IMG/VR virus record: IMGVR_UViG_3300050002_000025
Location: 1-34,250 of that record
Length of the DNA stretch: 34,250 nt
From: a virus
Strand: one strand, 5' to 3'
Shown here: one piece after another, positions 1-34,250 of the stretch
How positions within the stretch are numbered: position 1 is the first letter of the stretch
Layout of the letters: each line of letters starts with the position of its first letter
Notes under the pieces: generated by a model
The model's database searches: none
What the model saw: the letters and a program-made list of their open reading frames with translations, nothing else
Told to the model about the DNA's origin: nothing
Program-made: the position numbers and the translations under genes

Positions 1-11
1 GCAGCTGTCAT
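1..11 (-). CDS. 5' end of a tail gene cut by the window edge (probably continues at 34250)
   Basis: An ATG at 11-9 follows the stop of the upstream gene (15-13) after a single base, as expected for a translationally coupled operon gene. Only Met-Thr-Ala and two bases of a fourth codon remain. If the molecule is circular, those two bases plus the base at 34250 form GCG (Ala), and the frame runs directly into the Ala/Thr-rich ORF ending at 33545, giving a protein of 238 residues. Confidence 0.55.
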
Positions 12-12
12 A

Positions 13-435
13 TCAGTCCATCGCTATTTGAGGCTGGAATTTCACGGATTCCCCTGACTTAGACAATATGAACGGCCCATTCGTGAACACTTCGAACCAT
101 ATAGCCAAGCTGTCAGGGTCTCGTTCTAGTACGTAACCGTGGACCGTTGCGATGCCAGCGGCCGGTACACCGGTGCAGTCGAACTGCAATTCCGAGTAGG
201 TAGCCGTGGTTGGCCCGTCTCCCGAGTACGTCCACCCGCCTGATGTCACGGGCAGCGCCGCATATCCGGGGAACACGGGCTCAACGAAATCGGTTTCGTC
301 GAGTGCTGCCATACCCGACGCGGTCAAACCGGAGTACATGTCGGTACCGAACAGGCGTACGGTGGCGTTCATAGACAGGTCCCAGCCGGTGCCCAGCCAC
401 TCAGCGGCGCCTTGGGATAGCAGGGTGACGGTCAC
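13..435 (-). CDS. small tail-associated protein, 140 aa
   Basis: This gene directly follows the tape measure gene on the same strand, and its GTG start overlaps the tape measure stop (GTGA). The protein is acidic, rich in Gly, Thr and aromatic residues, and looks beta-rich, with no membrane segment or Cys cluster. In siphoviruses this slot holds distal-tail or minor tail proteins, so I infer a small virion component at the tail tip. I recognise no catalytic motif or named family. The assignment rests on position. Confidence 0.7.
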   Translation of the reverse strand: MTVTLLSQGAAEWLGTGWDLSMNATVRLFGTDMYSGLTASGMAALDETDFVEPVFPGYAALPVTSGGWTYSGDGPTTATYSELQFDCTGVPAAGIATVHGYVLERDPDSLAIWFEVFTNGPFILSKSGESVKFQPQIAMD

Positions 436-2807
436 GGTACGTTCCTGCCGCGCTGGTCGATCCCGCCCCGGCGCATACCGTCCGCGATCATCCCTTTCAA
501 CTCTCGTTCGAGGACGACACCACCGTGGATGTTGACCACGATCGTCGGGCCTGCGCCGCCGGCCTCGCCGAGGAACCTCGCGGAGTCCTCGGCGGTGATG
601 ACCGTGGAGCCGGTCGGCAGGTCAACGATGTCGCCCTCGGGCACCCTGGCCAGTTCCCGGCCACGCTCGTTGACCTGGACCGGGACACCGAACCCGCCAC
701 CAGCCGCCTCGGCCACATGCCCGCCGTCCGCCCTGGGGCGGCCGGACCGGTAGTTGGTGGCCGGCACGTAGGACGACACGGTACGCACGTAGGTTGTGGC
801 GGTCCGCCCGTCGAGGGACCGGAGCCGAGCGACCAAGGTAGCGGTGCGGGACAAGGCGTTGCCTGACTCGTTGACCTTCGTGTCCACGTTGGCCGGCACC
901 CGAGCATAGGTGTTGATCAGCAGTTGCGTCTGTGCTTCGTTCGCGCCGATCTGCCCAGCGGTGGCCCGCACCTGGGATTCGGCTGCAGCCTGGGCCGACG
1001 CCAGTTCACGGCTTGATACCGAGCCGTCGCGGTTGCCCTGGGCGACATCGAACAGAGCCAGCGATATGTTCTCAAGCTGCTCCTGCGCTGAACGCCCGGC
1101 CGCGGTCTGCACGTTGAAACCATCGGTCTGGTTGAACGTCGCGCCGGTCAGTTCCTTGGTTTCCTCCGTCGCGCGGTCGACCTCTTCATAGAAGTTCCGC
1201 ATGATCTGGTCGCCGTCGAACTGAGCCGACAGGTTGCTGAACGCAGCGTCGAGCTCGGACACCGCGTCAGTGGCTTCGTTGGTAGACGCGGTGGCTTCGT
1301 CGAGCTGTTTCTCCCAAGCGGCACCGAACGCATTCCACCTGGCGATCTCGTCCGCGTCAGCCTGTACCGCAGCAGCGTTCGCCTCGTTCGCGGCGGCGTT
1401 CCGATCGGACTCTTGGGTGAGGCCGGTCAGCCAGCGCAGCGACTCGTTCGCGGTGTCCTGGAAGAACCCGTGAGCGTCGATCACCTCGGACAGGCCCCTG
1501 TCGACCATCGACCCGTACGCCGCGGTGCCCTCTTCCACGGCGCGTTGCAGCTTCTCGAATCCGGACACCGAGTTCTCAGCTGCGTCGGTGGCGTCGTCGA
1601 GCGCCGTGCCGACTTCGCCGGCGGCGTCGGCCATGGTCAGTAGTTCGAGGGAGCGTTGCGGGTCGGCTGATGATTCGATGGCGGCACCGAACAGGGTGAC
1701 TGCCATCTCGTTTCGTTTGGCCTCGTCACCCACGTTGAGGAGCGCCGCGGCGACCTCGGCCAGGGCTTCGGCGCCGCGGCCGTCAGCGATCTTGTCTTGC
1801 AGGTCCTCGAAGGACAGGCCGAGCTTCTCGATCACCGGGCGGGCCCTACCGGCACCGTCGGTCATCTCGATGTTGAATTCCTCGAACAGCTCGGCGGCCC
1901 GGTCGACGTTGGTCACCAAGCCCTCTTTGACCATGGTCCCGATGAGGTTGAACGCAGTCGATCCGTCGACACCGAGCTTCCCGAACACCGGGGAGAACTC
2001 GTTCATGACAGACAGGATCTCGCCGATGTCGAGCTGGTATTTCTGGGCGGCGTCGGCGATCTGAGCGAACGCGGTCACGGTGTCCGGTGCCAGGCCGTTG
2101 GTCACCAGGTCGCGGGCGACCTCGATCGATTCGCGCATGTCGAGCTTGAACACCGAAGCGAGCGCTTCAGCCGACCGCGTCGCTTGTTCAAGATTGAACG
2201 AAGCGTCGAGATCCTGGAAGGTGTTCTGCAGCAACAGGGCGCTTTCGCGGACGTCGGCCAGGCCCTCACCGAAACCGGCGGACCAAGCCGCGCCGGCGGC
2301 CTGGCCTACGGTGGCCATACCCTGCTCGTCGAGCCCGGAGCGGACAGATTCGACCATGGCGTTACGCCGGGCGTTCATCCCCCTCTCGAGCCCAGTCGCG
2401 ATCTGCTCGCCGAACGCCAAACCGATGGCGGCACCAGCGGCACCGATCGGGCCCGCAGCGCCACCAAGGATCGACTGCAGGCCACCGCCAACCGACGAGC
2501 CGATCTGGTTGAAATCCAGGTCCCCCATCGCCTGGCCCATGACATCAGACGCCTTGTCGCCCGCTTGTTTGGCGGCCGGGACGATCCGGTCCTCGAACCG
2601 GGGTGGTGGGATGTCTTCGAGTTTCCGGCCGATCTTGGCGCCGACACCATCAAACGCACGCTCGGACCGCTGGGCGGCCTGGTCCATCTCTTGGGCGATG
2701 GCCTGCCCAGCCCGGGCGGCGTCAGCTTTCAGATCGGCGGCGACCTTGGCCATACCGCCACCGGTCTGAGTGACCTCTACCTCGATCTCGATCTTCGAGC
2801 CGGTCAC
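432..2807 (-). CDS. tail tape measure protein, 791 aa
   Basis: This is the longest ORF in the tail region and lies straight after the frameshifted chaperone pair, the classic position of the tape measure, which sets tail length and is ejected during infection. The N-terminal 90 residues are Ala/Lys/Asp-rich and helical. A Gly/Ala hydrophobic stretch at about residues 108-135 resembles the membrane-active segment of tape measures. Long Ala/Glu-rich helical regions fill the middle. A Gly-rich C-terminus contains VNERGRELARVPEGD, typical of actinophage tape measures. The start is GTG and overlaps the chaperone extension stop (GTGA). Confidence 0.93.
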   Translation of the reverse strand: MTGSKIEIEVEVTQTGGGMAKVAADLKADAARAGQAIAQEMDQAAQRSERAFDGVGAKIGRKLEDIPPPRFEDRIVPAAKQAGDKASDVMGQAMGDLDFNQIGSSVGGGLQSILGGAAGPIGAAGAAIGLAFGEQIATGLERGMNARRNAMVESVRSGLDEQGMATVGQAAGAAWSAGFGEGLADVRESALLLQNTFQDLDASFNLEQATRSAEALASVFKLDMRESIEVARDLVTNGLAPDTVTAFAQIADAAQKYQLDIGEILSVMNEFSPVFGKLGVDGSTAFNLIGTMVKEGLVTNVDRAAELFEEFNIEMTDGAGRARPVIEKLGLSFEDLQDKIADGRGAEALAEVAAALLNVGDEAKRNEMAVTLFGAAIESSADPQRSLELLTMADAAGEVGTALDDATDAAENSVSGFEKLQRAVEEGTAAYGSMVDRGLSEVIDAHGFFQDTANESLRWLTGLTQESDRNAAANEANAAAVQADADEIARWNAFGAAWEKQLDEATASTNEATDAVSELDAAFSNLSAQFDGDQIMRNFYEEVDRATEETKELTGATFNQTDGFNVQTAAGRSAQEQLENISLALFDVAQGNRDGSVSSRELASAQAAAESQVRATAGQIGANEAQTQLLINTYARVPANVDTKVNESGNALSRTATLVARLRSLDGRTATTYVRTVSSYVPATNYRSGRPRADGGHVAEAAGGGFGVPVQVNERGRELARVPEGDIVDLPTGSTVITAEDSARFLGEAGGAGPTIVVNIHGGVVLERELKGMIADGMRRGGIDQRGRNVP

Positions 2808-3327
2808 CGTGTCACCGCCTGGACCGTGAGCCCGGCCGCGCCGAGCACGGCCGCGTCATCAGCCAGAATGTCGGCCATCGAGCGGCCAGTGCGGGCCATC
2901 ACATGAGTCAGCGCGGTCATGGCGTTGTCGTCCAGCTCTACAGGGCTTCCATCGCCACAGCCCCGTTCGTGGCCGGCTGGTCCACCGGCGGCTGGACGAA
3001 AGGGATGTCCCGCACGATCCGGGACGACCCTTGCATCCACCCGTCAGCGAATGACAGCATCAGCGACGAATCAACCGCAGCCAGCACCGCAGCAACAGCG
3101 TCAGCGTCGTCGGCCTTGGGTGCAGGGATCTTGGCGTCGTCGGCCGTTTCGAGATTCCAGTCGAGCAGGTGCTCGAAGAACGCTGCGATGACGTCCCTGT
3201 CTCGCCGAGCTGACACGGTAGCCAGGTAGGTGGCGGCGCTGGCCGCTTCGGCTCGGGCCTCGGCACCATCGAACTCGGTGCCACGCAAACGGATCTTGAC
3301 GATCCTGGGACCTACTCGATACCCCAT
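2804..3327 (-). CDS. tail assembly chaperone, long form made by -1 frameshift (gpGT type), about 174 aa
   Basis: The frame that is -1 relative to the short chaperone gene stays open from upstream of its end to 2804, where it overlaps the tape measure start. A heptamer C CCT TTC (3004 down to 2998), in the correct X XXY YYZ phase of the upstream frame, would move ribosomes into it after residue 110 and add about 64 residues. Lambda gpG/gpGT and many siphoviruses make their two chaperones this way just before the tape measure. A separate start at an internal ATG (2920) is possible but has no clear ribosome binding site. Confidence 0.72.
2938..3327 (-). CDS. tail assembly chaperone, short form (gpG type), 129 aa
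   Basis: A small acidic, helical protein lies between the tail tube gene at 3329 and the tape measure gene. This size and position match the gpG-type chaperone, which binds tape measure and tube subunits during tail assembly and is not part of the virion. The start ATG lies one base after the preceding gene's stop. The ORF ends 60 bases past a CCCTTTC slippery site that would produce the long form. Sequence similarity to named chaperones is not obvious by eye, so synteny carries the call. Confidence 0.78.
   Translation of the reverse strand: MGYRVGPRIVKIRLRGTEFDGAEARAEAASAATYLATVSARRDRDVIAAFFEHLLDWNLETADDAKIPAPKADDADAVAAVLAAVDSSLMLSFADGWMQGSSRIVRDIPFVQPPVDQPATNGAVAMEAL
2998..3004 (-). other. 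-1 ribosomal frameshift slippery heptamer CCCTTTC
   Basis: Read on the minus strand, codons ATC CCT TTC contain C CCT TTC, a canonical X XXY YYZ heptamer in the frame of the short chaperone. Slipping back one base re-pairs the two tRNAs with CCC and TTT and enters the frame that runs to 2804. I did not establish a downstream pseudoknot by eye. Confidence 0.72.
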
Positions 3328-3328
3328 A

Positions 3329-3736
3329 TCAGGCCCACGTCGGCACGGTGCCGTCCTGCAGGACAGCCGACACAGCGAACGTGAACTCGCCGGATTGGGT
3401 GCGGCTGGTGTTCACCGACGACAGGTTCGACTCTGACGGCAACGTCTGACCGGAGTGGGTGCGGGTGATCGTCCGAGGACCCGACGTGGACCCGACGGTC
3501 TTGAGGACGTCGAACGAGGAGTTGGCTGCATCGTCGAACAGGACGCTGAACGAGTCTTGCAGGTCAGCAATGAGCGGGAGAGTGGCCCGGGCTGACAGGT
3601 CGAGGGTGGTGATGTCCTGGATACCTACGGTCGTGTTGAACGACGCCTGGGTGAGGCGATCGGCGAGGTTCCGTGCGACGCCGCCGGCGTCGTCGACCGC
3701 GTAGGTGGTCCACCCGATCCCGGATTCAATGGCCAT
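3329..3736 (-). CDS. tail tube-like protein, 135 aa
   Basis: The protein has the pattern of short actinophage tail tube proteins: a segment resembling IQDITTLDLSARATLPLIAD, then a phrase about an Asp/Ala-containing insert (LFDDAANSSFDVL), then a C-terminal beta region ending SGEFTFAVSAVLQDGTVPTWA-like. It lies directly before the chaperone pair, the normal tail tube position. A clear Shine-Dalgarno (AGAAGGGA) precedes the ATG. A second, longer tube-like protein lies upstream at 4469-5224, so which forms the main tube is open. Confidence 0.72.
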   Translation of the reverse strand: MAIESGIGWTTYAVDDAGGVARNLADRLTQASFNTTVGIQDITTLDLSARATLPLIADLQDSFSVLFDDAANSSFDVLKTVGSTSGPRTITRTHSGQTLPSESNLSSVNTSRTQSGEFTFAVSAVLQDGTVPTWA

Positions 3737-3750
3737 GCTTGTGTTCCCTT

Positions 3751-4242
3751 CTAACGGTTGATGGCGTCAGCCATCCGGTTCCATGATTCAGCGGCGTGTT
3801 CAGCCCAATCTCCGGGCCGGTTGTGTACTCGCAGGATCTCGCCTGGCCGGCCGGCCCGGTTGATCTGGCCGGCGACCTGGCCGACCTTCCCGGCCGCCAC
3901 AACATGCAGCATCGGTCTGGTCTTGCGGCGGTGCGGACCGCACCCCATGACTGGTTGGGCCCGCTGATCACGGCCATCACAGAAACACGGGGTGCCCGGC
4001 GGGAACACGAACACAGTCACACCGGCGTCGTCGCGGTGTTCGGTCCACCCTCGACGCAACGTGACACGCCGAATGTAGTCGGCCCGCAGCGCGCCGAGCC
4101 GTAGGGATTCGTCAAGCAGAACCTTGAACCCGTTCGCTCGTTTCTCGCAGCCGGCCTGCTCGCAGGTGATCGACTCCCAATGCACGCCCTGCGTCGCGAT
4201 CGTCGAGAACGTCTGCCAGTTCCGGCCGGTCGCCTGGATCAT
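3751..4242 (-). CDS. conserved phage protein of unknown function, 163 aa
   Basis: The protein begins with an aromatic region containing TCEQAGCEKRANGF, then a basic segment ending in FPPGTPCFC, and a His/Arg-rich C-terminus with a WAEHAAESWNRMADAI helix. The Cys pairs (near residues 27, 32, 91 and 93) suggest metal binding. I recall similar proteins in Streptomyces-type phage tail regions, where no function is established. The gene sits between two tail tube-like genes and overlaps the start of its upstream neighbour's stop by the 4-base ATGA arrangement. A tail assembly or minor virion role is only inferred. Confidence 0.75.
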   Translation of the reverse strand: MIQATGRNWQTFSTIATQGVHWESITCEQAGCEKRANGFKVLLDESLRLGALRADYIRRVTLRRGWTEHRDDAGVTVFVFPPGTPCFCDGRDQRAQPVMGCGPHRRKTRPMLHVVAAGKVGQVAGQINRAGRPGEILRVHNRPGDWAEHAAESWNRMADAINR

Positions 4243-4469
4243 GAGAAAGCCCGCTCTGTGTCGTGCCAGACCGTGCGGGTGAAGGTCGTCACCGGGGCAC
4301 CATCGACGGTCACCGGTAGCCGCCGCTCGCCGACGGGAGCGTCGACCAAGGCGACCTGTAGCGGATGGTGGCGGTACATGATCCAGTCGCCGACCTTGGT
4401 GTCAGGATCCTGCTCGACTCGCTCGAACTCTTCGGGTGTGTCGACGTAGTAGACGCGGTCAATGGTCAT
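4239..4469 (-). CDS. hypothetical tail-region protein, 76 aa
   Basis: A small acidic protein starts MTIDRVYYVDTPEEFER and contains a GDWIMYRHHP strand-like segment, probably a compact beta fold. The ATG at 4469 overlaps the stop of the tail tube-like gene (ATGA), and its stop overlaps the next ATG, so it is coupled on both sides. A longer in-frame start exists upstream but would run into the preceding gene. I recognise no family. Confidence 0.72.
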   Translation of the reverse strand: MTIDRVYYVDTPEEFERVEQDPDTKVGDWIMYRHHPLQVALVDAPVGERRLPVTVDGAPVTTFTRTVWHDTERAFS

Positions 4470-5224
4470 CAGAACACCGTGTTTGCGTGGTTGCGGACAA
4501 CGACAACCGCGAGCCCGACCGCCGAGTAGGTGCCGGCCAGGTCGACCCGTAGCCATTCCTTCACGTTCTCGGTGCGGCTGGTCTGGATCCGCTCGAACGT
4601 CGGTCCGGTCACCGTCGTGAACGCAGCACCGGTCACCGCCGCGTACGGATCGACCGCGGCGTCATCGTCGGAATCTTCGATAGTGACCGTCACGCTGGTG
4701 CCGGTGAACGAGAACACATGCAAGTACGCCTGCAGACCGAAATCGGTGGCCGCTCCGGCCCCGTCGTCGAACCCGGTGAGCGCTTCGGCCCCGGTCGAGC
4801 TGGCCTCTCCGGCGGTCAGGAGGTGCCCGAGCTCGAGACCGTAGCCGTTCCCGACGGTCGACGCCTGCAGGGTCAAGTCGCCGTCCTTGGACAGGACGTA
4901 GTTGAGTGTCTCCTGTATGCCCAGGCACGACAACGCGGGAGCGCCGAGGGTGGCCCGGTGAGCGTAGGTCAGCAACCGGTCGGCTGATGACGCCGGGAAA
5001 TCAGTCAGGGCGTCATGTGACTTGCCGGCGGCGTCGTCGAACGCCGACGTGAGCCCGATCGCTCCGCCCCGTTTCGCGTCGACACGTCGGACGGCCTCGT
5101 CTTCGATGGTGGTCTTGATCAGCTGCGCGACCGACAGTTCCATGCGGGACAGCTGAGCGATGTTGTCGCCGAGCGAGAACTCATCGAGCCAACCACGGGC
5201 ACTGACACCGGACTGGATCGTCAT
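4469..5224 (-). CDS. major tail protein-like (tail tube family), 251 aa
   Basis: It contains the landmarks of a family common in actinophage tails: an acidic insert sentence (AFDDAAGKSHDALTDF), a central NGYGLELGHLLTAG segment, then DFGLQAYLHVFSFTGTSVTV and a C-terminal LRVDLAGTYSAVGLAVVVV strand region. The family is usually annotated as major tail protein. It lies right after the tail terminator gene, the standard position. Start and stop overlap the neighbours by four bases. It shares the general tube theme with the 135-aa protein at 3329-3736. Confidence 0.75.
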   Translation of the reverse strand: MTIQSGVSARGWLDEFSLGDNIAQLSRMELSVAQLIKTTIEDEAVRRVDAKRGGAIGLTSAFDDAAGKSHDALTDFPASSADRLLTYAHRATLGAPALSCLGIQETLNYVLSKDGDLTLQASTVGNGYGLELGHLLTAGEASSTGAEALTGFDDGAGAATDFGLQAYLHVFSFTGTSVTVTIEDSDDDAAVDPYAAVTGAAFTTVTGPTFERIQTSRTENVKEWLRVDLAGTYSAVGLAVVVVRNHANTVF

Positions 5225-5709
5225 CTCGTTGTCTCCAATGCATTCCAGGCCACAAACCCAGCCGTGATCGTGGCAGTACGAAACTTCGTTTGGTCCCAGT
5301 CGAGATACCCGGTCGACCAGCGGACACGCTCACCCGAATGACCAGCCGGATCGAGCTCGACCGCGTCGCCGTACCCGATCGGCGCCATGAGCGCGGCGAG
5401 GGCGGTGTCTCGGGCGTCGGTCAACGCCGGGTCGATCTGCTCCGACTCGGTCTCGGACGGCCGGTCACCGTCAAGCGGCACGGCTTTCATGAAGTGGATG
5501 GTCATGGCCTGCCACACATGGGCACCGGTGAGGCTGGTGCCGGTCACGAACCCGTCGTTGGGTACCACAATCCCGTAGATCTTGGACCGCTCGGTGGGTG
5601 CCTTGCCTGCTTCGTAGCCTTGGACTCCGCCGGTGCAGACACCGGTGGATCTGATCCGGTCGATCAGTTTCCGGCGGACAACCCGGATGTGTTGTTCCAA
5701 GGTTGTCAT
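5221..5709 (-). CDS. tail terminator / tail completion protein, 162 aa
   Basis: A small mixed alpha/beta protein starts with a helix (LEQHIRVVRRKLIDRIR) and continues with short strands and the phrase HVWQAMTIHFMKAVPL. The order connector, neck protein, this gene, tail tube matches the tail terminator slot, the protein that caps the tube and joins it to the head. Its sequence is not strongly diagnostic. The ATG overlaps the upstream stop (ATGA). Confidence 0.65.
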   Translation of the reverse strand: MTTLEQHIRVVRRKLIDRIRSTGVCTGGVQGYEAGKAPTERSKIYGIVVPNDGFVTGTSLTGAHVWQAMTIHFMKAVPLDGDRPSETESEQIDPALTDARDTALAALMAPIGYGDAVELDPAGHSGERVRWSTGYLDWDQTKFRTATITAGFVAWNALETTR

Positions 5710-6092
5710 CGCAACCTGTCCAGCGTGGGCTGTAGGTACTGGGCGAACCTGGCGTGGGCGTAGGTCGCGAATCGGAGCCTCGCGTCTCGGAACACCCCGT
5801 ACCCCTTGAATCTCGTGGTCTGGTTCCGGCGGCTGGTGCCTTCCAGCCAGGCGACGTAGGGGAGCCGGCCGGGTAGGACCTTGAACCGGGTCGCTGTGAT
5901 CTCGGTGTGGATCCCACCGCGGTACCGGCCGGTCGGGTTCTTGAACTGGCCAGTACCCTGCTCGACCTCACGTTTCGCGTCGTCCATGAGTCGTTCACCA
6001 GCATCGGTGATGCCCTCGGCGAGGATCCGAGCAGCGGACCCGTCAAACATCGGCCCGGTCATCTTCAACGTGGTGGTCACGCTGATAGTCAT
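5706..6092 (-). CDS. HK97 gp10-like neck protein, 128 aa
   Basis: The protein has an N-terminal beta region, a helix (DAGERLMDDAKREVEQG), and the phrase GQFKNPTGRYRGGIHTEI followed by a YVAWLEGTSRRN stretch and a C-terminal helix. This is the pattern of gp10-like head-tail joining proteins. It lies between the connector and tail terminator genes. I chose the ATG at 6092, which overlaps the connector stop, because the upstream extension is Arg/Pro-rich shadow sequence of the neighbour. Confidence 0.75.
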   Translation of the reverse strand: MTISVTTTLKMTGPMFDGSAARILAEGITDAGERLMDDAKREVEQGTGQFKNPTGRYRGGIHTEITATRFKVLPGRLPYVAWLEGTSRRNQTTRFKGYGVFRDARLRFATYAHARFAQYLQPTLDRLR

Positions 6093-7159
6093 TGCCGGCC
6101 CCCGGCCGCGGTGACCCGGCCGCGCTGGCCGAACTGCAGCTTGACGTCCTTGCGGAGGTCTTTGAGGCCGGCGCCTCGTGCTTCTCGCTCGTTCTCGCCC
6201 GACCCGACCGTGCGGGCCCACGCCGCCCGCTCCTGGGCGATCGAGACCTCAGCGACCGCTATGTTCAGCATCTCCACCGGCGACGGTGCAGCGTGGCGGG
6301 AGACCGTAGCTGCGTCCGAGTGGGTAGCAGCGGTGGTGCCGAGCGCGCCACGGGTGACGGTGAGGGCACGGCGTGCCCAGATGTCGTCACCGATCGAGTG
6401 GGCGGCGATCACCGACGCGTCGGCCGACCGGTCGACATAGAGGGTGTTGCCGACAATGTCGGTGATGAGGAACCGTTCCCGGTTGATCCGGAGCCATTCA
6501 CCGGCCGTGTAGGTGCCGCCGTCGGTGACGGGTATGGCGGTGTCGGTGGCGTCGACCGCGAGCGCTGCAGTCAGATCATCGGTGGTGTCAACCCACCTGG
6601 TGGCCTCGACCAAGACGTATTCGGTACCGAGTTTGAGGGCGTCACCGGCGGCGACACCAGCACCGTTGTCGACGTTGATCGTCGTGGCGCCGGGGTTGAC
6701 GATCGCTCCGTCCAAGCCAGCAACCGTGGCCAGGGTCTCGTTGTGACCGTAGAGGCCGGTGATCGAGATGGCTTGCTGAGTGCCGCCCGACCCGGCGGAG
6801 AACGGCCGGTAATCGGCTGTGCCGGTCTCGTCCGGTTCGATCCACCGGTACGGCGGCCCGTCGTCGGGTCGGAGCAGGAACGCGGTGAACGCGGCGCCGC
6901 CCACAGACATCGAGGTGACGGATAGTAGCTCGTTGTCGTCGAGCCAGAGGCGGTTGGATTGGCCTCTACCGGTCGGGTCGGGCCAGTCGAACGTGCGGGT
7001 GTCGAGGGTGGGGTAGAAGTGCCGGCCGCCGCAGAGTCCTTCGATTTGGCGGGCGCCGCTGGACAGGTGGCGGAGCATGCCCGCTTCGGCGGTCGGGGTC
7101 ATGGGGATGTCTGTCGCCGCGGCGAGCGTGGCGACTGATGCGTAGGTCGGTGCGTCCAT
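6089..7159 (-). CDS. head-tail connector protein with beta-repeat insertion, 356 aa
   Basis: The N-terminus (TYASVATLAAATDIP) and C-terminus (HAAPSPVEMLNIAVAEVSIA then a Lys/Arg helix) match gp6-type head-tail connectors that dock below the portal. The protein is much longer than the usual 100-200 residues because the middle holds at least two beta modules with NVDNGAGVAAGDALKLGTEY and VTDGGTYTAGEWLRINRERF, which resemble each other and may be surface-exposed. The start at 7159 is the first ATG downstream of the leftward promoter at 7199-7227. The region upstream in this frame is promoter DNA, not gene. Confidence 0.75.
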   Translation of the reverse strand: MDAPTYASVATLAAATDIPMTPTAEAGMLRHLSSGARQIEGLCGGRHFYPTLDTRTFDWPDPTGRGQSNRLWLDDNELLSVTSMSVGGAAFTAFLLRPDDGPPYRWIEPDETGTADYRPFSAGSGGTQQAISITGLYGHNETLATVAGLDGAIVNPGATTINVDNGAGVAAGDALKLGTEYVLVEATRWVDTTDDLTAALAVDATDTAIPVTDGGTYTAGEWLRINRERFLITDIVGNTLYVDRSADASVIAAHSIGDDIWARRALTVTRGALGTTAATHSDAATVSRHAAPSPVEMLNIAVAEVSIAQERAAWARTVGSGENEREARGAGLKDLRKDVKLQFGQRGRVTAAGGRQ

Positions 7160-7198
7160 CCTGCTTCCCGGTGGCCGACGGCTCTGGTTGTCCCCTCG

Positions 7199-7227
7199 AA
7201 CATACCACGTGTATCTGTGTCGGACCC
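7199..7227 (-). promoter_or_regulatory. leftward promoter of the head-tail/tail operon
   Basis: On the minus strand, AGATACACGTGGTATGTT carries a -10 TATGTT (7204 down to 7199). Eighteen bases are identical to the promoter of the protease-capsid operon near 14404-14421. The -35 is poor (about 7227-7222), so the CACGTG block may bind an activator. Predicted transcription starts near 7192, leaving a 5' leader of about 33 bases before the ATG at 7159. It is back to back with a rightward promoter. Confidence 0.7.
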
Positions 7228-7228
7228 A

Positions 7229-7257
7229 TTGACGGCCATACAACGCCGTTGTATTGT
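7229..7257 (+). promoter_or_regulatory. rightward promoter with 17-bp palindromic operator in the spacer
   Basis: TTGACG (7229-7234), a 17-bp spacer and TATTGT (7252-7257) form a near-consensus sigma-70-type promoter. The perfect palindrome ATACAACGCCGTTGTAT occupies 7238-7254, filling the spacer and overlapping the -10. A protein bound there would block RNA polymerase. The same layout recurs at 8338-8366. The promoter drives the gene at 7294. Confidence 0.85.
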
Positions 7258-7293
7258 TGCAGGTAGGGGAACCAGCAACACGAGGACAACGAC

Positions 7294-7701
7294 ATGAGTA
7301 TCGACACCGACCACTACCGCCAGCTCGCCGACGGCATCCACGTCCCAGGCGACACCATCGACCTGATCGCCGAACGCTACCGGACACCAATGGCAGCCAC
7401 CTACCGCTACCTCGCCGCGGTGACCGACGACGAATGGGCAGCAGCGCAGAACCTCTACCTCGCCGCACTAGCAGAGTGGGGCACCGGAGACGAACGAACC
7501 AGCGAAGCTGCACGCCGCTACATCCTCGAATGCGACGAGACTGAGCATGCTTGGCGGCGGCTAACCCGGTCCCAGCGAGGGAACCTGATCGCTGCGCACC
7601 GGCTCGGTGATCTCTGCCCAGAGCACATGGTCGCCATGTGCCATGACACCGTCGCCGTGCACGGCGACCAGGATTACTGCCCGATCTGTGATCGAGGCTG
7701 A
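7294..7701 (+). CDS. hypothetical protein with C-terminal Cys cluster, 135 aa
   Basis: This is the first gene of a rightward cassette inside the leftward structural region. The protein is largely helical, with ERYRTPMAATYRYLAAV and an Ala-rich middle. It ends in a Cys/His cluster (LCPEHMVAMC, then YCPICDRG) that probably binds zinc. The ATG follows a GAGGACAACGAC block shared by several rightward genes. A strong hairpin follows the stop, so it may be transcribed mostly alone. Function is unknown; its controlled promoter suggests early or regulated expression. Confidence 0.75.
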   Translation: MSIDTDHYRQLADGIHVPGDTIDLIAERYRTPMAATYRYLAAVTDDEWAAAQNLYLAALAEWGTGDERTSEAARRYILECDETEHAWRRLTRSQRGNLIAAHRLGDLCPEHMVAMCHDTVAVHGDQDYCPICDRG

Positions 7702-7708
7702 ACGGCCC

Positions 7709-7740
7709 GGGCCGAGCGGACAACACCACCCGCTCGGCCC
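7709..7740 (+). terminator. hairpin terminator or attenuator after the 7294 gene
   Basis: An 11-bp perfect GC-rich stem (GGGCCGAGCGG, 7709-7719, pairing with 7730-7740) has a 10-base loop and starts 7 bases after the stop codon. There is no T run, which is usual in high-GC phages. The downstream genes of the cassette would depend on read-through or another promoter. Confidence 0.75.
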
Positions 7741-7768
7741 CAACACACCCAACTACCGAAAGACGACG

Positions 7769-7972
7769 ATGACTGAACTGATCGAGCCTACACGGCCGTC
7801 CGATGTCGAGTTGCGGCACATGGCCGACTACATACTGGCATCCGCCATCATCACAGCCGAGCATCAATCGGTGCACCACCCGCGGCCCGTGGAACGAGCC
7901 CGGTGGCGGCGCACATACGACACCGCCGTAGCCATAGCTGATAGCCGGCTCAAGCGGTCAGGTGTCCGGTGA
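7769..7972 (+). CDS. hypothetical protein, 67 aa
   Basis: A small helical, His/Arg-containing protein starts MTELIEPTRPSDVELRH at an ATG preceded by GAAAGACGACG. Its stop overlaps the ATG of the 30-residue membrane peptide (ATGA). It belongs to the cassette that also encodes the HigA-like regulator. I recognise no domain. Confidence 0.65.
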   Translation: MTELIEPTRPSDVELRHMADYILASAIITAEHQSVHHPRPVERARWRRTYDTAVAIADSRLKRSGVR

Positions 7973-8064
7973 TGGCCACCCTGATCGTTTGGGCCGTGTT
8001 CTCGACCGTAATGTATGTGGCCGCGGTCAAGGTGCGAGCGGCCTATGAGGAGCTAGACCAATGA
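7972..8064 (+). CDS. 30-aa single-span membrane peptide
   Basis: A short ORF overlaps its upstream neighbour and the downstream HigA-like gene by four bases each (ATGA both sides), which supports it as a real coupled gene. Residues 3-18 (TLIVWAVFSTVMYVAA) form one hydrophobic span, followed by a charged tail (VKVRAAYEELDQ). In typical HigBA operons the toxin gene precedes higA. Here this membrane peptide fills that position, so a toxin-like role is possible but unproven. Confidence 0.6.
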   Translation: MATLIVWAVFSTVMYVAAVKVRAAYEELDQ

Positions 8065-8369
8065 GTGTCCATGATCACGCGGCCGACCTCGGCGACTCGT
8101 TGAAGTCGTGGAGGTCGGCGCCGGCCCCGGCCGACCTGTTGAACGGTCTCCTATCTGAGCGTGGCTGGAATCAGCAGGATCTAGCAGATCAGATTGGTGT
8201 GGCCGCGTCGCACACGAACCGGCTGTGTAGGTCACAGATCACGGTGTCGGCGGCGATGGCCGTGAAGTTGGAGGGCGCTCTAGGTGTGCCTGCCACGGTG
8301 TGGGTAGTCCTCCAAGCATTATCCACACTGTCTAACCTTGACCAGGATACAACGGCGTTGTATGATTGA
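8061..8369 (+). CDS. HigA-like XRE-family DNA-binding regulator, 102 aa
   Basis: Residues about 22-90 follow the HigA antitoxin/repressor layout: a leading helix PADLLNGLLSERGW, the helix-turn-helix NQQDLADQIGVAASHTNRL (about 37-55), then an Ala-rich helix and the ending VPATVWVVLQALSTL. HigA proteins bind palindromes as dimers and repress their own promoters. Two copies of a 17-bp palindrome flank this gene, one about 800 bp upstream in the cassette promoter and one inside its own 3' end, so I infer that it controls both. No HigB toxin homologue is adjacent. The last 32 bases of the gene include a promoter. Confidence 0.85.
   Translation: MSVHDHAADLGDSLKSWRSAPAPADLLNGLLSERGWNQQDLADQIGVAASHTNRLCRSQITVSAAMAVKLEGALGVPATVWVVLQALSTLSNLDQDTTALYD
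8338..8366 (+). promoter_or_regulatory. second rightward promoter with the same palindromic operator
   Basis: TTGACC (8338-8343), exactly 17 bp, then TATGAT (8361-8366). The palindrome ATACAACGGCGTTGTAT at 8347-8363 differs from the copy at 7238 only in its central base and has the same offset to both promoter boxes. Transcription should start near 8373, 24 bases before the gene at 8397. The whole promoter lies in the 3' end of the HigA-like gene. Confidence 0.87.
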
Positions 8370-8396
8370 GTGGAGCGAAACGAAAGGGACAACGAC

Positions 8397-8756
8397 ATGG
8401 ACCTGTACACCAAACACGAGAAGCACCAGGCGGCCATCATCAACAAGGCCGAACGGTGCCTGCCACTCCTCGAAGAATGGGCCCAGAACCTCGGCGGTGA
8501 GCGAGCCGAAGCACTCGGCCAGATCCACGATGCTCTGAACGGCGGCAAGGGCGTCGAGGTCGCCGAGCAGTTCTGGGCGAAGCTCGCTGATCTCCACCAC
8601 GAGCGCTACCCGCACCATCCCGGCCGACCCGAGTTCACCACGAGCCGGCCGATCATCCTGGCCAAGCTCGAAGCACGGATCTGGACGGCCGGCCAGCCCC
8701 AACCGGCCGACCCGTTCGCCGCCCTCGACGACCACCAACCAGCGAGTGGGTTCTGA
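8397..8756 (+). CDS. hypothetical helical protein, 119 aa
   Basis: The protein starts MDLYTKHEKHQAAIINKAER and is helical and charged for about 75 residues, with a Pro-rich C-terminus (ADPFAALDDHQP). I chose the ATG at 8397 because it follows AAAGGGACAACGAC and because the upstream in-frame GTG at 8370 would lie before the predicted transcription start. It is the first gene of the transcript from the second operator-promoter. No known domain is visible. Confidence 0.75.
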   Translation: MDLYTKHEKHQAAIINKAERCLPLLEEWAQNLGGERAEALGQIHDALNGGKGVEVAEQFWAKLADLHHERYPHHPGRPEFTTSRPIILAKLEARIWTAGQPQPADPFAALDDHQPASGF

Positions 8757-8935
8757 TGACAGCGTTCATCGACGAGACGAACTACTCGACCGGCTGGTTC
8801 CACGGCCACGCCGCAGCAAAAGCCGGCCGGCCGAACGTCCTCGGCCGAATCAAGACCACCGACCGGCCGACAGCCGACCCCTACAAGGCCGGATACTCCA
8901 ACGGATACGACGCCGCCACAGCGACGTGGGCCTGA
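8756..8935 (+). CDS. hypothetical protein, 59 aa
   Basis: A short ORF is linked to both neighbours by ATGA-type overlaps. The protein contains two similar aromatic/Gly phrases, STGWFHGHAAAKAGR and AGYSNGYDAATATW, which could be an internal duplication. I recognise no family. Real-gene status rests on the tight coupling and the codon use matching its neighbours. Confidence 0.65.
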   Translation: MTAFIDETNYSTGWFHGHAAAKAGRPNVLGRIKTTDRPTADPYKAGYSNGYDAATATWA

Positions 8936-9129
8936 TGGGCACCAACTTCTACGGCGAGCCGATTCCGATTGATGGGCTCAGCGACCGCAACCGGATGAGC
9001 GCACCCATCGACCAGCTCCCGGAAGGTACCGAACTAGGCGATGTCGTCGCCATGATCGTCTACCTGCAGGTCGACGAGATCGAGGACGACGGCCGAGCGA
9101 TCATGCACCCAGTCACCAAACCGAAGTGA
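8935..9129 (+). CDS. hypothetical protein, 64 aa
   Basis: This is the last gene of the rightward cassette, coupled to the previous one by an overlapping start. The protein begins MGTNFYGEPIPIDGL and continues through an acidic segment (VYLQVDEIEDDG). The opening resembles small actinophage proteins that start MGTNFY, whose function I do not know. A strong bidirectional hairpin follows its stop. Confidence 0.68.
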   Translation: MGTNFYGEPIPIDGLSDRNRMSAPIDQLPEGTELGDVVAMIVYLQVDEIEDDGRAIMHPVTKPK

Positions 9130-9131
9130 GT

Positions 9132-9171
9132 GAGCGGCCAGCCGGGGGTGAACAATCCCGGCGGGCCGCTC
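9132..9171 (+). terminator. bidirectional terminator between convergent genes
   Basis: GAGCGGCC and CCGGG on the left arm pair with CCCGG and GGCCGCTC on the right arm, with a 2x2 internal mismatch and a 10-base loop. It separates the rightward cassette (stop at 9129) from the leftward lyase-like gene (stop at 9176), so it can serve both strands. Confidence 0.8.
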
Positions 9172-9175
9172 GAGT

Positions 9176-10231
9176 CTACACAGGCCGGTGCAGCCCGGCC
9201 GCGACCCAAAGGTCACGCAACGACACACGGCCGGCACCGTCCGCTGGTGCGTAATCGAGCGCGGTCCCGCCGTACATGAACGACAGATACACCAGGTTGA
9301 AACCACCGACGGCCGGGTCGGCTACCCACCGGATGTTCTCCAGTCGTTGCGGCATCGACCAGGCCCCTGCCACGAGAGTCGCGGCGTTGATGTACCTGAC
9401 CCACGTCTCCAGCCAGCCAGTGAAATCCGAGGACCAATGAGCCACGTACCTGGTCTCGATCCAATCAGCGGCGGGCCCGGCCGGTGGCTCGCCGAGCGCA
9501 TCCAAGTACGTTTCGAGCGAATGGCCAGCCGACGCGATGTACCGTCGTGGAGTTGCGCCGGTGTCGTCGAGGATCGCAGCGGCGTCCGCGCCGCCGGTCT
9601 TGAGGAGGTTCGCCAGCCGCTTGGTACCGACCGCGCGGTCCCACCACCAGTGAGTAGAGCGCAACATGCAGTTCGGGTCGCCGTAGGTGCCACCCCCTGG
9701 CCACTCCGCCCAGTTCCCGTCGAACGACCCGAAACCGCCGGCCTTCCCGGTGCGGCCGAGATCGGTGTCGTCGATCTGGCGGGCCATGGAGAACGTCAGA
9801 TCGGTTACGGGTGTGTCGAGGTAGAGCCATTGCTGCCAGGTGCCGGTCGCTCCGCCGCCAGCGGTGACCTTGTCGGCCACGTCGAGATCGATAGCGACCA
9901 CGTCACCGCCGATCCCGGTCAGGGGTGCGGTGCCACGGGAAGCGTTCCTGTGCTCGGGGAACGCCGTACCGTCGGCCTTGAGGAAGTATGGGGCAGTCAC
10001 TGGCGCGGCGTAGTAGTCGAGTGCTCCTCCACGGGGAAGGACACCGTCAGGTATATCTACCGGGCCGGAGACAAGCGCGCTGGTTGGCTTCAATGTGGGC
10101 CATGTGCCGGCGGGTTGGCCGAGGGCAGCGACGGTCGCGGCGAGGTCCTCGCTGATCTGCTGGAGCGCCGCTGCTCCTCTGGCTTTCTCGGCTGCGATCG
10201 CAGCTTGAATGTGATCGAATGTCGGGGTCAT
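9176..10231 (-). CDS. polysaccharide lyase-like beta jelly-roll protein, 351 aa, possible virion depolymerase
   Basis: A helical N-terminus of about 45 residues (HIQAAIAAEKARGAAALQQI) could anchor or trimerise the protein. From about residue 90 the pattern resembles family 14 polysaccharide lyases: FSMARQID, GKAGGFGSFDGNW, a Trp-rich strand STHWWWDRAV, then WLETWVRYINAATLV and a late LVYLSFMYGGTAL strand. Such jelly-roll domains occur in phage depolymerases that strip host surface glycans. The gene stands alone between two rightward cassettes, with its own -10 six bases before the ATG. A general lectin-like fold without activity is equally possible. Confidence 0.5.
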   Translation of the reverse strand: MTPTFDHIQAAIAAEKARGAAALQQISEDLAATVAALGQPAGTWPTLKPTSALVSGPVDIPDGVLPRGGALDYYAAPVTAPYFLKADGTAFPEHRNASRGTAPLTGIGGDVVAIDLDVADKVTAGGGATGTWQQWLYLDTPVTDLTFSMARQIDDTDLGRTGKAGGFGSFDGNWAEWPGGGTYGDPNCMLRSTHWWWDRAVGTKRLANLLKTGGADAAAILDDTGATPRRYIASAGHSLETYLDALGEPPAGPAADWIETRYVAHWSSDFTGWLETWVRYINAATLVAGAWSMPQRLENIRWVADPAVGGFNLVYLSFMYGGTALDYAPADGAGRVSLRDLWVAAGLHRPV

Positions 10232-10237
10232 ATCTGC

Positions 10238-10243
10238 ATGATA
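10238..10243 (-). promoter_or_regulatory. -10 box of a leaderless-type promoter for the lyase-like gene
   Basis: On the minus strand, TATCAT (10243 down to 10238) is followed by six bases and the ATG at 10231, so transcription would start at or next to the start codon. No ribosome binding site precedes the ATG. No convincing -35 is visible. Confidence 0.6.
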
Positions 10244-10275
10244 GACTATCTACAAGCAACTAGGAGGACGACGAC

Positions 10276-10602
10276 ATGACACCGAGTGAGGTACGAACCG
10301 AGATCGAACGCGGATGGGTCGAGCCGGACAGGGCGTATCCCATGCACGTCGGCCCGAACAAGGACCTGTTCACCGCAGAGCAGTACGTCTCCCGCGTCGT
10401 GCTGCTAGGTCCGGTCGAGCACCTGGGCAGCAACCGGATCGGGCCAGACGAAGACGATCAGTGGTTGACCGTGGTCGAGGTCGACGGCTACCGGTTCGGG
10501 TGGATCGAGGAAGGCAGCTCAGAGACCGGGTACATGTTCGTGCGGTGGGTGTGGGCCGTGGAACAGATCGCGGATCCACGATGGGCGCCGGCCGATGGTT
10601 GA
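10276..10602 (+). CDS. hypothetical protein, 108 aa
   Basis: This is the first gene of a small rightward cassette. It starts at an ATG behind a strong ribosome binding site (AGGAGG, 8 bases upstream of the start). The protein is acidic with a beta-like core (WLTVVEVDGYRFGWIEEG) and aromatic C-terminus (YMFVRWVWAVEQIAD). I recognise no family. It is divergent from the lyase-like gene, with about 44 bases between the starts. Confidence 0.72.
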   Translation: MTPSEVRTEIERGWVEPDRAYPMHVGPNKDLFTAEQYVSRVVLLGPVEHLGSNRIGPDEDDQWLTVVEVDGYRFGWIEEGSSETGYMFVRWVWAVEQIADPRWAPADG

Positions 10603-10852
10603 GGCCCCTTGGGTGTATGCACGCCGTCAGTTGCGTGTGATCAGCTCAACAGCGTTCACGACAGCCCGGAACTGCTACTACGAAGCCTTACGCCGCGGCG
10701 AAGGCATCGAGAACGCCAAACGGTACGCGACCGAAGCGGCCCGGAAGGTCGAAGATGAGCTGTGGCCGCGGCATCTGAAAGACATGGAGAAGCAGTACGG
10801 GGTCGCGTATGGGCCGTGGCTGGTTCAATCGAGGAAGGAACGCCGGCGGTGA
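10595..10852 (+). CDS. hypothetical basic helical protein, 85 aa
   Basis: The ATG overlaps the end of the preceding gene by eight bases. The protein is basic and helical, with SSTAFTTARNCYYEALRRGE and a Lys/Arg-rich C-terminus (QSRKERRR), so nucleic-acid contact is possible. No known domain is visible. Its stop overlaps a GTG start of the next gene. Confidence 0.65.
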   Translation: MVEAPWVYARRQLRVISSTAFTTARNCYYEALRRGEGIENAKRYATEAARKVEDELWPRHLKDMEKQYGVAYGPWLVQSRKERRR

Positions 10853-11040
10853 CCGATCCCCTGTTTCTGATCTACCGGAGCCGCGCAGCGACAGACAGGC
10901 AGGGCCGTGTCGGTGCTTTGTTGACTGACGGTGAGGTGCCCAGGGTCGCGGCCGGGCTCACGGTGTTGTTCGCTGAGTGGGACGCCGAGGGCCCACCGGT
11001 CGAGGGTGCGGTCACGGTGTCCCCCGACCGGACACCGTGA
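10849..11040 (+). CDS. hypothetical protein, 63 aa
   Basis: A GTG start overlaps the upstream stop (GTGA). The protein (MTDPLFLIYRSRAATDRQGR at its start) is mixed charged and hydrophobic, with AAGLTVLFAEWD in the middle. Function is unknown. Its stop codon lies inside the hairpin that separates it from the leftward capsid operon. Confidence 0.6.
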   Translation: MTDPLFLIYRSRAATDRQGRVGALLTDGEVPRVAAGLTVLFAEWDAEGPPVEGAVTVSPDRTP

Positions 11041-11062
11041 CCGCGGACTGACCCGCGGTCAC
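11037..11062 (+). terminator. compact bidirectional terminator containing both stop codons
   Basis: GTGACCGCGG (11037-11046) pairs perfectly with CCGCGGTCAC (11053-11062) around a six-base loop. The stop of the rightward gene (11038-11040) and that of the leftward gene (11059-11061) both lie in the stem, so one hairpin ends both convergent transcripts. Confidence 0.75.
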
Positions 11063-11214
11063 TCCCGACCGGTCGCGGCTTTCTTGGGTCGACGCTGACG
11101 CCGCGGTTTCGCTGGCACCACAACAGACTCGGGCTCGGGTTCGGGTTCGATGATGGGAACAGGAGCTGGACGGCGCGCTAGCTCCTGTTCCCAGGCCGTG
11201 AGTTTCCCGGCCAT
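11059..11214 (-). CDS. hypothetical basic protein, 51 aa
   Basis: This is the last gene of the protease-capsid operon, with its ATG overlapping the previous stop (ATGA). It begins MAGKLTAWEQELARRP, has a Glu/Pro run in the middle, and ends in a very basic tail (KPRRQRRPKKAATGRE). The arrangement suggests a small capsid-associated or DNA-contacting protein. No family is recognised. Confidence 0.65.
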   Translation of the reverse strand: MAGKLTAWEQELARRPAPVPIIEPEPEPESVVVPAKPRRQRRPKKAATGRE

Positions 11215-11681
11215 CAGACCGCGGTGAGGATGGCGCCGTCGTCGAGCGGCAACCAGATCGCGTCCCACTTCACCGAACCGGCCTCGGTGCCGGTCACATC
11301 GAGCACGAGATCACCCGGCTTGCACACGATCGGTGAGTGTAGGAACGGCTGGCAGACGTCGAGGGTGGCCACCATGTCCGCGCCGATGGTCGCGCCGAGC
11401 GTGTAGAACGTGCCTACCTCGTCGGCGTCGATCACGAGCGGCGTAGCGGTGTCACCGATCGACACGTTGGCGCCGCCGTCATCCGGGTCGAGCGTAAGCC
11501 CGATGTCTTGGGAGCCAGCACCGATTGCGACGGTGACTTCGCCTACAAGGCCGATGAGGAGCACACGGCCACCGTCGATCGAGAACAGATCCTGATCAGC
11601 CGCGACGGTGGCGGTGGCCCGTGAGGCGATGAGCCCGTGGTTGGCTTTGGTGAAGGCGAGGCCTTCTCCAATGATGGTCAT
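11214..11681 (-). CDS. head-associated beta protein, 155 aa
   Basis: A Gly/Val/Asp-rich, beta-like protein (GRVLLIGLVGEVTVAIGAG) lies two genes after the capsid gene. Similar small beta proteins in actinophage capsid operons are often called minor head or capsid decoration proteins, so I infer a decoration or stabilising role. A ribosome binding site (TAGGAG) precedes the ATG. The sequence gives no catalytic motif. Confidence 0.68.
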   Translation of the reverse strand: MTIIGEGLAFTKANHGLIASRATATVAADQDLFSIDGGRVLLIGLVGEVTVAIGAGSQDIGLTLDPDDGGANVSIGDTATPLVIDADEVGTFYTLGATIGADMVATLDVCQPFLHSPIVCKPGDLVLDVTGTEAGSVKWDAIWLPLDDGAILTAV

Positions 11682-11692
11682 GGGTCAGTCTC

Positions 11693-12148
11693 CTACGGGT
11701 GGACCAGCGGCGAGGGGATCGAGTCGGCTGGCAGCTTGTGGCGTGGGCTCGACGGGACCGCGATCAGGATCCCGCCGTCGACGGTGCACTCGATGTACTC
11801 GTGGCCGTCAGACAGCTGGTCGGCTCGCACGCTGATGGCAACCTGGTCGTTGACGGTGTCGTCGGCCAGGTCGAACGTGGCCCCGGCGGCCTGGGTGACC
11901 TCGGTCGCAGCACCACCAACACCAGGCGACTTGAACGCCCTCGTGACAACCGCGAGCGACGCCTCGGAACCGGTATCGGCCGTGCCGTCGGCAGCGGTTG
12001 GATGTTGGCTGAACGTGAGGATGGTCGACCCGTCATCCTCGAACGAGATGAAGGTCCATTGCCGCCAGTAGCGGAACGAGAGTGGGACACCGCTTGCTGC
12101 GGCGACGGGCACACCAATGATGTCCCCTACGGCTTCTAGAACGGTCAT
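11693..12148 (-). CDS. head decoration-like protein, 151 aa
   Basis: The gene directly follows the capsid gene. The protein starts MTVLEAVGDIIGVPVAAASG and continues as beta segments (YRWQ-type strand, then STILTFSQHPTAAD). Position and composition suit a capsid decoration or cement protein, but I recognise no named family. A GGAAGGAC ribosome binding site sits just upstream of the ATG. Confidence 0.65.
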   Translation of the reverse strand: MTVLEAVGDIIGVPVAAASGVPLSFRYWRQWTFISFEDDGSTILTFSQHPTAADGTADTGSEASLAVVTRAFKSPGVGGAATEVTQAAGATFDLADDTVNDQVAISVRADQLSDGHEYIECTVDGGILIAVPSSPRHKLPADSIPSPLVHP

Positions 12149-12169
12149 GATGAGGAGTCCTTCCGGGGG

Positions 12170-13591
12170 TCAGGAGCGGGTAGCGAGGCCGACGAATGGT
12201 GACAGGGTGTTGGTGCCGTGGCGGGGTGTGATCTCTGATTCCAGCCACGGCTGGCCGTCGACCCGAGACACCAGCGAGAATGCGGTCTGGCGCTGCTTGA
12301 ACTTGTAGTGCTCGGACGAACTGACCGTCATGGTCTGCAGGTCGCCGATCAGGTAGAACCCGAAATCGACGAACGAGATATCGCCCTGGGTGTTCAGACC
12401 GTTGACCTTCTCCGTCACCCGGATCGGCCGGCCGAACAGCGTCATCGGCATGCCCGGCGCGGCGTTGGTCTGGAACATCGGACCGCCACCGGTGCCGACA
12501 ATCAGGCCCATCTCCAGCAGCTCGGGCAGGACTTCCTGGTTGATGACCCAAATGGCCCGGTTGAGGCTGGTGGGCAGCATCCTTGAGTACATCTTGGTGA
12601 CGTTCTCATAGGCCACACCGCTGGTCTGTCCGCCCTCGGCGGCCTGGGCGATCAACGCCGCAGCGTTGAGAACACCAAGCGGCTGACCCACACCAGAGCC
12701 CTGCAGGAACGCGTAGTCCTCTTCGAACGCCATCGCGGGGGGGAACGTGGCCTGGAAGAACGCACCCGACGCTTGAGCATCCATCAGGAGCTCGTTCGGG
12801 ATTTCGGCGTACCCGGTCATCGTGTCCGGCTCGAGGACCACAACCTTGAACTTCGCATCCGACGCGGTCGACTCGGCGTCCTCTTCGGTCCAGTAGATCT
12901 GGACACCACCGAACAGCGTTGACGACCGGTTGGTTTCGTGGATCGCGGGGATGGAAACCTTGGGGGTACCCATCGGGATCACGGTGGCACCGGAGGCCCG
13001 GACGATCGCCTGCTCGTGAGCGATCTGGAGCATCTCGGCCCGGAACGACTCGGGGATCAGGTACCCACCGCTACTGCCGATGTGGCTGGAGTAGGCGGCC
13101 TGGATGTCAGCGGCCTTGAGGGCCTTGGCCTGCAAGTCGTCGAACCCGGCGAGACCGGAAGCCTTCGCCGGCTGTTCCATCGCCCAGATCGCTTGGATGA
13201 CCTCACCGGAATCGGCGAACAGGCCGGCCTTGTCGATCGCAGCGCCAGGGGCCCGGTGCGAGTAGTGCGCCGACTGCTTCTTGTGGGCCTGCTCGAACAC
13301 CGCGGTGATGTTCTCGGATGTCAGGTTCAGCTTGCCTTCGGTGTCGAACCCGTTGGCCTGCATGGTCTCGTGGAACTTCAGTTCGACCTGTTCGGCGATC
13401 TGGTCTTCCATCTCGCCGCGGTCCTTGGTCTTCGACGCTGCGGCGACGTGATCGTTGAACGCCTTCCAACCCTCGGGGCCGTTCTTCGTGATGATCTCGG
13501 CGACTTTCTTGGCGTCGGCCATCACCTCTTGCATGGCGTCAACGTCGTCGGGGATCGCGAACGAAACGTCGAGCTCGGCTACCTTGGGCAT
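12170..13591 (-). CDS. HK97-fold major capsid protein, 473 aa
   Basis: Residues 1-170 are helical and charged, like the scaffolding (delta) domain cleaved by the prohead protease. The capsid core begins near SSGGYLIPESFRAEML (173-188), typical of HK97-type capsids. Later come ETNRSSTLFGG, an E-loop-like region, and MTLFGRPIRVTEKV in the A/P-domain part. Directly downstream of the protease gene, it is expected to build the icosahedral shell. The ATG at 13591 overlaps the protease stop and has a GGAAGG site upstream. Confidence 0.95.
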   Translation of the reverse strand: MPKVAELDVSFAIPDDVDAMQEVMADAKKVAEIITKNGPEGWKAFNDHVAAASKTKDRGEMEDQIAEQVELKFHETMQANGFDTEGKLNLTSENITAVFEQAHKKQSAHYSHRAPGAAIDKAGLFADSGEVIQAIWAMEQPAKASGLAGFDDLQAKALKAADIQAAYSSHIGSSGGYLIPESFRAEMLQIAHEQAIVRASGATVIPMGTPKVSIPAIHETNRSSTLFGGVQIYWTEEDAESTASDAKFKVVVLEPDTMTGYAEIPNELLMDAQASGAFFQATFPPAMAFEEDYAFLQGSGVGQPLGVLNAAALIAQAAEGGQTSGVAYENVTKMYSRMLPTSLNRAIWVINQEVLPELLEMGLIVGTGGGPMFQTNAAPGMPMTLFGRPIRVTEKVNGLNTQGDISFVDFGFYLIGDLQTMTVSSSEHYKFKQRQTAFSLVSRVDGQPWLESEITPRHGTNTLSPFVGLATRS

Positions 13592-14397
13592 CAGGAGACC
13601 TTCCTGTCGTTGGCCATGGCGGCCAGTTGTGCAATGTAATCTGGCGGGTCGGGCGGCGACCAGGCGGCGAGCGCAGCCAACGGATCCGGATCCGGCTTCG
13701 GCGTGGAGACCAGGGCGGCGATGTCGAGCAGATCGGATCGGACACCCTCGGGGATCAGGTACCCGGGTTCGGGGCCGCGGTAGCCGAGCACGGTGCGGCC
13801 CCACTCGATCGCGGCTTTCATCTCGTCGTCGTCCGTGCGGCTACTGCTGTCGTCGTCGACCCGGTCAGCGAGCCCAGCGGACACGGCAGCGTCAGCCCGA
13901 AACCAGCGCTCGGATGCCATCACAGCCAGCCAGTCGGCCGTGGTGCCGCCTGCCCGGCGGGCGTAGATGTCGGCCATCGAGGCGTTGACCTCGTCGAGCA
14001 TGACCGCCGCAGCCCGGAAATCTTCGGCGTCGCCACCGAGGACAGCACCGCGGCCGTTGTGGACCATCATCATCGACCCGGTGTTCATGATGATCTCATC
14101 GCCAGCCATCGCGATGATCGACGCGGCCGACGCGGCGAGCCCGTCGACGTTCATGGTGATCATGGCCGGGTGTTTCCGCAGGTTGTTGTAGATCGTGACC
14201 CCATCGAACGCGGCGCCGCCGGGCGACGACAGGTGCACGTCGATCCGGCCGACACCACGGAGCTCGTTGAGGGACGCTACGAACTCGGTGGCTGAGGTGC
14301 CTTCCCAGCCGATCGGGCCGAGGATGTCGACCCGGACAGCGTCATCGGCTTGGGCGTGTATGTCGTACCACGGCCGGCCGGTGAAACTGGTTCCCAT
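13591..14397 (-). CDS. ClpP-like prohead maturation protease, 268 aa
   Basis: The ClpP/SppA-type signature is clear: HLSSPGGAAFDG (about 55-66), the nucleophile Ser90 in DGLAASAASIIAMAGDE, and the catalytic His113 in MMMVHNGRG. Such proteases cleave the scaffolding domain during capsid maturation, and this one lies immediately before the capsid gene. The last 70 residues are a Pro/Asp-rich extension that may act as an internal scaffold. The ATG is six bases after a -10 box, with no ribosome binding site, so translation is probably leaderless. Confidence 0.93.
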   Translation of the reverse strand: MGTSFTGRPWYDIHAQADDAVRVDILGPIGWEGTSATEFVASLNELRGVGRIDVHLSSPGGAAFDGVTIYNNLRKHPAMITMNVDGLAASAASIIAMAGDEIIMNTGSMMMVHNGRGAVLGGDAEDFRAAAVMLDEVNASMADIYARRAGGTTADWLAVMASERWFRADAAVSAGLADRVDDDSSSRTDDDEMKAAIEWGRTVLGYRGPEPGYLIPEGVRSDLLDIAALVSTPKPDPDPLAALAAWSPPDPPDYIAQLAAMANDRKVS

Positions 14398-14403
14398 GCC
14401 AGC

Positions 14404-14433
14404 AACATACCACGTGTATCTCAGACACCGTAA
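14404..14433 (-). promoter_or_regulatory. leaderless-type promoter of the protease-capsid operon
   Basis: On the minus strand, TTACGG (14433-14428), 18 bp, then TATGTT (14409-14404), six bases and the ATG at 14397. The 18 bases AGATACACGTGGTATGTT are identical to the tail operon promoter at 7199. A dedicated promoter here would allow high capsid expression independent of the portal transcript. Confidence 0.75.
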
Positions 14434-14442
14434 GTATGCACC

Positions 14443-14464
14443 CTAGTGCACCAACATGCACTAG
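14443..14464 (-). terminator. hairpin at the end of the portal gene
   Basis: CTAGTGCA (14443-14450) pairs perfectly with TGCACTAG (14457-14464) around a six-base loop. The stem contains the portal stop codon. It lies just upstream of the capsid operon promoter, so it may end the portal transcript. There is no T run, and an operator role is an alternative. Confidence 0.5.
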
Positions 14465-16815
14465 CCTTCTTGTGTCCACTGCACAACCCACGTACCACGG
14501 CACCGCTCACGGCCCTCACACCGCACATACCCCCCATACGCGCCGCCGTACACACGCCTGATCTGCGCCATGTCCGCGGTAGTCCCGATGATCGTCCCAT
14601 CGATATCTTCGCACGGCCCACACGTCGCGTTGTCCAACACCTCGGATGCTGTGACGACGCCGAGCAGTTCGGTCTGCTCGATCGTCGCCGCCCTGCCCTC
14701 GTTCTGAGCGCCAGTCAACGCGGCACCGAGCGCCACCCTCGGGCCGTCCTCGGACAACTCAGCCAACCCCGCACGGACCGCGTTGACCGCGGCGTCCACC
14801 ACCACATCACGGTCACGGCTGCCACCACCGGACCAGGCCCGGGTCGCGGTGTTCCTCGCGGAGGACACCAACCGAGACCCAACGGTCGCGGCGATGACCA
14901 CGGCGACCGCCGTCAGCTCGTCGTCATCGGGCTCACCCGGATCGAGGTCGACGTCTTGTTCTTCGGCCTCGTCCGCGATCTGACCGGCCGCTTCGGCAGC
15001 GATAGCGACCATCGCCTCAGCGAGCAGTAACGACGTCGCCCCGGTGTCGACCTCAAGGTCAACCAGGCCCTCGATGCCGCGGGCAGCGAGCAGTGCAGCG
15101 ACCGCGGCGACGATCTCGGCTTTCTGGTCGGTCTCGGCCCGAGCCCAATCGTCGGCCAGGTCGGCGAGATGCCGCTCCCACGACTCCTGCAGGTGAGACA
15201 AGTCGACAGGGTCGTCGGGGTCATCAGTGATCGCGACGGGTACCACCGTCAGCTCACTGTCGGGCGGCATGGGCGGCGCAGTGCGGGAGACGAGCGCAGC
15301 GGCAGGTTCGGGGGGCTTGAGCTTGGCCGGCTCCGCGCCCTCCGGTGCGTCCGGCGGCTCCAAACTGAACACCGGTGGGGGTTCGTTCGGGTCAAGGTCC
15401 ATGCCCTCATCTATGAGAACCTGACGGGCCTCGGCCCACGTGAGGATCGTGCCCACCCCGAGGTAGAGCTTCTGGACGATCTCGGCCAGCTCCCGGGCCC
15501 GGGACTGCTCGGACTCGCCGGTGTCGACGTCGACCGGTTCGGCCTCGGCGGTGGGGGTGAAGTCGACTGGTGGCAGACCGAACGCTTCGAGCGTCGACAC
15601 CGGATCGCCACCAGCGGTGATCAACGCGACCGCGGCACCCACCCGGGAGTCGCGCTCGTCGTTCTCCAGCTCGATGTCGTTGGGGACGATGTCCTCGGAC
15701 GGCTCAACCACCAGGACCGGGCGGGCGCCGGGCGCTACCCGGGCCGACCCGAACCGCGGTAGGAGCTCACCGTTGGCCATCTCACTGAGGAGATCGATGC
15801 GGTCCTGCAAGCTGTACCGGGCGTAGATCTCCTGCTGAGCGAGGCTGGCGGCCCGGTTGACGTCGCCGGTCTGGCCGAGGATCACCTTCGAGATCCCGAA
15901 GGTTTCGCGGACGGCGTCGCGGTTGGCGGTCACCATGTCAGCGAACTGCATGTCGAGCATCGACATTTGCGCGCCGAGCCATTTGGCGCCGGCGTCCATC
16001 AACGCGACCCGGTGAGCGTTCCCCGGGCCGGCGTGCTGCTCATTCCAGCGGATCACCCACTCGTCGAACTGTGGCTGTGACAGGAACTCGTCGGTGGCGA
16101 CGATCCCGCCCGGCTGCGCCGAGTTCAGGTAGAAGTTCCGGAACCACTCAGTCGACAGGATCGACGCGTCGATTTCGAGCATGGCGGCCTGGACCGGCCC
16201 GAACCCACGGAGCGGATCCAGCAAGCTCGGGTACTTGATCTGTAGTACCTGGTCGACCCGTAGCGGTGTCTGCTCGCCGTCAACTGACGTGTGGATCCAG
16301 CCGGCCAGGCCCTCGTGCGGGTCAGGGACGGGGACGAGCCGGTCAGGGCGGACAACCCACAGCTCGGCGGGTGTGGCGTTCGGGCCTTTCCCCCACGTGG
16401 TCACCACCGCGGTGGCTTCACCCACCACATCCAAGTACATCAGCATCAACTGACGGAACGCACGTCCCGTCTTAGTCATCGTCGGGTTCGGACGCCGCCA
16501 CACCCGCAAGAACGCGTGGTCAGCCACCTCCTCGCGCTCATCGCCGACGTCGGACGAGGTGGTGTTCCGGTACAGGGCCCACGGGATCCGGGCAGCATCG
16601 GACGCACGGCGGAGCGTGATCGAGTAGACCGAGCTCGAATGGTGGAACGCTTGGATGTTCCGTATGGCGTCGCCGCCGGCGAACAGGTTGGTCGCGGTGG
16701 TGGGTACCTGGTGTTTCGGGCCGACCGCGACCGGTGCCCGGGCTTGGATCCGGTCGGGGTGGAGTGGTTTGCGTCGATCGAGTGCTTGTGCTGCGGCAAC
16801 GATCAGGTTCGGCAT
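14461..16815 (-). CDS. portal protein fused to a MuF-like head morphogenesis domain, 784 aa
   Basis: Residues about 40-420 match phage portals of the HK97/SPP1 class, with the ring-helix region and phrases such as VDQVLQIKYPSLLDP and TFGISKVILGQTGDVNRA. A long acidic, Ala-rich helical linker follows. The C-terminal 60 residues carry a MuF-like pattern: VLDNATCGPCEDIDG, a GGAYGGYVRCEGRERCRG region and paired Cys. Portal and MuF proteins are often separate neighbours; here they are one chain. The gene lies downstream of acb2. A weak -10 (CATGAT) is six bases before its ATG. Confidence 0.92.
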   Translation of the reverse strand: MPNLIVAAAQALDRRKPLHPDRIQARAPVAVGPKHQVPTTATNLFAGGDAIRNIQAFHHSSSVYSITLRRASDAARIPWALYRNTTSSDVGDEREEVADHAFLRVWRRPNPTMTKTGRAFRQLMLMYLDVVGEATAVVTTWGKGPNATPAELWVVRPDRLVPVPDPHEGLAGWIHTSVDGEQTPLRVDQVLQIKYPSLLDPLRGFGPVQAAMLEIDASILSTEWFRNFYLNSAQPGGIVATDEFLSQPQFDEWVIRWNEQHAGPGNAHRVALMDAGAKWLGAQMSMLDMQFADMVTANRDAVRETFGISKVILGQTGDVNRAASLAQQEIYARYSLQDRIDLLSEMANGELLPRFGSARVAPGARPVLVVEPSEDIVPNDIELENDERDSRVGAAVALITAGGDPVSTLEAFGLPPVDFTPTAEAEPVDVDTGESEQSRARELAEIVQKLYLGVGTILTWAEARQVLIDEGMDLDPNEPPPVFSLEPPDAPEGAEPAKLKPPEPAAALVSRTAPPMPPDSELTVVPVAITDDPDDPVDLSHLQESWERHLADLADDWARAETDQKAEIVAAVAALLAARGIEGLVDLEVDTGATSLLLAEAMVAIAAEAAGQIADEAEEQDVDLDPGEPDDDELTAVAVVIAATVGSRLVSSARNTATRAWSGGGSRDRDVVVDAAVNAVRAGLAELSEDGPRVALGAALTGAQNEGRAATIEQTELLGVVTASEVLDNATCGPCEDIDGTIIGTTADMAQIRRVYGGAYGGYVRCEGRERCRGTWVVQWTQEG

Positions 16816-16841
16816 GCCACCATCATGCCAGACCTGCTACA

Positions 16842-17084
16842 TCAGGCGTCTGTTTCGGGACCGGTGTCGTGGATGGCGAGCGCCGCGTTGGCCCACATCG
16901 CCGCCTCTTGAATCGAAGTGAACGCCAGCGACGACTCGCGGGACAGCGGGCAGATCTGGTCGACGACACTGGCGAAGGCCTTCGCTGCTGCTCTGATCTG
17001 TTCGTGTAGCTCACCTCGGCCCTCGGTGAGGGGGTGGTAGCTGAGTGCTTTGTCGTGATCGTCGGCGATGCTCATGAATGCCAT
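16842..17084 (-). CDS. acb2: Acb2-family anti-CBASS cyclic-nucleotide sponge, 80 aa
   Basis: The protein matches the Acb2/Tad1 hairpin domain: an N-terminal YHPL, then IRAAAKAFASVVDQICP (about 30-46), SRESSLAFTSIQEA and MWANAALAIH (about 63-72). Acb2 forms small oligomers that sequester cyclic oligonucleotide signals such as cGAMP, blocking CBASS defence. Its 80-residue length is normal for the family. It lies between the portal gene and a divergent gene. The start is one of two Met codons near 17084; the intergenic space to the rightward gene is only 11 bases. Confidence 0.85.
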   Translation of the reverse strand: MAFMSIADDHDKALSYHPLTEGRGELHEQIRAAAKAFASVVDQICPLSRESSLAFTSIQEAAMWANAALAIHDTGPETDA

Positions 17085-17095
17085 GGTAGTAACTG

Positions 17096-17458
17096 ATGAA
17101 TCAATCAGGTCTGTTGTACATCGCTGCGCCGATGTGGCTGTACGGCTCTCGCGACTACCGGCTGGCCATGGGCATGGCGTCGGCGGCCGGGTGGCGGGTG
17201 TTCGATGTCCGCTCGACGTACCATGGCAACCAGGATTGGCTTGCTCGGTGGCCGGTCGAACGTGAACAGTTCGACGGGTTGTGGCTCGTGGCCGGCCCGG
17301 ACGGGTGGATCGGGCGTGGCACCCGCATCGAGCACGATGATCTGGTGGAGTTGGGCCGGCCGTGCTGGTGGTGGCGTCCAAGCGGTGTCATCCAGACGTA
17401 CCGGTTCGGGCCGACGGCTCGATCGTGGCGTCGCTGGTGCCAAGTGCTGGAGACGTAG
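17096..17458 (+). CDS. nucleoside 2-deoxyribosyltransferase-like protein, 120 aa
   Basis: A Rossmann-like small protein starts GLLYIAAPMWLYG and continues with an Ala/Gly helix, an RVFDVRSTY strand, FDGLWLVAGPDGWIG and the phrase GRGTRIEHDDLVELGRPCWW. The order of a YIA(A/G)P start, an acidic strand and a final G-x(4)-E-x(6)-G-RP resembles DUF4406 and nucleoside 2-deoxyribosyltransferase-like proteins, which handle nucleoside or NAD-like glycosidic bonds. The catalytic residues are not certain. It is head-to-head with acb2, 11 bases apart, and overlaps a leftward gene at its 3' end. Confidence 0.6.
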   Translation: MNQSGLLYIAAPMWLYGSRDYRLAMGMASAAGWRVFDVRSTYHGNQDWLARWPVEREQFDGLWLVAGPDGWIGRGTRIEHDDLVELGRPCWWWRPSGVIQTYRFGPTARSWRRWCQVLET

Positions 17459-17600
17459 TGGGCCGGTGGCAGCCTTGGCAGGCCTGGTCTGCACAACCAG
17501 CGCGTTCTGTGGATGCTGCGAGCCATGGGCCGGCGCAGTCGCCGTAGCAGCGACGGCCGTGGGGGAAGGCGTAGTGGAAGTGGCCCGCATTGATCGTCAT
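17388..17600 (-). CDS. small Cys-rich protein, 70 aa
   Basis: An ATG after a good ribosome binding site (GGAGGG) encodes FPHGRRCYGDCAGPWL, then CADQACQGCHRPTTS, a probable four-Cys zinc-binding module. The C-terminal part is low in structure and antisense to the end of the deoxyribosyltransferase-like gene, overlapping it by 71 bases. The start overlaps the upstream gene's stop (ATGA). Function is unknown. Confidence 0.62.
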   Translation of the reverse strand: MTINAGHFHYAFPHGRRCYGDCAGPWLAASTERAGCADQACQGCHRPTTSPALGTSDATIEPSARTGTSG

Positions 17601-17752
17601 CGTGCCCTCCAGATGTGCCAGCGTCCGCAATGGCCGCAGCGGTGCGGGGTGTGGGTGCGTGTCTTGGCGTTGAGCCAGGCAGCGCGCTCGACGTAGCCGG
17701 CCGGTTCGTCAGCTGGGTGGTCGGCTATGCACTGGTCATAGCGGCTAGTCAT
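17597..17752 (-). CDS. small CxxC zinc-finger-like protein, 51 aa
   Basis: The ORF begins MTSRYDQCIADHPAD and ends in HRCGHCGRWHIWRAR, with a Cys-x-x-Cys plus His pair that may bind zinc. Start and stop overlap neighbouring genes, so the cluster is fully coupled. DNA or RNA binding is possible but not shown. Confidence 0.6.
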   Translation of the reverse strand: MTSRYDQCIADHPADEPAGYVERAAWLNAKTRTHTPHRCGHCGRWHIWRAR

Positions 17753-17867
17753 CGTGCCGGCGGCGGCGTCGAGCCCGGATCGCGATGGCGGTCAGGGCGA
17801 TGGGTAGGAACACGGCGGCGGCGATGGCGTGATGCGTGTAGGTGATGGGCTGATCAAGCCAACTCAT
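17745..17867 (-). CDS. 40-aa membrane peptide
   Basis: The ORF overlaps both neighbours. After SWLDQPITYTHH comes a hydrophobic span (AIAAAVFLPIALTAIAI) and a very basic end (RARRRRRHDD), consistent with a single N-out membrane helix. Function is unknown; small membrane peptides of this kind are common in phage accessory clusters. Confidence 0.6.
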   Translation of the reverse strand: MSWLDQPITYTHHAIAAAVFLPIALTAIAIRARRRRRHDD

Positions 17868-18025
17868 GACTCGTTCCGATCGAACATGCGGTCGTGGTAG
17901 TCATCCCAGTACGACCGGTCAGGCTTGGGCAACATCGGCTTGGCCAGGTTCCGGGCCAGCCACGGCAGAACGTGGACGCCACCAGCGACACCTAGGGCCA
18001 CGGCCATGATCTCATCAACCATCAT
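17864..18025 (-). CDS. small membrane-associated protein, 53 aa
   Basis: Starts at a double ATG overlapping the upstream stop. Residues 4-22 (DEIMAVALGVAGGVHVLPW) are hydrophobic. The rest is charged and aromatic (DRSYWDDYHDRMFDRNES). It overlaps the next gene by ATGA. No family is recognised. Confidence 0.6.
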   Translation of the reverse strand: MMVDEIMAVALGVAGGVHVLPWLARNLAKPMLPKPDRSYWDDYHDRMFDRNES

Positions 18026-18587
18026 GCTCGGCCTCTGGCTTGGACTCGTGAGGGCGATGAAGTATATGGAGGACGTCTGCGTCATCTACCCACCATTCGA
18101 GGACGTCTGTATCATCTGCCCGCCATTCGGCTGTGTGGATCAGCACGTTGCCGGTGGCGGCGGTGATCTCGCTCGAAAGAGTCTGGGAGTGGCGGCCGCG
18201 GTGGCTGGCGGCCAGTTCGCACACCAGGGCATGGCCGTATCTGGTGTCGTTGGTGTGACCGCACGGCTCGGCGGTGTCGGCCTCTGGTTCTGCTTCCCAC
18301 CATTCGGTCGTGAAGCTCGGCCTGTAGTCACCGTCTTCGCTGATCTCGGATGGGAAAGTCTTGGAATGGTGCCCGCGGTGACCAGCAGACAGATCGCACG
18401 TCAGTGTGGCGCCATCTAGACCGTCGATGGTGTGACCGCAAGGCTCAGCCTGTTCGATGTCGGCGGCTAGGGCCCAGAGCTGATCGGCGTATTCGGCGAA
18501 GCCGGAATGCTCGCTTATCTCGGCGGCGAGCTTGCGTAGTTTGCCGACTGGCTGGCGGAGCTTGTCGGCTGGGCTGGTGTCGGTCAT
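18015..18587 (-). CDS. protein with two tandem Cys-His (C..C..GHxGxH) motifs, 190 aa
   Basis: After a helical N-terminus (KLRKLAAEISEHSGFAEYAD) come two copies of one module: CGHTIDGLDGATLTCDLSAG followed by HRGHH, and CGHTNDTRYGHALVCELAAS followed by HRGRH, each leading into an FPSEI or LSSEI segment. The spacing of Cys and His fits a small zinc site. The same signature recurs in at least three other proteins of this window. The ATG at 18587 overlaps the upstream stop; the longer frame upstream is Arg/Pro-rich shadow. Function is unknown. Confidence 0.7.
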   Translation of the reverse strand: MTDTSPADKLRQPVGKLRKLAAEISEHSGFAEYADQLWALAADIEQAEPCGHTIDGLDGATLTCDLSAGHRGHHSKTFPSEISEDGDYRPSFTTEWWEAEPEADTAEPCGHTNDTRYGHALVCELAASHRGRHSQTLSSEITAATGNVLIHTAEWRADDTDVLEWWVDDADVLHILHRPHESKPEAEHDG

Positions 18588-18811
18588 GACAGCTCCACGT
18601 CGTCGAGCGTCCGGCGGATGTCCCGGGCGAGTGCCTTCTGGCCCTCGACGTAGAAGACCTCGCGGAGGTGGTCGCCCCACTCGTTGGCTGCACCGGTTAC
18701 GCCGACGTGCAGAGTCAAGCTTTGCTCACCGCATGAGCAGGCATAGTGATAGCAGTCGTGCAAGCTCTTGATCGTCAGGTCGTGGGCGGTCGGCTCAGTG
18801 TCGTTGTCCAT
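18584..18811 (-). CDS. hypothetical protein, 75 aa, first gene of a small-gene operon
   Basis: An acidic protein with DLTIKSLHDCYHYACSCGEQ, then WGDHLREVFYVEG and a final helix. The C-x(4)-C-x-C and His pattern in the middle could bind metal. It is the promoter-proximal gene of the leftward cluster 18811-17388. Its ATG lies six bases after a TATGCT -10 box and lacks a ribosome binding site, indicating leaderless translation. Confidence 0.7.
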   Translation of the reverse strand: MDNDTEPTAHDLTIKSLHDCYHYACSCGEQSLTLHVGVTGAANEWGDHLREVFYVEGQKALARDIRRTLDDVELS

Positions 18812-18817
18812 GGTCCC

Positions 18818-18830
18818 AGCATAGCACGTG
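18818..18830 (-). promoter_or_regulatory. leaderless-type promoter with CACGTG motif
   Basis: On the minus strand, CACGTGCTATGCT carries a -10 TATGCT (18823-18818) exactly six bases before the ATG at 18811. It shares ACACGTGSTATGYT with the promoters at 7199 and 14404. The -35 region is not recognisable, which suggests activator dependence. Confidence 0.68.
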
Positions 18831-19096
18831 TGGTTGCACGCGACAGTGCCGCCGGTGGGGTGGGATGGCCGGCGGCACGTCGTCTCATGGTTCCCGCCGA
18901 TGAGATCTGTAGCCAGATTAGCGCATCTTGCGCCAGTGTGCGAATCTCGACTTGCCTCTAGAAAGCGAGTAGCGCCGGTCCCGACAAACGGTTCCAGCGC
19001 TAGACTCGACTTCAGATACTAAGGCACCAGAGACTCTAACCGACCGCGCCCACGGTCGCTACCTCGTGGTGCCCTGATCCTTGAAAGGGATGCGCC
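18831..19096. other. 266-bp divergent intergenic region
   Basis: No ORF with a plausible start fits here. The segment separates the leftward small-gene cluster from the rightward replication genes. A possible rightward promoter is GATACT (19014-19019) with a weak -35, and a small CGACCG/CGGTCG hairpin (about 19041-19058) lies in the leader. GAAAGGGA just before 19097 is the ribosome binding site. Confidence 0.5.
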
Positions 19097-19309
19097 ATGG
19101 CGAAACCATCGATAGATCCACTCGATCCAGGAACAAGATTTGGTAGGTGGACATACCTGAACGAGGCTGGCACGGCCCGGTACCCATCAGGTGGCAGACA
19201 ACGACTGGTCCAAGCCCGATGCGACTGTGGGTCGACTTACACAGTTCAGCTCTGCAAATTGCGGTCTGGCGACTCGACCCAATGCCGCATCTGTGGCGGC
19301 CAGCGGTGA
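19097..19309 (+). CDS. small zinc-ribbon protein, 70 aa
   Basis: The protein has the layout of zinc-binding domains found with phage HNH and AP2-type proteins: DPGTRFGRWTYLNE, then a basic loop, RCDCGSTYTVQLCKL and a final CRICGGQR, giving a Cys-x-Cys plus Cys-x-x-Cys site. No nuclease motif remains, so it is either a stand-alone DNA-binding protein or a remnant of a larger protein. It lies just before the replication gene, which starts inside its stop (GTGA). Confidence 0.7.
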   Translation: MAKPSIDPLDPGTRFGRWTYLNEAGTARYPSGGRQRLVQARCDCGSTYTVQLCKLRSGDSTQCRICGGQR

Positions 19310-20223
19310 CCGGGAAGTGGGTTGGTTGGGCAGCCGAGCTGCCCATGGACGTGAAGAACAACGAGAGGCTCGCAGCGTTCGTCCTGGCCGACGCCTGCGA
19401 CCCCGACGGCGTCTGCATCTACGGCGTCACCAAGCTCGCCAAGCGCGGGGGTATGAGCGTACGGAGCTTCCAAGAGGCCACATCGAAGCTCGAACGCAAG
19501 GGGTGGGTCGTCAAACACCTGAACGCTGTCCGGTCGATCACGAAGAACGGGAAGACGATCCACCTCCGACCCGATCACCGTCCGAACCAGTACGTGCTGC
19601 AGTGGGACCAAGGCCCGGCCGGTCCTATCCGGCCGTCTGGCCGTGAAGCTGTGGACGATGAGAACGACCAGGCCGGACGGGGTGCAGAATCCAGTGGCAA
19701 CGGGGTGCAGAATCGCGTAGACGACGGGGTGCAGAATCCCGCACCCAATCCCCCTGTGCCTTCGGTTCCCCCTGTTAATCCCCCTGTCCCGTCGTCATCG
19801 TCTGCAACTTCACGCGCGCGCGCCGCCGAGCCCGGAGACGACGACGGAACAGAGCTGATAGTCGAAGCGCTCGAGCTCGCCGGCTACCCACGACCCACAC
19901 CCACGACCGGAGAGGCCCGCTACACAGCCGCCGCGACCGCCAGAGGGTGGACACCCCACGACATCCTCGAACGGGCCACACGAGCCAGCTCAGCCGGCGA
20001 TCCGAGGGCGTACCTCCTCCAATGCCTACGGAACCTCGCCAACACCGACCCACCGGCCCGTACCGGCCCCCCACCATCGACCCGACCCGAGACCATGTCA
20101 CCACCCACCGTCCCCCAACTAGGCCGACACGAAGGCTGGGACACACCCGAAGTCACCCGGAACGGCCTCGCAGCCGCCAGAGCAGCCCTCGGCATCCCAC
20201 CACGGAAACGAGACGTGGCATGA
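19306..20223 (+). CDS. winged-helix replication initiator-like protein, 305 aa
   Basis: Residues about 1-100 form a winged-helix domain in the pattern of phage replication starters: WAAELPMDVKNNERLAAFVL, ACDPDGVCIYGVTKLAKRGG, and SVRSFQEATSKLERKGWV. A long Pro/Ser/Gln-rich linker (about 105-185) follows, then a C-terminal helical domain (GEARYTAAATARGWTPHDIL to AYLLQCLRNLAN). The start is GTG at 19306, overlapping the preceding stop. The upstream in-frame ATG would duplicate the zinc-ribbon region out of frame. Three 15-bp iterons lie in the linker DNA, as in lambda O. It probably loads host replication machinery, since no helicase is present. Confidence 0.78.
   Translation: MTGKWVGWAAELPMDVKNNERLAAFVLADACDPDGVCIYGVTKLAKRGGMSVRSFQEATSKLERKGWVVKHLNAVRSITKNGKTIHLRPDHRPNQYVLQWDQGPAGPIRPSGREAVDDENDQAGRGAESSGNGVQNRVDDGVQNPAPNPPVPSVPPVNPPVPSSSSATSRARAAEPGDDDGTELIVEALELAGYPRPTPTTGEARYTAAATARGWTPHDILERATRASSAGDPRAYLLQCLRNLANTDPPARTGPPPSTRPETMSPPTVPQLGRHEGWDTPEVTRNGLAAARAALGIPPRKRDVA
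19677..19738 (+). repeat. three 15-bp direct repeats (candidate origin iterons) inside the initiator gene
   Basis: ACGGGGTGCAGAATC occurs perfectly at 19677-19691, 19700-19714 and 19724-19738, with periods of 23 and 24 bp. The first copy is read in a different codon phase from the other two, so the conservation is at DNA level, not protein level. Iterons within the initiator coding sequence are known from lambda ori. Confidence 0.82.
19747..19787 (+). repeat. C-rich direct repeats next to the iterons
   Basis: AATCCCCCTGT occurs at 19747-19757 and 19777-19787, with a partial copy CCCCCTGT at 19768-19775. The tract codes for Pro/Val-rich linker sequence but forms a pyrimidine-biased strand directly after the iterons, so it may belong to the origin. 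A codon-level origin from Pro repeats is an alternative. Confidence 0.55.
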
Positions 20224-20444
20224 CCCGAAATCCGAAACCAGAACCACGAGCCCGAGGCAAGAACACCCACCCCGCCGAACTCCCCTGCATCGACCCCGAA
20301 TGCAGACAAGGCCAAGGATGGATCCTCTGCCTCCGATGCGGATGCCGAGTCCAGAACGCCAGAACAGAGCACCGGCTCCGCCAACTCGACCGGAGATCAC
20401 CCCTACCCAAATCCCCGATGCAGCAATCCATCGGCGAAATCTGA
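20220..20444 (+). CDS. small Cys-rich basic protein, 74 aa
   Basis: Starts by overlapping the initiator stop (ATGA). A basic N-terminus (RNPKPEPRARGKN) is followed by CIDPEC, then WILCLRCGCR, a four- to five-Cys zinc-binding pattern, and a basic C-terminus. Probably a nucleic-acid-binding accessory of replication; no family is recognised. Confidence 0.68.
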   Translation: MTRNPKPEPRARGKNTHPAELPCIDPECRQGQGWILCLRCGCRVQNARTEHRLRQLDRRSPLPKSPMQQSIGEI

Positions 20445-20512
20445 CACCAACCGCGGGATTTGATAGGCCGAGCGACTATGAGCCCCTACAACCCCACCAC
20501 CGCCCGCCGAAA

Positions 20513-20551
20513 TCTTACATTCGTAGTAGAAATTCCGCTACGAATGTAAGA
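20513..20551. repeat. 14-bp perfect inverted repeat with 11-bp spacer in A+T-rich DNA
   Basis: TCTTACATTCGTAG (20513-20526) and its exact reverse complement (20538-20551) flank an 11-base spacer. It lies between convergent transcripts, so it may be a bidirectional terminator, but the arms are only about 36% GC and there is no T run. The architecture also resembles recombinase or replication-protein sites. Confidence 0.7.
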
Positions 20552-20561
20552 CGCGGGACAA

Positions 20562-20879
20562 TCAGCCGTCTCCGGCGGCGATGTCGAACAGCAACAACAC
20601 CGGCACCAACACCAACAGCGCCCAGCCACGGCCCACCAGATCCCACACGCCAGCCACCGCGCCCGCACCGGCCGCGGCATGCAACAGCATCGACCGGCGG
20701 GCGAGCGCCCGCCCCTGGGCGCCGGCAAGGAGCGACAGGACGGCGCCCAGTAGACGGAGGGACACGGCCCCGGCCACCCTCCCCGTGGAGGACAACGACG
20801 ACGCAACACGAGGACGGGGCCACCTAAACCCTACATCAACACGGTGCGTCATGGAAGCTGCGGGAGCAGGAGCGGTCAT
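20562..20879 (-). CDS. predicted two-span membrane protein, 105 aa
   Basis: After a Pro/Ala N-terminus there are hydrophobic stretches VAGAVSLRLLGAVLSLLAGA and, near the C-terminus, WALLVLVPVLLLFDIAAG. It is the last gene of the terminase-side leftward operon and starts by overlapping its neighbour's stop (ATGA). A holin-like role is conceivable from size and topology, but the real holin candidate is at 32855. Function unknown. Confidence 0.62.
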   Translation of the reverse strand: MTAPAPAASMTHRVDVGFRWPRPRVASSLSSTGRVAGAVSLRLLGAVLSLLAGAQGRALARRSMLLHAAAGAGAVAGVWDLVGRGWALLVLVPVLLLFDIAAGDG

Positions 20880-21064
20880 AGCAGAGTTTCCCATCTCGTC
20901 CGGGGGAGCTGATGCAAGTGTGGCCCAGGATGCCCGTCCAACCGCTCACACCGAACCAACACGAACAGATCCGGCCGGTGGACCGTGGCAGCGCACATCA
21001 CCATCCCAGCCAACTCGTCAATGTCGACCTCACGCCGCCGGCGGTCAGCCACCGGCTTGCCCAT
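20876..21064 (-). CDS. small protein with CxxxxGHxGxH-like motif, 62 aa
   Basis: A basic protein starts MGKPVADRRRREVDIDELAG and ends with CERLDGHPGPHLH, one copy of the Cys-His signature also found in the proteins at 18015, 25298 and 25916. I used the ATG at 21064; a GTG nine bases inside that overlaps the upstream stop is an alternative start. Function unknown. Confidence 0.62.
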   Translation of the reverse strand: MGKPVADRRRREVDIDELAGMVMCAATVHRPDLFVLVRCERLDGHPGPHLHQLPRTRWETLL

Positions 21065-21590
21065 CAACCGCAGCGCGCCAGTCGGCCGCCCACTGAAAGT
21101 CGATGTTGAGCGCGTCGGCGCACTGCTGATCCTCTGGCCGGTCGCCGACAAACAGGGCGAGATGAGGCGGGAACGCCACACCGACCCCAGTCCGATCGCG
21201 GATCCTCCTGGCCAGATCTAACGCTGTTTCGATGGCCAGCCCTGGCCTTGGCTTCCGGCACCAGCACCGAGCCATCTCCGGGTCACTGGCATGCGGATGA
21301 TGCCTACAGAAGCCAATCCCATCGAACAAGCCGCCGGTCTGGCGTTGCGTCTCAGTCATCGCTTCGGCGACGCTGGCAATGTTGACGATCCTGAGCGCGA
21401 TGCCACCCTGGTTGGACACACCGATGATCCGGCCCCCCTTCTCCTTCCATCGGCGCATCTGCTCGACGGCCTCGGGGAACACGATCACATCTTCGGGGCC
21501 GTTGACGAATTTGCCGAGAGCGTCGTCCTTGCCTTGGCGTACGGTCCCATCGATGTCGAGCAGGAGCAATGGCACCAGTTGTGTAGTCAT
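21045..21590 (-). CDS. HAD-family phosphatase (GmhB-like, HAD-IIIA), 181 aa
   Basis: The motifs are complete: DIDGT with nucleophile Asp12 and acid Asp14, SNQGGIA (59-65), Lys113 in CRKPRPG, and VGDRPED with Asp150. Cys95, His97/98/100, Cys109 and Cys111 form the zinc site of GmhB and histidinol-phosphate phosphatases. These enzymes remove phosphate from sugars or small molecules; a related fold is the 3'-phosphatase part of polynucleotide kinases. In this phage it sits beside an exonuclease, so action on nucleotides or DNA ends is one option. Confidence 0.88.
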   Translation of the reverse strand: MTTQLVPLLLLDIDGTVRQGKDDALGKFVNGPEDVIVFPEAVEQMRRWKEKGGRIIGVSNQGGIALRIVNIASVAEAMTETQRQTGGLFDGIGFCRHHPHASDPEMARCWCRKPRPGLAIETALDLARRIRDRTGVGVAFPPHLALFVGDRPEDQQCADALNIDFQWAADWRAAVDGQAGG

Positions 21591-21892
21591 CGGACCTCGA
21601 TCCGGTACCTGGTGCAGGCCGGCCAGCCGACCCGGACGTCAGTGCCCGGGCCGCCCGTGACGTTCAGGCCACACTTCCAGAACCGAGTATTGCCGGGCTC
21701 GTGTAGGAACAGGTGCGCGCAGGTCTTGCAGTGGAAACCCCACTCGGCGTCGAGCAGGGGCCGGCCGGACACCGGATGGATGCCCTCGGCGAGCCGGAGC
21801 TTGTTCCGCAGCGTCCGCCTCTGGCCAGCCGACAGGTCAGCCGGATCGACGTACCCGGGAGTAACAAACGTGGTGTCATCAAACAAGCTCAT
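21587..21892 (-). CDS. Cys4 zinc protein of unknown function, 101 aa
   Basis: The protein contains QRRTLRNKLRLAEGIHPVSG, then CKTCAHLF, WKCGL and WPACTRYR, a four-Cys arrangement typical of a small zinc ribbon. The HP-x(3)-G-RPL phrase followed by CxxC is common in actinophage proteins of unknown role. I chose the ATG at 21892, which overlaps the exonuclease stop. The longer frame upstream is the neighbour's shadow. Confidence 0.72.
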   Translation of the reverse strand: MSLFDDTTFVTPGYVDPADLSAGQRRTLRNKLRLAEGIHPVSGRPLLDAEWGFHCKTCAHLFLHEPGNTRFWKCGLNVTGGPGTDVRVGWPACTRYRIEVR

Positions 21893-22434
21893 CGGCCTAT
21901 CACCGCGTCGTACATCCGCATGGCCCACTTGGCATCACCGAGCGCCGTGTGCCGCTCCCACTCGGTCGGCATGTCGACACCGAGCGCAGCGCACAGATCA
22001 GCCGAATCCCACGGCGGGTCGATCCCGAGCTTCCCGGCCGCCATCGCCTCGACATCAACCAGGTGGTAGTGCCACGACGGCATCACACCATGCGCCCGGA
22101 GGAGCCCCCGGAGCCGCTCCTCGTCGAAACTGATGACGTTGCCAACCAGGTGAGCGCCGTGGGTCAGCTCTGCGAAATAAGAAACGAACCGATCAAGCGA
22201 GCACGTATCGTGCCAATCGAGCGATTCGGTCTCGTTGCCTTGCGGGTGACGTTCATGGAACCGGCCGATCGACAAGGCGATCGGGTCGGCATGCTCCAAA
22301 GTGACCGGCAGAGCCCAAGCGTTCTCTGTTTCGGTGCCGTCTGGGTAGCGGGAGACCATGCCCACCTCCCAGATCTCGCCGGTCACGGCGTCCAGGCTGG
22401 TCGTTTCGGTGTCGAGGAACACAAGCTTAGGCAT
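21889..22434 (-). CDS. DnaQ-like DEDDh 3'-5' exonuclease, 181 aa
   Basis: All DEDDh residues are visible: Asp8 and Glu10 in FLDTETT, Asp104 in NVISFDEERL, and His162 plus Asp167 in HTALGDAKW. Stand-alone enzymes of this type trim single strands or short oligonucleotides, or proofread. With no phage polymerase here, a repair or nucleotide-salvage role, or support to the RecT/YqaJ system, is inferred. The start ATG at 22434 lies inside the upstream gene's end. Confidence 0.92.
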   Translation of the reverse strand: MPKLVFLDTETTSLDAVTGEIWEVGMVSRYPDGTETENAWALPVTLEHADPIALSIGRFHERHPQGNETESLDWHDTCSLDRFVSYFAELTHGAHLVGNVISFDEERLRGLLRAHGVMPSWHYHLVDVEAMAAGKLGIDPPWDSADLCAALGVDMPTEWERHTALGDAKWAMRMYDAVIGR

Positions 22435-22639
22435 CGTCGGCTTCCTTCGGGAGGCGGGCGTCGCTGATGAAGCTGTCAATGGCGTCAGCTGCCCTCAGTA
22501 GTTCATCGAGCTTGGGTTCCACCTCGACGGCCAGGTCGGCATCATCCCGCTTGGGCAGGATCATTCGAGTCTTGGCGAGGCGTTCGTAGTAGGCGATGGC
22601 CATCCAGACCGCAGTGGTACGTGTGTCTGTCGTTGTCAT
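22427..22639 (-). CDS. hypothetical helical protein, 70 aa
   Basis: The protein starts MTTTDTRTTAVWMAIAYYER and is acidic and helical, with VEVEPKLDELLRAADAIDSF. The ATG overlaps the terminase stop (ATGA). No domain is recognised. Confidence 0.65.
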   Translation of the reverse strand: MTTTDTRTTAVWMAIAYYERLAKTRMILPKRDDADLAVEVEPKLDELLRAADAIDSFISDARLPKEADDA

Positions 22640-24198
22640 GCCCCCCAGCCTACCTTTGGAGCACCACCTACGTCGATCAGCAAGTGCGTGATTCCATGGA
22701 CCAGAGCATCCAACGCCCCAGGCGACATCGGATCCTCATCCGGCTCCCACGTAGTCATCTGACGCTCCAAATACGGCAGCGACCCGACGTGATGCACCCG
22801 GCGGTCCTTGTACAGCCGCCACACCGGCCTGGCCCGATCCTTCTTGCCGAGCTTGGCCTTGGCCTCATAGACCGCGATCGGGTAGTCACCCCACAGAGGC
22901 GAGCCCTTCACTGTCAGTTCAGCGTGTTCGCCGAGCCCGGCCGACTCGACCACCACCGCCCCAGCCTTCGGTTCGTTCAACGCCGACCGGGCTGTCGAGT
23001 CACGCCACTCCGACGGCCGTTCCAACCGTGAATCATCAGCGAGGACGAACGCGTGGTAGTCGCCGGCGATCAACGCCCGCCCGATCTTCACCACACCAGC
23101 GTCATCCGAGCGGCCAGTCTTGTTCGGGTCGACCGCTACCACCACCCGTTCGAGCTCGGGCACCCGGTCAACGTCGACCCTCGACTCGGAGATCTCTTCT
23201 TTGCGCCAGATCGCTCCTGGCCGCTCCGAGGTGTCTTGTTGGCATTCGATGACGAAGGCGTCCATGCCCATGTCTCGGAGTTGTTCTTCGCAGCGGCCCA
23301 AGTCCATCCACGCGGGCCAGCGGGGTGTGCCGCCGGTGATCCGCCATTTCCCATCTCGGCGTTCAGCGGTCATGTCGGCGACGAGCGGGAACGGCCCGGA
23401 TCGGATGGCGCCGCCCATCATGTCGAGCACGCCGGCGCCGAGCTGGGCGGCGATCGAGTTGGGGGCTACGACGTTCTGGGCGAGGATCAGGACCTTGTTC
23501 GGCAGCAACGCCGGAATGAGAGCCTGGGTGATGGTGCGGATGTTCTTGGCGTTGACCGCGGCGGATGCGTGGGTGTCGTCGATGTCGTCGAGGACCATCA
23601 TGTCGGGTCGTTGTTCGTCGAGGCGTGCTCCTCGCCGTGAGGCGTCGAGGCCGAGGGCGTCGATGGTGGCTCCGGACGCGGTGCGGAGCCGGTTGCGTCG
23701 CCAGCCTTTCGACGACCCGAACTTGCTCAGTTTGACTTCGCCCATGGCTGGGTAGTGGCGGGTGAAGGTGTCGGATTCGAGGATGGCGCCGATGTTGCCG
23801 ACGTGGTCGTCGGCTTGTGACTGGGTGTGGGACACGTACAGGCAGTACTTGCGGATCCCCCGGGCGAGTAGCTTCGCGGTGGCGATCTCGGCCAACGCGG
23901 ACTTGGCGTAGCCTCTCGGCCAGAGCGACAGCCAGGGGTCAGGTCGTGCGTCACCAATCTGGTCGACCCACTCCCAGAACTGCTCGTGCTCGGCGGCATA
24001 GTCGCCTTGAATGTAGGCGGGCACGCACGCCTGGTTCCACTGGCGCCAGTCGAGGCCGGCGAGTGGGTCGAGCCCGGCGATGGCTTCCAGTAGGGCTTGT
24101 TCGATGAGGGCTCGCTCGGAGCCGGTGAGTTGGTCGAGGAGGCCAGCGAGCTCGTCGGGTGTGAGCTGGGCGAGCATGCCGACATCGACCCCGGTCAT
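22636..24198 (-). CDS. terminase large subunit, 520 aa
   Basis: The packaging ATPase has a deviant Walker A at WPRGYAKSA (93-101) and Walker B at MMVLDDID (200-207). The RNase H-like nuclease has Asp357 in VVVAVDPNKTG, Glu418 in AVVVESAGLG and Asp497 in GALDALVHG. It cuts phage DNA and pumps it through the portal. It is coupled to the small subunit by ATGA. The type of ends (cohesive or headful) cannot be read from motifs alone. Confidence 0.96.
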   Translation of the reverse strand: MTGVDVGMLAQLTPDELAGLLDQLTGSERALIEQALLEAIAGLDPLAGLDWRQWNQACVPAYIQGDYAAEHEQFWEWVDQIGDARPDPWLSLWPRGYAKSALAEIATAKLLARGIRKYCLYVSHTQSQADDHVGNIGAILESDTFTRHYPAMGEVKLSKFGSSKGWRRNRLRTASGATIDALGLDASRRGARLDEQRPDMMVLDDIDDTHASAAVNAKNIRTITQALIPALLPNKVLILAQNVVAPNSIAAQLGAGVLDMMGGAIRSGPFPLVADMTAERRDGKWRITGGTPRWPAWMDLGRCEEQLRDMGMDAFVIECQQDTSERPGAIWRKEEISESRVDVDRVPELERVVVAVDPNKTGRSDDAGVVKIGRALIAGDYHAFVLADDSRLERPSEWRDSTARSALNEPKAGAVVVESAGLGEHAELTVKGSPLWGDYPIAVYEAKAKLGKKDRARPVWRLYKDRRVHHVGSLPYLERQMTTWEPDEDPMSPGALDALVHGITHLLIDVGGAPKVGWGA

Positions 24199-24767
24199 GC
24201 GTTGGTGGGCACCTCAGTGCTTGCCTTGGCGTCGGCTTTGGCGTCGTTGTGGCCGGCGAGGTATGCGCCGAGGAGGTCGTTGATGCGTTCGGCGTCGGCT
24301 GGTGGTGTGGTGCCTTGGCGTGTGTCGAGTCCGAAGAGTGTGGCCATGTCTCTGCGTACGGCTCGGACTTCTCGGTTGGCTCGGAGTGCGGTTTCGAGGT
24401 GTTTGGGGTCGACGGGTACGGGGCCGTTGGTGTCGAGTTCGTGGCGGGCGGCGGCGACGGCTGCGGTGTGGCAGAGTATGGCTTCCCTAGCGATTTCGGC
24501 GGATTGTTCGCCGAGTGCTTCGAGGCGGTGGCCTTCTTGGGTTCGGAGTTCGTCGAGGTCGGGGTAGGTGAGGCGGCGCATCATGCGCTTCCAGCGTTTC
24601 CGTATGCCTTCGTGGCTGATGGTGGTGCCGTGTTCTGCTAGGGCGCGTTGGGCTGATCTGAGGCTCATGTGGCGTGTGCGGATGAGGTCCCAGATTTCCC
24701 AGTCGAGGTCGTCCCAGTCTTCTTCTGACCAGCGTGGGGTTTCGGTTGTGGTCAACTGGTCCGGCAT
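24195..24767 (-). CDS. terminase small subunit-like HTH protein, 190 aa
   Basis: The N-terminal half is a helix-turn-helix DNA-binding region (IWDLIRTRHMSLRSAQRAL, ISHEGIRKRWKRMMRRL), followed by long helices with HLETALRANREVRAVRRDMA, as in small terminases that recognise the packaging site. It sits immediately before the large subunit and overlaps it. The ATG at 24767 is used because the longer frame reaches into the divergent promoter region. Confidence 0.85.
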   Translation of the reverse strand: MPDQLTTTETPRWSEEDWDDLDWEIWDLIRTRHMSLRSAQRALAEHGTTISHEGIRKRWKRMMRRLTYPDLDELRTQEGHRLEALGEQSAEIAREAILCHTAAVAAARHELDTNGPVPVDPKHLETALRANREVRAVRRDMATLFGLDTRQGTTPPADAERINDLLGAYLAGHNDAKADAKASTEVPTNA

Positions 24768-24804
24768 CGTTGGCCTCGTGGTTGTGTGGTCGTCAACAAT
24801 TTCG

Positions 24805-24810
24805 ATTGTA
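24805..24810 (-). promoter_or_regulatory. -10 box for the leftward terminase operon
   Basis: On the minus strand TACAAT (24810-24805) predicts a start near 24798 and a leader of about 30 bases before the terminase ATG; ACGAGG serves as a ribosome binding site. The -35 is weak. It is back to back with the rightward promoter at 24818. Confidence 0.55.
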
Positions 24811-24817
24811 GTCGAGG

Positions 24818-24846
24818 TTGCAGCACTACCCGTGAAGTGGTAGAAA
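24818..24846 (+). promoter_or_regulatory. rightward leaderless-type promoter of the early/recombination operon
   Basis: TTGCAG (24818-24823), a 17-bp spacer and TAGAAA (24841-24846) are followed by six bases and the ATG at 24853. Transcription would begin at the start codon. No Shine-Dalgarno precedes the ATG. Confidence 0.72.
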
Positions 24847-24852
24847 TGTGAC

Positions 24853-25062
24853 ATGGATGATGAGGAACACAAGACTACACGCATCTACAACATGTCCGAT
24901 ATCAGCCACCTTCTCGGCTGGCCACGCGAAACCGTGGGCCGGTGGTACAGGACCGGGAAGCTCCCCAAACCTGCGCATCGGACCTCTGACAAGGGGTTTC
25001 CGTACTGGTCGCACAACCAGGCCAAACAGATCCGCCAGATGTTCCGAGACGGTGAACTGTGA
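24853..25062 (+). CDS. MerR/excisionase-type helix-turn-helix protein, 69 aa
   Basis: Residues 11-60 read IYNMSDISHLLGWPRETVGR, then WYRTGKLPKPAHRTSDKGFP and a YWSHNQAKQI helix, the winged-HTH form of MerR-like and excisionase-like proteins. As first gene of the rightward operon, transcribed without a leader, it may autoregulate or switch the divergent promoters. No integrase is present, so true excision is unlikely. Confidence 0.8.
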   Translation: MDDEEHKTTRIYNMSDISHLLGWPRETVGRWYRTGKLPKPAHRTSDKGFPYWSHNQAKQIRQMFRDGEL

Positions 25063-25301
25063 CTGACGACGACCTGGTGGCCCGAGCAAAGAACATCGCC
25101 AAGGCCATGAGCTGGCGTGTCCAGGTGCGGAGAATCGACGAGCGGACACCTCATGCTGTGAAGCGGTGGCAGTGGCGTGTGCTGAGTGTCGACGATCGGG
25201 TGATGTGGTCATCGACAGATCGCTACTCGACCAGGGAAGAAGCCGAGATGCACGGCTGGCTTCGGTGTCTGCGCCTTGAGGACGGATGGGAGGACGTGTG
25301 A
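25059..25301 (+). CDS. hypothetical basic protein, 80 aa
   Basis: A GTG start overlaps the previous stop (GTGA). The protein is compact, with VARAKNIAKAMSWRVQVRRI and a beta-like WQWRVLSVDDRVMWSST segment, then a DRYSTREEAEMHGWLR helix. The ORF is coupled to its neighbours on both sides. Function unknown. Confidence 0.68.
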   Translation: MTDDDLVARAKNIAKAMSWRVQVRRIDERTPHAVKRWQWRVLSVDDRVMWSSTDRYSTREEAEMHGWLRCLRLEDGWEDV

Positions 25302-25585
25302 CTGGGCACCGCAACCAGGATCTGTTCCCGGACGGGTGGGTGCCGCCCCTAGCGGACTGTGGTGATATTCACCCACGGGCTGAGGGTGGGCCGTGCCGGA
25401 TGCCCGAGGGTCATGCTGGTTGGCACTGCAATCTGTCGAGTGAGTCGTGGCCGAAGATGTGGACTGGTTGTGGCGGCTGGTCCGCGGTGCTCGCAGCGGC
25501 CGGGATCGCAGTCTTGGTGTTCGCCCTGTTCTGGGTGATCTTCTGGCTGGCCGAGCAGGTAGCACGGGCCGGAGGTATCGGGTGA
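25298..25585 (+). CDS. membrane protein with one C..C..GHxGxH motif, 95 aa
   Basis: An N-terminal module CGDIHPRAEGGPCRMPEG followed by HAGWH contains the Cys-His signature seen also at 18015, 20876 and 25916. Near the C-terminus, SAVLAAAGIAVLVFALFWVI is a clear membrane span. The GTG at 25298 overlaps the preceding stop; a GTG further upstream is less likely. Function unknown. Confidence 0.7.
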   Translation: MTGHRNQDLFPDGWVPPLADCGDIHPRAEGGPCRMPEGHAGWHCNLSSESWPKMWTGCGGWSAVLAAAGIAVLVFALFWVIFWLAEQVARAGGIG

Positions 25586-25743
25586 CCATCCTTCCGCTGT
25601 TCCGTTGCGGCTGGTGCGCCGCCGAGATCCACACGCTGGATCGGATCGTGATCCGCCGGGGGATCGTGTACTGCGGCGATGAGTGTCACACCCTGGCGCG
25701 AGACTCACACAACACGTCACAACGAGAGGACAACGAGTCATGA
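25582..25743 (+). CDS. small zinc-ribbon protein, 53 aa
   Basis: The GTG start overlaps the previous stop. CGWCAAEIHTLDRI and YCGDECHTLAR give a Cys-x-x-Cys plus Cys-x(3)-Cys treble-clef-like pattern. It may bind DNA or RNA. Stop and next start are close together, so it is part of the same operon. Confidence 0.68.
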   Translation: MTILPLFRCGWCAAEIHTLDRIVIRRGIVYCGDECHTLARDSHNTSQREDNES

Positions 25744-25919
25744 CTTCCAACTATGCCGAGCGTCGACGTATGGCCAAGAAACGGGGGTTTGAGTCGCTTC
25801 ATCATGAGCGTGACTGCCGGGAGCTTTACAAGTGGGCGGTAGGGAGGCTACCGCCGTCAGGTTGGAAGTTCACGGATTATGAGGTGTGGGCACGAGAGAC
25901 GGGACTAGGTAAAACATGA
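25740..25919 (+). CDS. hypothetical basic protein, 59 aa
   Basis: The ATG follows a GAGAGGACAACGAGTC block. The protein begins MTSNYAERRRMAKKRGFES and is Arg/Lys-rich and helical, ending VWARETGLGKT. The composition suggests nucleic-acid contact, but no motif is recognised. Its stop overlaps the next start. Confidence 0.65.
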   Translation: MTSNYAERRRMAKKRGFESLHHERDCRELYKWAVGRLPPSGWKFTDYEVWARETGLGKT

Positions 25920-26554
25920 AGATCGAGCTGCCAGACGAAGTGATCGAAGTTCTGCGCTCCAGATCAGAAGAGATCTTACGGACGCAAGAACCTTTGCATG
26001 GTGTTGACGGGGCGGTGTGGAAGGCGATACGTGATGCGCTGCCACCCGAACCCTGCGGCGATCACATAAAAGCCTATGTCAACTCGCCGATCAGGTTGGA
26101 TTGTGAGCTGCCGGATAGTCACAGCGGCAGTCATGGGTGTTCCGAGACGTGTGGTGACGTGTCGGTTACATACACCTGGCCGAATGTTGACGAACCTGTC
26201 GACGCCACCATTTACTGTGGGTCTGAGCACAACTGCTTGACTTGCGGTAAGCAGGGTGGGCACACCGGCTACCATAAAGCTGATGGTAATATCACGTTGT
26301 GGGCCGAGTACAACACCGGAAAGACCGAGACTCGGGCAACTCGTGATGGGGCATGGACAGATGACCCGATCGCCACCGATACGGATTGCGGAGCCACCGA
26401 CCCGGCCACCAACGATGAGGCCAGGTGTTGGCTACTAGATGGCCACGTAGGCCCGCACGAAGCCATTTCTGGTTGGGGGTGGGACAACGACGATCAGTGT
26501 CCAAGCGCCGTCCTCGATCGAGCTACGGGCGATGGAGACGCTGTATCAAAATGA
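25916..26554 (+). CDS. protein with three C..C..GHxGxH-like motifs, 212 aa
   Basis: After an N-terminal helix come three Cys-His modules: CGDHIK to CELPDSHSGSHG, then CLTCGKQGGHTGYHKAD, then CGATDP to CWLLDGHVGPHEA. Between them are beta-like Trp/Tyr segments such as VTYTWP and ITLWAEYN. This is the largest member of a signature family found four times in the window. The likely role is zinc-dependent binding; no function is known to me. Confidence 0.72.
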   Translation: MKIELPDEVIEVLRSRSEEILRTQEPLHGVDGAVWKAIRDALPPEPCGDHIKAYVNSPIRLDCELPDSHSGSHGCSETCGDVSVTYTWPNVDEPVDATIYCGSEHNCLTCGKQGGHTGYHKADGNITLWAEYNTGKTETRATRDGAWTDDPIATDTDCGATDPATNDEARCWLLDGHVGPHEAISGWGWDNDDQCPSAVLDRATGDGDAVSK

Positions 26555-26590
26555 TGGATCATACAGGCGGACACGAGATCGGTGTGGCCG

Positions 26591-26767
26591 ATGGCGGGTG
26601 ATCAGTACGACAAGGTGAAGCGGTGGCGGGTAGAGATCAGATTCGACGCGACGCGTAGTGACCTGCCGAAGGTCAAGGAAGCTCTCGACGGTGCAGTAAA
26701 GGAGTTCGATGGAATCATCGGATTCCCTCTACGGATCGAAGAGGCTTCGCCGTGGCAGATGGATTGA
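26591..26767 (+). CDS. hypothetical protein, 58 aa
   Basis: The product (MAGDQYDKVKRWRVEIRFDA and GIIGFPLRIEE) looks like a small alpha/beta fold. A GTG at 26582 would add three residues. The ribosome binding site is weak, and the next gene overlaps its end by 16 bases. Function unknown. Confidence 0.58.
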   Translation: MAGDQYDKVKRWRVEIRFDATRSDLPKVKEALDGAVKEFDGIIGFPLRIEEASPWQMD

Positions 26768-27054
26768 CACAAGCAAAGGTGGACGAATTGGTTGGGCTCA
26801 CACAATCTGGCCAAATCGGATGGTGTCGACTGTCGGGCATTCCAGAGTGGTCTTATTGGGTTATACGGAACGGGGATATCCTCTCAGTTAGCAGATTGTG
26901 GGGGGTACGGTATATAGCTATTACACGCGCGGACTTTGTGGTGATGGGCGAGTGGAAATCATGGATCGGTATGCGACCGAAAGCGAAAGCTGTGGATCGG
27001 ATGCACGCTGCCGTGAAGCAACACTGCGCAGCAAGGGGACACGATGGCGGGTGA
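26752..27054 (+). CDS. hypothetical protein, 100 aa
   Basis: A GTG start after AGAGG encodes MADGLTQAKVDELVGLTQSG, an aromatic beta-like middle (WSYWVIRNGDILSVS) and a C-terminal helix with KAVDRMHAAVKQHCAA. The local DNA is more A+T-rich and less Gly/Ala-biased than its neighbours, a sign of possible later acquisition. No family is recognised. It overlaps the start of the YqaJ gene by 11 bases. Confidence 0.6.
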   Translation: MADGLTQAKVDELVGLTQSGQIGWCRLSGIPEWSYWVIRNGDILSVSRLWGVRYIAITRADFVVMGEWKSWIGMRPKAKAVDRMHAAVKQHCAARGHDGG

Positions 27055-27934
27055 GCTGACCAGGGCCGAGAAGGCGGCAAGACGGCACGGGCTCGGTGGG
27101 TCGGATGCCGGGCCGGTGTTCGGGTACGGGTACGGGACACCGTTCTCGGTGTGGTGTGACAAGGTCTACGGGGCCGAGGTTGAGGTCACACCTCAGATGC
27201 AGCGCGGTCACGACCTTGAGCCGGTCGTGGCCGAGCTGTTCACCCGTAAGACCGGCGAGCCGGTCAAGGCTATGACCGGTCAGCATTGGTCAACTAGCCC
27301 CGGCACCCCCTGGTTGTTCGCGACTCTGGATTACCGGTTGCGTCGTGGTGGGATTTACCGCCGTGAATGGTTGGAGTGCAAGACGGCCGAGTGGCGGTAC
27401 GCCGGTCACGAGTGGGGGCCGGACGATTCTGGTCCCGATGGTCTCCCGCCCCGCTACCTCTTGCAGGGTCACCATCAGATTGCGGCGACCGGGGCTGCGC
27501 GGGTGATCGTGGCTGTGTTGTTCGTCGACACGTGGGACTTGCGGCACTATGTGATTGAGCGTGACCCGACGATCGCTGAGCTGTTGGTTGAGGGTGAGCG
27601 GCAGTTCTGGGAAGATCACGTGCTCGCTCGGGTGCCGCCGGCGATCTCGAACCCGGCCCGGGATCTGGAAGCGGCCCGGGCGATCCCGGTTGAGGGCGGC
27701 GCCGCCCAGCTCGGCGAGGACGATCGGCGGTGGCTGGTCCAGTGGGCTGATGCTAACGCTGCGGTGACCGCGGCGGAGAAAGAGAAGGCCGAGGCGAAAG
27801 CTGAGTTGGTCCGGCTGATCGGCACCACGGGCCAAGCCGAGTTCGATGGTCGTGTTGCTGTTACCGCAAGCTACAATAAGCATGGCACACGTACATACCT
27901 GTTGAAGACACCGAAACAATGGAGGACAACGTGA
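27044..27934 (+). CDS. YqaJ-family (lambda Exo-like) recombination exonuclease, 296 aa
   Basis: The fold signature is complete: GGSDA (18-22), Glu59 in RGHDLEPVVAELF, Asp96 in ATLDYRL, the E-x-K pair Glu111/Lys113 in LECKTA, and Gln141/Gln145 in QGHHQ. These enzymes chew one strand of double-stranded DNA ends, and the partner annealing protein RecT is encoded two genes downstream. Length fits the family. An AAGGGG site precedes the ATG. Its end contains a basic coiled region. Confidence 0.93.
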   Translation: MAGELTRAEKAARRHGLGGSDAGPVFGYGYGTPFSVWCDKVYGAEVEVTPQMQRGHDLEPVVAELFTRKTGEPVKAMTGQHWSTSPGTPWLFATLDYRLRRGGIYRREWLECKTAEWRYAGHEWGPDDSGPDGLPPRYLLQGHHQIAATGAARVIVAVLFVDTWDLRHYVIERDPTIAELLVEGERQFWEDHVLARVPPAISNPARDLEAARAIPVEGGAAQLGEDDRRWLVQWADANAAVTAAEKEKAEAKAELVRLIGTTGQAEFDGRVAVTASYNKHGTRTYLLKTPKQWRTT

Positions 27935-28635
27935 TGATTGAGATCCCGACTGATCAAGTGCTCGCGAAGTTCGGGCCGGACGGGGAACACTGGATACAAG
28001 GCGGTTACGACAACGGTACTGGTGTGTGTTTGCATGGTGCTATCCGTGCGTGTGAGCTGGTACCAGGCGACGCCGGATTGGTCGAGCAGGTCGCCGAAAG
28101 TCAGGGCTGGGGTCCAGAATGGAATGATGCCGACGACACTAAGTTCGATGATGTTGTAGCGGTGGTGCTGTCGCATCCGGAGGTGACCGATTGGGATCTA
28201 GCAGAGGTTTACGGGCCGTCGTGGGAGATCGTGGTCGACACGGCCCGTGTGATCGCTGCTGCGTCACTCGACGATCTGACCCGCCTGGCCTCCACCTGGT
28301 CAGCCGAAAAGTTCACTGCCGGCACCGGCATGTGGGGCACCAGCACCAGGGGCGCCGCCGCCACTGCTACTGTCGCCAGGGGCGCCCCCATCGACGGTAC
28401 TGCCGCTACTACCGCCGCGAATGCGGCTTGGAACGCCGCAAGTGCCGCCGTCCACGTCGATCTGGCCTCTTACGGGCCCGCCGCCGTTAGGGACGCCGCG
28501 AGGGCCGCCTCGATCGTGGATTTGATCGGTCAGCACGATTGGACGATTGAACACCACAAGACTCTGGCCGGGCCGTTCGTCAAGGTATTTCCTGATAGCG
28601 CCTTGGCAGAAGTCACACGCATGCTAGAAGGTTGA
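27934..28635 (+). CDS. hypothetical protein with Ala/Thr-rich helical middle, 233 aa
   Basis: It starts MIEIPTDQVLAKFGPDGEHW behind a GGAGGACAACGTG block and overlaps the exonuclease stop. Residues about 20-80 include a Cys/His region (GVCLHGAIRACELVPG). From about 120 to 190 it is a long Ala/Thr-rich helical stretch, then VDLIGQHDWTIEHH and a charged end. Proteins with this Ala-rich arrangement occur between phage exonucleases and annealers, of unknown role. It may act with the recombination pair. Confidence 0.65.
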   Translation: MIEIPTDQVLAKFGPDGEHWIQGGYDNGTGVCLHGAIRACELVPGDAGLVEQVAESQGWGPEWNDADDTKFDDVVAVVLSHPEVTDWDLAEVYGPSWEIVVDTARVIAAASLDDLTRLASTWSAEKFTAGTGMWGTSTRGAAATATVARGAPIDGTAATTAANAAWNAASAAVHVDLASYGPAAVRDAARAASIVDLIGQHDWTIEHHKTLAGPFVKVFPDSALAEVTRMLEG

Positions 28636-28660
28636 AGACAAACGACTAGGAGGATAACGA

Positions 28661-28861
28661 ATGGGTTGGTTTAGCAAAGGCAAGAGCAGCGGCGGCGGTG
28701 GGAAGTACACCGACGACCAAGCCCGGGCCGACAACAAGACGGTGTGGGAGACGCAAGGTTGGGGCGATGATGACCGGTCGACCGACGGGTCGGCCCAGGC
28801 GGTCGAGGACCGGTACCGCCGCCGCGGCATCGAGGACGACTACAACGGCGGTCGACGGTGA
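28661..28861 (+). CDS. small charged Gly-rich protein, 66 aa
   Basis: The ATG follows AGGAGGATAACGA, an excellent ribosome binding site. The protein has a GWFSKGKSSGGGGKYTDD start and a charged, disordered-looking remainder ending RRRGIEDDYNGGRR. Placed between the exonuclease and recT genes, it may be a flexible accessory; function unknown. It overlaps the RecT start (GTGA). Confidence 0.68.
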   Translation: MGWFSKGKSSGGGGKYTDDQARADNKTVWETQGWGDDDRSTDGSAQAVEDRYRRRGIEDDYNGGRR

Positions 28862-29694
28862 CCAGCACTGACGTGGTGGAGCGGATGCGCGGCCAGATCG
28901 AGCAGGCCGACGACCGGCCGAGGACTCTGTCCGATCAGCTCGAAGCGCTGGTGCCGCAGGTGGCGAAAGCCACAGGCCGGACCGACCTAGCCGAGCGAGT
29001 CGTCCGCATGGGATTGACCGAGGTCCGCAAATCCCCCGAGCTGGCGCAGTGCACCGCACCCAGCATCATGGGTGCGGTCATGCAGTCCGCTCAGTTGCGG
29101 TTGGATCCTGGGCAGCCACTCGGGCATTCCTGGATGATCCCCATGAAGCACAAGGGGATCTGGGAGTGCGAGTGGTGGCTCGGCTACAAGGGGATCATTG
29201 AGCTGGCGCACCGGTCCGGTCAGCTCACCGGGATCACGGCTGACGTGGTACGCGAGGCCGACCGGTTCGAGGCCGTACGGGGCACCACTGGCCGCCTGGT
29301 CCATGAGATCGACTGGCGGGCATCGCAGGAAGATCGTGGCCCCGTGTACGCCGCGTACGCCCACGCCAAACTACTGAACGGTGGCGACGCCTGGGAAGTG
29401 CTCACACTGGAGCAGATCAACGAGCGACGTGCCATGTCGAGGGGGTCGGATAGCAAGTTCTCGCCGTGGGTGAACTGGTTCGACAGGATGGCCGCCAAGT
29501 CAGCGGTGCATGCTCTCGGCCGGTGGTTGCCGGCCTGCCCCGACTACGGCGACGGTGTAGCGGCCGACGGGCGGGTGATGGAATGGGATCCCGCCCGGCC
29601 CGAGGTTCCCGCCCAACCGGCCGGGCTCGACGCCGCCGAGCTCCTAGCTGCGATGCCCGAGTCTGAGTCTGAGTCCGAGGTCGCGCCCGATTGA
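28858..29694 (+). CDS. recT: RecT-family single-strand annealing protein, 278 aa
   Basis: The RecT core is clear: SIMGAVMQSAQLRLDPGQPL, then KGIWECEWWLGYKGIIELAH, a central GITADVVREADRFEAVRGTT and VYAAYAHAKLLNGG. RecT coats single strands left by the YqaJ exonuclease and anneals homologous DNA, giving phage-encoded recombination and genome circularisation. The GTG start overlaps the previous stop. The final 40 residues are an acidic, Ser/Glu-rich tail. Confidence 0.95.
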   Translation: MTSTDVVERMRGQIEQADDRPRTLSDQLEALVPQVAKATGRTDLAERVVRMGLTEVRKSPELAQCTAPSIMGAVMQSAQLRLDPGQPLGHSWMIPMKHKGIWECEWWLGYKGIIELAHRSGQLTGITADVVREADRFEAVRGTTGRLVHEIDWRASQEDRGPVYAAYAHAKLLNGGDAWEVLTLEQINERRAMSRGSDSKFSPWVNWFDRMAAKSAVHALGRWLPACPDYGDGVAADGRVMEWDPARPEVPAQPAGLDAAELLAAMPESESESEVAPD

Positions 29695-29752
29695 CGGTGG
29701 CCGGGTGCGGTCAGTCCGCCGATATTGCCATGGTACCTGATCCTAGAACCAC

Positions 29753-29765
29753 ATGTTGCCAACAT
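29753..29765. promoter_or_regulatory. 13-bp perfect palindrome upstream of the first RHH-like gene
   Basis: ATGTTGCCAACAT is a perfect palindrome with a central C, 27 bases before the ATG at 29792. TATAGG at 29777-29782 could be the -10, with the palindrome covering the -35 region, so it may be an operator for an autoregulating ribbon-helix-helix protein. Confidence 0.6.
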
Positions 29766-29791
29766 GATGCGACAACTATAGGGTTGGTGGT

Positions 29792-30022
29792 ATGAGAACT
29801 ACCAGTCCACGCAAAGCGCTCCACGCATACGTCACCGCCGGATGCCACGACGCGTTCCACGGCACCGCATCAGCCGGCGGTGTGTCCGTGTCCGCCATGC
29901 TCGAAGCCATCGGAGAGTTCGTCGCCGATCTGTTCGACGAAGACCACGACGCAGGCAAAGACCAGCTGCTCAGAGCACGCGAGATCGACGCATCACGTCG
30001 ACGCCGGAACCAGCACACCTAG
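29792..30022 (+). CDS. ribbon-helix-helix-like protein, 76 aa
   Basis: After a basic start (MRTTSPRKALHAYVTAG) comes a segment HDAFHGTASAGGVSVSAMLE and EAIGEFVADLF, which matches the strand-helix-turn-helix order of Arc/MetJ repressors and resembles the next gene's product position for position. The last part is charged (REIDASRRRRNQHT). Such proteins bind short palindromes as dimers. It has its own promoter region, with a palindrome upstream. Confidence 0.62.
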   Translation: MRTTSPRKALHAYVTAGCHDAFHGTASAGGVSVSAMLEAIGEFVADLFDEDHDAGKDQLLRAREIDASRRRRNQHT

Positions 30023-30027
30023 TGCTC

Positions 30028-30033
30028 TAACCT
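30028..30033 (+). promoter_or_regulatory. -10 box of a leaderless-type promoter for the second RHH-like gene
   Basis: TAACCT at 30028-30033 is followed by six bases and the ATG at 30040, and no ribosome binding site is present. Just upstream, AGCAC (30012-30016) and GTGCT (30022-30026) form a short inverted repeat. No good -35 is visible. Confidence 0.55.
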
Positions 30034-30039
30034 CGACCC

Positions 30040-30270
30040 ATGTCCGATGACCTCGTCCACGTCCACATCCGACTCTCACCCGACGCGGCAAGAGCATGGA
30101 CAGACGCTGCGAACCGGAGCGGGTCGACCATCACCGGCCTGGCCGAAGCGATCGGCCGGCGCCGGATCCGGGCCATCAGTCTCGAACCGGCGACCGGTGA
30201 GGCGGCCCGGCAAGTAGACGCAGAACGGAAACGACGGCCCGGCACTCGGGCCAAGAGGACAACGACATGA
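30040..30270 (+). CDS. ribbon-helix-helix (Arc/MetJ-like) protein, 76 aa
   Basis: The core VHVHIRLSPDAARAWTDAAN and SGSTITGLAEAIGRR follows the beta-alpha-alpha layout of RHH DNA-binding proteins, with a basic tail (AERKRRPGTRAKRTTT). It is a tandem relative of the preceding protein. Its gene overlaps the next by four bases, so it may repress or tune the downstream membrane and lysis genes. Confidence 0.72.
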   Translation: MSDDLVHVHIRLSPDAARAWTDAANRSGSTITGLAEAIGRRRIRAISLEPATGEAARQVDAERKRRPGTRAKRTTT

Positions 30271-30728
30271 ACGAAACAGACGTGAACACCTGGCTACTGA
30301 TGATCGTGACCGCCGCGGTAGCGGCTGCGCTCATAATCACTTTCCGGCAGTGGCTCATCTACGAACGGGAGCGCCGCATAGGGCGGATACGGAACACGCC
30401 CGGACAGGGCCCGGTGCCGCTCGACGGCCGCACCGACAGCCTGCAGTCCATGAACGACGGGCTGCGCCGAGAAGCCTGGCTAGCGAACCGCCGGGCCGAC
30501 GAGCTCGCCAAGTCGCTGGCCGCTGCCCGGCACATCAGCCGAGCCCAGGAACGGGTCGGGTTGGCGTTGTCGACAATGCGTGTCGAGGCTGAACAGACCG
30601 GCCAGATGCCAGCCATCGCCGCTACCAATTCCACGATCGAGGCCATCGAGGCCGACGCGACCAAGGTCCTTGAGGACACCAAAGTGGTGCCCATGACCGC
30701 CCGCCGTCGCCGGGTTCTCGCGTCATGA
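30267..30728 (+). CDS. single-span membrane protein with coiled coil, 153 aa
   Basis: After an acidic N-terminus, WLLMIVTAAVAAALIITF (about 9-26) is a membrane span, then a basic stretch (YERERRIGRIRNTP) that would face the cytoplasm. The remainder is helical and charged (LRREAWLANRRADELAKSLA), suggesting a coiled coil. A GAGGACAACGAC block precedes the ATG. It lies upstream of the endolysin, so a lysis-accessory role is possible, though not demonstrated. Confidence 0.68.
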   Translation: MNETDVNTWLLMIVTAAVAAALIITFRQWLIYERERRIGRIRNTPGQGPVPLDGRTDSLQSMNDGLRREAWLANRRADELAKSLAAARHISRAQERVGLALSTMRVEAEQTGQMPAIAATNSTIEAIEADATKVLEDTKVVPMTARRRRVLAS

Positions 30729-31066
30729 CCGACGACGACAACATACGTGACCCTGCGTGGGTCTGGCCGGGTTCGGTGGGCCGCGACGTGCCTACTGGCC
30801 TCATCTTCTGGGACGGCGGCGTGATCCGTCCACGCCGCTACGTCGGCCGGCCCGTCCTCTTCGTGTGCAGGTTGGCGATCAAAGCGGCCGAGCGGGCATC
30901 CGCCTGGGCTGCGCCACGACCCAAAGCGGTGTACGTGCCGATCGACGTGGCCGGCGGTCCAATCCACCGGGCGCCGGTGACTTTGCTGCCCGACATCTCC
31001 GGCACGTTCGTCGCCGACGATCCGGCGGGCAGCAAGACGGTGTCCGGCGAAACGTTGGAGCCGTGA
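30725..31066 (+). CDS. hypothetical protein, 113 aa
   Basis: The protein has a beta-like N-terminal region (DPAWVWPGSVGRDVPTGLIF), then a hydrophobic/basic segment RPVLFVCRLAIKAAERASAW and an extended Pro/Val-rich part (AVYVPIDVAGGPIHRAPV). The motif IGRPVLWL-like in the next protein is similar to its RPVLFVCRLAIK. Start and stop overlap neighbours. Function unknown. Confidence 0.62.
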   Translation: MTDDDNIRDPAWVWPGSVGRDVPTGLIFWDGGVIRPRRYVGRPVLFVCRLAIKAAERASAWAAPRPKAVYVPIDVAGGPIHRAPVTLLPDISGTFVADDPAGSKTVSGETLEP

Positions 31067-31341
31067 TACCCGGCGTGCCGCACTATGAAAGCTGGGATGA
31101 CGTGCCGAGCCGATCCCCGACCTACCGGCCCCGGATCGGCCGGCCCGTGCTCTGGTTGGCCGGGATGCTCTGGGTGCTGGCCCTACGCATCAACCATCTC
31201 TCTGACTGGCTCACTGATTGGGTGACCATCGACCGAGGCGACGGCCCAGGCGTGTTCACCGTCCCAAGCGAAGCTACTGCCCGCCTGATCGTCGAGGCCG
31301 ACAAGGCAATCGACGACGGCGGCGATGACGAACCGAACTGA
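31063..31341 (+). CDS. hypothetical membrane-associated protein, 92 aa
   Basis: GTG start at 31063, overlapping the previous stop. Contains GRPVLWLAGMLWVLALRINH (about 26-45), a hydrophobic stretch that resembles the VGRPVLFVCRLAIK segment of its upstream neighbour, so the two may be diverged copies. The end is acidic (EADKAIDDGGDDEPN). Function unknown. Confidence 0.6.
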   Translation: MIPGVPHYESWDDVPSRSPTYRPRIGRPVLWLAGMLWVLALRINHLSDWLTDWVTIDRGDGPGVFTVPSEATARLIVEADKAIDDGGDDEPN

Positions 31342-31370
31342 CCACACCAACCCTACGGAAGGACAACGGC

Positions 31371-31733
31371 ATGACCGAACAACCACCACCGCCATCCGGT
31401 CCGCCGGCACCGCCGCTTGTGGGCCGGCCGCTGCTCCAGCGGCAACCGCTGGTCGTCGTCGCCATAGTGTTCGTCGTCGCCAGCATCGCCGGCATCATCC
31501 TCGGCGCGACCGCTACCGCTGAGCCGGGCCCGGCCGACATCTCGGCGTGTCTCGAAGCGCTCGACGCGGCCGACACCGCGTTCGCGGTCGCTGGTCGACA
31601 GCTCGCCGAGATCGTCGACATGATCGACGGTGGTGGCACACCAGCGGACATGGACCGGCTGCAACGGGAACTCACATCCGAACTAGCCGACTACTCGACG
31701 GCTCGCAGCGAATGCCGGAGGACACCACAATGA
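31371..31733 (+). CDS. single-span membrane protein with Pro-rich N-terminus, 120 aa
   Basis: The N-terminus is Pro-rich (PPPPSGPPAPPLVGRP), followed by a membrane span LVVVAIVFVVASIAGIILGA (about 27-46). The C-terminal half is charged, helical and has two Cys, likely outside the cytoplasm. An AAGGACAACGGC block precedes the ATG. Such type-II membrane proteins often lie near phage lysis genes; its role is unknown. Confidence 0.68.
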   Translation: MTEQPPPPSGPPAPPLVGRPLLQRQPLVVVAIVFVVASIAGIILGATATAEPGPADISACLEALDAADTAFAVAGRQLAEIVDMIDGGGTPADMDRLQRELTSELADYSTARSECRRTPQ

Positions 31734-32029
31734 CCGAAGTGTACGTGACGGACGGCACGACGGCCGAGGACAAGAGGATCACAGACGCCGGTGCAGCACT
31801 GCGGACAGCGGTCGACATTCTCGCCTGCCACGACTGGGAGCACCTGTCGGCAATATCCGAAGAGACCCAAGCGATCGGCGAGGAACTGGTGCCGGATTGG
31901 TACTCGGACCATGCCCCGGTGATCGCAGCCAACCACCAACTGTTCAGGTCTACAGCCCGGTACCTCGCCGAGATCCGGGCCACCGTCGCCAACGCCAAAC
32001 AGCCCGATGCCGAGGAGATACCTGCATGA
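31730..32029 (+). CDS. hypothetical helical protein, 99 aa
   Basis: Starts with MTEVYVTDGTTAEDKRITDA, then helical, with HDWEHLSAISEETQAIGEEL and LFRSTARYLAEIRATVANA. It overlaps both neighbours by four bases and lies directly before the endolysin. No motif is recognised. Confidence 0.65.
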   Translation: MTEVYVTDGTTAEDKRITDAGAALRTAVDILACHDWEHLSAISEETQAIGEELVPDWYSDHAPVIAANHQLFRSTARYLAEIRATVANAKQPDAEEIPA

Positions 32030-32811
32030 GCACCTATCTGGAAGACCATCCGCCAGCTCGAGCGCAGTACCGGTCTGTCCGCCGGGCCAAGGTCACCGGC
32101 GCGATCGTTGTTCACACCGCGGAGAACGCCACCGACACCGACCTTCCCGACGGGGGCGCCGAAGCGGTCGCACGGTTCATTTCCCGGCGCACCGACACGG
32201 CCGGGAGCTACCACTCGGTAGTCGATTCCGACTCGATCGTGCGTGTCGGCCGTTACGAGTGGGAGATGTTCCACGAGGGCACAGGCGGTAACCGCTGGTC
32301 GCTTGGCCTGTCGTTCGCCTGCAAGGCTGGGCAATGGCCGGTGCTACCCAGACGGTGGTACACGGGTGCGCTTCGCAATGGGGGCAAGGAAGCGGTCAAC
32401 ATGGCCCGTTGGGTCTCGCAGACGGTCGGCGTCGATATCCCGGCCCGTCGGATCACGCCGGCCGAGTACCGGGCCGGTCAACCAGGGTTCATCGGCCACG
32501 GTGAACTCGATCCCGGCCGCCGATCTGACCCTGGGCTTCACTTCCCGTGGAACGACTTTCTGGCCTACTACCGAGGAGCTACCTTGTCCGACACCACCAA
32601 CCCCTATGAGGCCGAGACCAACGAAGCTCTACGTCTGCTCGCCGAGCACGGTGATTACGTCGGAGCGATCGATGGATGGTTCGGGCCGAAAGCTTTGGCC
32701 GCGCTCCACACCTTGAAGAACAAGACACACAGCTTCGACATCGGCCAGGTTCGAGCTGCGCTCACCGAGTCGGCCGCCCTGCTCCAGATAGCTCGGGGCG
32801 AACTGGGATGA
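32026..32811 (+). CDS. endolysin: N-acetylmuramoyl-L-alanine amidase with peptidoglycan-binding domain, 261 aa
   Basis: The amidase_2 (PGRP-like) domain spans about residues 20-180: zinc ligands His30 (AIVVHTAEN), His158 and Asp168 (FIGHGELDPGRRSDPGLH), and Tyr/His in GSYHSVVDSD. It cuts the amide link between muramic acid and the peptide. Residues about 197-240 (NEALRLLAEHGDYVGAIDGW, FGPKALAAL) form a PG_binding_1-type wall-binding module. It starts with ATG overlapping the previous stop. A strong hairpin follows the gene. Confidence 0.94.
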   Translation: MSTYLEDHPPARAQYRSVRRAKVTGAIVVHTAENATDTDLPDGGAEAVARFISRRTDTAGSYHSVVDSDSIVRVGRYEWEMFHEGTGGNRWSLGLSFACKAGQWPVLPRRWYTGALRNGGKEAVNMARWVSQTVGVDIPARRITPAEYRAGQPGFIGHGELDPGRRSDPGLHFPWNDFLAYYRGATLSDTTNPYEAETNEALRLLAEHGDYVGAIDGWFGPKALAALHTLKNKTHSFDIGQVRAALTESAALLQIARGELG

Positions 32812-32812
32812 C

Positions 32813-32843
32813 CGGCCCCGGTCCCCGCCGCGGGACCGGGCCG
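32813..32843 (+). terminator. strong bidirectional terminator after the endolysin
   Basis: CGGCCCCGGTCCC (32813-32825) pairs with GGGACCGGGCCG (32832-32843), a 12-bp stem with one bulged base and a six-base loop, immediately after the endolysin stop (32811). It also lies at the end of the leftward holin-like gene, so both convergent transcripts can end here. Confidence 0.82.
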
Positions 32844-32854
32844 ACACACCTAGT

Positions 32855-33097
32855 CTACAGTTGAGCTGCTTCGCGGCGCTGTAGCGTCACCTCGGCGGAT
32901 CGGGAAGGGGCCAGCTCGGGAGCGAGGTAGCCGACACCGGCCGCGATGACGATCACGGCAATGTCCACCATCCACGGATCCGGGATGAACCCGTAGCGGG
33001 ATTCGAGCCACCGGCCTACTACCGAGACGATCACCGCCGCGATCCCAGCGGCGGTGAGTTTCGTTGACGGGGCCGACGTTGCAGAAGACAGTTCCAT
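32855..33097 (-). CDS. holin-like small membrane protein, 80 aa
   Basis: Two hydrophobic spans, LTAAGIAAVIVSVVGRWL (about 14-31) and VDIAVIVIAAGVGYLAPEL (about 44-62), flank a short charged loop; the basic tail follows. This matches actinophage holins that let the endolysin reach the wall. It is next to the endolysin but on the opposite strand, which is unusual. A ribosome binding site (AAGGAC) precedes the ATG. Confidence 0.72.
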   Translation of the reverse strand: MELSSATSAPSTKLTAAGIAAVIVSVVGRWLESRYGFIPDPWMVDIAVIVIAAGVGYLAPELAPSRSAEVTLQRREAAQL

Positions 33098-33176
33098 GAG
33101 TGTCCTTACCTGGTCAGGGATGGTATGACGGGTTGTGCTTACAGTGTCAGCATGCCCTATATCCCCCGACTAGGTC

Positions 33177-33182
33177 TATCGT
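33177..33182 (+). promoter_or_regulatory. -10 box of a possible leaderless promoter for the 33189 gene
   Basis: TATCGT (33177-33182) is followed by six bases and the GTG at 33189. No ribosome binding site precedes the GTG. The -35 is not clear. It is divergent from the holin-like gene, whose start is 91 bases away. Confidence 0.5.
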
Positions 33183-33188
33183 CACGGA

Positions 33189-33563
33189 GTGGCCACATCG
33201 ATGATGGATGCCCCCGCCGACCCGCCCGAGCCCGAGCAACCGGTGTTTGACCTCGACGAGGCCTTCCCGTGGGTGGGTGGAGGTGCAGCCACAGGGTTCG
33301 TGGCTCTCCTGATCGCCGGGTACCGGTCACTGTTCACCGACTCGACGAAAGACCGCGACTACCTCCGTTGTGAGCTCGGGAAACTCCGCGGTGAGATGGC
33401 CGGCGACCGGGCGAAGTACCGGGCCGAGATGGACGATGTACGCCGGGCGTTACGGGCGTGCGAGGAACGGGAACGAGGGTGGGAGCGTCGTGACCACCTG
33501 CTCCGCATGGAAGTCGCCGAGCTGCGCCACGACATGAAAGCTGGTCACCAGTCGGGCGAGTAG
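33189..33563 (+). CDS. membrane protein with coiled-coil tail, 124 aa
   Basis: An acidic Pro-rich N-terminus is followed by one membrane span (WVGGGAATGFVALLIAGY, about 29-46) and a long charged coiled coil (ELGKLRGEMAGDRAKYRAEM and beyond). The layout is that of spanin-like or second-holin proteins in lysis cassettes, though no lipoprotein signal or partner is present. GTG start. The 3' end overlaps the convergent tail gene by 19 bases. Confidence 0.68.
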   Translation: MATSMMDAPADPPEPEQPVFDLDEAFPWVGGGAATGFVALLIAGYRSLFTDSTKDRDYLRCELGKLRGEMAGDRAKYRAEMDDVRRALRACEERERGWERRDHLLRMEVAELRHDMKAGHQSGE

Positions 33564-34250
33564 CCGTCCCAATGGCAGTAGCGGCGGCCCCGGCCGTCTC
33601 TTGACCAGTGGTGTCCGGAGAGGGGGCATTGGTCTGGGCCGGCCCGGGATTGGCGGTATTGTTCGGCCCGGGATTCTGCGATGGTTCGCATGGCGCCGGC
33701 GAAGGTGGTGCCGCCGGTGTCGATGTCGGACACGATGGCGGTGGACGCGTCGAGGGCGGTGGCGACGCAGGTCGACGTTTCGGCTGGTGCTTCGGCGCCG
33801 ATCGCGGTGGAGATGACGGCGTCGTACGCGGTCGCTGGTGCCGCGGCAGTCTCGATCGGCGCGGTGATCGTGCTGGTCGGGTCGTACGCGGTAGCCGTGG
33901 CGGCGGCTGCTTCGGCCTGGGCGGCGATGCCTACGGTGATCGTGGCGTCGTACCCGGTAGCGGTAGCTGTGGCCGTGGTGGCGGGAGGTGACACCGACCC
34001 GGCCGGGTCGGCCGAGGTCGCTGCCGCTGTGGCGTGCTCGGCGGTTGCGGCGATCGAGGTGACAGCTGGTTGGGCTGCGGCCACCGCCGCCGCTGTCTCG
34101 GCAGGGGCGTTGGTGTTGGCGCCAGTGGTGGCTGTCGCGTCGAGGGCTGCTGCGGTTGCGGTAGCTGTGACCGCGGTAGGGGCAACAGCTGGACCCGGGT
34201 TGAGAGCTGTGGCCGTCGAGGTAGCGGCTTCGGCGGGAGCGTTGGTGTTC
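33545..34250 (-). CDS. Ala/Thr-rich repeat tail protein, C-terminal part (open at window edge)
   Basis: The frame is open to the window end, so the gene starts outside or, on a circular molecule, at 11. The protein is built of degenerate repeats containing ATAYDA-like strands (TATAYDPTSTITAPIE, PATAYDAVISTAIG, and NTNAPAE twice), typical of actinophage minor tail fibres. The C-terminus switches to a charged domain with CPLSGHHWSRDGRGRRYCHW, a Cys/His pattern that may bind metal. The apparent internal start near 34084 is only a Val codon in the repeats. Confidence 0.72.
   Translation of the reverse strand, partial: NTNAPAEAATSTATALNPGPAVAPTAVTATATAAALDATATTGANTNAPAETAAAVAAAQPAVTSIAATAEHATAAATSADPAGSVSPPATTATATATGYDATITVGIAAQAEAAAATATAYDPTSTITAPIETAAAPATAYDAVISTAIGAEAPAETSTCVATALDASTAIVSDIDTGGTTFAGAMRTIAESRAEQYRQSRAGPDQCPLSGHHWSRDGRGRRYCHWDGYSPDW

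Follow-up and report, generated by a model that had tools for sequence, protein, structure and literature searches.

Three direct repeats inside an O-like phage initiator gene as a probable iteron-type replication origin

Does the gene for a phage replication initiator also carry the origin at which its product acts? We studied this question on a linear 34,250-base fragment, an IMG/VR virus record (hereafter the window), in which an O-like initiator gene encoding 305 aa (19306..20223, plus strand) contains three identical direct repeats. We consider it very probable that these repeats are iterons bound by the initiator of the same gene and that they form the core of the phage replication origin, in a lambda-type intragenic arrangement. 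Comparison with homologues strongly supports an iteron origin inside the gene, and from this comparison we infer origin function and protein binding.

Three direct repeats in the linker of an O-like initiator

The gene product matched phrog_1032, 'replication initiation protein', over residues 8-181 (E 3.5e-10) and the O-like family phrog_391 (E 1.8e-6), as well as phrog_8540 and phrog_270. Its GTG start at 19306 overlaps the stop codon of an upstream gene (GTGA). This small Cys-rich gene (70 aa; 19097..19309, plus strand), which has a partial match to phrog_374 (E 5e-7), is probably translationally coupled to the initiator, as judged from the 4-bp overlap. At the other end, the initiator stop overlaps (ATGA) a second small Cys-rich gene without a family match (74 aa; 20220..20444, plus strand).

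In an AlphaFold2 model computed from 23 input sequences, residues 1-100 (19306..19605, plus strand) fold as a winged helix-turn-helix domain, presumably the iteron-binding part, with a block pLDDT of 86-97 except for 78 at residues 71-80. The winged-helix region matched HTH_36 with an E value of 0.0025, short of Pfam's cut-off. Foldseek returned weak matches to the Rep-DNA complex 5kbj and to the initiator 4pt7/4pql, the best solved structures having E values of 0.013 to 0.036, and its matches among predicted viral proteins included O-like and HTH phage proteins. The domain is followed, on the same strand, by a disordered linker that is partly encoded by the repeats (residues 108-179; 19627..19842; block pLDDT 39-57 between residues 110 and 180) and by a C-terminal helical domain (residues 180-246; 19843..20043) with four helices predicted at moderate confidence. 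Profile searches found no family match for the C-terminal domain, which presumably recruits the host replication machinery. We also observed that the E value of the phrog_8540 match went from 0.05 for the N-domain alone to 9.4e-6 for the whole initiator; this rise in score with the iteron-encoded linker indicates that DNA sites can inflate apparent protein homology.

A sequence-only reading of this locus had described three perfect 15-bp direct repeats with 23- and 24-bp periods in the linker, the first in another codon phase than the other two, and had held that protein selection could not explain their identity; all of this was borne out. The sequence ACGGGGTGCAGAATC occurs exactly three times in the window, each time perfectly and on the plus strand: candidate iteron 1 lies at 19677..19691 (codon phase 1, peptide RGAES), candidate iteron 2 at 19700..19714 (phase 0, NGVQN) and candidate iteron 3 at 19724..19738 (phase 0, DGVQN), the last being followed by a partial right arm, CCCGCACC. 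The start-to-start period is 23 and then 24 bp, copies 1 and 3 match over 17 bp (GACGGGGTGCAGAATCC), and the repeat region encodes initiator residues 124-145. The longest k-mer found three times in the initiator gene has 15 bases, compared with 5 to 10 bases in 3000 synonymous-codon shuffles, and no other 10-mer in the whole 34-kb window has three copies within 200 bp. A looser test, on 13-mers with up to 2 mismatches, gave 3 copies in the window and up to 4 in the shuffles and, unlike the exact-repeat test, did not separate the two.

Two of the three copies share a frame and encode GVQN, as would be expected if the repeats were a protein feature, namely a GVQN peptide repeated along a flexible linker, or had arisen by recent slippage duplication. 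However, copy 1 lies in another frame, and synonymous shuffles reach 10 bp at most. The spacers between the copies, CAGTGGCA and GCGTAGACG, are unrelated to each other, which speaks against recent tandem duplication as the cause of the repeat identity. Moreover, relatives cycle through all three frames and conserve synonymous codons, as described below. A peptide or slippage origin is already contradicted by these results, and we regard it as extremely improbable.

Directly after the iterons, at 19747-19791, TCCCCCTGT occurs three times with gaps of 18 and 12, all in one frame (PPV) and within a stretch of 78% pyrimidine. This triplet may be a protein or a DNA feature.

Repeats in initiators collected by protein homology

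Searches for relatives of the window initiator found none in named phages at E 1e-3, none in IMG/VR, and in plasmids one match only, with an E value of 0.9 (limit 1). The 16 loci reached through the terminase held no homologue of it, one terminase-related record carried a distant phrog_1032 protein, a RecT search led to no related loci, and the exact repeat-pair pattern of the window had no match in IMG/VR. No relative close enough for a synonymous-site test was found in the named phages, IMG/VR, the plasmids and the terminase loci.

We then collected homologous initiators by protein match alone, whatever their repeats. Searching the named phages and 299 genomes from the phylum to which locus L059 (a proteobacterium) belongs with phrog_1032 gave 71 non-redundant initiators, in which repeats were detected de novo as an 8-mer occurring at least three times within 160 bp and compared with synonymous shuffles. 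Such an 8-mer was present in 47 of the 71 initiators, against 8.5 expected after shuffling, and 43 of the 47 had copies in more than one codon phase. As a control, 17 of 107 other ORFs from the collected loci carried a thrice-repeated 8-mer, with 9.2 expected. The repeat spacing in the homologues had its main peak at 21-24 bp and a minor one at 11-12; the repeats lay mostly at about residues 90-140. Lambda O served as the positive control; its four annotated iterons were recovered with gaps of 20, 24 and 23 and phases 0, 2, 2 and 1. The window shows the pattern of the family, with repeats just after the winged helix at residues 124-145, gaps of 23 and 24, and more than one frame. Homologues thus share core, place and spacing with the window and exceed both shuffles and control genes, in agreement with the sequence-only reading of the repeats as an iteron-type origin inside the initiator gene.

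Synonymous-site conservation of the repeats, which had been proposed as a check, was found between the Arthrobacter phages RedFox, Orcanus and Kepler, the comparison being made in these relatives and not in the window. Codons for shared linker residues were identical in 18/18, 15/17 and 18/19 cases in the three comparisons, as against 50/77, 50/77 and 58/85 for shared residues of the N-domain. In these phages, synonymous sites hardly vary across the repeat region.

The sequence flanking the repeats was compared with the gene in 30-bp bins. We found no AT-rich tract next to the window iterons, the AT excess in the next two bins being 0.00 and +0.06; the same bins averaged +0.12 and +0.06 in 44 relatives and reached +0.15 and +0.18 in lambda. 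The GC skew changes near 19 kb; it tracks gene orientation and was rejected as origin evidence.

The missing AT-rich partner bears on two other explanations. The repeats could be initiator binding sites for feedback control of the gene itself, with the origin elsewhere, and sequence cannot tell binding from origin activity. However, the sites are some 370 bp into the gene and not where a promoter would be, lambda sites at the same place are annotated as ori iterons, and relatives become AT-richer immediately 3' of the repeats, as expected of an origin, making feedback control improbable in our view. The repeats could also be what is left of a decayed origin in a phage that has come to use another one. 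The features that count against an intragenic origin, namely only three copies (four or more in many relatives), the uneven 23/24 spacing and the lack of an AT-rich tract, would all fit such decay. Yet all three 15-mers are base-identical, which decay would not preserve, and we judge a degenerate origin to be very unlikely. The preferred reading is still that of iterons forming an origin core.

A recurrent iteron core

Which sequence do the homologues repeat? Among 7-mers in the 71 non-redundant homologues and named phages, with the window excluded, GGGTGCA was most often present three times (8 genes, 0.05 expected), and other top 7-mers were GGGGTGC (7 genes, 0.20 expected), ACGGGGT (5 genes, 0.00 expected), GGTGCAA, GGTGCAG, GGTGACA and GGGTGAC. 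Four of the enriched 7-mers, ACGGGGT, GGGGTGC, GGGTGCA and GGTGCAG, are contained in the window sequence ACGGGGTGCAG. The window carries the family core, GGGGTGCA or GGGGTGACA, which is a common subset and not universal. In many homologous initiators the iteron sequences differ widely, for example TGCATCCATGCAA in L062 and CCACCCCCGACTG in L093, which suggests that iteron specificity evolves with the recognition helix.

Sites of the form [A]ACGGGGTG were found in the initiators of RedFox, Orcanus, Kepler and Gordonia phage DatBoi, and the initiator of Pseudomonas phage JBD68 has the same core. These five belong to the same protein family as the window initiator and carry the core ACGGGGTG, then CA, CC or ACA, at the same gene position, but their proteins are far from that of the window (19% identity for DatBoi). 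Unlike the window, RedFox, Orcanus and Kepler have four iterons exactly 22 bp apart, with successive copies shifted by one reading frame.

Another subset of initiators, such as those of L005 and L059, carries the palindrome GTGCAGAWTCTGCAC in the linker and in several frames. Its left half, GGTGCAGAATC, is identical to the window iteron, but the window keeps the left half-site only, whereas these initiators have full palindromes. Owing to its half-sites, the window was not picked up in a test with the palindromic consensus GTGCAGAWTCTGCAC that allowed up to 4 mismatches. We also noted initiators with near-palindromic sites in several frames at L059 1238-2275 and L046 2599-3174, with linker peptides of the GADSAP-, GANSAP- or AQILH-type.

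A motif-only scan of IMG/VR for CGGGGTG occurring three times with a 20-25 bp period gave at least 120 stretches, of which 80 were fetched. The motif lay in an ORF with an initiator N-domain in 67 of these 80 loci; the loci include close relatives of each other, and the counts are of records, not of independent events. A gap of 22 bp was dominant, and all three frames were used in 52 of 61 same-strand cases. In 398 host genomes, the pattern of three CGGGGTG copies was found six times, in 4 genomes, and most of these matches were simple tandem repeats; the reversed control pattern matched 2 of the 398. Three copies of GGGTGCA gave 11 matches in 6 of these genomes, several of them in initiators, and the control gave none.

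On balance, we favour the view that the window is one of a class of intragenic phage origins that crosses phyla and shares the core CGGGGTG with CA or ACA after it. For a large part of the class, the 22-bp period would shift each copy by one frame, and the linker would be largely a translation of the protein's own binding sites. No description of the recurrent core and frame-cycling period was found in the open-licence literature searched on encoded peptides and intragenic phage iterons.

Known origins, genomic setting and meaning

Like lambda ori in gene O and the origins of Stx phages, the window has iterons between the DNA-binding and C-terminal parts, at a spacing of 20-24 bp and in several phases. 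It differs from lambda ori in iteron sequence and copy number (three compared with four to six), and it has neither an adjacent AT-rich tract nor a recognisable P gene next door. The proposed parallel with lambda ori accordingly stands for the placement inside the initiator gene, the spacing and the use of several phases, but not for the AT-rich neighbour. For lambda itself, three iterons are reported to be enough (Moore et al. 1981, as cited in PMC7466680).

The RepA_N plasmid initiators of the pSK41 type (5kbj, 4pql, 4pt7) share the winged helix and gave the best weak Foldseek matches, but the E value is only 0.013, Pfam RepA_N did not match the initiator, and the element type is different. 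RepA_N plasmid initiators have iterons inside the rep gene, and origins lie inside initiator genes in lactococcal phages and RepA_N plasmids alike; a repeat region is annotated in the putative replication gene of BK5-T. For lambdoid phages, origins inside initiator genes are established (PMC7466680). For mycobacterial prophages, Wetzel et al. suggested that the origin lies within repA or upstream of it, and they detected no repeats in the regions they examined (PMC7157519). The intragenic kind of origin is already known, and the window adds a new case with a shared core. As judged from sequence comparison, the lambda arrangement appears to be present in dozens of phages with nearly the same iteron.

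We propose that the N-terminal winged helix would bind the GGGGTGCA core of each iteron, and that a spacing of about two helical turns would align the bound monomers along the same face of the DNA. The monomers on the three sites may then assemble an O-some-like complex, the DNA near the iterons would be opened, and the C-terminal domain may recruit the host helicase, directly or via a loader. Translation of the iterons would give a disordered linker in which any encoded residues are tolerated, so that iteron copies can sit in different reading frames.

In the position of lambda's adjacent P-type helicase loader lies the 74-aa ORF described above, and no helicase-loader gene was identified in the record. 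The statement that the phage has no recognisable helicase or primase gene held for this linear fragment: no DnaB-type helicase was found in the record, and neither enzyme was found among the subset of its ORFs scanned by profile search. RecE- and RecT-like genes are present. The assignment to an actinophage is plausible from the endolysin, for which 21 of 22 matched records are phages named for Arthrobacter or Corynebacterium; the RecT and terminase matches were mixed.

Some other features of the record were observed. Directly after the initiator operon, at 20513-20551, lies a near-perfect AT-rich inverted repeat, CTTACATTCGTAG / CTACGAATGTAAG, with an 11-nt loop, which ranks among the window's least stable 50-bp stretches and had no counterpart in other phage or IMG/VR records; it is possibly a terminator, a recombination site or an unwinding element. 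A minus-strand ORF at 21045-21590 weakly resembles polynucleotide kinase 3'-phosphatase and HAD hydrolases. Nothing of use came from sigma-70 and Rfam scans.

For an uncultured phage, the repeats provide a testable origin. The lambda layout, with the origin inside the initiator gene, appears common among O-like initiators in phages of several bacterial phyla, and similarity between the linkers of such initiators can stem from DNA sites and not from protein function, which is a warning for protein comparisons. One recurrent DNA core, often read in all three frames, would help to locate phage origins in metagenomes. If the proposed class is real, origin, iteron and binding domain would be predictable from sequence alone for many uncultured phages.
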